Source: Candidatus Yanofskybacteria bacterium RIFCSPHIGHO2_01_FULL_41_21
GTDB lineage: Bacteria; Patescibacteriota; Minisyncoccia; 2-02-FULL-40-12; GWA2-44-9
Length of the DNA stretch: 44,341 nt
Assembly: GCA_001794025.1 (NCBI GenBank)
Contig: MGJA01000004.1
Span: 1 to 44,341 of the forward strand
Reading direction: 5' to 3'
In this document: in pieces, positions 1-44,341 of the stretch
How positions within the stretch are numbered: position 1 is the stretch's first letter
Layout: each line of letters starts with the position of its first letter
Made by a program: the position numbers and the translations under genes
Notes under the pieces: model-generated
Database searches by the model: none
What the model saw: the letters and a program-made list of their open reading frames with translations, nothing else
What the model was told of the DNA's origin: nothing

Positions 1-675
1 AGGCCTACCGGTGAAGGCGCGGCTAATCAATCAGTGCTCTACCCCCTTCATTACTCCATACCGCTGTCCCTAAAGACATTTCGGGGAGAACCAGCTATTA
101 CCAAGCTCGATAAGCTTTTCACTTCTAACCACAAGTCATCCGATGACATTGAGCGATCAAACGGTTCGGGCCTCCACTTGTCTTTCGACAAGCTTCACCC
201 TGCTCATGGTTAGCTCGCCTGGCTTCGGGTCTTACCTATACCGCATAAAGACATTTCACCCATCGGCCGTAAAGCCAATAGGTGAAAGTTCTTAAACGCG
301 CTATTAACACTCGGTTTCCCTGTCCATACGTCCCAGTGGAACTTATAGTGCGGTGTAAGTAAACTCGTCGGGTCATTCTTCAATAGGCACACCGTTACCC
401 GACGTCTTGCGACGGCAGGCTCCGGCTCTTTGTAGGCACACGGTTTCAGTTTCTATTTCACTCCCCTCGCCGGGGTTCTTTTCGCCTTTCCCTCACGGTA
501 CTGGTTCACTATCGATCACGAATAGTATTTAGCCTTATCCAGTAGTATGGACAAATTCACCCCGGACATTCTTATCCTGGGCTACTCAGGTAATAATACA
601 GAAGTTCGTTTGGTTTCGGATACGGGACTGTCACCCGCTATGGTCGGCTGTTCCAAGGCCGTTCTCCTACCGCAC

Positions 676-752
676 GAATTTTTAACTTCTTATGAAGTTT
701 TAACTTTGCACACGATGTGTTTTGCACAAAGTTAAAATTTCAAATGTACTAT
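676..752 (-). repeat. AT-rich hairpin expansion inside 23S rRNA
   Basis: TTTTAACTTTGTGCA...TGTGCAAAGTTAAAA inverted repeat between otherwise conserved 23S blocks. Confidence 0.7.
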
Positions 753-780
753 CCCTATTACCCCGCACACCCCGAACGCA

Positions 781-870
781 AGTTGTAAGTTTATAAAGTT
801 TGTAAAGTTATAAAGTTTTTTGAATTCTACTTTATGAACTTGATGAACTTTTTACTTTCAGCTTGTGTAC
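781..870 (-). repeat. Family I element copy 1: AT-rich micro-repeat hairpin inserted in 23S rRNA
   Basis: AGTAAAAAGTTCATCAAGTTCATAAAGT...ACTTTATAACTTTACAAACTTTATAAACTT; closely resembles intergenic 39908-39992. Confidence 0.75.
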
Positions 871-1289
871 GGAGTACACGGTTTAGGCTGTGCCGATTTC
901 GCTCGCCGCTACTCACGGTATCTAATTCTATTTATTTTCCTTTGGGTACTGAGATGTTTCACTTCCCCAAGTATGCTCCTCGCTTGCGCGAGATAATCAT
1001 GGTTCACATGATTGGGTTTCCCCATTCGGACATCTCCGGGTCATAGCCTGCTCGACGGCTCACCGAAGCTTTTCGCAGTCACGCAACGTCCTTCATCGCC
1101 TATTCGTGTCAAGGCATCCTCCGTGCGCCCTTTAATGTGGTCATTTGCTGACCTTTGAGTAATCGCTTGATTGATGTTTCCTTTGTCTTCCAAATTCTAA
1201 GGAAATAAAACTTGGAAGAACTAACTAACTTAATGTCTCCCTTTCGGGAGATCTGCCGTAGGCAGACAATTTTACTATCTAGATGTTTT

Positions 1290-1440
1290 ACTACCCTCTA
1301 ACTAATATATTGTTAAGATACGTTCCTTTACCCTCACACCTAGTCAGCGAATGTCTGCGACGCCAAATGGCCGTCGCTGACTAGGTGTGAGGGCTTAGCT
1401 ACCAGCGACAATTTTCTCTCTCAAGAAACCTGTCGCTGAC
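1290..1440 (-). repeat. Candidate divergent family B element upstream of 23S
   Basis: Perfect stem CCCTCACACCTAGTCAGCGA/TCGCTGACTAGGTGTGAGGG plus adjacent CAGCGACA...TGTCGCTG hairpin; CCTCACACCTA resembles the central stem at 26890-27105. Confidence 0.5.
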
Positions 1441-1615
1441 TGCCAATCCATTATAATTGTGACATCCGCCAGAGGCGGATTAAGTTTTGTTTCCAATCAT
1501 TTCATTCTTGGACAAAACTTGAAAAAAATTACCGCGTCTCCGCGGCTCTTCCCGACACATTAAAATGCTAGGTTTTTAGCCGCGTTTAGCCCTTCGTTGT
1601 ATCATAGTAAACATA

Positions 1616-1756
1616 CCCAGTAGTAGAAATCCGACATGCGCTTGGAATGGTTTTACCAAAAACACATGGATCTAATTAATGTTATTCTGCGCCTATTACC
1701 CGAGATTATGAGTCAATCGCGCCAGGCAAAACCTAGTCGGATTTTCACTATCTGGG
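1616..1756. repeat. Family C element copy 1 (empty)
   Basis: CCCAGTAGTAGAAATCCGAC ... GTCGGATTTTCACTATCTGGG. Confidence 0.75.
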
Positions 1757-1845
1757 CATAGAATTTATTTGTGTTCTTAGTATAGCAAATGCCAGTATTG
1801 CTTGTCAAACCCTATGTGGAGATTCTGTGGACTACCGTAAAAAGG

Positions 1846-2037
1846 TCACCTAAACAACCTTCTGAGGAGGTAAAAAACTAACAAGGAGGAAAGGGCTATG
1901 GCTATATCTAAGGACCATGAGCTGGAAAAAGGCGTGAATCCTCTTTTGTGCCTGAGAATAAAAAACGCAACTACTACTATAGCAATCACCGGCCGCCAAA
2001 CTTTCTCAGGTATATTAACACTATAATGTTTAGCCAT
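1846..2037 (-). CDS. small hypothetical membrane protein
   Basis: 63 aa ORF with hydrophobic segments, abuts next CDS. Confidence 0.45.
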   Translation of the reverse strand: MAKHYSVNIPEKVWRPVIAIVVVAFFILRHKRGFTPFSSSWSLDIAIALSSLLVFYLLRRLFR

Positions 2038-2709
2038 TTATTTTATAAATTTAAAGGTGGCCAATATTTCTTCAAACGCAGGATTTATTTCTGGGCCGTC
2101 ATTTGGATACAGGGTAATGCTATAAAACTTTCCGCCATATTCGGTATCAATTAAAAGTGAATCATATAATGCACCTTGACCAGGCGACCCATCATTGAAA
2201 CGATCTGTATCCCAAGTCGCTCCGCCTATATATGCAGGTGGACCTTCTGGTTTATACGACGGCTCAGAGCTTAACTCTAAATTTATTTGGGGACTATAGC
2301 TAAATGATATTTTTTGATATTCGTCACCCTCTAACTGTTTTTTAATATTTACTATATAAATCCTTGTATTAGGATTCGTATCGGCAGTACTAGATTCAGT
2401 GATTACGAAATCGTTTGGATACTTAAACTCAAACCCATACTGCGTATTTGTATACGTTTTCCAATCAGCGGTCGGATCAGGTGTGGCTGAAGGCCGAGGG
2501 GTAAATAAAACCGGATAATCTTCACCTACTTGTTGGTCTTGCCAATACCAGATGCCAGCATATCCAACAAAACCAAGAGCCAAAATCAAAACAACCCAAG
2601 TAACCAATTTTGGTAAATGTTTTGGTTCAGGAGAAGAATACTGGGGCGTTAAAGGCGGAGCGGAATTATTGATTGAATTGTTGCCGGGTGCAAATGAGGT
2701 ATTATCCAT
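2038..2709 (-). CDS. hypothetical membrane-anchored protein
   Basis: 223 aa; N-terminal TM segment followed by a Pro/Thr-rich linker. Confidence 0.6.
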   Translation of the reverse strand: MDNTSFAPGNNSINNSAPPLTPQYSSPEPKHLPKLVTWVVLILALGFVGYAGIWYWQDQQVGEDYPVLFTPRPSATPDPTADWKTYTNTQYGFEFKYPNDFVITESSTADTNPNTRIYIVNIKKQLEGDEYQKISFSYSPQINLELSSEPSYKPEGPPAYIGGATWDTDRFNDGSPGQGALYDSLLIDTEYGGKFYSITLYPNDGPEINPAFEEILATFKFIK

Positions 2710-2747
2710 CCCTTAATTATACTCCAACATTTTTCTGTGTCTACAAA

Positions 2748-2788
2748 ATTAAAAACAGTCCCGACGTAACGTCGGGACTGTTTTTAAG
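2748..2788. terminator. Rho-independent (bidirectional) terminator
   Basis: AAAAACAGTCCCGACGTAACGTCGGGACTGTTTTT. Confidence 0.85.
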
Positions 2789-2797
2789 TTTACTTTA

Positions 2798-5122
2798 TTA
2801 CGCAAGTCGGATAAGACCAAGTAATTTTCGACGACCGGCATAGAGAGCCGAGGACATCAGACCACCAAAGCCAGCGATGGCAAAGGCGACTTCAGTCGGA
2901 CCGGTTTTCACTTTGAGGGCACCGACAAGGACAGCTCTGTTTACAATAGTGATGTAGACGGGATTGGAAGTAACAAGTGAAACATTGTTGGCACGAGCGG
3001 TAGCCGTGTTAACTAATTGCTGATTCACTGAAACACCAGTGTTAACAGTCGCATAGAACTTTATCACCGCTTGCTGACCAGCAGACAAACTGCCGATATT
3101 TAAGCCATTAGAGACAATACCGTCAGTCGTTACGACATTATTTAAGGTCGTACTGTTAGCTGTATAATTCATACCGGCCGGTAATAGGTCATTCACAACA
3201 ACATTGTTAAGAGTAGTATTGTTCGGGGCGGTAACAGTAATTGTAAATTCAATACCATCACCCGCACGAGCATTAAGTGATGTTTGCTGAACATTGCCAC
3301 CCATTGAAATATTGCGGGCGGTCTTCTGAATGTTCAGTGCTCCCTGATTTGGCTGAGTGGTCGTCACGATAACTGAAGCGCTATCAGAAACAGTGGAAGC
3401 ATTGTCAGCATAGACAGACGCACTATTAGTGAATGTCGTTGAACCGTAGTTATATTGGTTATAATTATAACCCTGACCAACCGTGGCTCGGAAGCGAATC
3501 GTTGCTAAACGACCAGAATAGAATGAACCAAGATTAATACCATTAGACGTAATCCCGTCAGTCAAGTATGAGTTATCAATGGTCGTGCTACCGGAAATGT
3601 AGGTCAAACCGTACGGCAATGAATCGGTAACTCGGACATTAGTTGCGGTCTGATTGTTCGTAACTGAAACACGGATGACAAATTCAACCGTATCATTCAC
3701 ATTCGCATTAACCGACTTTACCTCACTTGTATTACCCGATAGATTTCTAACCATCTTTGAAATACTCAAATAAGGATAGAGAACGGGGTTTGGTGTTGGA
3801 GTAGGAGTTGGGGTATAAATCGGTGTTGGAGTAGGAGTGTAAACTGGGGTTGGAGTAGGAGTTGGGGTTGGAGAATTAACTGTAATGTTGAAGATAATTG
3901 TACTGTTGCAGGCCAAGATATTGGTTGTAGGCGCAACAACAACATTATTATTTCCGCTTGTGCTAATTGTATAAGTACCTACCGCCTGATTTGTAAATAT
4001 ATTATTACCGGTAACTGAAACCGCGCCATTTGGACCAATCACTGAATATGGAGCAGCATTGTTATTGGAATTTACGACAACCGTTCCAACAGTGCACTGC
4101 CCAGGTGTCGGAGTTGGAGTCGGGGAAGGTGTTGGGGTTGGGGTTGGGACTGGAGTCGGAGTTGGTGCCGGAGTCGGGGAAGGTGTTGGGGTTGGGGTTG
4201 GGACTGGAGTCGGGACTGGAGTCGGAGTTGGAGTTAGGGAGAATTGCTGAATTGAAGAATGACAATTACTATCCCCATTAGCATTGTGAGCAAACACGCG
4301 CCAATAATATGTCTTGCCGGCTTGGGCTAGACCCAGGAAAGAATGTCCCTGGGCATAATGAGTATTTGTTAATTCAGAAAAATTAGCTGAAGTAATTTGG
4401 ATTCCGGTTCCGTTATTCCACCACCATGTGAAATTAGGATCCTCACTTACATCTAAGATGTAAAATGTTCGGTTAGTTCCATACCACTGGAAAGTAGGAT
4501 TATTTTGGTTGTAAGAAAATACCTGACCATTTGAAGGCATTATTTGCTGAACAGGAATACATGCACTTGGAGTCGGTGTTGGAGTCGGAGTAGCTGTACC
4601 ATAAATTCTGACCTTAAAGATATTAATACTTTGTGAATCACCATTTTGCGGATCAAATGCTATAGGTCCACCATTGTAGGCAATAGGAGAACCGGTAACA
4701 TTGTTGTAAACACGAGTATTATTTCTGATTTGATCACAATTATCCCTATCGGCTCTTTCTCCGCCATCGCCATTCAAATCAGGAACATTCTTTGAATCAA
4801 TAGTTGTTCTGATTTTCATGGTCTCATTGGTCTGAGGACCGGAACCTGTATAAAAACCATAATGCGCCTCTATGTCAACAGAATAAGAACCTTCTGGAAG
4901 ATTTAAGACACTGGCGGGTATGGAGAAACGACGATTGCCTTCTCCCCAAACTTCACCTTGGTATCTTCCACAAAGGGAACTGACACTGCCAGAAAATTGG
5001 GAAGCATCAATCCAGCCAGTATCTACCTGGTTGGCTTTTGTGTTTAAAAAGGCAGTAGAAAAGCTCGCTAATGCCACTGTTACCACTAAACCGATAAAAA
5101 TTTTTGATTTAGACATATTCAT
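2798..5122 (-). CDS. cell-surface protein with two DUF11-like repeat domains, (TP)n linkers and a sortase-type C-terminus
   Basis: 774 aa; signal peptide; [18 protein letters not shown] / [18 protein letters not shown] repeats; C-term [28 protein letters not shown]. Confidence 0.8.
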
Positions 5123-5239
5123 TTTGTGTTTGTTTATTTAATTAATTAATATTTAGATTTTTTGAGGTCTGGGGCCAATATTTACACCTAGCCCATAACT
5201 TACCTTTATACTACACTTAAACCAATAACTTGTCAAGTC

Positions 5240-5995
5240 CTATTGAACTAACATCGCGCTAACAGCGATACGATTGGCATCCGTTCCAATCGGCCAACAA
5301 GTGGCAACAATCAAGTCCCCCGACAAACCAGAGTCAATTAATTGCTGGGCACTACCCTTTTGGATGGCCCGGACCCGATAGGTATACTGAGTACCACCAA
5401 CCGTCACATAAATCAAGTCGTTGGCTTGGAGTTTACCAAGTAGTGAGAAGATCGAAGAATACGTCGTCCACGGTAAATCAGAAGAAGAGTGACCAACAAT
5501 TACAGACGTACCAGGTTGACCTGGATTTGTTGATCCAGGATAAAGCACGACACCATTCTTGAGCGCATTAAGAATTGTCTTATCAGTTGAATCATTAACC
5601 TGAATCACAGGCGCAGAAACATTAATTTTTGGAATTGAGATTATGGCATTTAATTGAGATTGGGAAGGATTGGTAACTATCGAAGCCGGTGAAGGACGAG
5701 GAATTGGGGTTGGGGTTGGGGTTGGAGCCACGGTCGCTGCTACAACAGCTGTAATCAATTCGGGATGTTTTTCATAACCATAAAGTTCCCTATACTGTTG
5801 AGTTAATTGTTCATTATCTGATTCTGTGGAATGAGTAAGCGGATAAGAAACGGCCTTAAAAAGAGTTGGAGCATTTAAAATTGTGAGAATAATCACAAAC
5901 GCAACCACAAAAATACCGACCAAGTACTTGATAGAAGTTGGCTTCGGTGGGGTTGGTGCTATTAAAGGTGGCAATAAATTTTGTTCGTTATTCAT
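5240..5995 (-). CDS. sortase family transpeptidase
   Basis: VIVGHSS and LIVATCWPIGTDANR motifs (His/Cys/Arg), N-terminal TM, Pro/Thr spacer. Confidence 0.92.
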   Translation of the reverse strand: MNNEQNLLPPLIAPTPPKPTSIKYLVGIFVVAFVIILTILNAPTLFKAVSYPLTHSTESDNEQLTQQYRELYGYEKHPELITAVVAATVAPTPTPTPIPRPSPASIVTNPSQSQLNAIISIPKINVSAPVIQVNDSTDKTILNALKNGVVLYPGSTNPGQPGTSVIVGHSSSDLPWTTYSSIFSLLGKLQANDLIYVTVGGTQYTYRVRAIQKGSAQQLIDSGLSGDLIVATCWPIGTDANRIAVSAMLVQ

Positions 5996-6107
5996 CCCGT
6001 TAGAAATGTAACAGACCGTCCACCGTCTTGAGGTGGTGGCTAGTTACAATCATTTTTATATTATTGATTTTCATATTTATACCCGGAGGGTTCATTTCTA
6101 ACGGGAT
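5994..6107 (-). repeat. Family A element copy 1
   Basis: ATCCCGTTAGAAATGAACCC...ATTTCTAACGGGATG; nested GCCACCACC..GGTGGACGG hairpin; abuts sortase ATG. Confidence 0.9.
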
Positions 6108-6851
6108 TTATTTGGTAAGAATTTCCGGCCCATTTCCAGTAATTGCAATCGTATGCTCAATATGGGCTGAAAGTTTTTTGTCAGCAGTGATATACGCGTA
6201 ACCATCAGGGCCATTGGCAATTCTGTATCCACCCATCACAACCATGGGTTCAATAGCAATGACCATGCCCAGTTTCAAGATCGGACCATGCCCTGGTTTT
6301 CCATAATTCGGTACTTCCGGTTCTTCATGGACTTCTGTACCAATACCATGACCGATTAAGTCCCGGACGACATCAAAACCCTGCGACTTCACGTACTCGT
6401 GAATGGCATGACCAACATCACCCAGAGTTTTACCTGGTTGAGCGGTTTTAATACCGACACACAAGGCCTCAGCAGTTACGTCAATAAGTTTCTGAATCTG
6501 AAGCCGTTGGGTTGAACCAACGATTACCGAACGAGCACTGTCCGTATGAAATCCCTTATATAAAATACCCAGGTCAAGTTTCACTAAGTCCCCGTCTTTA
6601 AGCTTTCTTTCTGATGGGAGACCATGAACAATTTCTTCGTTAATGGAAACACATAGGGTAGCCGGAAAGCCGTTATAGTTAAGAAATGACGGTTTAGCAC
6701 CGCGAGCAGAAATGAGCTCCTGTGCCATAGAATCCAGTTCTTTGGTTTGAATACCGACCTTAACAGAAGCAACTAAAACATCAAGAATTTCGGCCAAAAT
6801 ATGGCCACCTTCACGCATAAGTTCTATTTCTTGAGGGGTCTTTAAATTCAC
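6108..6851 (-). CDS. map: methionine aminopeptidase type I (GTG start)
   Basis: KTPQEIELMREGG, LVKLDLGILYKGFHTDSARS, GHGIGTEVHEEPEVPN, IAIEPM. Confidence 0.97.
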   Translation of the reverse strand: MNLKTPQEIELMREGGHILAEILDVLVASVKVGIQTKELDSMAQELISARGAKPSFLNYNGFPATLCVSINEEIVHGLPSERKLKDGDLVKLDLGILYKGFHTDSARSVIVGSTQRLQIQKLIDVTAEALCVGIKTAQPGKTLGDVGHAIHEYVKSQGFDVVRDLIGHGIGTEVHEEPEVPNYGKPGHGPILKLGMVIAIEPMVVMGGYRIANGPDGYAYITADKKLSAHIEHTIAITGNGPEILTK

Positions 6852-6854
6852 GAT

Positions 6855-7520
6855 TTACCATAGTTTATCAAGGATATCACGATGGACATCCTCAATTGGC
6901 TGTTCGCCATTGATGGTAATTACATTATACCCCTTTTTTGATAAAAAGTCAATAACGGGCTGGGTTTGAGTCATGTAGACCTGGTAGCGTTTTTTGATGG
7001 TTTCTGGAGTATCATCAGTCCTAAATATAATGGCGCTTCCATCTTCAGGACAAACAACAATCTCTTCTTTTTGTATTGGATGACCGTTCTTTTCACAAAC
7101 TCGGCGTTTACTGTTTCTCTTAACGGATTCGTCCTCACTTAGGGTAATCGTAACAATTTTAACTGAATCTTTGGGGTAAAACTTTTCTACTGCCATCATT
7201 TCTGCTTCAACTTCCTCAATTTCCCTCGGCCAACCGTTTCCAACCAATCCCACACCGGTCGCTCCAACTTCTTCAATCCGTTCAATAATCCAAGCATCAA
7301 CAACCTCTCTTGTATTCAGTTGTCCGGAAGCATGGAGTTCTTTTTCATGATTTATTACCACATCATTGAGATCAGCCAATTTAAACTTGTCTTCAATTAT
7401 CTTTGAAGATTTTATTTCTACAAATTTTAATTCCCGAGCCAATAATTCCGCTTGGGTATCTTTCCCCGACCCCGGTGGACCGATCAATATCACCGCCCAT
7501 TTATTGTCTAAAGTTTGCAT
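6855..7520 (-). CDS. adk: adenylate kinase / nucleoside monophosphate kinase
   Basis: GPPGSGKDTQAELLA P-loop, GNGWPR, position between secY and map. Confidence 0.88.
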   Translation of the reverse strand: MQTLDNKWAVILIGPPGSGKDTQAELLARELKFVEIKSSKIIEDKFKLADLNDVVINHEKELHASGQLNTREVVDAWIIERIEEVGATGVGLVGNGWPREIEEVEAEMMAVEKFYPKDSVKIVTITLSEDESVKRNSKRRVCEKNGHPIQKEEIVVCPEDGSAIIFRTDDTPETIKKRYQVYMTQTQPVIDFLSKKGYNVITINGEQPIEDVHRDILDKLW

Positions 7521-7545
7521 CCGCTAATCATATCATTTCATAAAA

Positions 7546-7584
7546 AAAGAAACGAGCGGGGTTGGTCATTGACCTCCCCGCTCT
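7546..7584 (-). terminator. Rho-independent terminator
   Basis: GAGCGGGGAGGTCAATGACCAACCCCGCTCGTTTCTTTTTTT. Confidence 0.85.
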
Positions 7585-7589
7585 TGGTG

Positions 7590-8138
7590 TCACTTCCAAA
7601 CCGGCGACGCTCTTGTGATTCTTACCAAAAGATCCAGCGGAACTGGCCCCCGTTCTTGACCACACTCGGAGGAACAGAGTCCTTCGTTATTCAACGGATT
7701 GACGGCCAATTTCTTTCCTAGATTATTAGGGTCATCAATCACCCTGAAAGCGCCACTCAAGAGACCTATCGGCGACACGAGATGCTCTGAATTCGTGTCT
7801 TCCGGAAGATACCAGAGAACTTCATCACCCTCATCCACACTCGGAGAAAGCGGAACGTATTGCCTAATTGTTAGTAGTTCCCCGTTCTTGATATTGCCAC
7901 GGAAAACATCGGAAACCAGGAAATCGACTTCTTGGACATCTCCCTCCAAGGACCTTACCTCAACAGCAACCCCCTGAAAGACACGGATCGCTCTTGCGTT
8001 AATCTGTTCAAACGGGAGAGAAACTACATGCAGACTCCAACTACGGATAATCTGAGCACGAGCCAGAAGGACGCTCGTGTCGGCCGCACACACTAGAACC
8101 AAGAATACTGTCACCGACAAAACAACTTTTTTGGTCAT
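7590..8138 (-). CDS. hypothetical exported protein
   Basis: 182 aa, signal peptide, strong SD (AAGGAGG) and own terminator. Confidence 0.65.
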   Translation of the reverse strand: MTKKVVLSVTVFLVLVCAADTSVLLARAQIIRSWSLHVVSLPFEQINARAIRVFQGVAVEVRSLEGDVQEVDFLVSDVFRGNIKNGELLTIRQYVPLSPSVDEGDEVLWYLPEDTNSEHLVSPIGLLSGAFRVIDDPNNLGKKLAVNPLNNEGLCSSECGQERGPVPLDLLVRITRASPVWK

Positions 8139-8239
8139 TGTCTATCGACCTCCTTACTAGACACATGAAACTAAGCCACAAGATACAATAAGTTTATTTT
8201 AAAGTCAAACACGCAAAATATAATCCTCCTTATATTAAG

Positions 8240-8272
8240 AAACAGCGGTCCCGCCCAGGCGGAACCGCTTAA
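8240..8272 (-). terminator. Rho-independent terminator
   Basis: AAGCGGTTCCGCCTGGGCGGGACCGCTGTTTCTT. Confidence 0.75.
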
Positions 8273-8273
8273 T

Positions 8274-8585
8274 CTAAATTAAACGAAGTGCCCAACAATG
8301 ACTTGGTGTCATTAGTGCTTCCACCAGCTCTAATCTGGAAACATCTCTGATATTCTCGGCAAGAAGGCGAAAGGTGTTCTCGTTATCAATTACCGAAGAA
8401 TGGATTTCCGAAACGACAATTTGTTTACGAACTTCAAATCTTCGAATCTGCAATAACTGTGTCTGATAGTTGAAAACGATGAGGTCACCACCCTTAATCA
8501 GTTCTGCTTGTTGCAAAGCTGGAGCACTTAAATCTTTTCCATCAGAAGTAATGAACTTCCACCCACTTCGTCCTGTTAGTGCCAT
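8274..8585 (-). CDS. hypothetical protein
   Basis: 103 aa, SD AGGAGGT upstream. Confidence 0.5.
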   Translation of the reverse strand: MALTGRSGWKFITSDGKDLSAPALQQAELIKGGDLIVFNYQTQLLQIRRFEVRKQIVVSEIHSSVIDNENTFRLLAENIRDVSRLELVEALMTPSHCWALRLI

Positions 8586-8605
8586 AGGAACCTCCTACTT
8601 ACCCC

Positions 8606-9868
8606 TTAGTATTCGTACATACTAAGTTGGGCGTCCAGCTGTTTCATAATTTCTAACGCCACCGAAACGACGATAAGAATAGATGTACCGCCGACGGCAA
8701 AGTCAGTAACCGAAGTTGAAGATTGAACAATACTTGGCAAGACAGCAATAATACCCAAAAAGACGGCACCAACAAGAGTAACCCGATTTAACAGGTGGTA
8801 CAAAAACTGGGCAGTGGAAGGACCGGGACGAATACCGGGAATATAACCGCCTTGCTTTTGAATATCTTCGGAAATGTTTTTAGGATCAAACGTAATAGCC
8901 GTATAGAAATATGTAAAAATAACCACAAGTAAAAAATAGAAAACAGAGTACCATAAACCGTTCGGGGCAAGAAATGTATTTATGGCCGTGGCAATTTTTG
9001 AAACTACGGCGATACTTGTATTCACAAAAAATCCGGCGATCAAACTCGGAAACAACAGTAACGAAAGAGCAAAAATAATGGGCATGACACCGGCATTATT
9101 AATTCGCATGGGAAGATAAGTTGAAACACCACCATAAACCTTTGAACCCCGAACACGACGAGCATAGTTCACAGGAATATTGCGCTGAGCTTCGGAAATA
9201 TATATAACACCGGCAATAACGACCAGTGCCAAAATTCCGAAGGTAAGATAATTAAAGAAAAGAGCGGGTGTATATTTGAATAAGGCCTGTTGAAGAGCAA
9301 CCGGAGATCCCGCCACGATACCGGCTAAAATTAAGATAGACACACCGTTGCCAACATTTTTTTCAGTAATAAGTTCTCCGAGCCACATTAAAAAGATACT
9401 GCCGGCTACGACAACCGTGATCACGGTTGACCACTGGAATAAATTTAAATAACCGATTACATTTTGGTGTTGAAGTGAAACCAAGAATCCATAAGCCGAA
9501 AGAGCTGCCAGTGGGACAGTTAAAACACGGGAGTATTGATTAAACTTAGCTCGGCCCGCTTCACCTTCTTTTTTATACATTTGTTCAAGAGACGGGAAAA
9601 TCATGGTCATCAATTGCATAATAATTGATGACGAAATATATGGCCCCAAAGCGAGCATCGCGATTGAGAGTTGAGCCAATGAACCACCGGTCAATGCCGA
9701 AAGTAAACCGTAAAATCGATTATTGGCAAAGAAAGATTGTAACTGGGCCGTATCTACATATGGAATAGGGATGTTGGCGACAAAACGATAAACGACGAGA
9801 ATTGCAAGAACAAAAAGAATTTTATTCCTGATATCTTTCTTTTTGAATATTTGAAGAAATTTATTCAA
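8606..9868 (-). CDS. secY: preprotein translocase subunit SecY (TTG start)
   Basis: Multi-TM, RNKILFVLAILVVYRF, GIRPGPSTAQFLYHLLNRVT, position after rplO. Confidence 0.97.
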   Translation of the reverse strand: MNKFLQIFKKKDIRNKILFVLAILVVYRFVANIPIPYVDTAQLQSFFANNRFYGLLSALTGGSLAQLSIAMLALGPYISSSIIMQLMTMIFPSLEQMYKKEGEAGRAKFNQYSRVLTVPLAALSAYGFLVSLQHQNVIGYLNLFQWSTVITVVVAGSIFLMWLGELITEKNVGNGVSILILAGIVAGSPVALQQALFKYTPALFFNYLTFGILALVVIAGVIYISEAQRNIPVNYARRVRGSKVYGGVSTYLPMRINNAGVMPIIFALSLLLFPSLIAGFFVNTSIAVVSKIATAINTFLAPNGLWYSVFYFLLVVIFTYFYTAITFDPKNISEDIQKQGGYIPGIRPGPSTAQFLYHLLNRVTLVGAVFLGIIAVLPSIVQSSTSVTDFAVGGTSILIVVSVALEIMKQLDAQLSMYEY

Positions 9869-9940
9869 TCTAGCTTACTAGCTTATCAGCTTACTAGCTT
9901 ATCAGGATTCCCTAAGAAGCTAATCAGCTAAAAAGCTAAT
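9869..9940 (-). repeat. Family D element copy 1 (empty micro-repeat hairpin)
   Basis: GATTAGCTTTTTAGCTGATTAGCTTCTTAGG...CTGATAAGCTAGTAAGCTGATAAGCTAGTAAGC. Confidence 0.8.
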
Positions 9941-10412
9941 CAGTAATACTGCCACCGGCCTTAGTGATTTTTGTCTTGGCTGAATCCGAGAAAGAAAACC
10001 CTTTAAGAATAAGCTTCTTCTTGAGTATACCACCTCCAAGAATTTTAACAGTATCTTTTGTATTTCTAATAAACCCCTTGTCCATAAGCATTTGAGCTGT
10101 AACTTCTTGACCCTCAGAAAATTTATCAAAGACACCAAGATTAACCGCCACAGATTTATTGTGTTTCAACTGAAAGAAACGATGTTTACGGTGCGGGCTG
10201 TTATTACCAGGTTTCTTGGAAGCGCCCCGCTGTTTTGGAAACAATTGCCAAATACGATTATCGCCACCGCGAAAACCCGGCTTAACCCCAGCGCCAGCGC
10301 GGGACTTTTGTCCCTTAGTACCCTTGCCTGAAGTCGTACCGCGTTTACCACCACGGCCAACACGCTTGGCAAAAGTTCTGGCTGTTTTCGGTTTTAATTG
10401 ATGAATATTCAT
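9936..10412 (-). CDS. rplO: 50S ribosomal protein L15
   Basis: KRVGRGGKRGTTSGKGTKGQKSRAG. Confidence 0.97.
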   Translation of the reverse strand: MNIHQLKPKTARTFAKRVGRGGKRGTTSGKGTKGQKSRAGAGVKPGFRGGDNRIWQLFPKQRGASKKPGNNSPHRKHRFFQLKHNKSVAVNLGVFDKFSEGQEVTAQMLMDKGFIRNTKDTVKILGGGILKKKLILKGFSFSDSAKTKITKAGGSITD

Positions 10413-10523
10413 CCCGTTAGAAATGTAGCAAACCGTCCACCGTCTTAGGGTGGTGGCTGGCTACAATCATTTTTATATTATTGATTTTCATATATATACC
10501 CGTAGGGTTCATTTCTAACGGGA
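10411..10523 (-). repeat. Family A element copy 2
   Basis: Near-identical to copy 1; GTAGC/GCTAC replaces GTAAC/GTTAC (compensatory). Confidence 0.9.
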
Positions 10524-11192
10524 TTATTTTCGTTGAGCTAGGGGTCTAATCATTTTTAAGGCCTTAATTGTTGCTTGAGCAATATTAAGCTTGTTGTTGG
10601 TGCGTTCAACTAATTTACCGGTTAACCCAGTGATACCGGCGAGCTTGGCCACAACACGAACCGGACCACCGGCTTTAACACCCCCGCGACCGGGTTTCAA
10701 GATAACAACAGCTGAATTATATTTAGCTTCCACTTGATACGGAATCGTTCCACGCTTCAAGGGCACCATAAATAAGTATTTCTTGGCTTGGTTGACGGCC
10801 TTTTGTACGGACTGAGCAACATCTTTACCTTTAGCCATACCGACACCAACTCGGCCCTTACCATCACCGATAACAATAGTGGCACGGAAACTAAAACGTT
10901 TTCCACCCTTGGTTACACGTGAGACACGAGCAATTTCAAGAACCTTCTGGTCAAATTCGGACTTAGGCCGATCGCCACCACGACGCATACCACCTCGGCC
11001 GCCAAACTGACCACCGCCTCGGCCACCTCGGCCACCACCAAATCCACCCCGACCTCGCGGTGCTTGAGGAGCTACAGGATCTATAATTGGCGCAATCGGC
11101 ACTTCAACATCAGCAGGCACAGAATCCGGTATAACCTCAATGTTGTCGATTGGGGTAACCACTTCTAATTGTGGGTCAATTTCATTTTCCAT
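10524..11192 (-). CDS. rpsE: 30S ribosomal protein S5 with RGG-rich N-terminal extension
   Basis: RVSRVTKGGKRFSFRATIVIGDGKGRVGVGMAKGKDV; start set to MENEIDPQ. Confidence 0.96.
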   Translation of the reverse strand: MENEIDPQLEVVTPIDNIEVIPDSVPADVEVPIAPIIDPVAPQAPRGRGGFGGGRGGRGGGQFGGRGGMRRGGDRPKSEFDQKVLEIARVSRVTKGGKRFSFRATIVIGDGKGRVGVGMAKGKDVAQSVQKAVNQAKKYLFMVPLKRGTIPYQVEAKYNSAVVILKPGRGGVKAGGPVRVVAKLAGITGLTGKLVERTNNKLNIAQATIKALKMIRPLAQRK

Positions 11193-11196
11193 AATT

Positions 11197-11556
11197 CTAT
11201 AATTTAATTCCGGCTTCACGTAGACCTTCCGCCAAGGCCTTCACCCGACCGTGATATTTAAACCCGCCCCGATCAAATAATACTGTATCAATACCCTTTT
11301 CTTTTAACACTTTCGCAAGAGCTTGACCATTCAATGTCGCTTTCTCGGTTTTTGTCCCCTTGGCTACTTTAGATTTTTTACCGGCATAATCGGAAATAGA
11401 AATCATAGTAACTCCGGTCGTGTCATCAATAACTTGAGCATAGGTAAATTTGTTACTCTTAAAAATAGCAACGCGAGGTCGAGTAGCAGTGCCGGTTATT
11501 TTGGCCCTGACTCGATTATGACGACTTATTCTTTTTTGTGATTTTGTGGTTTTCAT
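11197..11556 (-). CDS. rplR: 50S ribosomal protein L18
   Basis: FKSNKFTYAQVIDD, FDRGGFKYHGRVKALAEGLREAGI. Confidence 0.96.
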   Translation of the reverse strand: MKTTKSQKRISRHNRVRAKITGTATRPRVAIFKSNKFTYAQVIDDTTGVTMISISDYAGKKSKVAKGTKTEKATLNGQALAKVLKEKGIDTVLFDRGGFKYHGRVKALAEGLREAGIKL

Positions 11557-11667
11557 CCCGTTAGAAATTTAGCAAACCGTCCACCGTCTTGAGGTGGTGG
11601 CTGGCTACAATCATTTTTATATCATTGATTTTCATATTTATACCCGTAGGGTTAATTTCTAACGGGA
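11555..11667 (-). repeat. Family A element copy 3
   Basis: Same outer stem CCCGTTAGAAATTAACCC...ATTTCTAACGGG, abuts rplR ATG. Confidence 0.9.
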
Positions 11668-12213
11668 TTATGCGGCTGTTGCGGCTTTCTTGCCGGCTTT
11701 ACGTTTAATAACTTCACCTTGATATCGAATACCACTTCCTTTATATGGCTCTGGTAATCGATGCATTCGGATACTGGCAGCAATCTTACCAATCAATTCT
11801 TTATCAATTCCTTGAATCTTAATGGAATTCTTATCAGTCACAAAAGTAATACCTTCGGCACCTTCAACTGTAATTGGATGAGAAAATCCAAGACCAAGTT
11901 CAAGATTATTGCCCTTAACAGCGGCCTTATACCCTATTCCTTGAAATTCAAGAACTGTCTCAAAGCCCGTTGCTGTTCCGGTGACCATATTCTGAATCAA
12001 GGCCCGACTTAAACCCCAAAAAACCTTGCCATCTTTAGACGCATCTGGAGCTAAACTGATTTTAATTTCATTCCCATCAACCGCCACAATTACATCTTTT
12101 GAAATTGTCTTTTGGAGAGTACCTTTGGGACCCTTTACGGAAACTGAATTACCGTCAATTTTGACATCGACGCCTTGAGGGATGGTAATTATTTTTTTTC
12201 CGATTTTAGACAT
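11668..12213 (-). CDS. rplF: 50S ribosomal protein L6
   Basis: MSKIGKKIITIPQGV, PEPYKGSGIRYQGEVIKRKAGK. Confidence 0.97.
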   Translation of the reverse strand: MSKIGKKIITIPQGVDVKIDGNSVSVKGPKGTLQKTISKDVIVAVDGNEIKISLAPDASKDGKVFWGLSRALIQNMVTGTATGFETVLEFQGIGYKAAVKGNNLELGLGFSHPITVEGAEGITFVTDKNSIKIQGIDKELIGKIAASIRMHRLPEPYKGSGIRYQGEVIKRKAGKKAATAA

Positions 12214-12354
12214 ATTTGCATTGTGAGGAAGTGTGCAAGCAGACGAACAATCTGCAAATTGTGCACCCCCCTCACTCGAAAACTCTATTCTTTAAAGTTT
12301 TCGAGTGAGGGGGTAAGTAATTGTTTCCAATCACTTACGCTCTTGGACACTTAC
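12214..12354 (-). repeat. Family B tripartite hairpin element copy 1 (empty)
   Basis: GTCCAAGAGCGTAAGTGATTGG; CCCCCTCACTCGAAAAC/GTTTTCGAGTGAGGGGG; ATTTGCA...TGCAAAT. Confidence 0.88.
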
Positions 12355-12768
12355 TTACCAAATTTCACAAATTAATTCTCCGCCGAGCTTTTGTTTTCTC
12401 GCGTCACGCGAATTCATTATCCCTTGCGAAGTTGAAACAATGGCTAAACCATAACCGGAACGGACCGGGCGAATATCTTCGGCCTTAATATACATTCGCC
12501 GTGATGGTTTGCTGATAATCTTTATATCCTGGATAGCCCCTTCGCCATCTTTATATTTTAAAGTCAACAGAAGAAATTCATGTTCAATCTTCTTTCCGCT
12601 GGAAACAGATTTTTTCTTGCGTTCCACCTCGGTTAAATAGCCATCATTTTTAAGAACATTGGCCATAGCAAATTTCATTTTAGAAAATGGAATCAAGACC
12701 TGGTCGTGAGAAACCTTTTGGGCATTCTTGATACGTATAAGAAAATCTGAAATAGGATCGTTTACCAT
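12355..12768 (-). CDS. rpsH: 30S ribosomal protein S8
   Basis: [44 protein letters not shown]. Confidence 0.97.
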
Positions 12769-12947
12769 GATGATTTTTTAACGCCGGGCAATAATCCGGC
12801 ACTGGCTATCTCACGAAAATGGATACGGCACAAACCGAACTTGCGCATATAACCACCTTTTCGGCCACACAAAAAACAACGCAAAACAATTCTCGTTGAG
12901 AACTTTGGTTTTTTATTTGACCGTGCAATGGTTGATTTCTTTGCCAT
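12762..12947 (-). CDS. rpsZ: 30S ribosomal protein S14 type Z
   Basis: [38 protein letters not shown]. Confidence 0.96.
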
Positions 12948-12972
12948 ACGAAAAGTTTAAATATTTAAATGT
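12948..12972 (-). repeat. Family L AT element copy 1 upstream of rpsZ
   Basis: ATTTAAATATTTAAACTTTTCGTATG; nearly identical to sequence upstream of ftsA. Confidence 0.6.
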
Positions 12973-13518
12973 TTAAACATTAGTTTTTATTGGGAAACCC
13001 AAATTTTTAAACAACGCCACGCCCTCAGCATGGGTATGGGCCGTAGTTGTAAATGTAACCTGTAAACTGAAAATATCTTTTACGTTTTCATAATTCAATT
13101 CCGGGAAAATACTGGACTCTTTAAGGCCCATATTTAAATTACCGCTTGCGTCTACATTTGATGCCGGGATACCCCGAAAATCTTTTGATCGAGGTAGGGC
13201 TATATTAATAAAACGATCAGTGAAATCATACATCCGACTCCCCCGAAGAGTAACGGCGATTCCAACCGGTACACCTTGGCGGATTTTGAAACTGGCAATG
13301 GATTTCTTGGCCATCCGAAAAGTTGGCTTCTGTCCTGAAAGATTAGTAACGTCCTTGGCAATACGCTCAAGGACTTTATCTTCTTTGGATAATCGGCCCA
13401 CGCCCACATTGATAACAACCTTAGAAAGCTTAGGAATAGCCATAATATTCGCAATCTTAAACTCTTTCTGCAGAGCAGGCATAGTGTGTTTGCGATATTG
13501 TTCAATTAGTTGGGTCAT
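12973..13518 (-). CDS. rplE: 50S ribosomal protein L5
   Basis: [44 protein letters not shown]-type block. Confidence 0.97.
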   Translation of the reverse strand: [181 protein letters not shown]

Positions 13519-13667
13519 GCGAATGTTGTCTATGAGGGACTACCGAAGGTATACCGAGTAGGTATAACATTCAGCACCCCCTCACTCGAAAACTCTATCC
13601 TTTAAAGTTTTCGAGTGAGGGGGTAAGCAACCATTACCAATCGCTTACGCTCTTGGATGTTTGCTTA
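13519..13667 (-). repeat. Family B element copy 2 (empty)
   Basis: ATCCAAGAGCGTAAGCGATTGG; CCCCCTCACTC/GAGTGAGGGGG; GAATGTT...AACATTC. Confidence 0.88.
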
Positions 13668-13973
13668 TTATACTGCACTTTTGCACTTTTTACAAATCCT
13701 TATTTTGGTATCACCGTCAATTGAATAACCGACGCGAGTGGCCTTGCCACATGACTTACAAATAATAGCGACGCTGGAAGCACTCACGGCCCGTTCTTTA
13801 CTGACAATTTGGCCGGATTTACCTTGTTGACGAGGTTTGGTATGACGTTTAATCATATTCAAACCCTCCAAGATTACTTTTCCGGATTCAGGAATAACGG
13901 CTAAAATCTTGGCTTTCTTGCCTCGATCTTTACCACTAAGCATAATTACATTGTCGCCTTTTAATAATTTCAT
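13668..13973 (-). CDS. rplX: 50S ribosomal protein L24
   Basis: GDNVIMLSGKDRGKKAKILAVIPESGKVILEGLNMIKRHTKP; C-terminal CxxC pairs. Confidence 0.96.
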   Translation of the reverse strand: MKLLKGDNVIMLSGKDRGKKAKILAVIPESGKVILEGLNMIKRHTKPRQQGKSGQIVSKERAVSASSVAIICKSCGKATRVGYSIDGDTKIRICKKCKSAV

Positions 13974-13977
13974 AAAT

Positions 13978-14346
13978 TTATACGACTTCTTCGGCTAATG
14001 ACGCAATGGTATTAAAACCGCGTTCTTTTACTTCTCTAGGAATCGGTCCGAAGATACGACCGCCCTTAGGTTCATTGCCGGCAGCTAATATCACCACGGC
14101 ATTGTCATCAAATCTAATGTAAGTTCCGTCTTTACGCCGAAATGGTTTGCGTTGGCGAACAACAACACATTTTACGACTTCCTTTTTCTTTACACCTTTG
14201 CGCGGTTCTGCAACTTTAACAGAGGCGACAACGATGTCACCGAGCTCAGCGTAACGTCGGCCGGAACCGCCAAGCACTTTAAAAATACCGACGACTTTTG
14301 CGCCTGAATTATCTGCCACGGTAACAATTGATCGAAGCTGTAACAT
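13978..14346 (-). CDS. rplN: 50S ribosomal protein L14
   Basis: MLQLRSIVTVADNSGAKVVGIFKVLGG. Confidence 0.97.
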   Translation of the reverse strand: MLQLRSIVTVADNSGAKVVGIFKVLGGSGRRYAELGDIVVASVKVAEPRKGVKKKEVVKCVVVRQRKPFRRKDGTYIRFDDNAVVILAAGNEPKGGRIFGPIPREVKERGFNTIASLAEEVV

Positions 14347-14349
14347 GTT

Positions 14350-14595
14350 TTAGATTTTAGAAATTACTGTCCAACGTTTTTCTTTGGACAATGGCCGACC
14401 TTCTTGAATAACAACTTTATCTCCGACATGAAAAGCATTTTCGGGGCTATGGGCTTTAAAGCGTGTTGAGACCTTGTATGACTTTTTATACTTGGGATGT
14501 ATTTTCATTCTGGTTATTTCAACAACAACCGTCTTCTGCATTTTATCAGAGACAACATATCCTTTAAGAGTTCTGTGTTGGGGAGTAGTATTCAT
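14350..14595 (-). CDS. rpsQ: 30S ribosomal protein S17
   Basis: LKGYVVSDKMQKTVVVEI, HPKYKKSYKVSTRFKAHS. Confidence 0.96.
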   Translation of the reverse strand: MNTTPQHRTLKGYVVSDKMQKTVVVEITRMKIHPKYKKSYKVSTRFKAHSPENAFHVGDKVVIQEGRPLSKEKRWTVISKI

Positions 14596-14596
14596 T

Positions 14597-14806
14597 TTAT
14601 TTAATTGTTATCGCCTGCCCACCAAGGTCTTGGTGAAGACAAGTTAAAATACGAGCAATGTCCTTTTTTGTTTTTTTAAATTGACTGACATCTTTTAATT
14701 TTTTATCCGCCCGATCAAATTCAAGTTGAACCAATTTAGTTCTAAATTCAGCCAATGAGCTGGATAATTCTTGCTGTGTTTTGTTATTGATATCAAAATG
14801 TTTCAT
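14597..14806 (-). CDS. rpmC: 50S ribosomal protein L29
   Basis: Size, position and FRTKLVQLEFD / KTKKDIARILT motifs. Confidence 0.9.
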   Translation of the reverse strand: MKHFDINNKTQQELSSSLAEFRTKLVQLEFDRADKKLKDVSQFKKTKKDIARILTCLHQDLGGQAITIK

Positions 14807-14895
14807 ATATTTTCTACTAATTACGAATTGGTACTAATCTACAAATGACTGATTTAGATTGCATTTGTATATTCGTTTAGATTAGTAATTGGTAG
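14807..14895 (-). repeat. Family G element copy 1 (micro-repeat hairpin)
   Basis: CTACCAATTACTAATCTAAACGAATATACAAATG...CATTTGTAGATTAGTACCAATTCGTAATTAGTAG. Confidence 0.8.
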
Positions 14896-15297
14896 TTACC
14901 GGCTTACAATTCTGGTTTTAATCGGTAATTTATGAGCCCCTAATCGTAATGCTTCACGGGCTGTAGCTTCGGGTAAACCATCAATCTCAAAAATGACCCG
15001 ACCAATTTCAACCGGAGCAACAAAATGAGATAAGGCCCCTCGGCCACCACCCATACCTTTAGTACCACCATTACTGGTGCGGGGCTTATCCGGGAAAACA
15101 CGCATCCAAATCTTGCCACCACGTTGAATAAAACGAGCCATAACCTTGCGGGCCGCTTCTAATTGATTGGCTTTGAGCCACTTTGCTTCTTCAGATTTTA
15201 AGCCAAACGAACCAAAACTCAAACGGGTACCGCGCATGGCGTATCCTTTGTTTCCGTTTTTATGAGTTTTCGTATGTTTTACTCTTGAAGGTTGCAT
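14896..15297 (-). CDS. rplP: 50S ribosomal protein L16
   Basis: MQPSRVKHTKTHKNGNKGYAMRG, WMRVFPDKPRT. Confidence 0.97.
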   Translation of the reverse strand: MQPSRVKHTKTHKNGNKGYAMRGTRLSFGSFGLKSEEAKWLKANQLEAARKVMARFIQRGGKIWMRVFPDKPRTSNGGTKGMGGGRGALSHFVAPVEIGRVIFEIDGLPEATAREALRLGAHKLPIKTRIVSR

Positions 15298-15477
15298 GAG
15301 ATGTTTGTCTATGAGCGAAGCGAGTAGTTACGAACTTCTCACCCCCTCACTCTTTTTTATATTACCTTTTAAACTCGCTGGTATATTATACTTTATTTAT
15401 TAATATTTGTCCATAATTATTTACTTGAGTGAGGGGGTAACTTTTTGTTACCAATCGCTTCGCTCTTGGACAAAAAC
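15298..15477 (-). repeat. Family B element copy 3 with a 75-nt AT-rich central loop
   Basis: GTCCAAGAGCGAAGCGATTGG; CCCCCTCACTC...GAGTGAGGGGG; CTACTCGCTTCGCTCATAG. Confidence 0.88.
15385..15413 (-). promoter_or_regulatory. sigma70-like promoter inside the central loop
   Basis: TGGACA-N17-TATAAT read on the minus strand. Confidence 0.6.
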
Positions 15478-16119
15478 TTATTTTTCTTCAAATTTTTCTC
15501 CTTTGTAAATCCAGACCTTTACTCCAATTGTACCAAAGGTTGTGTGAGCCGTTGCTTTGGCATAGTCAATATCAGCCCGAAGTGTTTGGAGAGGTAAGCT
15601 TCCCTCTTCCAAATGCTCGGCCCGAGCAATTTCGGCTCCGTCCAAACGACCGCCCATATAAATTTTGGCGCCTTTCACTTGTCGTGAAGACATTATTTTG
15701 ACCAATGTCTGTTTCATTAACCTTCTAAATGGAATACGTTTTTCAATCTGTTCAACCATTAGTTCCGCCATAACACGAGCTGATTCTTCCGGGTTTCTAA
15801 ATTCCAATACTTCTAAGCGAACTGCGACTTTCTTTTTTAAGCGTGTACTGATAGCTTTCTTTAGTTCTTCAATACCTGTTCCCCCACGACCAATCAACAA
15901 TCCCGGACGAGAAGTGGTGATAATGACATTCAAAACATCACTGCCTCGCTCAAGTCGAATATCAGCCACACCTAAACCCTTGAGTTTCTTCTCCAGAAAC
16001 GCGCGCACTACTAAATCATCCTTCAAATAAGGGATGTATTTTCGGCCGCCAAACCAAGTAGATGACCAATCCTTTTGGATACCAACACGTAATGAAATTG
16101 GGGAAATTTTTTGACCCAT
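15478..16119 (-). CDS. rpsC: 30S ribosomal protein S3
   Basis: MGQKISPISLRVGI, LLIGRGGTGIEELKKAI. Confidence 0.97.
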   Translation of the reverse strand: MGQKISPISLRVGIQKDWSSTWFGGRKYIPYLKDDLVVRAFLEKKLKGLGVADIRLERGSDVLNVIITTSRPGLLIGRGGTGIEELKKAISTRLKKKVAVRLEVLEFRNPEESARVMAELMVEQIEKRIPFRRLMKQTLVKIMSSRQVKGAKIYMGGRLDGAEIARAEHLEEGSLPLQTLRADIDYAKATAHTTFGTIGVKVWIYKGEKFEEK

Positions 16120-16125
16120 ATGTGT

Positions 16126-16701
16126 TTAAATTGATTTACGTTGGAAAATTTTACGAAGGCCTTTTTTCGGCTCTACAATCTTCTTCCCTAACTCTGTTTT
16201 AATTTCTGGTTTGCCTGCCTGCCGGTCAGGCAGGTTATCAATCTTCATTTTTGATTGTTCAGTTGTTTTGTGATCATGATCGTGGTTATGGTTATGGTCT
16301 TCATGGTCATGAGTTTCTTTTGTTTTTTTATCAGATCGGGTAGATTTTTCTCCTTTCAATCCCGGAACTTTTTCGGCTAAAACCAAATGGATATGGCTGG
16401 TCTTTTTTTGAATTTCACCAACGGCACCCATAGCTTTAGGTTGGAAACGTTTTAACTTAACACCTTCGTCTACATAAAATTCCTTAATATATAGATTGCT
16501 GGCCACCATGTTAAAATTGTTTTCTGCATTAGCAATAGCCGAACGAATTAGTTTTGAAATTGGTTGAGACGGTCGACGAATGACGAATTCAAGCTGTTGA
16601 AGTGCTTTCAAAACTCCCTTGCCTCTCACCAAATCAACGATCATCCTCACTTTACGGGGCGATTGACGGAGATTTTTTAATTGTGCGGTTACAGTAGCCA
16701 T
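16126..16701 (-). CDS. rplV: 50S ribosomal protein L22 with His/Asp-rich C-terminal extension
   Basis: LRQSPRKVRMIVDLVRGK, KRFQPKAMGAVGEIQKKTSHIHLVL; extension HDHEDHNHNHDHDHK. Confidence 0.95.
   Translation of the reverse strand: MATVTAQLKNLRQSPRKVRMIVDLVRGKGVLKALQQLEFVIRRPSQPISKLIRSAIANAENNFNMVASNLYIKEFYVDEGVKLKRFQPKAMGAVGEIQKKTSHIHLVLAEKVPGLKGEKSTRSDKKTKETHDHEDHNHNHDHDHKTTEQSKMKIDNLPDRQAGKPEIKTELGKKIVEPKKGLRKIFQRKSI
16214..16234. repeat. in-frame palindromic repeat inside rplV
   Basis: CCTGCCTG-CCGGT-CAGGCAGG, 8-bp perfect arms, encodes LPDRQAG. Confidence 0.75.
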
Positions 16702-16790
16702 TGTTTAGTATTTAGGACTTAGGATTTAGAACTTAGTGGTCAGGACTCAGGTTTTTTATAAGTCCTAATTTCTAAGTTCTAATTCCTTTT
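16702..16790 (-). repeat. Family E element (micro-repeat hairpin)
   Basis: GGAATTAGAACTTAGAAATTAGGACTTA...CTAAGTTCTAAATCCTAAGTCCTAAATACTAA. Confidence 0.8.
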
Positions 16791-17144
16791 TTACTTACTT
16801 GGTGTCTTAACTGCTTCGGCTGGAGCTTTAGCAGCTTGAGCAGCTTCAACTTCTTTTTGACGGGCGGCGGCTTCCATTTCTTTCTGCATCTTTCCTCCAT
16901 GTCGACTAAACTTCCTGGTTGGAGAGAATTCGCCTAATTTGTGGCCAACCATATCTTCCGTCACGAAAACCGGCACATGAATTCGGCCATTATGAACGCC
17001 AAAAGTATAGCCAATCATTTCTGGAGCAATTGAACATGCTCGTGACCAGGTCTTAATAATGGTCTTATCGCCCGCTTTTAAGTTACTGATTTTTTTCAGT
17101 AATCTCGGGTCAATATATGGTCCTTTTTTTAGTGATCGTGACAT
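16791..17144 (-). CDS. rpsS: 30S ribosomal protein S19
   Basis: [43 protein letters not shown]. Confidence 0.97.
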
Positions 17145-17207
17145 TTCTTAGTGATTAGTTATTAGCGAGTAGCGAGTAGTTTTGTTCTATTCGCTATTAG
17201 CTATTCG
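17145..17207 (-). repeat. Family H element (micro-repeat hairpin)
   Basis: AAATAGCGAATAGCTAATAGCGAATAG...CTACTCGCTACTCGCTAATAACTAAT. Confidence 0.75.
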
Positions 17208-18041
17208 CTATTTACTTCTTCGCTTTACTACGAATTTATTTGATTTCTTTTTACTATCTCGGGTCTTTCGGCCTCCGGTAATCTTACCCTGAGCGGTCTT
17301 AGGTCGGCGAGTACCACGTCCTTGACGACCTTCACCTCCACCATATGGATGGTCAACCGGATTCATGGCCGTTCCTCTGACTTTCGGGCGGCGACCCAAC
17401 CAACGGGTTCTACCGGCCTTTCCTAAACTAATTGAATTGTGTTCAGCGTTTGAAAGCTGGCCAATTGAAGCAAAACACTCTTCGGAAATCAGTCGGGTTT
17501 CGGATGATGGCATCACAAGTTGGACATATCCGCCTTCACTAGCAAGGACACTAGCTGCCGAACCGGCTGAACGGACTAATGTTCCACCTTGGTTGGGATG
17601 TATTTCAATATTGTGAACTAAAGAACCTTGAGGAATATTCTTGAGTTTCATGCGGTTACCCGGTTTCAAAGAAGCACGTTCGGCTGTAATGATTGCGTCA
17701 CCGACTTTCAAATCCTGCGGGGCAAGTATATATCGTTTCTCGCCATCGGCAAAATGAATTCGGGCAATTCGACTGGTTCGATTTGGATCATATTCAATGG
17801 AAGCAACCACGCTTGGAATATCAACTTTGTTCTGTTTAAAATCAATATCTCGGAAGACACGCTTATGGCCACCACCCCGACCTTGGCGACCGGCAGAAAT
17901 ATGACCCTTGTTATCTCGGCCATATGATTTCTTGAAACCATGTTTCTTTGATTTCAATGGTGCAATATCGGTCAATCCAGAAAAATCATAACCCTGCATG
18001 GAACGACGTGATGGACTTGTTGGTTTATAATCTTTAGGCAT
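17208..18041 (-). CDS. rplB: 50S ribosomal protein L2
   Basis: YKPTSPSRRSM, GRDNKGHISAGRQGRGGGHKR, AMNPVDHPYGGGEGR. Confidence 0.98.
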   Translation of the reverse strand: MPKDYKPTSPSRRSMQGYDFSGLTDIAPLKSKKHGFKKSYGRDNKGHISAGRQGRGGGHKRVFRDIDFKQNKVDIPSVVASIEYDPNRTSRIARIHFADGEKRYILAPQDLKVGDAIITAERASLKPGNRMKLKNIPQGSLVHNIEIHPNQGGTLVRSAGSAASVLASEGGYVQLVMPSSETRLISEECFASIGQLSNAEHNSISLGKAGRTRWLGRRPKVRGTAMNPVDHPYGGGEGRQGRGTRRPKTAQGKITGGRKTRDSKKKSNKFVVKRRSK

Positions 18042-18146
18042 CCCGTTAGAAGTAATGCAATCCGTCCACCGTTTTGGAACGGTGGCTGGCTTGGTTTACA
18101 TTGTGGTTAATCATTTTGTTCATAGTATTGGTTACTTCTAACGGGA
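18040..18146 (-). repeat. Family A element copy 4 (divergent)
   Basis: ATCCCGTTAGAAGTAACC...GGTGGACGGATTGCATTACTTCTAACGGGATG. Confidence 0.88.
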
Positions 18147-18560
18147 TTATGCTTTTGCAAAATTAATGGAATCGCCTTCAGCTAAGGTCACGATTGCTTT
18201 TCTAAATCCTGACTTAGTGCCGACATGTCGGCCAACAGTTCGTTTCTTTGACGGCATATTAATCATATTCACAGACACCACGGTCACTTTGTACCGATTT
18301 TGAATAGCTTTCTTAACTTCCGGCTTATTGGCAAAACGAGTTACCTTGAACATGTATTGATTCATGCCCTCAAGACGAGTGGCTTTCTCACTAACATAAG
18401 GGTGCAGAATAGCTGAAACCGGTGCAATTACTAAATTAGAAATTTTCGGTGCAACTGATTCGGACTTGTCGGGTAGTGCAACTTCCGACTGTTTGAGAGT
18501 CGGCTGTTTTTTACCGGAAGTTCTACTACCTGATTTTTTAAAAAGATTTAATGCGCTCAT
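18147..18560 (-). CDS. rplW: 50S ribosomal protein L23
   Basis: LHPYVSEKATRLEGMNQYMFKVTRFANKPEVKKAIQNRYKVTVVSVN; start set to MSALNL. Confidence 0.95.
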   Translation of the reverse strand: MSALNLFKKSGSRTSGKKQPTLKQSEVALPDKSESVAPKISNLVIAPVSAILHPYVSEKATRLEGMNQYMFKVTRFANKPEVKKAIQNRYKVTVVSVNMINMPSKKRTVGRHVGTKSGFRKAIVTLAEGDSINFAKA

Positions 18561-18561
18561 A

Positions 18562-19212
18562 TTATTTGGATTTTGTAGTTCCCCACTGCTTTTCAATAAC
18601 CGCCAATGACTCTTTGGAAAGAATCACGCGATTTGCTTCAAGTAAAATTAAGGGATTTAAATTTCTGGCTTCAATAGTATCTAAATATGGTAAATTGCGG
18701 GCTGATTTATAAAGCATAGCCGAATCGGTTGGTGTAACCAGTAACACATTATTAAGTCGTCCGAAAATAGTCGTGAATTTTTTCATTACTCCGTCCATTT
18801 CTTTGGTTTTTGGTTTTTCAATCGTCAATGCATCTAAGATAAACAACTGACCATCACGGGCTTTGGATGACAAAGCCACTTTTAAGGCCTTCTGCATCAT
18901 CTTCTTGTTGATATCTTTTTTGAAATTCTTTTCTTTGGTTGGACCGCCGGTTACACCTCCAGAACGCCAGATTGGTGAACGCGTAGAACCGTGTCGAGCT
19001 CGACCGGTACCCTTTTGTTTCCAGGGTTTCTTCCCGCCTCCTCGAACTTCGCCTCGGCCTTTGGTATGAGCCAAAACCTGACGCTTGTTGGACATTTGGG
19101 ATGTAATAACTTGGTGAAGTAAGTCCTGATTCATGGGCAAACCAAAAACATTATCGGCCAATTCAATAGTACCGATGTTCTCTGCATTTTGGTTGTATAA
19201 TGGTAATTCCAT
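18562..19212 (-). CDS. rplD: 50S ribosomal protein L4
   Basis: KGRGEVRGGGKKPWKQKGTGRARHGSTRSPIWRSGGV. Confidence 0.97.
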   Translation of the reverse strand: MELPLYNQNAENIGTIELADNVFGLPMNQDLLHQVITSQMSNKRQVLAHTKGRGEVRGGGKKPWKQKGTGRARHGSTRSPIWRSGGVTGGPTKEKNFKKDINKKMMQKALKVALSSKARDGQLFILDALTIEKPKTKEMDGVMKKFTTIFGRLNNVLLVTPTDSAMLYKSARNLPYLDTIEARNLNPLILLEANRVILSKESLAVIEKQWGTTKSK

Positions 19213-19332
19213 TTCTTTATTTCATTGAGACCCAACCTTTTCACCCCAGACCCGTGAAACCAGTCCCGTCGGTTTCCCCGCTTCGCGGGTCCCCTTCCGC
19301 TACTGGGGTTTAAAGGTCGGCTCTCAATTCAA
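19213..19332 (-). repeat. Intergenic long inverted repeat between rplC and rplD (family K)
   Basis: TTGAGACCCAACCTTTTCACCCCA paired with TACTGGGGTTTAAAGGTCGGCTCTCAA, nested CCCGTGAAACC hairpin. Confidence 0.7.
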
Positions 19333-19953
19333 TTACGTGCTTTTTATTTCTACTATTCCGCCATTATTTCCGGGCACTGAGCCGGTAATCACTAGCAATT
19401 GGTTCTCGGCATCAATTTTGATAATTTTTAAACCACGGATGGATTTGCTGACTCCACCCATTCGTCCGGCCATACGCATACCTTTTAAAGTATGTTGGGG
19501 AAAACGTTGACCAATAGAACCGGCATGACGCAAAACAGAATGAGCACCATGACTGGCCGGCATACCGTGGAATCCATGACGCTTCACAACACCCTGAAAA
19601 CCTTTACCTTTGGAAATGCCCGAGACCTTTACGGTTTCGCCTTCTGTAAACGTGGAAATATCAATTGTATCTCCCACCTGAAAGTTTACAGTTTCCAGTT
19701 TACTGTTTACAGTTCTGAATTCTTTAAGAATTGCGAAACTACCAAGTTCCTTATTGTGCCCTTTCTCGGGCTTGGTAAGCTTCTTTTTTTTTCCAGTACC
19801 AATTTGCACCGCTTCATAACCGTCTTTTTCTTTGGTTTTCACTTGAACCACAATATTGGGTTCAATTTTTACAACCGTAACCGGGACGACGCTTCCGTCT
19901 TCCTTAAACATTTGAGTCATGCCGATTTTTGTACCAATGATATACTTCGCCAT
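19333..19953 (-). CDS. rplC: 50S ribosomal protein L3
   Basis: IGTKIGMTQMF, KGKGFQGVVKRHGFHGMPASHG. Confidence 0.97.
   Translation of the reverse strand: MAKYIIGTKIGMTQMFKEDGSVVPVTVVKIEPNIVVQVKTKEKDGYEAVQIGTGKKKKLTKPEKGHNKELGSFAILKEFRTVNSKLETVNFQVGDTIDISTFTEGETVKVSGISKGKGFQGVVKRHGFHGMPASHGAHSVLRHAGSIGQRFPQHTLKGMRMAGRMGGVSKSIRGLKIIKIDAENQLLVITGSVPGNNGGIVEIKST
19678..19712 (-). repeat. In-frame micro-repeat insert inside rplC
   Basis: ACTGTAAACAGTAAACTGGAAACTGTAAAC encoding TVNSKLETVNF. Confidence 0.6.
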
Positions 19954-20178
19954 AAAAAATCCCAGGCATAGCTGGGTGAAGCTAAAACCTTTATTCTTTT
20001 TATCCTAGCTAGATTGGTTTATTTAGAACCATTCAGCATTAATTAAGGAAGTACTTGATAATGCATTTTTACAAACCGGATGGGCCAATAAGGCACGTTG
20101 CCGGATAAATTCACTATCTAATTACTGCCTTATTACTCGGTCCGACTGTTCGGGCCGAGAGTAAAGTGATAAATAAAT
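19954..20178 (-). promoter_or_regulatory. structured leader upstream of rplC ending in a terminator-like hairpin
   Basis: Several hairpins, including CTCGGCCCGAACAGTCGGACCGAG and AATAAGGCA...TGCCTTATT; last is CCCAGCTATGCCTGGGATTTTTT directly before ATG. Confidence 0.5.
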
Positions 20179-20415
20179 CTATATTTCTCCTTTTTGTTCT
20201 AATAATACTCTTATCCCCATCGTTATAGCATTGGCTCCTTTTAGTGCTTCTTTGAGATTGACTACATCAACGTCTTCATTTTTAACCTGCTCTTCTTCTA
20301 TGCTGAGTAATTTATTTAGATTTTTTATTTCGACAGATATAGCTTTTCTGGTCATGTTGGAAACAATGCTTTCAGCAGGGTTCTGAACTGATTGTGGTTT
20401 TTCTTGGTCTGACAT
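20179..20415 (-). CDS. hypothetical protein inserted between rpsJ and rplC
   Basis: 78 aa, charged/coiled composition. Confidence 0.45.
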   Translation of the reverse strand: MSDQEKPQSVQNPAESIVSNMTRKAISVEIKNLNKLLSIEEEQVKNEDVDVVNLKEALKGANAITMGIRVLLEQKGEI

Positions 20416-20436
20416 ATATTTAATCTATTAAATACT

Positions 20437-20787
20437 TTACATCTTAACCTCGATGTCTACACCGGCCGGTAAGTTAAGGTTCATCAAGGCGTCAATAATC
20501 TTTGGGGATGGGGTCGTGATATCTATCAAACGCTTGTGGGTTCGCATCTCAAACTGTTCACGGGAATTCTTATCAATGAAAGGCGAACGGTTGACGGTGT
20601 ACTTTTGAATTTCCGTTGGCAACGGCACAGGACCAATTGGTCTTCCGCCGAAGCGTTCAATCGTCTCCACAATCTGCTTGGCCGATTTATCAATAATTTT
20701 ATTATCGTAGGCCTTAAGCTTAATGCGAATGCGTTGAGCAGTCGGTTCAATCTTTTTTTCTGATTTTTTTGGTACTTTCGTTGCCAT
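20437..20787 (-). CDS. rpsJ: 30S ribosomal protein S10
   Basis: [46 protein letters not shown]. Confidence 0.97.
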
Positions 20788-20836
20788 TTCGTTAGAAAAG
20801 AACTGATGAATCCCGCCAAGACGGGATTCATGTGCT

Positions 20837-22036
20837 TTACTTCATAACTTTGACTACAGCGCCGGCGCCGACCGTTTTGCCTCCTTCGCGAATCGCGAAA
20901 CGAAGCTTCTCGTCCATGGCTACCGGAGCAATCAATTTAACATCTAAGGTAATCGTATCCCCTGGCATTACCATTTCCGTTCCGGCTGGAAGAATAACTT
21001 CACCCGTAACATCAGTCGTTCGGAAATAGAATTGCGGTTTGTAACCCTTAAGGAACGGGGTATGTCGTCCGCCTTCTTCTTTGGTTAAGACATAAATTTC
21101 GGCAGAAAACTCGGTATGCGGAGTAATTGAACCTGGTTTGGCTAAGACCTGACCTCTTTCAACTTCTTCTTTCTTGGTACCACGGAGTAAGATACCGGCG
21201 TTGTCTCCGGCCTGACCTGAATCCAACTGTTTGTTAAACATTTCAATACCGGTCACAACGGTCTTTTGGGTTGGCTTCAAACCAACGATTTCAATTTCGT
21301 CGTTAAGTTTAAGAGTGCCTCGTTCAATACGGCCGGTAACTACTGTGCCACGGCCTTCAATAGCGAAGATGTCTTCAATAGGCATCAAGAATGGCTTATC
21401 GGTATCTCGGACTGGATCAGGAATGAAGCTATCAAGCGCATTCACCAATTCAATGAATGGCTTAGTTGAATCATCCTTGGAAGTTGAGGCCAATGCTTTA
21501 GTGGCGGAACCACGAATAATCGGAGTCGTTTCGCCTGGAAATCCATTTTTGGTTAACAATTCACGAATTTCGGCTTCAACAAGATCGGCTAATTCCGGAT
21601 CATCAACCATGTCCATCTTGTTCATAAATACAACAATAAAAGGTACGCCAACCTGACGGGCGAGCAAAATGTGCTCACGGGTCTGAGGCATTGGGCCGTC
21701 TGGAGCGGAAACAACTAAAATCGCGCCATCCATCTGAGCGGCGCCGGTAATCATGTTTTTAATGTAGTCAGCGTGACCCGGACAATCAACGTGAGCATAG
21801 TGACGCTTCGGAGTTTCGTATTCCGAATGGTGGGTTGAAATTGTAATACCTCGGGCTCTTTCTTCGGGGGCCTTATCGATTGAATCTACACCCTCAACAC
21901 GAGCGCTATAGCCCTCGTCTTTATACATATCCAAAACATGCAAAATAGCCGCAGTAGCGGTGGTCTTGCCGTGGTCAACGTGGCCAATTGTGCCGACGTT
22001 AACATGTGGTTTCGTACGATCAAATTTTCCTGCCAT
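20837..22036 (-). CDS. tuf: elongation factor Tu
   Basis: [69 protein letters not shown]. Confidence 0.98.
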
Positions 22037-22120
22037 TTGCGGAGCTTCCTAGCTTATTAGCTTGCTAGCTTATTAGGTGAATTGGTTTCCTAATAAGCTA
22101 ATCAGCTGAGAAGCTGGTTA
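22037..22120 (-). repeat. Family D element copy 2 (empty)
   Basis: CAGCTTCTCAGCTGATTAGCTTATTAGG...CTAATAAGCTAGCAAGCTAATAAGCTAGGAAGC. Confidence 0.8.
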
Positions 22121-22172
22121 TTAAAAGTGTGCAGTACCAATTGTAGCCGAAAATCAAAAATGAGTCAACCCC

Positions 22173-22442
22173 TTAGATGCCAAGACCTTTTTCCTCTTCT
22201 TCTATTTGTTCTTTGAGAGCTAAAATATCCTTATTGATTCGTTCCAAAAGTTCAACTTCTCCTGTTTGGACCGAAGTTGCCGGATTTGAAGAAACTTGGT
22301 CTTTCGAAACTTCTTGGTCTTCTTCACCTAATAATCCTTTGTAGGTATTATAATCCACCACCACAATAGAGGGCTCTCCATTCTCCAAAATCAACACTGC
22401 CGTTGACTTCTTTAACATCTTTTTGAGTGCTCCTATTTCCAT
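22173..22442 (-). CDS. hypothetical protein, possibly Phd/YefM-like
   Basis: 89 aa; KSTAVLILENGEPSIVVVDYNTYKGLL resembles the Phd/YefM N-terminal fold; weak. Confidence 0.4.
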   Translation of the reverse strand: MEIGALKKMLKKSTAVLILENGEPSIVVVDYNTYKGLLGEEDQEVSKDQVSSNPATSVQTGEVELLERINKDILALKEQIEEEEKGLGI

Positions 22443-22477
22443 CCGCCAATAGTATCTAAATGATTTAAAAATTGCAA

Positions 22478-22535
22478 ACCCAGATAGTAGAATTTCCAGT
22501 GACTTGTTCAGAACGCTGGAAATTCACTACTGGGT
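22478..22535. repeat. Family C element copy 2 (empty)
   Basis: ACCCAGATAGTAGAATTTCCAG...CTGGAAATTCACTACTGGGT. Confidence 0.85.
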
Positions 22536-22539
22536 AAAA

Positions 22540-22606
22540 ATAAAAAAGCCGGCGCCTTGGTCTGTCTCACGACAGTCCTTAACGCCGGAAATCGGCTATT
22601 GATTCA
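22540..22606 (-). terminator. Rho-independent terminator
   Basis: GCCGATTTCCGGCGTTAAGGACTGTCGTGAGACAGACCAAGGCGCCGGCTTTTTTATTTTT. Confidence 0.75.
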
Positions 22607-22615
22607 GAGCTATCC

Positions 22616-23314
22616 CTAAACGAGTTTTTTGAACCATTCTGTAGACAAAATGGGAAGTGAATCAATCCAAGAATTGACTTTCTCTTTATGTGGTTCTGGC
22701 TCACCTTCACTTTTTGCGGCCCTTTGAACAGATTCAATATAGCTCCGAATTGTTCCAGCAGCCGACGACCTATAACGTTGACGATCACTTTCTATTATTC
22801 GACGCAGAGCTTCTAATGCAGCAAACCATTCTTGTCGACGGTCTTCTGCACGAACAAGTTGCTTTTCCAACTCTTCAATCCGGTTAAGCACCGCTTGGAG
22901 CGATGGGTAAGTGTTGATGAATTGAAGGGTATCTTCTTCTATTAGCCCTTCTTCATCTTTAAGAAACACCCGATTAAAAAATCCGCCATGGTAATATCTT
23001 AAAATCGCCCACAAACCGCCACCATAGATTGCACTCCGCTGACGAAATACTCCTTGATTTAGTTCAAGACGCAAACCAACAACATCATAACCATTGTGGT
23101 GGCAAAAATCCTGCAGATCATTATCTGTTCGAAGTTTCGCCGAGGTCTGATAGACCTTACTCTTTAACCCCTTCAGATTGGTCTGCCTCTGAAAGTAATA
23201 TGTTGTCCGCGAGCCCTTGAGCCATCGCCGAAAATCAGGGATTACCAAAAGAGCACCGAAGAAAATACCTATTGCAGAACTAACAATTGCGGCAATCAAC
23301 TCCACTATTGTCAT
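22616..23314 (-). CDS. hypothetical membrane-anchored protein
   Basis: N-terminal TM (MTIVELIAAIVSSAIGIFFGALLVIP); strong SD GGAGGTGTGTG-ATG supports this start. Confidence 0.65.
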   Translation of the reverse strand: MTIVELIAAIVSSAIGIFFGALLVIPDFRRWLKGSRTTYYFQRQTNLKGLKSKVYQTSAKLRTDNDLQDFCHHNGYDVVGLRLELNQGVFRQRSAIYGGGLWAILRYYHGGFFNRVFLKDEEGLIEEDTLQFINTYPSLQAVLNRIEELEKQLVRAEDRRQEWFAALEALRRIIESDRQRYRSSAAGTIRSYIESVQRAAKSEGEPEPHKEKVNSWIDSLPILSTEWFKKLV

Positions 23315-23499
23315 CACACACCTCCAGCTCTGGGTCTGTTTCATCCCAGCGGTGGCTGTGGCTGCGAACGGCCATCTCACAAAATTGCGAGCATTCCGTC
23401 CGGAGCTTATCAACGAACGAATTATAGAATACCACAAAACTTATTAAAATCAAGGGTGAGCAATGCTTTAGTAATTTCCGAGCATTAGCGACGCCAATT

Positions 23500-23694
23500 T
23501 AAAAATAAGTGAGGCGTTTCCCGTAAGAACGTCGCGGAGCGGATTGGTAACCATCCGTAGTTCGAAGAACGAAGAGCTGAATAGCAAAAATCGGACCTGA
23601 GACCACGGAGGGTCAAACGTCCGATTTTTGTGTTAAGTTCAGCGACCGGATGGTAATCCGCGCAGCGTAGTGATGAAGGAAAACGCCTCGCGAA
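23500..23694 (-). repeat. Nested multi-hairpin element downstream of fusA
   Basis: Outer GAGGCGTTTTCC/GGGAAACGCCTC; inner AAAAATCGGAC/GTCCGATTTTT; GCGGATTACCATCCG and CGGATGGTTACCAATCCGC. Confidence 0.75.
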
Positions 23695-25797
23695 TTATTT
23701 CTTTCCTTCAATAATTTGCTGAGCGACGTTTTGAGGCACGGGTTCATAATGATCAAATTCCATGGTGTAGTTACCACGGCCTTCAGTGAGAGAACGAAGA
23801 GATGTTGAATAACCGAACATTGAAGAAAGTGGAACGCGAGCATCAATAACTTTAAGACCAATTGTTGCCCGATCGGTGATATTTATAATCTGACCACGAC
23901 GGCCGGCAACATCGCCTGTCGTTTCGCCCATGGACTTCTCGGGGATAATAATTTCCACTTTCATAATCGGTTCAAGTAAGACCGGCTTGGCACGTTTAGA
24001 GGCCTCCTGTAATGCGGTTGAGCCGGCCATTTTGAAAGCAATTTCTGAAGAGTCAACTTCATGATAGGAACCGTCATACAAAGTAACTTTCATATCCACC
24101 AATGGGAAACCGGCCACAACGCCTCGTTCCATGGCCTCTTGAATTCCCTTTTCAGTTGGTTTAACGAATTCAGCCGGAATGGCTCCGCCTTTAATAGCAT
24201 CAACAAATTCATAACCAACCCCACGTTCAAGGGGCTCTACTCGCAACCAAACATGGCCGTACTGACCACGACCGCCAGATTGTTTAATATATTTACCTTC
24301 GGCCTGAGCCTCTTGGGTGATGGTCTCTTTGTAAGCCACCTGGGGACGACCGACATTCGCTTCTACAGCAAACTCACGACGCATTCGGTCAACAAGAACA
24401 TCTAAATGCAACTCGCCCATACCGGAAATAATTGTTTCACCTGTCTCAATATCAGTGCGAATACGAAAGGTTGGATCTTCATCGGAAAGTTTACGCAAGG
24501 CCATACCCATTTTTTCTTGGTCGGCTTTTGTCTTTGGTTCAATACGAAGTGAAATAACCGGTTCAGGAGCGATAATGCCCAAAAGAGTAACCGGATGGGC
24601 TGGGTCACAAAGCGTGTCACCGGTCTTAGTTGATTTCAATCCAACTGCCGCTGCGATACCACCGGCATCAATTTCTTTTATTTCTTCACGTTCATTGGCA
24701 TGAAGACGAACAATACGACCAATACGTTCTTGTTGGCCGGTACGAGTATTTAAAACATAGGAGCCGGCTTGCAAAACACCGGAATAAACACGAAAGAAAG
24801 TTAGCTGACCAACATAAGGATCGGTGGCGACTTTAAAAGCTAAGGCCCGAAACGGAGCACTGTCCGATGGTTCAGCGACAACATCTTCACCTTTTTCGTC
24901 TTTACCGATTGTTGGTGGCACATCCAATGGAGACGGAAGATAATAGGCCACGGCATCAAGGACGAGCTGAACACCTTTATTCTTCAAAGCTGAACCGCAA
25001 AAAACGGGATAAACCTTTCCGGCAATAACCGCCAAACGAAGAATCGCCTTAAGTTTTTCAACCGGGATTTCTTTGCCTTCAAGATACTGACTCATGGCCT
25101 CATCGTCGTTTTCTACAATTTTTTCTACTAAAATAGCCCGCTCTTTATCGGCTTCGGCTTTTAATTCGGCTGGAATTTCTCCTCTGATAACCCTCTCTCC
25201 TTTAGGACCTTCAAACTGAACAAATTGCATTTCAAGCAAATCAACCACGCCGGTAAACTTGTCTTCATGACCATCGGGAATCTGCATCTTCACAGCATTC
25301 GGGGTAAGTCGTTCCAGAATTGATTGATAGGAACGTTCAAAGGACGCGCCCAAGCGATCCAGTTTATTTATAAAACAAACCCGAGGCACGTTATAATCAT
25401 CGGCGTAGCGCCAGTTGGTTTCTGATTGCGGTTCTACACCGGCCACACCGTCAAAAACAACCACCGCTCCATCAAGAACACGCATTGAACGTTTTACTTC
25501 AATAGTAAAATCAATGTGCCCTGGAGTATCAATAAGATTAATCTTAATTTTCTCCTTAGTATCACCATTGGCTTTCGTAGGGGTCCAGAATGTGGTCGTC
25601 GCAGCCGCCGTAATCGTGATACCTCGTTCGCGTTCCTGTTCCATCCAATCCATAACCGTATCCCCCTCATGGACTTCACCGATTTTATGACTGATACCCG
25701 TATAAAACAAAATACGCTCACTGACAGTTGTCTTTCCTGCATCAATGTGAGCGATGACGCCAATATTTCTAACTTTTTCTATTGGGTATTCTCTCAT
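23695..25797 (-). CDS. fusA: elongation factor G
   Basis: [25 protein letters not shown], start set to MREYPIEKV. Confidence 0.98.
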
Positions 25798-25908
25798 GTT
25801 TATCTGCGAGCGAAGCGAGTAGTTATAAACTTGAGACCCCCTCACTCACTGCCGACCGAGTGAGGGGGTAAATTCTTGCTACCAATCGCTACGCTCTTGG
25901 GCAATCAC
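25798..25908 (-). repeat. Family B element copy 4 (empty)
   Basis: GCCCAAGAGCGTAGCGATTGG; CCCCCTCACTC/GAGTGAGGGGG; GTTTATAACTACTCGCTTCGCTCGCAGATAAAC-ATG. Confidence 0.9.
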
Positions 25909-26385
25909 TTATTTATTTCCCCAAGCAAAATGTGCAAAGGCCTTATTAGCATCAGCCATGCGATGCATATCTAATTTCTTCTTGACGGCATTGCCCGTAT
26001 TATTAAAAGCATTGAGCAATTCTTCGGCAAACTTTTCTTCCATTGGCTTACCCTTAGCATTACGGGCGGACTCAACTAGCCAACGAACAGCCAAGGCATT
26101 TTTACGTTCCGGTCTGACTTCTATTGGCACCTGATAATTTGCTCCGCCAATACGTCGGGACTTCAATTCCATATTTGGCGACGCATTATTAATCGCCGTT
26201 TCCAAAACTTCCAACGGTGGCTTCTTGGATTTTTCCGAAGCAATCTCAAGGGCCTTGTACACAATCCGAGTGGCGTGTGATTTATGACCGGAATACATAA
26301 TCCGGTTGATTATTTTAGCCACAACCAAACTCTGATACTGAAGATCTGGTTCAACGTGAGTTTTGTGTTTGATGGGTCTACGCAT
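25909..26385 (-). CDS. rpsG: 30S ribosomal protein S7
   Basis: KIINRIMYSGHKSHATRIVYKALE, RRIGGANYQVPIEVRPERKNALAVRWL. Confidence 0.97.
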   Translation of the reverse strand: MRRPIKHKTHVEPDLQYQSLVVAKIINRIMYSGHKSHATRIVYKALEIASEKSKKPPLEVLETAINNASPNMELKSRRIGGANYQVPIEVRPERKNALAVRWLVESARNAKGKPMEEKFAEELLNAFNNTGNAVKKKLDMHRMADANKAFAHFAWGNK

Positions 26386-26478
26386 TGCAGAAATTTACAA
26401 TTTTCAGTTTTCAATTTTCAGTGTTTGAGAATTGAGCTATTGAAAATTTATTGGAAATTGATAATTGGTAATTGAAAA
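26386..26478 (-). repeat. Family F element copy 1 (micro-repeat hairpin)
   Basis: ATTTTCAATTACCAATTATCAATTTCCAATAAATTTTCAATAG...CTGAAAATTGAAAACTGAAAATTGTAAATT. Confidence 0.8.
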
Positions 26479-26889
26479 TTATTTTGATTTCTTGGCTCCA
26501 TATTTACTTCGCTGTTGTTTTCGGCCTTCTACCGCACCGGCGTCTAAGACACCCCGAACGATATGATAACGAACACCGGGAAGATCTTTAACTCTTCCGC
26601 CACGTATAACAACTACTGAGTGTTCTTGTAAATTATGACCAATGCCGGGGATATAGGCGGTAACTTCGTTGCCGTTAGTCAAACGAACACGGGCAATTTT
26701 ACGCAAGGCCGAGTTTGGTTTCTTAGGGGTCATTGTTCTAACCTGAATACAAACACCACGTTTAAAAGATGACGGATAATAAACCGGGCGATTCTTTTTT
26801 GTGTTTATTCCGAACGTCAAAGCCGGCGACTTGGTCTTCGCTCGGGCAATTTTACGTGGATTTTTTAATAGTTGTCTGAATGTTGGCAT
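26479..26889 (-). CDS. rpsL: 30S ribosomal protein S12
   Basis: [73 protein letters not shown]. Confidence 0.97.
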
Positions 26890-27105
26890 GACGATTTTGT
26901 CAGTGAGGAAATGCGAGTATTCGAGCAGACGAACTGCTACAAAACTCGTCACCCTCACACCTATCGGGACCATGTGCCTATCAACAGTTGTTCAGAGCCG
27001 TAAGGCGGCTTCGCCTCGGTAACTTCTGAAATACTTTATTTTGACTCCGATAGGTGTGGGGGTTTGCTTCTGTTACCAATCGCTTCGCTCTTGGACATAA
27101 GCAAA
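26890..27105 (-). repeat. Family B element copy 5, enlarged central loop
   Basis: GTCCAAGAGCGAAGCGATTGG flanked by TTTGCTT/AAGCAAA; CCCACACCTATCGG/CCGATAGGTGTGAGGG; GACGAGTTTTGT/ACAAAATCGTC. Confidence 0.85.
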
Positions 27106-27189
27106 AAAATAAACCTCTTCTGCTGGTTGAATTGTGGCTCAACTTGTTTTGATATAGTAACAGAAATAAAATACAAAAGCAAGGGATGT

Positions 27190-27807
27190 CTATGGGTAGT
27201 ACCCAACTATCAACTTAAAGAGCGGGGGCACTGTATAACTGTATATCGTAGGGAAGATTATAAATATAAAAATCACCATCAAAAATAAACTATATCTAAG
27301 AATAAACCTCTTGGCTTCATCAAACTTTTGGGGAAGTAATGTTATTAAAGGCCAGTGACCGTCCAGTGGCGGGACAGGGCACAAGTTAAATATTGCCAGT
27401 GTTAAATTTATCCAAACAATATATCCAAAAAGTTGGGCTATGGCTACGCTGGCAATGCTATCGGATAGTAATCTAAGAATAAGGCCAAAACACAAAGCAA
27501 TCAAAATATTCGTGGCTGGACCGACAAGCGCTACTTTTGTCGGACCATATTTTTGGTCCCTAAGATTTCGTACATCATAAGGGACGGGCTTAGCATAACC
27601 AAACATAAATCCCGCCCCAAGATAAGTTAATAGGGGAAGAATTATAGACCCGAACATGTCTATATGGGGAAGCGGGTTTAATGTTAACCTTCCGGAATTC
27701 TTGGCCGTATCGTCACCCAAGGACTGGGCCATTAATCCATGACTAATCTCGTGAAGGACTACGGAATACACGAAGGCAACAATTTGAAATATGGGCAATA
27801 AAATCAT
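27190..27807 (-). CDS. site-2 protease (M50) family membrane metalloprotease
   Basis: SVVLHEISHGLMAQSLGD, NLCPVPPLDGHWPL. Confidence 0.87.
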   Translation of the reverse strand: MILLPIFQIVAFVYSVVLHEISHGLMAQSLGDDTAKNSGRLTLNPLPHIDMFGSIILPLLTYLGAGFMFGYAKPVPYDVRNLRDQKYGPTKVALVGPATNILIALCFGLILRLLSDSIASVAIAQLFGYIVWINLTLAIFNLCPVPPLDGHWPLITLLPQKFDEAKRFILRYSLFLMVIFIFIIFPTIYSYTVPPLFKLIVGYYP

Positions 27808-27816
27808 GTGTATTAT

Positions 27817-27882
27817 CCAGGTAGTAGATATTCAATTTGCGGCAAAGCCGCGGTTGCAAACTATTGAATATTCACTACCTGG
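27817..27882. repeat. Family C element copy 3 (empty)
   Basis: CCAGGTAGTAGATATTCAATTTGC...GCAAACTATTGAATATTCACTACCTGG. Confidence 0.85.
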
Positions 27883-27911
27883 TTGTCAGGATAACAATTT
27901 TAGTGTATGCT
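27883..27911 (+). promoter_or_regulatory. candidate sigma70 promoter of rpmB
   Basis: TTGTCA-N17-TATGCT. Confidence 0.5.
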
Positions 27912-27991
27912 AGCAAGACAAATTAACTTTCCATTTTTAGCTCCGACTCCAACATTGGAAATTGGAAATTGATAATTGGAAATTTTTAGTC

Positions 27992-28186
27992 ATGACTCGA
28001 TGTTCTCAATGCGGTAAAAAACCAACGATGGGTACGACACGCGTTCTTTTGCGTGGTCATTATAATCCAACCGTTAAATCTAAGCGTTATGTAAATCTCC
28101 AGTGGACCCGCATCAACGGCAAACGCGTTAAGGCATGCACCGATTGTATAAAAACCCAAGCCAAACGTTCAGTTGCAACCGCTTAA
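27992..28186 (+). CDS. rpmB: 50S ribosomal protein L28 (Zn-binding form)
   Basis: MTRCSQCGKKPTMGTTR, KRYVNLQWTRINGKRVKACTDCIKT. Confidence 0.93.
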   Translation: MTRCSQCGKKPTMGTTRVLLRGHYNPTVKSKRYVNLQWTRINGKRVKACTDCIKTQAKRSVATA

Positions 28187-28228
28187 AACTAGGATTTAGG
28201 ACTTAGGAATTAGGAATTAGAACTTAGC

Positions 28229-28275
28229 AAAAACCGAAATAAAATTGCCGAGAAAAACTTGGCAATTTTATTTAT
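28229..28275 (+). terminator. Rho-independent terminator of rpmB
   Basis: AAATAAAATTGCCGAGAAAAACTTGGCAATTTTATTT. Confidence 0.75.
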
Positions 28276-28319
28276 ATCCACCCATAGCGTATAGTAGTAA
28301 AGTATTATGAGTCACAATT

Positions 28320-28394
28320 CGGGCTGTAGTGTAACGGTGGCACGCTTGCATGGGGTGCAAGAAGCATCACGGGGTTCGACTCCCCGCAGCCCGA
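28320..28394 (+). tRNA. tRNA-Pro (anticodon GGG)
   Basis: CGGGCTG/CAGCCCG acceptor, CTTGC-ATGGGGT-GCAAG anticodon arm, CGGGG-TTCGACT-CCCCG T arm, C1-G72 and A73 as in bacterial tRNA-Pro. Confidence 0.85.
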
Positions 28395-28437
28395 CACTTC
28401 GACTCGCTTCGCTTGCTCAGTGTAAACTATCATTAAC

Positions 28438-28468
28438 ACACAAAACCGCCGTCGGCGGTTTTGTGTTA
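28438..28468 (+). terminator. terminator after tRNA-Pro
   Basis: CACAAAACCGCCGTCGGCGGTTTTGTGTT. Confidence 0.8.
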
Positions 28469-28705
28469 TTTTGTACTGACCATTCTTTTTTACCCCTAAC
28501 TAAGTTAAAAGCTTTTGCTATTTAAGCAAGTGGGTCTTCGCGAAGCAACTCCTCGGAACCCCGAAGGGCTCACCGGAGCTACTTAATTAGAAGTCCCTTA
28601 ATATTGATTTAGGCAAAGCTTTTACAAAGAAAGAGGCTACTTAAAATATACTCTCGCCATAAAACCTGTCAAACGCCAAAAAACACAAAAGTGCACAACC
28701 TGTGT

Positions 28706-29233
28706 TTAACTAATTTTGTTTCGTTTATTGTGTTTTTTGGGCCTTGATTTACTAATTTTTATTTCTCCGATTGTTTTACCTTGCCTGACTTGTTCAGCCA
28801 TAACAAGCTCATCATAAATGCCTTCAATCAGGTCAATCTTCTTTGCTTCTTTTAGATTCACCCATTTAAAATCGACCATACTATGGTCAAACTTAATCTT
28901 ACCCCCAGACCAATCACTTAAACACGAGATAACAATCGTTGGATAATTATCTTCTGGTGCATCAGCTAGAGAAGTCACATATCTTATATTTTTTATTTTT
29001 ATACCAGCTTCCTCTTTGACCTCGCGACGAAGAGTAGATTCCAACACATTGTACCACCACTCCCCAGCATCTTTCGGTCTCTGAGTGTAGTCCTCTGTTG
29101 ATATTTTCCCGCCGGGCACTGTCCAACGCAAAGGCCATCTTTTTTCCCAACCAGCCCTCTGGAGAACAAGGTATTTTTTGTCTTTAACAACAATAGCCGT
29201 GATAATTACTCTGAAAAGTTTTTTATCGTCCAT
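28706..29233 (-). CDS. NUDIX hydrolase
   Basis: WTVPGGKI...LESTLRREVKEEAGIKI. Confidence 0.87.
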   Translation of the reverse strand: MDDKKLFRVIITAIVVKDKKYLVLQRAGWEKRWPLRWTVPGGKISTEDYTQRPKDAGEWWYNVLESTLRREVKEEAGIKIKNIRYVTSLADAPEDNYPTIVISCLSDWSGGKIKFDHSMVDFKWVNLKEAKKIDLIEGIYDELVMAEQVRQGKTIGEIKISKSRPKKHNKRNKIS

Positions 29234-29251
29234 AATACTGGGAGAATATGA

Positions 29252-29851
29252 TTATTCTTGGCGACCGTCAATATTAACATCCTCAAGAATAGCTTCGTTG
29301 ATATGACGATAATCATGAAGTTCCTCCGATGGAAACCAGATATCAATTTCACGTTGAGCTTCTGAAGGTTGATCGGTGCAATGGATAAGATTACGAATAC
29401 CACGTTCTTCGGTATCCGATAAAGAATATGAATCTAATTGATAGTCGCCTCTAATTGTCCCGACGTCCGAAGCTGTCGGATCTGTTGTCCCCACTAATTT
29501 TTTAACAACGGCCACCGCTTGATTCCCCTCCCAAACCATCGCAATTACCGGCGAAGCCTGCATATAACGGATAACACCACGAATAATATCCTTACCGTAT
29601 TCTATCGGTGAACGATTTTGATCTATTTTTTTGCCCGCCTCCTGCATCAGTCTTATCCGCTTAGTCCCTTTTTCTAAATACCACTCATCATTTTTACCAT
29701 AGTGATTGGTTAAATGTTCTTCATCCATGTTTATCATTTTCAACGCAACCAACTTAAGGCCGGTCCGGTCAATACGATTAATAATCTCTCCGATTAGTGA
29801 ACGCTGAACACTATCAGGCTTCAAAATTACAAAAGTTTGTTCTTTTTTCAT
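29252..29851 (-). CDS. ndk: nucleoside diphosphate kinase (long form)
   Basis: EQTFVILKPDSVQRSLIGEIINRIDRTGLKLVALKM, GTIRGDY, NLIHCTDQPSEAQREIDIWF. Confidence 0.92.
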   Translation of the reverse strand: MKKEQTFVILKPDSVQRSLIGEIINRIDRTGLKLVALKMINMDEEHLTNHYGKNDEWYLEKGTKRIRLMQEAGKKIDQNRSPIEYGKDIIRGVIRYMQASPVIAMVWEGNQAVAVVKKLVGTTDPTASDVGTIRGDYQLDSYSLSDTEERGIRNLIHCTDQPSEAQREIDIWFPSEELHDYRHINEAILEDVNIDGRQE

Positions 29852-29912
29852 AAACTAGATTATACACAAAAATTATAGCAAAAACAAAGCGAGCAATACG
29901 GCTGGGCTCGCG

Positions 29913-30536
29913 CTAATCCCCTGTCTGACTCCAACTTTTATACAACTGGCGTAAGGCATTTAAATCGGTGGGGCTAATACTGTTATAGACGGCGACCCAA
30001 TCGGTGGCGATGGCGCGCTGAGCAGCCGAAAGACCAATCTTGCCCGCGCATACTTGTTGATGGAGATAATTCTCAACCAAGTCCTTTTCTTTAAAACCGG
30101 GTCTTGGATCAGCTGATTCAGGGAATAAATTGGCTATATCATTACTGCCACCGAGCGTCAATGGAATAAAATGGTCCGCTTCATAAGTGCCAAACGGTGG
30201 CGGATAGGCGATACCGTATGATTTGTAAACTTTTTTCTTAAGTGATGTGGAGACACTGCGGACCGTTTTGGTGTAGCCCGACACGCATGTTTGTTCAGCT
30301 GTCACATCGGCAAATATCGCACCAGGCGTACAAGCTGGATCAGGAAAACTTCCCTGAATCACGCATTCACTATTTTTTGTCTGAACTTCGGGAACAAAAG
30401 GTTCGGTTGAAATAAACAAGGCCTGTTGAGCAACGATATTCACGGAGTCCTGACCGGCATAAAATCCCGTCAAACCGGCAATTAGAAACGCAATTCCCAG
30501 CCAGATTGTTTTAAGATTTTTTTTGATTATTTCCAT
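29913..30536 (-). CDS. membrane-anchored HNH-like nuclease domain protein
   Basis: N-terminal TM; EADHFIPLTLGGSNDIANLFPE resembles HNH motif; overlaps comEC 3' end. Confidence 0.65.
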   Translation of the reverse strand: MEIIKKNLKTIWLGIAFLIAGLTGFYAGQDSVNIVAQQALFISTEPFVPEVQTKNSECVIQGSFPDPACTPGAIFADVTAEQTCVSGYTKTVRSVSTSLKKKVYKSYGIAYPPPFGTYEADHFIPLTLGGSNDIANLFPESADPRPGFKEKDLVENYLHQQVCAGKIGLSAAQRAIATDWVAVYNSISPTDLNALRQLYKSWSQTGD

Positions 30537-32112
30537 TTTGTTGATTTTTAATAACCTTCATACTCCAAATTCCAAAGGTAATTAATATATAGAGCAAGCA
30601 TAGCACGAACGAAGACATCACGACCGTCACTGCCGAAAATGATAATGATCCTAACCACTGAATAACCTGCAACTGATACGACGCTATCACCCACACAACA
30701 AGACCGATGGCCCGACCAAGAGAATCAAAGATAAGTCCACCCACACCGGTTAAAAACCCGAAAAACATTACGAGGGGCATTAGTGGAAGGACAAAAAGAT
30801 TCGCCAGAATGGAAACAAGTGAAAAGGTATTAAAAATATAAGCTAGAAGCGGAGCGACCATAATTTGTGCTGAAATAGACATCAGAAAGATTTCTTTTAA
30901 TCCGAACCATTCCGGAATTCGTTTAAATTTTTCTTTAAGAATCGGCCCGATATACATCAGCCCAAGCACCGCCAGAAATGAAAGCTGGAAACCGACGTCG
31001 TATCTCAACGCCAACGGGTCAAGAAATATCATCACTCCGCCCGCCAGGAGAATTGAGTTCTTGGGGTCATACAATCGGCCATAACCATTCGCAAAGAGTA
31101 ATAATAATCCCATAATCGCCGCCCGAACCACCGAAGCACTGGCACCGGTCATAATCGTAAAAATAATAATCACTATCACCGAAATCCAAAATGCGTATCG
31201 CCGTTTCATGAAAAAAACCAACGCCATTAATAGCGCTTCGGCAATAATGGTAATGTTGTAACCAGAGATAGCAAGAATATGAGTTGTACTGGTACGATTG
31301 AACGCATTTGTAAGATCATCCGGAATATCTTGCCGTGTCCCTAATAAAATACCGTTGATGTAGGCCGAATAAGGAGCCGACAGAGAACGATTGATTGCGG
31401 ATTGAAAACTGTCTTTAATATTGAAGACCCAATGATAAAATGTAATTTTTAATTGTTGTAATTTTGAAAGACGAACTGATGGTTCTAAAGAAATTTTGGG
31501 ATAAGAAATAGTGGTTCGGATATTCTTATTTTTTAAATACTGCACGTAATCAAAATCAGGTGTAAAATTTTCAGGCAACTCAAGCGATCCTTGAACTGAA
31601 ATTAAATCGCCAAATTTATATGTCGGATAAGCATTCAGAAAAATAAGAGTCAGCTCATCAGTCGCTAAAATCCGCCCCGGCACTTCCAATTCAGTAACAT
31701 GAAAAACAAGTTGAGCTTTGTCGCCCTTAACGGACATCTCATCATCAACAAATCCCCTTGTCGTTACCGCAATCCCCTTAGTCGCTTGTCCTGAGCCTGT
31801 CGAACGGACAAACTCTGTCAACAAACTCTGATTTAAATTCGCCTGACCATAACGAAACACACCGAGAGCCAAAACCAAAATACATCCACCAATCAAAACT
31901 CCTATTCGCCGATTTCGTTCAGCATTTTTACCCTGAGCTTGTCGAATGGGCTTTGTTACAAATGTTTTCTCATACGCCGAAATCGTAACCACAATCGTCC
32001 CAATCAAAACAAAAACCGCCGTCGCCAAGTACGTATTCTCAAACCACGCCCCACCAAAAATCCCCACCAAAAAAGATATTAAAAGATACCCAAAAACTTG
32101 TGATCTATGCAT
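30511..32112 (-). CDS. comEC: ComEC/Rec2-family competence membrane protein
   Basis: HILAISGYNITIIAEALLM, GASASVVRAAIMGLLLLFANGYGRLYDPKNSILLAG, DVGFQLSFLAVLGL. Confidence 0.93.
   Translation of the reverse strand: MHRSQVFGYLLISFLVGIFGGAWFENTYLATAVFVLIGTIVVTISAYEKTFVTKPIRQAQGKNAERNRRIGVLIGGCILVLALGVFRYGQANLNQSLLTEFVRSTGSGQATKGIAVTTRGFVDDEMSVKGDKAQLVFHVTELEVPGRILATDELTLIFLNAYPTYKFGDLISVQGSLELPENFTPDFDYVQYLKNKNIRTTISYPKISLEPSVRLSKLQQLKITFYHWVFNIKDSFQSAINRSLSAPYSAYINGILLGTRQDIPDDLTNAFNRTSTTHILAISGYNITIIAEALLMALVFFMKRRYAFWISVIVIIIFTIMTGASASVVRAAIMGLLLLFANGYGRLYDPKNSILLAGGVMIFLDPLALRYDVGFQLSFLAVLGLMYIGPILKEKFKRIPEWFGLKEIFLMSISAQIMVAPLLAYIFNTFSLVSILANLFVLPLMPLVMFFGFLTGVGGLIFDSLGRAIGLVVWVIASYQLQVIQWLGSLSFSAVTVVMSSFVLCLLYILITFGIWSMKVIKNQQNGNNQKKS
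31788..31809. repeat. palindromic short repeat inside comEC
   Basis: GTCCTGAGCCTGTCGAACGGAC. Confidence 0.65.
31931..31950. repeat. palindromic short repeat inside comEC
   Basis: CCCTGAGCTTGTCGAATGGG. Confidence 0.65.
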
Positions 32113-32421
32113 CCCAGTATATCAACTTCCAGCTCGAGACGCTTTTTTACGTCCACGTTGCAAGAGTCTTAACCCTAAAAATCTTCTACCTTGTGTTGTT
32201 TTTAAATAATGTTCACGGCGTCTCGCATCTTCCTCGTCTGTACAGCCTTCAAAGTATATTAATTTAAATGGACGTCTGAATTTTGTGGCCAAGCTTAAAC
32301 CCTTTTTATGTTCTTCTATTCGCCTAACTAGATTGCTAGTATACCCAATGTATAATTTATTGTCAGCACCACTTTCTAATACATAGACATAGAAGAACAT
32401 ACTGGAAGTTGTATTACTGGG
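32113..32421 (-). mobile_element. Family C element copy 5, occupied: inverted-repeat arms enclosing a GIY-YIG ORF
   Basis: CCCAGTAATACAACTTCCAG-ATG...TGA-TATACTGGG; ORF runs arm to arm; right end abuts comEC ATG. Confidence 0.8.
32122..32400 (-). CDS. GIY-YIG nuclease superfamily protein
   Basis: FFYVYVLESGADNKLYIGYTSNLVRRIEEHKKG; start MFFYVYVL abuts inverted-repeat arm. Confidence 0.92.
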   Translation of the reverse strand: MFFYVYVLESGADNKLYIGYTSNLVRRIEEHKKGLSLATKFRRPFKLIYFEGCTDEEDARRREHYLKTTQGRRFLGLRLLQRGRKKASRAGS

Positions 32422-32478
32422 CATTAAGTAAATGTAGCAAGAATCAATAACCTATACCAGTGTTATTTATTGAAATAG

Positions 32479-32541
32479 AAAGGGCCTCAAGAGGAGGTGC
32501 TTGTCCGCTTGATGCGGATGAAGCCCTTTCTGTTGAGGCCC
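32479..32541. terminator. long imperfect hairpin, possible terminator
   Basis: GGGCCTCAA...TCCGC TTGAT GCGGA...TTGAGGCCC. Confidence 0.5.
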
Positions 32542-32549
32542 TGGGTCAC

Positions 32550-32741
32550 CTAGAAAAGGCGGGTCGCGAGGCAGATGAGATCAGCCACCAGCGACACGAC
32601 CAGAGCGGTGAAGATTCGGATCCCCACCCTTCCTGGGTATCCTCTGGATGCTCCAGAGGCTCCGTACGGAAACATCACCACCAAGACGTACACAAGCGAC
32701 ATTACCGCAACAGCCCAAAGAAAAGTAGTGATGGTGTTCAT
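32550..32741 (-). CDS. small hypothetical membrane protein
   Basis: 63 aa, hydrophobic, purine-rich SD-like GGGGGGGGAA before ATG. Confidence 0.4.
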   Translation of the reverse strand: MNTITTFLWAVAVMSLVYVLVVMFPYGASGASRGYPGRVGIRIFTALVVSLVADLICLATRLF

Positions 32742-32842
32742 TTCCCCCCCCAGTCGTGAGAGATTGCCTTGTTTATTGTTCGTTAAGGACCAATGTTTGG
32801 GACCAACTTAACTGTCCTATACCTCAATTATACACCTATTTT

Positions 32843-32882
32843 AACAAAAAGTCAATGGCCCCAAAGTGGGGCCCTTGACGAT
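32843..32882 (-). terminator. terminator downstream of nrdJ
   Basis: GTCAAGGGCCCCACTTTGGGGCCATTGACTTTTTGTT. Confidence 0.75.
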
Positions 32883-33016
32883 AAAATATAGAGTTTTCTA
32901 AGCGCAGTTAGCGAGGCGAAGGACGAGGCGTGGCGAGGAGCGAACTGAGCCATACTGATATGGTATGACGAAGGAGCACCGCAGTCACAACGAAGTAATT
33001 CGCCGCGATAACAAGC

Positions 33017-35869
33017 TTAGTTACAGACACCCGTCGTGGCAAAACAATTAGGACAACTATAGCAAGCCCCAGCCCTCACCATGAGCGTTCCACACTGGCA
33101 AATCGGGGCATCGGTTGAAGAACGGCTAACCATTCCAGGTTGATGGTGTTCCGCGGTTTTTATTTCTTCAACTATTTCTAATTCTGAAACTGGTTTGTTG
33201 GTAATAAGATCGGCAAGCAATGAGTCCGTTTTATCTTTTACATCCAAGATCCGTTCGGCAAAATCAGGCATCGTTTCAGCCACCTCGGGACCAAATAATT
33301 CTTCTTTGTCTTCCCGCGATAAATATTTCATTCCCAAATAACGAAAGACGTAATCAACAATGGACTTAGCGGTTGGAATATCAGGATTTTCCGTAAAGCC
33401 CGACGGATCAAAACGCATATCTTTGAATTTTCTCACTAAAACCTTAAGCGGAACACCGGATTGGAGGGCTACTGAAATTAAAGTCGCAATTGTGTCCAAT
33501 AAGCCAGAGAAGGTACTTCCCTCTTTGGCGACAGTGATAAACGTCTCCCCTGGTTTCATAGTGTCAGGATAAAAACCGACATTAAGATACCCCTCGTGGC
33601 CACCAACATTAAATTTATGCGTAAACGCGGGACGGTCATCAGGAAGTTTCCGACGAGTATAGCCATTAATCTTTTCAATGAACGGGTCTACCACCGCCGC
33701 CGACGTAGCTTCTTTATCTTCATCTTTCTTCATATTCAACGGTTGAATTGTTTTACAACCATCACGATAAAGAGCAATGGCCTTTAGCCCAAGCTTCCAA
33801 CCTTGCATAAATACATCTTTAACATCATCAACACTGGCCGTACTTGGTAAATTAATGGTCTTGGAAATAGCGCCGGAAATAAATGGCTGAACGGCCGCCA
33901 TCATTAATAGATGACCCATATAACTGATACTGCGTTCACCATTCGCCGCCTTAAAAGCACAATCAAATACCGCGAGATCTTTTTCTTTTATATGTGGAGC
34001 GCCTTCAATGGTATCGTGTTCGGTTATGTGAGCGATAATGGCTTCAACTTCCTGGTTTGAATAGTCCAGACGACGTAACGCTATTGAGACCTGATTATTA
34101 ACAAGTTTAAGAACGCCACCACCGACAAGCTTTTTATATTTCACTAAAGCGATGTCGGGCTCAACGCCGGTCGTCTGACAATCCATCAAAAAGGCAATGG
34201 TGCCGGTCGGAGCTAAAACACTAATTTGAGAATTACGAACACCATACTTTTCAGCCAGCTCTAAAGCGTCATGCCAAACCTGACGGGAAGCATTCTGAAG
34301 CGGTTCGTCATTCATGCCACCCAAAATTGATTCATTGTAAGTATGCTCCGCAGCATTGAGATGTTTCTTGAGGACACTAAGCATGGGTTCACGATTTTTA
34401 GCATAACCGGAAAATGGCCCTTTTGAATCCGCGATCAAAGCCGACATCCGATAGGCCTCACCGGACATGAGAGAAGTAATGTTAGCTGCAAAGTAACGAC
34501 CCATATCGGAATCGTACGGCATACCAAGAACCATAAGCAAAGAACCAAGGTTGGCATAACCAAGACCAAGCTCACGATAGGCCTCCGCATTATCGGTAAT
34601 TTCTGGAGTTGGATAAGAAGATGGTGTAACCAGAATCTCTTGAGCCAAAATCATCACATCTACAACTTTCTTAAACAAATCAACGTCAAATTTAGCGCCT
34701 TCTTTCAAAAATTTCATTAAATTCAAAGAAGCCAAATTACAAGCGCTATTATCAAGATGCATATATTCCGAACATGGATTGGATGCATTGATGCGACCGG
34801 TATTAGAAACGGTGTTCCAACTATTAATCGTAGTATCGTACTGCATCCCTGGATCAGCTGAAGACCAAGCAGCATCGGCAATCCAATTCATGATTTCACG
34901 CGCCTTGACGGTTTGTATTACTTTTCCATCAACACGAGCAGTAAGATTCCAATCAACATCTGCCTCAACTGCTTCCATAAACTCATCTGTTACACGCACA
35001 GAATTATTTGCGTTTTGGAATGGTACCATCGTATATGGATCAAAAAGATCTCCAGTTAAGGAATTTTTGACACCACCTAGAGTCAGGATTTTAACCATAT
35101 CTTCAGCAATCTGCTTACAATTAATAAAATCCTTAATATCTGGATGACTAACATCTAGGACAACCATCTTGGCAGCACGCCTCGTCTTACCACCGGAACG
35201 AATAGAATTTGCAACAGCATCAGCTAATTTCATAAATGAAACTGGTCCTGATGAAGTGCCTCCTTTTGATAATGACTCCATTGAACCACGAAGCTTTGAA
35301 AGGCTGGCCCCAGAACCTGAACCACCCTGAAAAATTTTACCTTCATCATGACCCCACTTTAGAATTGAATCCATATTATCTTCCACGGCAAGAATAAAAC
35401 AAGCCGAACATTGAGGATGTTCGGTCGTCCCAACATTAAACCAGACGGGACTGTTGAAAGCAGCGTATTGATTAATGAGAATCCAGGTTAAGTCCTGAGC
35501 AAAATTATCGGCATCTGCCGACGACGCAAAATAATTACCATCTAATCCCCAACGACGAATTTCGGTTACGACTCGGTCTACCATCTGTCGGGCGCTGGTC
35601 TCGCGAACTGGCGTCCCTAATTTGCCTCGGAAATATTTTGAAGCCACAATATCGGTGGCGGTCTGAGTCCAAAAATTTGGTACCTCAACATCCTTCTGCT
35701 CAAACACGATTGTGCCGTCGCCACGTTCAATTTTAGCAGTTCTTTTTTCCCAAACGATGCTGTCGTAAGGATGCATCTCGCCAAAAAGACGCTTCCAATG
35801 AAAAGCACCTCGGTGGGAATTATTTTCTGGTTCCACAGGGAGGTGCGGTTGAGTTTGGGTGGTATTCAT
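33017..35869 (-). CDS. nrdJ: vitamin B12-dependent (class II) ribonucleotide reductase
   Basis: RGKLGTPVRETS, SGSGASLSKLRGSMESLSKGG, NPCSEYMHLDNSACNLASLNL, APTGTIAFLMDCQTTGVEPD, CQCGTLMVRAGACYSCPNCFATTGVC. Confidence 0.97.
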   Translation of the reverse strand: MNTTQTQPHLPVEPENNSHRGAFHWKRLFGEMHPYDSIVWEKRTAKIERGDGTIVFEQKDVEVPNFWTQTATDIVASKYFRGKLGTPVRETSARQMVDRVVTEIRRWGLDGNYFASSADADNFAQDLTWILINQYAAFNSPVWFNVGTTEHPQCSACFILAVEDNMDSILKWGHDEGKIFQGGSGSGASLSKLRGSMESLSKGGTSSGPVSFMKLADAVANSIRSGGKTRRAAKMVVLDVSHPDIKDFINCKQIAEDMVKILTLGGVKNSLTGDLFDPYTMVPFQNANNSVRVTDEFMEAVEADVDWNLTARVDGKVIQTVKAREIMNWIADAAWSSADPGMQYDTTINSWNTVSNTGRINASNPCSEYMHLDNSACNLASLNLMKFLKEGAKFDVDLFKKVVDVMILAQEILVTPSSYPTPEITDNAEAYRELGLGYANLGSLLMVLGMPYDSDMGRYFAANITSLMSGEAYRMSALIADSKGPFSGYAKNREPMLSVLKKHLNAAEHTYNESILGGMNDEPLQNASRQVWHDALELAEKYGVRNSQISVLAPTGTIAFLMDCQTTGVEPDIALVKYKKLVGGGVLKLVNNQVSIALRRLDYSNQEVEAIIAHITEHDTIEGAPHIKEKDLAVFDCAFKAANGERSISYMGHLLMMAAVQPFISGAISKTINLPSTASVDDVKDVFMQGWKLGLKAIALYRDGCKTIQPLNMKKDEDKEATSAAVVDPFIEKINGYTRRKLPDDRPAFTHKFNVGGHEGYLNVGFYPDTMKPGETFITVAKEGSTFSGLLDTIATLISVALQSGVPLKVLVRKFKDMRFDPSGFTENPDIPTAKSIVDYVFRYLGMKYLSREDKEELFGPEVAETMPDFAERILDVKDKTDSLLADLITNKPVSELEIVEEIKTAEHHQPGMVSRSSTDAPICQCGTLMVRAGACYSCPNCFATTGVCN

Positions 35870-35980
35870 CCCGTTAGAAATTTTACCAACCGTCCACCGT
35901 TTTGTAATGGTGGCTATGGTTAGTAAATTTAATTGATAATTTATCGCGCTATTCCCGTAGGGTTAATTTCTAACGGGATT
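35868..35980 (-). repeat. Family A element copy 5
   Basis: ATCCCGTTAGAAATTAACCC...TTTACTAACC...GGTTGGTAAA...TTTCTAACGGGATG. Confidence 0.9.
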
Positions 35981-36019
35981 CATATGGGACATTGTACGAT
36001 ACTGACACAAACTGCCAAC

Positions 36020-36028
36020 TGTGGATAA
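36020..36028 (-). promoter_or_regulatory. DnaA-box-like site
   Basis: TTATCCACA on minus strand. Confidence 0.5.
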
Positions 36029-36031
36029 GTT

Positions 36032-36146
36032 AGTGTTTTTTCAGCGAGCAAAACGAGGTGATAAAAACAGTAACCCGCCTAAATTTTTAGAAATAAAACT
36101 TAGGCGGGTAAGTTCCTACAACCAATCGCTACGCTCTTGGACGGCT
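36032..36146 (-). repeat. Family B element copy 6 (empty)
   Basis: GTCCAAGAGCGTAGCGATTGG; ACCCGCCTAAGTTTTA...TTTAGGCGGGT; GTTTTTATC...CTGAAAAAAC. Confidence 0.8.
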
Positions 36147-37323
36147 ACTTATTAATTTTTCTTCTGATGAAAGCCGGAATAGTGTCAAACTCGGAATCGT
36201 TCAGTGAGTCATCAACGAATTCTTTAATTGGTGGAGTAGAAGTTGATGGTGTGTATGATGGATTAATGGTTGATGAAGGATTCTTTTTAATCGTATCAAA
36301 TAAATTCTGTCCCATATCGGCCGGTGCGCCGAAACCGGAGACCGTTGGTCTGATTGGGGCCGGATTGTCACTATTGAATCCGGTAGCAATGACAGTAATT
36401 TCAATTTCTCCTTTCTTGAGTTTATCGTCAATAACGGCCCCAAAGATAACTCGGGCTTCCGGATCAACATGTTCGGTAATAATACGAGCGGCTTCATTAA
36501 TTTCCGCCATGGCCATATCCGGACCGCCCGAGACATTAAAGAGAACACCCTTAGCACCATCAATAGAGACCTCTAACAACGGGGAGTTAATAGCCATCTT
36601 GGCGGCCTCAACAGCGCGATCATCGCCACTGGCTCGGCCGATACCCATTAGAGCTGACCCCGAATTGGACATTACTGCTTTTACGTCGGCAAAATCAAGA
36701 TTGACGATACCGGGGATGGTAATGAGATCGGAAATACCCTGAACGCCTTGGCGCAAAACATCATCAACGATTCCAAATGATTCAAGTAATGGTGTCTTGC
36801 GATCAATTATGGAAAGGATGCGATCATTAGGAATTGTAATCAATGAGTCAACCCGTTCTCTAAGATTATTCCAAGCGGCATCGGCAATCTTCATCCGAGC
36901 CAGACCTTCAAAACTAAACGGCTTCGTAACAACACCGACAGCCAACGCACCGGCTTCACGAGCCAGTTCAGCGATAACAGGCGCCGCACCGGAACCGGTA
37001 CCACCCCCCAAACCGGTTGTAATAAAAACCATGTCGGCCCCTTTCAATGCAGCGCTGATTTCTTCTTTAGTATCGTGGGCTGCTTGGCGACCAATCTCCG
37101 GATTCATGCCGGCACCAAGACCACGAGTCAAACTTTTACCAATGTGGATTTTAACTGATGCTCCAGACGCATGTAGGGCTTGAGCATCGGTATTTATTGC
37201 AATGAACTCAACCCCGTGAATACGGGCCTCAATCATTCGGGTTAGAGCATTCGTTCCACCACCACCAACGCCAACAACTTTGATGCGAGCGAATGTTTCA
37301 AATGCTGGTTTAACTTGGGCCAT
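36145..37323 (-). CDS. ftsZ: cell division protein FtsZ
   Basis: [35 protein letters not shown]. Confidence 0.98.
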
Positions 37324-37425
37324 ATATGGGGAAATTTACAATTTACAAGCACCAATTTTCAATAGAATCTAACTGGTCTTCCTGTATTAGTTATTGTAAA
37401 TTGATAATTGAAAATTGATATATTG
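37324..37425 (-). repeat. Family F element copy 2
   Basis: ATCAATTTTCAATTATCAATTTACAATAACTAATAC...TATTGAAAATTGGTGCTTGTAAATTGTAAATT. Confidence 0.75.
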
Positions 37426-37475
37426 TATGTGTACTATCATAAAAAAAATAGCCGTGCAAGTAATCAATATCTTCC

Positions 37476-37496
37476 TGTGGGTAATACTGTGGATAA
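37476..37496 (-). promoter_or_regulatory. pair of DnaA-box-like sites upstream of ftsZ
   Basis: TTATCCACA (37488-37496) and TTACCCACA (37476-37484), minus strand. Confidence 0.55.
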
Positions 37497-37613
37497 GTAG
37501 TTGTCTGTGCGCAGTATAACGAGCACAGGGACAACTACTTATCCCCTCACTCTATCAGCAGAGTGAGGGGATTCTCATGATTTCAACTACTCGCAATCTC
37601 GTAGGAAATCATG
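37488..37613 (-). repeat. Family B-like element copy 7 (empty)
   Basis: CATGATTTC...GAAATCATG; CCCCTCACTCTGCTGATAGAGTGAGGGG; GATAAGTAGTTGT...ACAACTACTTATC. Confidence 0.85.
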
Positions 37614-38856
37614 GAAGAAAGTTCTTGAACCAGTCAGCTATCTTACTAAAGAGACCAGCACCTGTGCCAGATATACCATTGTTCCGTAATTTTGTATTTC
37701 CAATCTCACTTTCAAAACCCCACAAAACAAGACCTGTCGCAACAGCAAATGATGGGTCAGCCGCAGCATCAACAATACCATCAAGATGTAATGAACGGGC
37801 AAGTTTTACTGGCGCCCGAAGCGTATCTTTAATTACCGCCAACAATCCGGGAAGATGGGCTCCACCACCTGAAACAACAATACCGGCGGGTAGCATACCA
37901 ACCCGGGAGGCCTTCTTTAATTCTGCGGTAACTAGTTCCAAAAATTCTCCCACCCTAGCATCAACAACCCTAATCAATTGTTTTTTGGGTAAAATAAAAC
38001 CCTCCTCACCCATAATTTTAGAGAGATCAATCGTTTCGCGTTTTCTAAGATCTTCAACCACCCCGGTAGTAGCGTGTTCAATTTTTACACGTTCAGCCAC
38101 GTCCATTGATGTCCGAAGGGCCATCGCTAAATCATTTGTGATGTGCCGTGAGCCAATAGGCAAAACGGCACTATGAATCAAATCAGCTTCTTCAAAGACG
38201 GTGAGGGTTGATGTCCCACCGCCAAAATCAAGATGGGCCACCCCATACTCACGTTGATTCTTATCAAGGACTGAAAGCGAAGCCGCCAAAGGTGCAAATA
38301 CCAATCCGGCGACTTCAAGACCGTTTTCATTCACGCATTTAACAATATTTCGTAAGTAGGGCGAAAGACCGTCAATGATTAAGACCTCGGCCTCCAGACG
38401 AACCCCTTTCATACCAAGGGGATTTTTAACATTCTCTGTACCGTCAATAATAAAATTACGAGGAACAACATGAACAATTTCACGATTAGCGGGTAAACTA
38501 ACAACCGAAGCGGCTTGAAGAACACGATCAATATCATTCTGCGAAATTTCGTTATCAGCCCGAGAAACGGCAATAACTCCACGCGATATTTGATTCTTTA
38601 TATGAAGACCGTTTACGGCTACATAGGCCCGTCTAAGTTTAACTCCGGCTGCGGCTTCAGCCCGTTGAACGGCCGTGGCAACATCATTAATGGTCTCCTC
38701 CATGTCTACCACCATTCCTCGACGTAATCCATGTGATAACGCCGTGCCAACACCTAATACCTCGGGACGGATACTATCTCGCTCAACTTTAGCGATAACA
38801 ACCTTAATCTCATGGTTCCCGATATCAATGCCCGATATTAGATAAGGTTTAGACAT
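37609..38856 (-). CDS. ftsA: cell division protein FtsA
   Basis: ISGIDIGNHEIKVVIAKVE, GVAHLDFGGGTSTLTVF, IVVSGGGAHLPGL. Confidence 0.95.
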   Translation of the reverse strand: MSKPYLISGIDIGNHEIKVVIAKVERDSIRPEVLGVGTALSHGLRRGMVVDMEETINDVATAVQRAEAAAGVKLRRAYVAVNGLHIKNQISRGVIAVSRADNEISQNDIDRVLQAASVVSLPANREIVHVVPRNFIIDGTENVKNPLGMKGVRLEAEVLIIDGLSPYLRNIVKCVNENGLEVAGLVFAPLAASLSVLDKNQREYGVAHLDFGGGTSTLTVFEEADLIHSAVLPIGSRHITNDLAMALRTSMDVAERVKIEHATTGVVEDLRKRETIDLSKIMGEEGFILPKKQLIRVVDARVGEFLELVTAELKKASRVGMLPAGIVVSGGGAHLPGLLAVIKDTLRAPVKLARSLHLDGIVDAAADPSFAVATGLVLWGFESEIGNTKLRNNGISGTGAGLFSKIADWFKNFLP

Positions 38857-38880
38857 ACAAAAGTTTAAATATTTAAATTC
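38857..38880 (-). repeat. Family L AT element copy 2 upstream of ftsA
   Basis: ATTTAAATATTTAAACTTTTGTATG. Confidence 0.6.
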
Positions 38881-39335
38881 TTGAATATTGCTTCCAATAT
38901 TTTTTCCTGCAAATCAATCATCTTTTTTTCTTCAACAGATGAGAGTTCGTGATCGTAACCCAAAAGATGTAATAAACCATGAACGGCCAACCTAGCCAAT
39001 TCTTGATTGGGAGGAATATTCATTTCATTCGCTTGCTGTTGAGCAACTTCTAGACAGATGAAAATATCTCCTAATGGCAGTATACCATATTCTTCAAGCC
39101 CATGCTCATTCAATGGAAACGAAAGCACATCAGTTGGTTTATCTTTTTGACGATACTGTTTATTCAACTCTTGACTCCTTTCCGGTAAAACCAAATAGAG
39201 TCCAAGTTCAATTTTTTTGTTCGCCAAACCCAATTGATTCCCGGCTTGCTCAATAACACTTCTGAAAAATTCTTCAGACCATCCGTCAGCCGGCGGAACA
39301 TCTCCTGTTTGATTTTCGAAAACTAGGTCTAGCAT
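38865..39335 (-). CDS. ybeY: endoribonuclease YbeY
   Basis: LNKQYRQKDKPTDVLSFPL, AVHGLLHLLGYDHE. Confidence 0.96.
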   Translation of the reverse strand: MLDLVFENQTGDVPPADGWSEEFFRSVIEQAGNQLGLANKKIELGLYLVLPERSQELNKQYRQKDKPTDVLSFPLNEHGLEEYGILPLGDIFICLEVAQQQANEMNIPPNQELARLAVHGLLHLLGYDHELSSVEEKKMIDLQEKILEAIFKNLNI

Positions 39336-39360
39336 AGTTTCTATACTAAGCTAAATCGCC

Positions 39361-39403
39361 CAAAAATCAAAGACGGATCCACATGGATCCGTCTTTGATT
39401 TTT
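39361..39403. terminator. perfect palindrome, bidirectional terminator-like
   Basis: AAAAATCAAAGACGGATCC ACAT GGATCCGTCTTTGATTTTT. Confidence 0.8.
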
Positions 39404-39418
39404 ACTAAGTTCTAAATA

Positions 39419-39907
39419 CTATTTCAAAAGTTCTTTAACCATCGCACTCACTCGCTGTCCATCGGCAGTACCTTTAATTTCTTCTTTGACAGCACTCATC
39501 ACTTTACCCATATCTTTGACGGAAGTGGCGCCAGACGAAGAAATCGCTTTTTGAACTAAAGCCCGAAGCGCATCATCAGACATCTGTTCCGGTAGGTAAG
39601 CCATGAGAGCTTCGGCTTCGGCGCGTTCGGATTCAGCTAATTCAGGGCGACCGCCTTTTTCAAATTCAGATACTGAATCCCGACGACGCTTTACTTCGGA
39701 AGCCAAAACATCCATGGTCTCTTGTTCGTCTAATTGGCTCTCCGCTTCAAGTTGGACCGGGTCGGTAATCGTCTTAATTAATTTGCCACGCTTTTCAAGT
39801 TCTTTATTTTTGATTGAAGCCATAACCATACCCAAAAGAGTACGCTTAGCACTATCGCCCGATTTTAGGGCATTTTTCATATCTTCTTTTAATTTATCTT
39901 TAAGCAC
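39419..39907 (-). CDS. GatB/YqeY domain-containing protein
   Basis: LKDKLKEDMKNALKSGDSAKRTLLGMVMASIKNKE, YLPEQMSDDALRALV, MGKVMSAVKEE. Confidence 0.93.
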   Translation of the reverse strand: MLKDKLKEDMKNALKSGDSAKRTLLGMVMASIKNKELEKRGKLIKTITDPVQLEAESQLDEQETMDVLASEVKRRRDSVSEFEKGGRPELAESERAEAEALMAYLPEQMSDDALRALVQKAISSSGATSVKDMGKVMSAVKEEIKGTADGQRVSAMVKELLK

Positions 39908-39992
39908 GATAGTTGAAAGTTAATAAAGTTCTTAATGTTTATAAAGTTTCCTGACTGACTTTATGAACTTTTTACTTTACGAACTTGATGAA
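39908..39992 (-). repeat. Family I element copy 2 (intergenic)
   Basis: TTCATCAAGTTCGTAAAGTAAAAAGTTCATAAAGT...AAACTTTATAAACATTAAGAACTTTATTAACTTTC; resembles the 23S insertion. Confidence 0.75.
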
Positions 39993-40265
39993 TTACAGGT
40001 CTATTTCTTGTTTGAGTTTACGTTTAGCCTCATCAAAAACATCTTTGTCGTAAGTACCAAGCTTTTCCAGTTTACGTCGAAGGCCGGCTAAGTGAATGCC
40101 CATGATGGCGGCGTTCTTTTCTCGGCGTTCGGTTTGTTTTTTAATTCTGAATTTAGATTTTTTTGCTTTCAACAAAACACCGCTCTGCTGAACAAAGCGA
40201 TTAAATCGGCGCATCAAACTGCCGATGGATTCATTTGGTTTTCTTTTTACTTCTACCATATTCAA
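39993..40265 (-). CDS. rpsU: 30S ribosomal protein S21 (long form)
   Basis: VKRKPNESIGSLMRRFNRFVQQSGVLLKAKK; SD AAGGAGG. Confidence 0.92.
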   Translation of the reverse strand: MNMVEVKRKPNESIGSLMRRFNRFVQQSGVLLKAKKSKFRIKKQTERREKNAAIMGIHLAGLRRKLEKLGTYDKDVFDEAKRKLKQEIDL

Positions 40266-40271
40266 CCTCCT

Positions 40272-40643
40272 TTTCGAATTTTACCTGCGAGTGAAACGAG
40301 TAGATGTAAAATTCAGAACCCCCTCACTCAACAGCAATAATTACATAATACTACATTTTAACCTTCGTTTCAAGCTGATGAAGGCCTTGGCTCGACGTTT
40401 AATTTGACGTTCTCTATCTCTCGCATCATTCTCTGATTTATACGCCTCATAATATACCAGTTCCAAAGGCCTTCTATCAGCAGTTGAAACTACGTGTCCT
40501 TTGTTGTGCTCCATAAATCTTTTCTTCAAATCACTCGAGTATCCAAAATATAAATTATTATCTTTCTTAGAACGTAAAACGTAGAAATAATGCATGAGTG
40601 AGGGGGTCAAGTATAGCAACCAATCGCTTTGCTCTTGGGCTCT
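40272..40643 (-). mobile_element. Family B element copy 8, occupied: GIY-YIG ORF in the central loop
   Basis: GCCCAAGAGCAAAGCGATTGG; CCCCCTCACTC-ATG...ORF...GAGTGAGGGGG; GAATTTTAC...GTAAAATTC. Confidence 0.82.
40341..40595 (-). CDS. GIY-YIG nuclease superfamily protein
   Basis: MHYFYVLRSKKDNNLYFGYSSDLKKRFMEHNKG; homologous to 32122-32400. Confidence 0.92.
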   Translation of the reverse strand: MHYFYVLRSKKDNNLYFGYSSDLKKRFMEHNKGHVVSTADRRPLELVYYEAYKSENDARDRERQIKRRAKAFISLKRRLKCSIM

Positions 40644-40971
40644 ACTTGAGATTTTTGCCTCCGAGGAGATGGATGTGGAGATGAGGAACAAGCTTCCCGC
40701 CATGTTCACCCTCATTTACAACCAAACGATACCCTTTATCAAGATTCTGCTTTTTCGCCATATCGTGAGCGACCCGAAACAATTTGCCCAATAGAGCTTC
40801 ATCATGTTCAGCGACATCATCAAGACCTGTAAAATGTTTGACGGGAATAATTAAAAAATGAACCGGTGCTTGAGGCGCGATATCCTTAATAACCCAAACA
40901 TGATCATCTTGATAAACCACTTCCGCCGGTATTTCACCATTAATAATTTTACAAAAAATATCTGTAATCAT
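40642..40971 (-). CDS. HIT family protein (HinT-like)
   Basis: IFCKIINGEIPAEVVYQDD, HGGKLVPHLHIHLLGG. Confidence 0.96.
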   Translation of the reverse strand: MITDIFCKIINGEIPAEVVYQDDHVWVIKDIAPQAPVHFLIIPVKHFTGLDDVAEHDEALLGKLFRVAHDMAKKQNLDKGYRLVVNEGEHGGKLVPHLHIHLLGGKNLK

Positions 40972-41061
40972 AAGGTCCTACAAATTACTAATCTATACAA
41001 ATATACAAATGAAATCAGCTGCGGTCATTCGTAAATTCGTTCTATTCGTAATTAGTAGGGG
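40972..41061 (-). repeat. Family G element copy 2
   Basis: CTACTAATTACGAATAGAACGAATTTACGAATG...CATTTGTATATTTGTATAGATTAGTAATTTGTAG. Confidence 0.8.
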
Positions 41062-42354
41062 CTACGCCTTGAGTCGTTTTTTGACTTCATCAATAATCCG
41101 TTCAAGAAGGATGGTTTCTTGGACGCCGGTATCCATTTCGCGAAGAATAATCGTGTCATCAAGAGCTTCCTTTTGACCAAAGATTAGAGCAAAACGAACA
41201 CCGAGCCGATGAGCAATACGAAGTTGCGATTTGATACTATCTCGTCCAAAGGAGGACTTGGCTTCAATCCCCGCTTTACGAAAACTTTCAAATAGAGGCA
41301 AGGCCTTGCGTTTGGGGGCTTCACCTAGTTGAACCAGAAATACTTTCGGTTTCATTCCCAATTCAGGAACATGAACATTTTTTTCTTTCATGGCTATAAT
41401 GATGCGTTCCATACCCATTGCCCAACCAGCGGCCGGGGTCTTGACCCCACCAAGCTGTTCAATCAGACGATCATAACGACCACCGGCGAGTAACGTGGAC
41501 TGCTGACTGGTATTTTCAGTATTAGGAATCAATTCAAAAACAGTCCGAGTATAATAATCCAAACCACGAACCAAATAGGGATTAAGGATATAAGGGATTT
41601 TTGCTTCATCTAGAAATTCCAAAACATGTTTGAAATGCAATCGACAGGCCTCATCCAAAAAGTCCATCATTTGAGGCGCTTCCTTGACGGTCTCTTTGCA
41701 ACCTTCTTCCTTGCAGTCAAGAATACGTAAAACATTTTCTTTCAGACGATTTTTGCAGTTGTTGCAAAGTTTCTTAGACCGATTACGAAAATAGTCCTTG
41801 AGGGCTTTGATATAGGCCGGCCGACAGTTCTGATCGCCAATACTATTAATGTGAACATCATAGCCATCAAGGCCTAAAGAATCCAAAAGTTTGTAAGCGA
41901 TAAAAATCATCTCGGCATCAACGGCTTCCGAACCATCGCCAATTGTTTCCAGACCTAATTGATAAAACTGGCGATAACGACCCGCCTGTGGCTCGTCATG
42001 ACGAAACATTGGATCAATATAATAGAGTTTCACGGGATGAGGACGAACATTCATCCCATTTTCCAAATAAGCGCGAACTACTGGTGCCGTTCCTTCGGGT
42101 CGTAAGGCCAACATATCTCCGCCTTTAGTTTTGAGGGTGTAAATTTCTTTAGAAACAATATCGGATGTCTCGCCAACAGAACGATTGAACAAATCGGTCG
42201 GCTCTAAAACCGGAGTGCTAATCCTTTCAAAACCATAATACTCCAGCAAATTTTCAACCTTCTTTTGAATATACCGCCAATATTTCTGTTCTTCAGGCAA
42301 AATATCGTGCATTCCTCGAACTGACTGGATTTGTTTTGCTTTCATTTTAGACAT
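41062..42354 (-). CDS. hisS: histidyl-tRNA synthetase
   Basis: RGMHDILPEEQKYW, LRPEGTAPVVRAYLE, QFYQLGLETIG, GGRYDRLIEQLGG. Confidence 0.97.
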   Translation of the reverse strand: MSKMKAKQIQSVRGMHDILPEEQKYWRYIQKKVENLLEYYGFERISTPVLEPTDLFNRSVGETSDIVSKEIYTLKTKGGDMLALRPEGTAPVVRAYLENGMNVRPHPVKLYYIDPMFRHDEPQAGRYRQFYQLGLETIGDGSEAVDAEMIFIAYKLLDSLGLDGYDVHINSIGDQNCRPAYIKALKDYFRNRSKKLCNNCKNRLKENVLRILDCKEEGCKETVKEAPQMMDFLDEACRLHFKHVLEFLDEAKIPYILNPYLVRGLDYYTRTVFELIPNTENTSQQSTLLAGGRYDRLIEQLGGVKTPAAGWAMGMERIIIAMKEKNVHVPELGMKPKVFLVQLGEAPKRKALPLFESFRKAGIEAKSSFGRDSIKSQLRIAHRLGVRFALIFGQKEALDDTIILREMDTGVQETILLERIIDEVKKRLKA

Positions 42355-42768
42355 TAGCTTATTAGCTGGTTAGCTTATTAATCATACTGTTTAACATTTT
42401 CATTACTTCCAACAACTTCGAGTCGACTACACTATAGTTCAAATGTAGTGCTTTATGCAACCTCTTAGATATTTCGACCTGAGTTTCAAGCTCAGCCCCA
42501 GAACCATAAGAATTAAGTAAAAAATGTTTATATTCTTTTATATGCCCGCGCATTCTTCCTTCAGCAATATTAGAAACTATTGAAACCGCCGCACGTCTCA
42601 TTTGAGAAGTAAGCCCATACATTTCTTCTTTTGGAAATTTGTCGGTTAGGATATAAATCTCCGTTACTAAATCCATTCCTTTTTGCCAAACGATTAATTC
42701 TCTATACCCGTGGATAATTGCCATTTGAAATAAGCTAGGGAGCTAATCAGCTAGTAAGCTACTCTTGG
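42352..42768 (-). mobile_element. Family D element copy 3, occupied: micro-repeat arms enclosing a four-helix-bundle ORF
   Basis: GTAGCTTACTAGCTGATTAGCTCCCTAGCTTATT...ORF...TAATAAGCTAACCAGCTAATAAGCTAATG. Confidence 0.82.
42362..42724 (-). CDS. four helix bundle protein, 23S rRNA intervening-sequence (IVS) protein family
   Basis: YRELIVWQKGMDLVTEIYILTDKFPKEEMYGLTSQMRRAAVSIVSNIAEG. Confidence 0.95.
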   Translation of the reverse strand: MAIIHGYRELIVWQKGMDLVTEIYILTDKFPKEEMYGLTSQMRRAAVSIVSNIAEGRMRGHIKEYKHFLLNSYGSGAELETQVEISKRLHKALHLNYSVVDSKLLEVMKMLNSMINKLTS

Positions 42769-43356
42769 AATCTTTGCAACTTTTGAGAATGGCCAGAGAC
42801 GAATAAAGGCCTTGCCCGTGATGAGTGACCGATTCAACGCACCCCACACCCGAGAATCAGAACTGCGAAGACGGTTATCGCCTAATACATAATAATCATT
42901 ACCATCAAGCTTCATACGAAATGTTCCTTGGGTCTCCTGATCCACATCCAAGTATGATTCTACAAGAACAAAACCCATAGGATTTTGTTGATTATAAATA
43001 ATAACTTTTCCTTCTTTTATTTCCACCGTTTCGTTCGGTAGACCAATTACTCGTTTTATAAAAAACTGACTCTGGTCAAGCGGATACCGAAAAATAACGA
43101 CATCGCCTCGTTCCGGATCTCCGAAACCGTATGACAATTCGTCTACAAAAATATAATCGCCGTCTTCAAAATTGGACTCCATGGACGCCCCCTTCACAAA
43201 GAAGGGTTGAACAACATAATAACGAATCGGGAGAATAATAATCAAGGAAACAACAACAATCTTAATCGTCTCCCAAAAAAATGCGAGCATCTCTCTGCCT
43301 AAACCCGGCTCCCGATAATCTTGAAATGGCTTGTTTTCTTCTTGCATTTGGTTCAT
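42751..43356 (-). CDS. lepB: signal peptidase I
   Basis: YVVQPFFVKGASMESNFEDGDYIFVDEL, GDVVIFRYP, KRVIGLPNE, YYVLGDNRLRSSDSRVWG. Confidence 0.96.
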   Translation of the reverse strand: MNQMQEENKPFQDYREPGLGREMLAFFWETIKIVVVSLIIILPIRYYVVQPFFVKGASMESNFEDGDYIFVDELSYGFGDPERGDVVIFRYPLDQSQFFIKRVIGLPNETVEIKEGKVIIYNQQNPMGFVLVESYLDVDQETQGTFRMKLDGNDYYVLGDNRLRSSDSRVWGALNRSLITGKAFIRLWPFSKVAKIPRVAY

Positions 43357-43357
43357 A

Positions 43358-43422
43358 CCAGGTAGTGAAGTTGACGCTTTTAAATGCGGCGAAAAGTCGC
43401 ATCGGCAACTTCTACTACCTGG
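43358..43422. repeat. Family C element copy 4 (empty, opposite orientation)
   Basis: CCAGGTAGTGAAGTTGACGC...GCGACTTTTCGCC...CGGCAACTTCTACTACCTGG. Confidence 0.82.
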
Positions 43423-43465
43423 ATTTTAACAGATTTTTTCGTTTGAATCAACTGACCATTTTTTG

Positions 43466-43528
43466 TATCAAAAATCCCGCTTGATTAGGGCGGGCGGCGG
43501 AGGTGGCTGTCCCTCCGCCTTGAAATGT
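43466..43528 (-). terminator. terminator-like hairpins after the hypothetical gene
   Basis: GGCGGAGGGACAGCCACCTCCGCC and CCGCCCTAATCAAGCGGGATTTTT. Confidence 0.65.
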
Positions 43529-43556
43529 TTCGCCTTGCAAGGGCTTATGACTCGGC

Positions 43557-44186
43557 CTATTTGTCTCTGGGATAAAGAACATCTGAAATTGCGGTGAGAA
43601 CTTTCGTCCTTTGGCAGAGAGGCCGCCGACTTATAAGAAGCATCGCGTGGAGCCTTTGGAGATTGAGGTTGATCTCTGACAACTTGTCGAGGTCGACCAG
43701 ACGTTCTTTCAGTCGACTGTTCTCATTCTCGAGACGAACAACTTCTTCAGCGAGCTCCTTCGCCGACTTGCTACCCTGCGGTCCCTCGTAGCTCTGGATG
43801 GGACGGATGCCACCGATCTTAATGAGCCGAACAAGCTCCCAGATGTCCTCCATGGTCTTCGCCCTGAAGGACATCCGATACTTCGGTTCTTTTCCGCCAG
43901 CGTTGTCCGGAATCAGCTCTCCTTCTGCGCTCCCACACTTGTAGATACCCGACTCTCGTGGGGCCACCCGAGGAATCCACTCGTGGTACGAAATCTCGTC
44001 GACGAACTCCTTCAGGACTTCAGAAATCGGATCGCGATCACCGTGCATGACGTATAAGCGACCGTGCTGCCGAAAGACATTCATCCCATGGATTGTCATC
44101 TTGTCGCCACTACCATCTTCGTGTGGCACCGACTTAAAACCTTCAGCGTTTCGTACGACCTCAGTGAGATAGATGTTGACTGACAT
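43557..44186 (-). CDS. hypothetical protein with C-terminal coiled coil
   Basis: 209 aa, SD AAGGAGAA, heptad-like region; higher GC than neighbours. Confidence 0.6.
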   Translation of the reverse strand: MSVNIYLTEVVRNAEGFKSVPHEDGSGDKMTIHGMNVFRQHGRLYVMHGDRDPISEVLKEFVDEISYHEWIPRVAPRESGIYKCGSAEGELIPDNAGGKEPKYRMSFRAKTMEDIWELVRLIKIGGIRPIQSYEGPQGSKSAKELAEEVVRLENENSRLKERLVDLDKLSEINLNLQRLHAMLLISRRPLCQRTKVLTAISDVLYPRDK

Positions 44187-44341
44187 GACTGTTCTCCTTG
44201 TCGCTTGGAATCAGCTAGGCTTACTGGGCCAGTGCGTTCCATAGTCGACTTATGAAAATTCCCCTTTGAAGTGCAACACCAGTACAATGGGAAGATGACA
44301 TATAAACATCTAAATCAGTCAGCTCGGGATCGAATTGAGGT

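Follow-up and report, generated by a model that had tools for sequence, protein, structure and literature searches.

A palindromic repeat shared by a 23S rRNA insert and an operon spacer in a Candidatus Yanofskybacteria genome suggests one source of bacterial rRNA intervening sequences

The window analyzed here, a stretch of 44,341 nucleotides, is contig 4 (C4) of a 704-kb Candidatus Yanofskybacteria genome (G000). At its start lies the 5' part of a 23S rRNA gene, on the minus strand at positions 1 to 1144, which is truncated at the contig end and matches RF02541 over model positions 1 to 943 with a score of 654.6 bits. A long near-perfect inverted repeat (CCCTCACACCTAGTCAGCGA...TCGCTGACTAGGTGTGAGGG) occupies approximately positions 1332 to 1393, in the spacer that precedes the 23S gene at its 5' end, and is perhaps an rRNA processing stem. 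Toward the other end of the window, also on the minus strand, rpsU (ribosomal protein S21; 39993 to 40265) is followed by yqeY (GatB/YqeY-like; 39419 to 39907), a 162-amino-acid open reading frame. Both gene names are those of the original prediction, and the rpsU assignment is accompanied by a gene order that is conserved in two related loci (L049 and L050). The YqeY product is 79% and 71% identical to those of Candidatus Yanofskybacteria relatives, the closest named relatives by this protein, which places the genome in the Patescibacteria (candidate phyla radiation). Just upstream of rpsU is a small GIY-YIG nuclease-like gene (40341 to 40715, minus strand), and the genome as a whole has 10 GIY-YIG matches.

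The 5' part of the 23S gene had been estimated to be about 200 nt longer than its Escherichia coli equivalent. The measurement agrees, as the two conserved blocks chosen for that estimate are 261 nt apart in the window genome versus 68 nt in E. coli rrlB, a difference of +193. In relatives of the same family, the same interval is mostly 156 to 176 nt, and in some it is longer, so that only about 85 nt, equal to the insert at positions 781 to 868, are peculiar to the window genome. The coordinates that had been given were correct, and the letters quoted with them are those of the minus strand. Two AT-rich insertions had been proposed, and one of them stood. The other, a hairpin at 676 to 745 (minus strand, H18 region), was found in six members of the genus and family (G002, G003, G005, G006, G009, and G010), and compensatory double changes are seen in 10 of the 19 consensus pairs. 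It is unrelated to the repeat described below and was ruled out as an insert; on this covariation, it is an ordinary, inherited rRNA helix. The possibility raised at the outset, of a lineage-wide expansion segment with no relatives outside rRNA, thus describes the hairpin at 676 to 745 and fails for the insert at 781 to 868, most of whose relatives lie outside rRNA.

The insert (781 to 868, minus strand; the repeat copy is placed at 780 to 868) lies in the H16 region, within the tip of a variable 23S hairpin (E. coli positions ∼271 to 287). The 23S genes of two members of the same genus (G002 and G003) and of G005 lack it and carry a hairpin of about 36 nt in its place. The insert is predicted to fold as a hairpin, with a z score of −3.9 when the flanks are included and −2.3 alone. 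It is about 88 nt in length, and no group I or group II intron family reached its gathering score within the window. In other genomes, the insert is 89% identical to a copy beside the 3' end of the 16S gene in G023, and 86% and 81% identical to copies in helix 45 of the 23S genes of G029 and G017, respectively. The proposed similarity to the yqeY/rpsU spacer was borne out by a BLAST search of the window genome, in which the insert and the spacer at 39910 to 39992 aligned with an E value of 7.7e-7 and 72% identity over query positions 18 to 95. The motif AAGTTNNTAAAGT, with one mismatch permitted, has nine matches in the window, every one of them within the insert or the spacer, against an expectation of 1.55; nine matches were reached in 0 of 100 shuffles.

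The second copy (39910 to 39992, minus strand), also from the own-genome search, fills the spacer between rpsU and yqeY from the TAA stop codon to 2 nt short of the GTG start, and the junction reads TAA, then the 83-nt element, then TC and GTG. The same junction in Candidatus Yanofskybacteria palsa_1334 (L050) reads TAA-ACCAG-ATG, a spacer of 5 bp. In another Yanofskybacteria genome (L049, ∼2380 to 2490), the spacer contains a different, GC-rich hairpin (ACCCGCC...GGCGGGT), and the junction therefore seems to attract or tolerate hairpins. The own-genome matches lie at C4:775-875, C4:39911-39978, and C3:141812-141903, the last being a third copy located right at a stop codon. There, the element comes after a TAG in the window genome, whereas in the congeners G001 and G003 a TAA runs straight into the downstream flank. 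No copies were found at an E value of ≤1e-3 in three genomes of the same genus. Since comparable congeners or relatives lack the element at all three sites, the three copies look recently gained, after the split from the congeners; on parsimony, which is not proof, these changes within the genus would be gains rather than losses. A target-site duplication was not established at these sites, where the presence/absence pairs are too diverged and the helix tips differ by more than a clean insertion.

The element has the consensus TAGTTAAAAGTTCATCAAGTTCATAAAGTT - loop - AACTTTATAACTTTANAAACTTTATAAACT and is an AT-rich palindrome of about 70 to 110 bp. Its arms consist of degenerate tandem units of 8 to 9 nt, AAGTTCATA in one arm and the complement in the other, and the ends often read TAG...CTA. 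Single copies are predicted to fold as AT-rich stems. RNAalifold returned no consensus pair on the alignment of copies, a result probably due to register slips in the short units, which would blur the alignment columns. Within the order, the element occurs in 18 of 45 genomes. G040 has the most hits (31), followed by G020 (22) and G017 (18), counts in which some places are included on both strands; for about 74 of the copies in relatives, the surrounding sequence was retrieved. With a sequence model derived from 31 copies, the family was detected in 49 of 380 genomes sampled throughout the phylum, mostly from other classes, in which E values went down to ∼1e-14 to 1e-16. The family is patchy across the phylum. 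In G040, near-identical copies of about 85 to 90 nt stand at successive junctions of an apparent ribosomal-protein operon. The proposal that the rRNA insert and the operon spacer are directly linked therefore holds in a more general form: both are copies of one dispersed palindromic family, of which other genomes also have both kinds of copy.

Other palindromes built from different short tandem units (CTAGAAC, AACAAGCT, TAAATCC, ATTAGTA, and ATTTAAAT) were seen in intergenic spacers of related genomes (L199 and L200 in G029, L204 in G023, L188 in G017, L217 in G044, and L214 in G007), and the AAGTT family is thus one of several of such build. An origin from phages or plasmids was rejected, because the spacer copy had no blastn match in a phage collection and the consensus had no match in plasmids. 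A 22-nt pattern was matched in 11 viral contigs, mostly as single-arm runs. One of these contigs (L298, IMGVR_UViG_3300050821_024091) carries an apparently full palindromic copy at ∼9286, a possible route of spread.

Copies within 23S rRNA genes were found in ten genomes: the window genome, five others of the same order (G015, G016, G017, G029, and G040), and four of other classes (G187, G292, G303, and G331). The 23S stretch is identical in G015 and G016, and the two are counted once. With the flanks mapped on E. coli rrlB, the copies fall at six sites, to which we assigned helix numbers following the standard E. coli map: ∼145/178 (helix 9/10; G015 and G016), ∼286 (helix 16 region; the window genome), ∼505 to 558 (helix 25; G187 and G331), ∼1160 to 1172 (helix 45; G017, G029, and G040), ∼1721 to 1733 (helix 63; G292), and ∼1867 to 1889 (helix 68; G303). 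The copy in G023 lies just past the 3' end of the 16S gene. An assembly error is conceivable for any one genome, with its rRNA on a draft-genome contig, but hardly for ten genomes with 23S copies. An rRNA-specific subfamily was considered and rejected. The rRNA copies are closer to one another than random copies are, but those of other classes are also closer than average to non-rRNA copies, and part of the likeness is therefore nearness to the consensus; the tight group of rRNA copies comprises only those of G000, G017, and G023. In the 23S genes of relatives, the block between GTAGCGGCGAGCGAA and GGGTGACAGTCCCGT was also seen to contain inserts that resemble palindromes made of other units, such as TAGGATTTAGGATTT (L023 in G017, L037 in G021, and L039 in G020). 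G016 has two different 23S genes (L229 on G016:C4 and L230 on G016:C7), one of which is identical letter for letter to that of G015 (L228 on G015:C27) over the block compared; binning contamination or a second operon are possible explanations. GC-rich mini-hairpins similar to GTTTGCGAAGCAAAC flank the rRNA copies, and a small hairpin of this kind is often found between the element and an ATG start (L158 to L162 and L171 in G040; L197 in G030).

Most copies lie between genes, and only 5 of 76 overlap a long open reading frame. Copies also adjoin tRNA genes (L262 and L268), and one stands right behind a tmRNA gene (L263). In relatives, element-bearing junctions are co-directional in 57 of 66 cases, which is no more than among control junctions (126 of 151), and enrichment at co-directional junctions was accordingly rejected. 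For the 57 co-directional copies, the distance from the stop codon has a median of −2 nt and that to the start codon a median of +5 nt, and 30 of the 57 have ≤15 nt on both sides; genes were called simply as the longest open reading frames, and these distances carry some error. Of 41 upstream stop codons, 32 adjoin or overlap the element. The idea that the element as a rule supplies a TAG stop was rejected, as stop codon usage does not differ from that in the control (P = 0.58). A Shine-Dalgarno motif followed the element at 0 of 53 starts, versus 23 of 188 controls.

Drawing on the copies themselves, their presence and absence within the genus, their sites, and the predicted hairpin, we consider it highly probable that the insert at 781 to 868 is a copy of a dispersed, noncoding, palindromic Patescibacteria DNA element of about 70 to 110 bp that is gained sporadically and kept where an RNA hairpin is harmless. 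Alternatively, the insert could have evolved in place as a lineage-specific rRNA expansion segment that resembles the spacer through AT-rich convergence. Within the family, the helix tip is indeed constant neither in length nor in sequence, and some viral contigs contain isolated AT-rich runs of AAAGTT units. However, the congeners lack the insert, it is 80 to 89% identical to non-orthologous copies in other genera, and neither the model hits in other classes nor a motif count that shuffles never reached are expected from convergence, and we regard this explanation as highly improbable. Independent local origins, in which short tandem units undergo slippage and template switching (quasi-palindrome correction), would fit the build of the arms, the many palindromes with other units (CTAGAAC, AACAAGCT, TAAATCC, and ATTAGTA) in the spacers and apparently also the 23S genes of the same genomes, and the lack of a mobilizing enzyme among the families searched. 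Such an origin is nonetheless improbable in our judgment, given that the near-identical operon copies in G040 and the recurrence of the same unit sequence across the phylum call for copying, although local processes may still shape arm length.

Selection for a function, as an RNase III processing site, a re-initiation hairpin in translation, or a 3'-end stabilizer, could also have spread the element, which would then not be selfish. The snug fit between stop and start, the missing Shine-Dalgarno motifs, and the near universality of RNase III speak for it. The element is patchy, absent from all congeners, and found at non-orthologous sites, and neither the direction of the junctions nor the stop codons at them depart from the ordinary; we consider a selected function unlikely, with a small but real chance of being correct. 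The element is also palindromic, short, and intergenic, as expected if it were of the REP type and owed its mobility to a Y1 (RAYT-like) transposase, and Y1 genes occur in 13 of the 18 carriers, with a rank correlation with copy number of 0.28 (P = 0.06). Yet no Y1 gene was found in the window genome, in the two richest carriers (G040 and G020), or in two further carriers (G037 and G044), and eleven genomes have Y1 but no copies, so that mobilization by Y1 appears very improbable. The three other enzyme families covered fared no better. Reverse transcriptase (RVT_1) is missing from six carriers (G020, G015, G016, G023, G037, and G044), the IS630-type transposase DDE_3 is absent in 44 of the 45 genomes of the order, and GIY-YIG is found in all genomes, with no relation to copy number. 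None of the four families was consistently associated with the element.

We therefore return to a dispersed palindrome, which we read as MITE-like and as surviving where its hairpin does no harm. The element would be gained sporadically by movement at the DNA level, with an enzyme acting in trans, and in the window genome it would have settled in three places: a variable 23S hairpin, at its tip; the junction of rpsU and yqeY; and a further stop codon. The niches in which it would persist are variable 23S helix tips, the neighborhood of tRNA and tmRNA genes, and tight stop-to-start gaps. Tolerance in these places may come about because the hairpin keeps its own two ends adjacent. With the ends close in space, the rRNA fold and the stop-start distance would hardly be disturbed, and one property could thus explain both niches. 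A gene for RNase III is present in 44 of the 45 genomes of the order, including the window genome, and the enzyme could plausibly act on an AT-rich stem with about 30 pairs, so that fragmentation of the 23S rRNA is likely. Cleavage of the stem by RNase III would probably give a fragmented 23S rRNA, as with classical intervening sequences, and processed mRNAs. A broader proposal is that the Patescibacteria have a phylum-wide mobile hairpin that acts as a general source of short 23S intervening sequences, its ends-together geometry being near-neutral at helix tips and in stop-start gaps, and that one class of element colonizes both ribosomes and operons, possibly by way of new machinery. We offer this broader proposal tentatively, as a possibility that falls somewhat short of probable.

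Intervening sequences in 23S rRNA, known from Salmonella, Yersinia, Coxiella, and Alphaproteobacteria, are sporadic hairpin inserts that take the place of a small loop, commonly in helices 9, 25, and 45; their origin is described as unclear, with remnants of transposition as one hypothesis (PMC4990558). The insert in the window resembles them as an inverted-repeat hairpin that lies within 23S rRNA, at a variable helix tip, and is absent in close relatives. The 23S copies of the element likewise occur at helices 9/10, 25, and 45; unlike the classical cases, they are also found at helices 16, 63, and 68. In the literature searched, there was no report of an intervening sequence traced to a dispersed intergenic repeat. 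A survey of rRNA in the candidate phyla radiation (CPR) described short (<200 bp), uncharacterized 23S inserts that have neither an open reading frame nor an intron, many of them at known intervening sequence sites, and suggested that some are intervening sequences (Tsurumaki et al. 2024; PMC11270868). The present insert is of the same group, yet at about 88 nt alone it is shorter than the 100-nt cutoff of that survey (PMC11270868). The survey did not link the inserts to repeats elsewhere in the genome, and the words "hairpin," "repeat," and "intergenic" are absent from its text (PMC11270868). Such a link was likewise not found in the literature searched, a body in which subscription papers are mostly not included, and an earlier report is possible. 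The link between 23S inserts and a dispersed intergenic repeat bears on the origin of intervening sequences. A repeat shared between spacers and several rRNA helices suggests one source of bacterial rRNA intervening sequences. The occurrence of one family both at the classical helices and as dispersed intergenic repeats makes the hypothesis of transposition remnants testable by sequence. The family may also explain some of the many short CPR rRNA inserts (PMC11270868), which matter for rRNA-based surveys and for how reduced ribosomes are built.

Among mobile elements, REP/RAYT systems differ from the present family in that the window genome, G020, and G040 lack Y1, and membership in that class fails. 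The element shares with miniature elements such as Correia/NEMIS and ERIC a short, noncoding sequence with terminal inverted repeats and many dispersed copies near genes (many in relatives and three in the window genome). It differs from them in arms made of 8- to 9-nt tandem units, and neither a target duplication nor a parent transposon was seen, the search for the latter covering IS630-type DDE_3. In Correia transcripts, the terminal repeats are sites of RNase III cleavage (PMC10969869). The word rRNA is absent from the MITE reviews that were searched. Rickettsia palindromic elements are selfish short palindromic repeats, some of which lie inside RNA genes, those for tmRNA and M1 RNA (PMC2229807). 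The present element likewise has some copies within RNA genes; the Rickettsia elements often lie in frame in protein genes, whereas the present element lies mostly between genes. By these analogies, the element would behave as MITEs or Rickettsia palindromic elements do, and the copies in rRNA have the appearance of intervening sequences.

Follow-up and report, generated by a model that had tools for sequence, protein, structure and literature searches.

A GIY-YIG nuclease gene in the hairpin loop of a putatively mobile palindromic element of Candidatus Yanofskybacteria

The window, that is, the whole 44,341-nucleotide stretch of DNA analysed here, carries at positions 40275..40650 a composite palindromic element of the family termed B, which is located between the stop codon of a gene for a HIT-domain protein (40642..40971; PF01230, E=1.2e-25) and the AAGGAGG of rpsU, the gene for ribosomal protein S21 (39993..40259; PF01165, E=1.8e-6). 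All of these features are on the minus strand, where the order is HIT gene, P1 hairpin, P2 left arm, open reading frame (ORF), P2 right arm, P3 hairpin, AAGGAGG, and rpsU. P1 (AAGTAGAGC-CCAA-GA-GC-AAA-GC-GA-TTGG-TTGCTATACTT) occupies 40609..40647 with its motif GCCCAAGAGCAAAGCGATTGG at 40620-40640, and its left stem includes the TAG stop codon of the HIT gene. P2 is formed by the pairing of ACCCCCTCACTC with GAGTGAGGGGGT, and its loop is filled exactly by an ORF of 84 aa (MHYFYVLRSKKDNNLYFGYSSDLKKRF...; 40341..40595, stop codon at 40341-40343). The left arm of P2, ACCCCCTCACTCA, spans 40595..40607 and overlaps the A of the ORF's ATG; within it are ACCCCCTCACTC (40596-40607) and CCCCCTCACTC (40596-40606), the latter adjoining ATGCATTATTTC. 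The ORF ends 11 nt before GAGTGAGGGGG (40319-40329), the inner stretch of the right arm TGAGTGAGGGGGT (40318..40330). P3 (GAATTTTAC...GTAAAATTC) covers 40275..40316, with its motif stretch at 40276-40314. The sequence-only reading of this locus, according to which the P2 stem runs directly into the ORF, the ORF stops shortly before the opposite arm, and P1 and P3 flank the ORF-bearing hairpin, was borne out in these respects. A group I intron carrying a GIY-YIG ORF was ruled out by the intergenic position and by the lack of any intron family at the Rfam threshold, and a simple terminator hairpin was also considered and rejected.

The core of P1 follows the pattern CCAA-GA-GC-NNA-GC-GA-TTGG, with a GA/GA internal loop and a closing GC-NNA-GC cap. 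The sequence GCGAAGC forms an unusually stable DNA mini-hairpin. Folded as DNA, P1 reaches -6.6 kcal/mol (z -3.35). On the opposite strand, P3 adopts the same fold as P1 (CTGC-GA-GT-GAA-AC-GA-GTAG) and is an inverted copy of it; family B is therefore an inverted P1-type pair placed around P2. The P1 stem covaries. Nineteen copies were aligned, from the host genome, two same-genus genomes, and locus L169, those of the relatives being picked with a wide pattern that yields true copies amid many chance matches; two-sided changes are seen in 13 of 17 pairs, and 90.6% of the cells are paired. The covariation score is 0.42; shuffles give 0.19, and sliding the hairpin gives no more than 0.16. Within the window, five matches to P1 with up to 3 mismatches are found against an expectation of 0.00, and CCCCCTCACTC with up to 2 mismatches is found 17 times (expected 6.2); five hairpins carry it without mismatch in each of their two arms. 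P1 can also occur as a solitary hairpin (C11:6485).

The 84-aa ORF matches the Pfam GIY-YIG model PF01541 (E=3.9e-16; 59.5 bits against a cut-off of 22.6), one of nine GIY-YIG matches in the host genome. Residues of active-site type (Y5, Y16, G18, R26, H30, and E62) are invariant across 14 homologues, and the conserved Tyr/Tyr/Arg/Glu set of the active site is represented among them by Y5, Y16, R26, and E62. Among solved structures, the best sequence matches are the small UPF0213/YhbQ-like GIY-YIG proteins 1zg2 and 1ywl (E=1e-15). The ORF is matched by GIY-YIG models and by no HUH/Y1 (RAYT) model; PADLOC and NCBIfam searches gave no match, and PHROGs returned one weak endonuclease match. In nine homologue pairs dN/dS ranges from 0.03 to 0.23, and the ORFs are therefore selected as proteins.

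The host genome (704 kb in 15 contigs) contains 13 family B copies, so that the family is conserved beyond the window, as the earlier reading had presupposed. That reading also counted seven other copies in the window, none with an ORF in P2. The absence of ORFs holds for all seven, whereas the family assignment holds for six, which share P1 (CCAA boxes at 12346, 13656, 15469, 25900, 27094, and 36140); the seventh, at 37541..37572 (ATCCCCTCACTCT), is a P2-type hairpin that shares the P2 stem only and lacks the P1 motif. The six, all on the minus strand like the seventh, are located at 12210..12365 (approximate ends), 13519..13667, 15298..15480 (with promoter-like sequence in the P2 loop), 25798..25908 (upstream of a gene reading as fusA), 26910..27105 (P2 CCCCCACACCTATCGG), and 36050..36150 (P2 CCCGCCTAAG). 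Where the copy at 15298-15480 has its P2 loop, relatives have a promoter-like sequence in a plain spacer. The P2 stems vary among copies (CCCCCTCACTC, CCCCCACACCTATCGG, and CCCGCCTAAGTTT), and in most copies the stop codon of the upstream gene ends 8 nt before CCAA. The proposed search for further copies with an ORF in P2 yielded two, namely C8:5605 in the host genome and, independently, L169 in another genus (G006, Candidatus Yanofskybacteria), where the P1 pairs are compensated, the P2 arm is CCCCCTCACTCGAAAT, and the contig is the same as that of L212. The P1 motif is present in 13 of 28 family-level genomes, with one match overall in the reversed control.

Family B belongs to a wider class of elements in which a GIY-YIG gene fills a hairpin loop. 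A second one is present in the window at 32113..32424 (minus strand), with arms CCCAGTAATACAACTTCCAG and the flanks ATG and ATGC. In the genus, loop-type GIY-YIG domains lie mostly in inverted repeats of 14-22 bp about 250 nt apart, the arms of which differ by protein lineage. Across the 28 family-level genomes, 37 of 76 GIY-YIG domains are enclosed by inverted repeats scoring at least 12, against 1% in a control that paired left and right flanks of different loci. Within the same taxonomic family, such repeats surround 36 of 58 close homologues (80 bits or more) versus 1 of 18 distant ones (below 80 bits); close homologues devoid of an inverted repeat also occur (e.g., L006, L174, and L194). 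A collection-wide scan of contigs, queried with a narrow alignment of homologues, found an inverted repeat around 57 of 84 domains (control 3%). Its 80 loci are mostly from Patescibacteria, and it includes records labelled Psychroflexus, Verrucomicrobiaceae, Omnitrophota, Cloacimonadota, and others. A scan of viral sequences gave one weak relative only, and carriage by phages is therefore not supported.

The comparison of arm families with loop proteins, which had been suggested earlier, revealed co-diversification: over 87 elements, arm similarity correlates with protein identity (Mantel r 0.49; permutation maximum 0.14). It had been claimed that homologous ORFs occupy two unrelated hairpin families. 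Homologous ORFs do occur in different arm families, of which there are at least eight in the genus and family, but the description of these as unrelated is not supported. The arm families are best regarded as lineages of a single kind of element that have diverged from one another, and not as unrelated hairpins of which each captured an ORF: arm and protein co-vary, and a CCC-type outer end is common to most arms.

Several lines of evidence concern mobility. Of 29 comparable loci, 26 have an empty counterpart in one or more genomes of the genus. The junction that carries the ORF copy is a plain spacer of less than 80 nt without the composite in the same-genus genome G003. The composite at C4:15469 is missing from G002 and G003, and in G001 the same P1 and P3 enclose a P2 stem of another sequence. 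At C9:20964, where the gene pair reads as rpmJ/rpsM, a copy with another P2 stem is present in G003 and none in G002. A 290-bp ORF-bearing element at C7:50400 (TTAGTGTTGA(CACTCACACC...)...AGTGTTGATATC) faces a clean empty site in G003, which reads TTAGTGTTGATATC, and in G002. Most empty sites are not letter-perfect, because the genomes of the genus are only about 45-98% identical in the flanking proteins used for the comparison. Target duplications of at least 5 nt flank 37.5% of ORF-bearing repeats in a first set (control 5%, shuffle maximum 18%) and 35% in the collection-wide set (control 2%, shuffle maximum 7%), the two sets having a few loci in common. At the copy described here, at L169, and at L003 a target duplication was sought and none was found; for this reason the ends of family B are approximate, and the mobility of the present copy therefore rests on presence/absence and on class membership.

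As read from the flanks, the insertion sites include start codons, TTGAC -35 boxes, and the 5′ ends of genes for tRNA, tmRNA, and RNase P. Several ORF-bearing elements that abut the 5′ end of a tRNA (L170/L223, L216, L225, L229, L232, and L271) display 7-10 nt duplications of the tRNA start, and L192, L217, L265, L280, and L196 are insertions at the 5′ ends of apparent RNase P RNA and tmRNA genes. Of 45 family A copies, 42 terminate precisely at an ATG, and an exact 5-nt duplication (e.g., ATGAA) is found in 15 of 42 (shuffled mean 7.2, maximum 13), many copies being without a full duplication. The hairpins of this family (TCCCGTTAGA...TCTAACGGGA) fit exactly between stop codons and ATG start codons; in the window they are found at 5994-6107, 10411-10524, 11555-11668, 18040-18147, and 35868-35979. 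The host genome has about 36 copies, and the sole ORF-bearing one, C10:51118, has an in-frame TAG.

Other repeats were also observed. Degenerate repeats of the TAGCTTATTAGG / CTAGGAATC type occupy intergenic spacers at 22051-22115 and 42355-42753 of the window and in G003. A further palindrome family, GTCACTTGGGGTATACTCTTA...CTGGG, has at least seven copies in G000 (C8:46634, C11:33407, C12:51426, C12:68252, C12:97184, C13:42852, and C13:59128), and no copy with a GIY-YIG gene was seen. G030, the Cloacimonadota genome of L291, has 54 palindromes CCCCGTTAGAT...ATCTAACGGGG with a similar arm and loops of up to 60 nt. At the edge of the window, positions 1-1144 (minus strand) belong to a large-subunit rRNA gene (Rfam) cut by the contig end.

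The ORF copy is probably the autonomous, nuclease-coding form of a mobile palindromic element, family B, that has many ORF-less relatives. Such an element would consist of the inverted P1-type pair enclosing an inner hairpin whose loop carries one GIY-YIG gene of about 85 aa, and the gene-less copies would be non-autonomous derivatives that have kept their ends and are mobilised in trans. Every arm family is accompanied by a diverged nuclease of its own, so that each enzyme most likely recognises the arms of the hairpin that encodes it; the co-diversification of arms and proteins is also what suggests that the GIY-YIG protein moves the element. Recognition would probably involve single-stranded folded DNA; this mode of action is proposed from the hairpin design and by analogy with RAYT and Ssn. 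Cuts made at element and target would most likely leave staggered ends, giving rise to duplications of 4-10 nt, and copies would persist at sites whose function is regained through the duplication, such as start codons, -35 boxes, and the 5′ ends of genes for tRNA, tmRNA, and RNase P. The order of these steps is inferred, and family B is presumed to obey the rule of the other families.

A different relation between nuclease and repeat can be envisaged, in which the gene, as in the Ssn/NTS pairing discussed below, is embedded in one of the sites that its product cleaves and has a role in modulating recombination or the uptake of DNA; recombination would then spread the repeats, and the enzyme would be a nuclease rather than a transposase. 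The location of the gene within the repeat, the many ORF-less copies, and the co-diversification of arm and protein fit this explanation equally well, but target duplications and clean empty sites point to the insertion of defined units, and it is considered unlikely.

That the composite is a structured regulatory RNA of ribosomal-protein operons, with the GIY-YIG ORF as an incidental insertion in an intercistronic loop, is suggested by family B copies that span stop-to-start junctions of such operons on the coding strand and have covarying stems. However, orthologous operon junctions in the same genus lack the element, the same pattern recurs at tRNA genes and with other arm families, a purine-loop hairpin is present on each DNA strand, as expected of an inverted DNA repeat, and there is no Rfam match at the element. 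This makes a regulatory RNA very improbable. Allelic homing, by which an endonuclease gene would enter existing hairpins at fixed sites, is in keeping with the GIY-YIG domain itself and with its weak similarity to the intron endonuclease 1mk0. It is extremely improbable, however, given that copies flanked by target duplications are found at numerous loci with no relation to each other, that arms and ORF move together as units of about 290 bp, and that the window has no intron match (Rfam). The assemblies are draft metagenome assemblies, but chance or an assembly artefact can be practically dismissed, as the same architecture recurs in many genomes and phyla and the proteins are conserved under purifying selection.

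Returning to the mobile-element explanation, it is tentatively suggested, with somewhat less than even confidence, that family B belongs to a class of autonomous transposable elements, about 290 bp long, that is widespread and has so far gone undescribed. Their sole protein would be the ~85-aa GIY-YIG nuclease encoded in their own hairpin loop, many arm specificities would have co-evolved with the nucleases, the duplications of 4-10 nt would spare gene starts, and the ends of family B would be REP-like hairpins. No GIY-YIG hairpin element was found described in a literature search that lay mostly outside subscription papers, which is weak evidence of novelty, and the chance that the mobile class is itself new is considerable. 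Should the nuclease be sufficient to move the hairpin, the elements would rank with the smallest self-contained mobile elements known, and GIY-YIG nucleases would be added to the enzymes behind DNA transposition. They would also account for much of the repeat content between the genes of Patescibacteria, and dozens of natural nuclease/target pairs would become available for studies of specificity. The precise placement of insertions at start codons, at promoters, and at the 5′ ends of RNAs shows a way of spreading in genomes with almost no spare DNA.

Of the known systems, REP/RAYT and Ssn/NTS come closest. REP sequences and REPINs are short intergenic palindromes, often in inverted pairs, with one coding copy and many non-coding ones and a presumed recognition of single-strand hairpins (PMC3116915, PMC2817692, PMC8266576). 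Family B resembles REP/REPIN with RAYT (TnpA-REP) in its intergenic palindromes, in a coding copy with cognate palindromes, and in its many non-coding copies, and also contains the inverted pair of REP-like hairpins typical of a REPIN, as P1 and P3 take the same fold on opposite strands. RAYT belongs to the HUH tyrosine transposases, whereas here a GIY-YIG nuclease in the hairpin loop is the only protein, and because of this protein the element is not a REP/RAYT system. A further difference from REP/RAYT is that the GIY-YIG elements insert at the 5′ ends of genes with target duplications of 4-10 nt.

The Ssn family of Neisseria reportedly consists of GIY-YIG proteins that cut a repeated single-stranded DNA sequence (NTS). 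The likeness is clear, a GIY-YIG protein with a cognate repeated palindrome being found here too, and it may be that Ssn already accounts for the association of GIY-YIG proteins with repeats; insertion with target duplication and mobile units of about 290 bp distinguish the present elements from Ssn/NTS. The UPF0213/YhbQ-like proteins differ in their setting: the distant, YhbQ-like homologues of these genomes are almost never enclosed by inverted repeats (1 of 18). MITEs and the palindromes derived from IS200-IS605 share with family B the existence of non-autonomous palindromic copies; unlike them, the element encodes no DDE or Y1 transposase. IS200/IS605 elements are not known to give target duplications. 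With DNA transposable elements in general, the class has in common target-site duplications, although not at the copy described here, and differences in presence and absence between related genomes.
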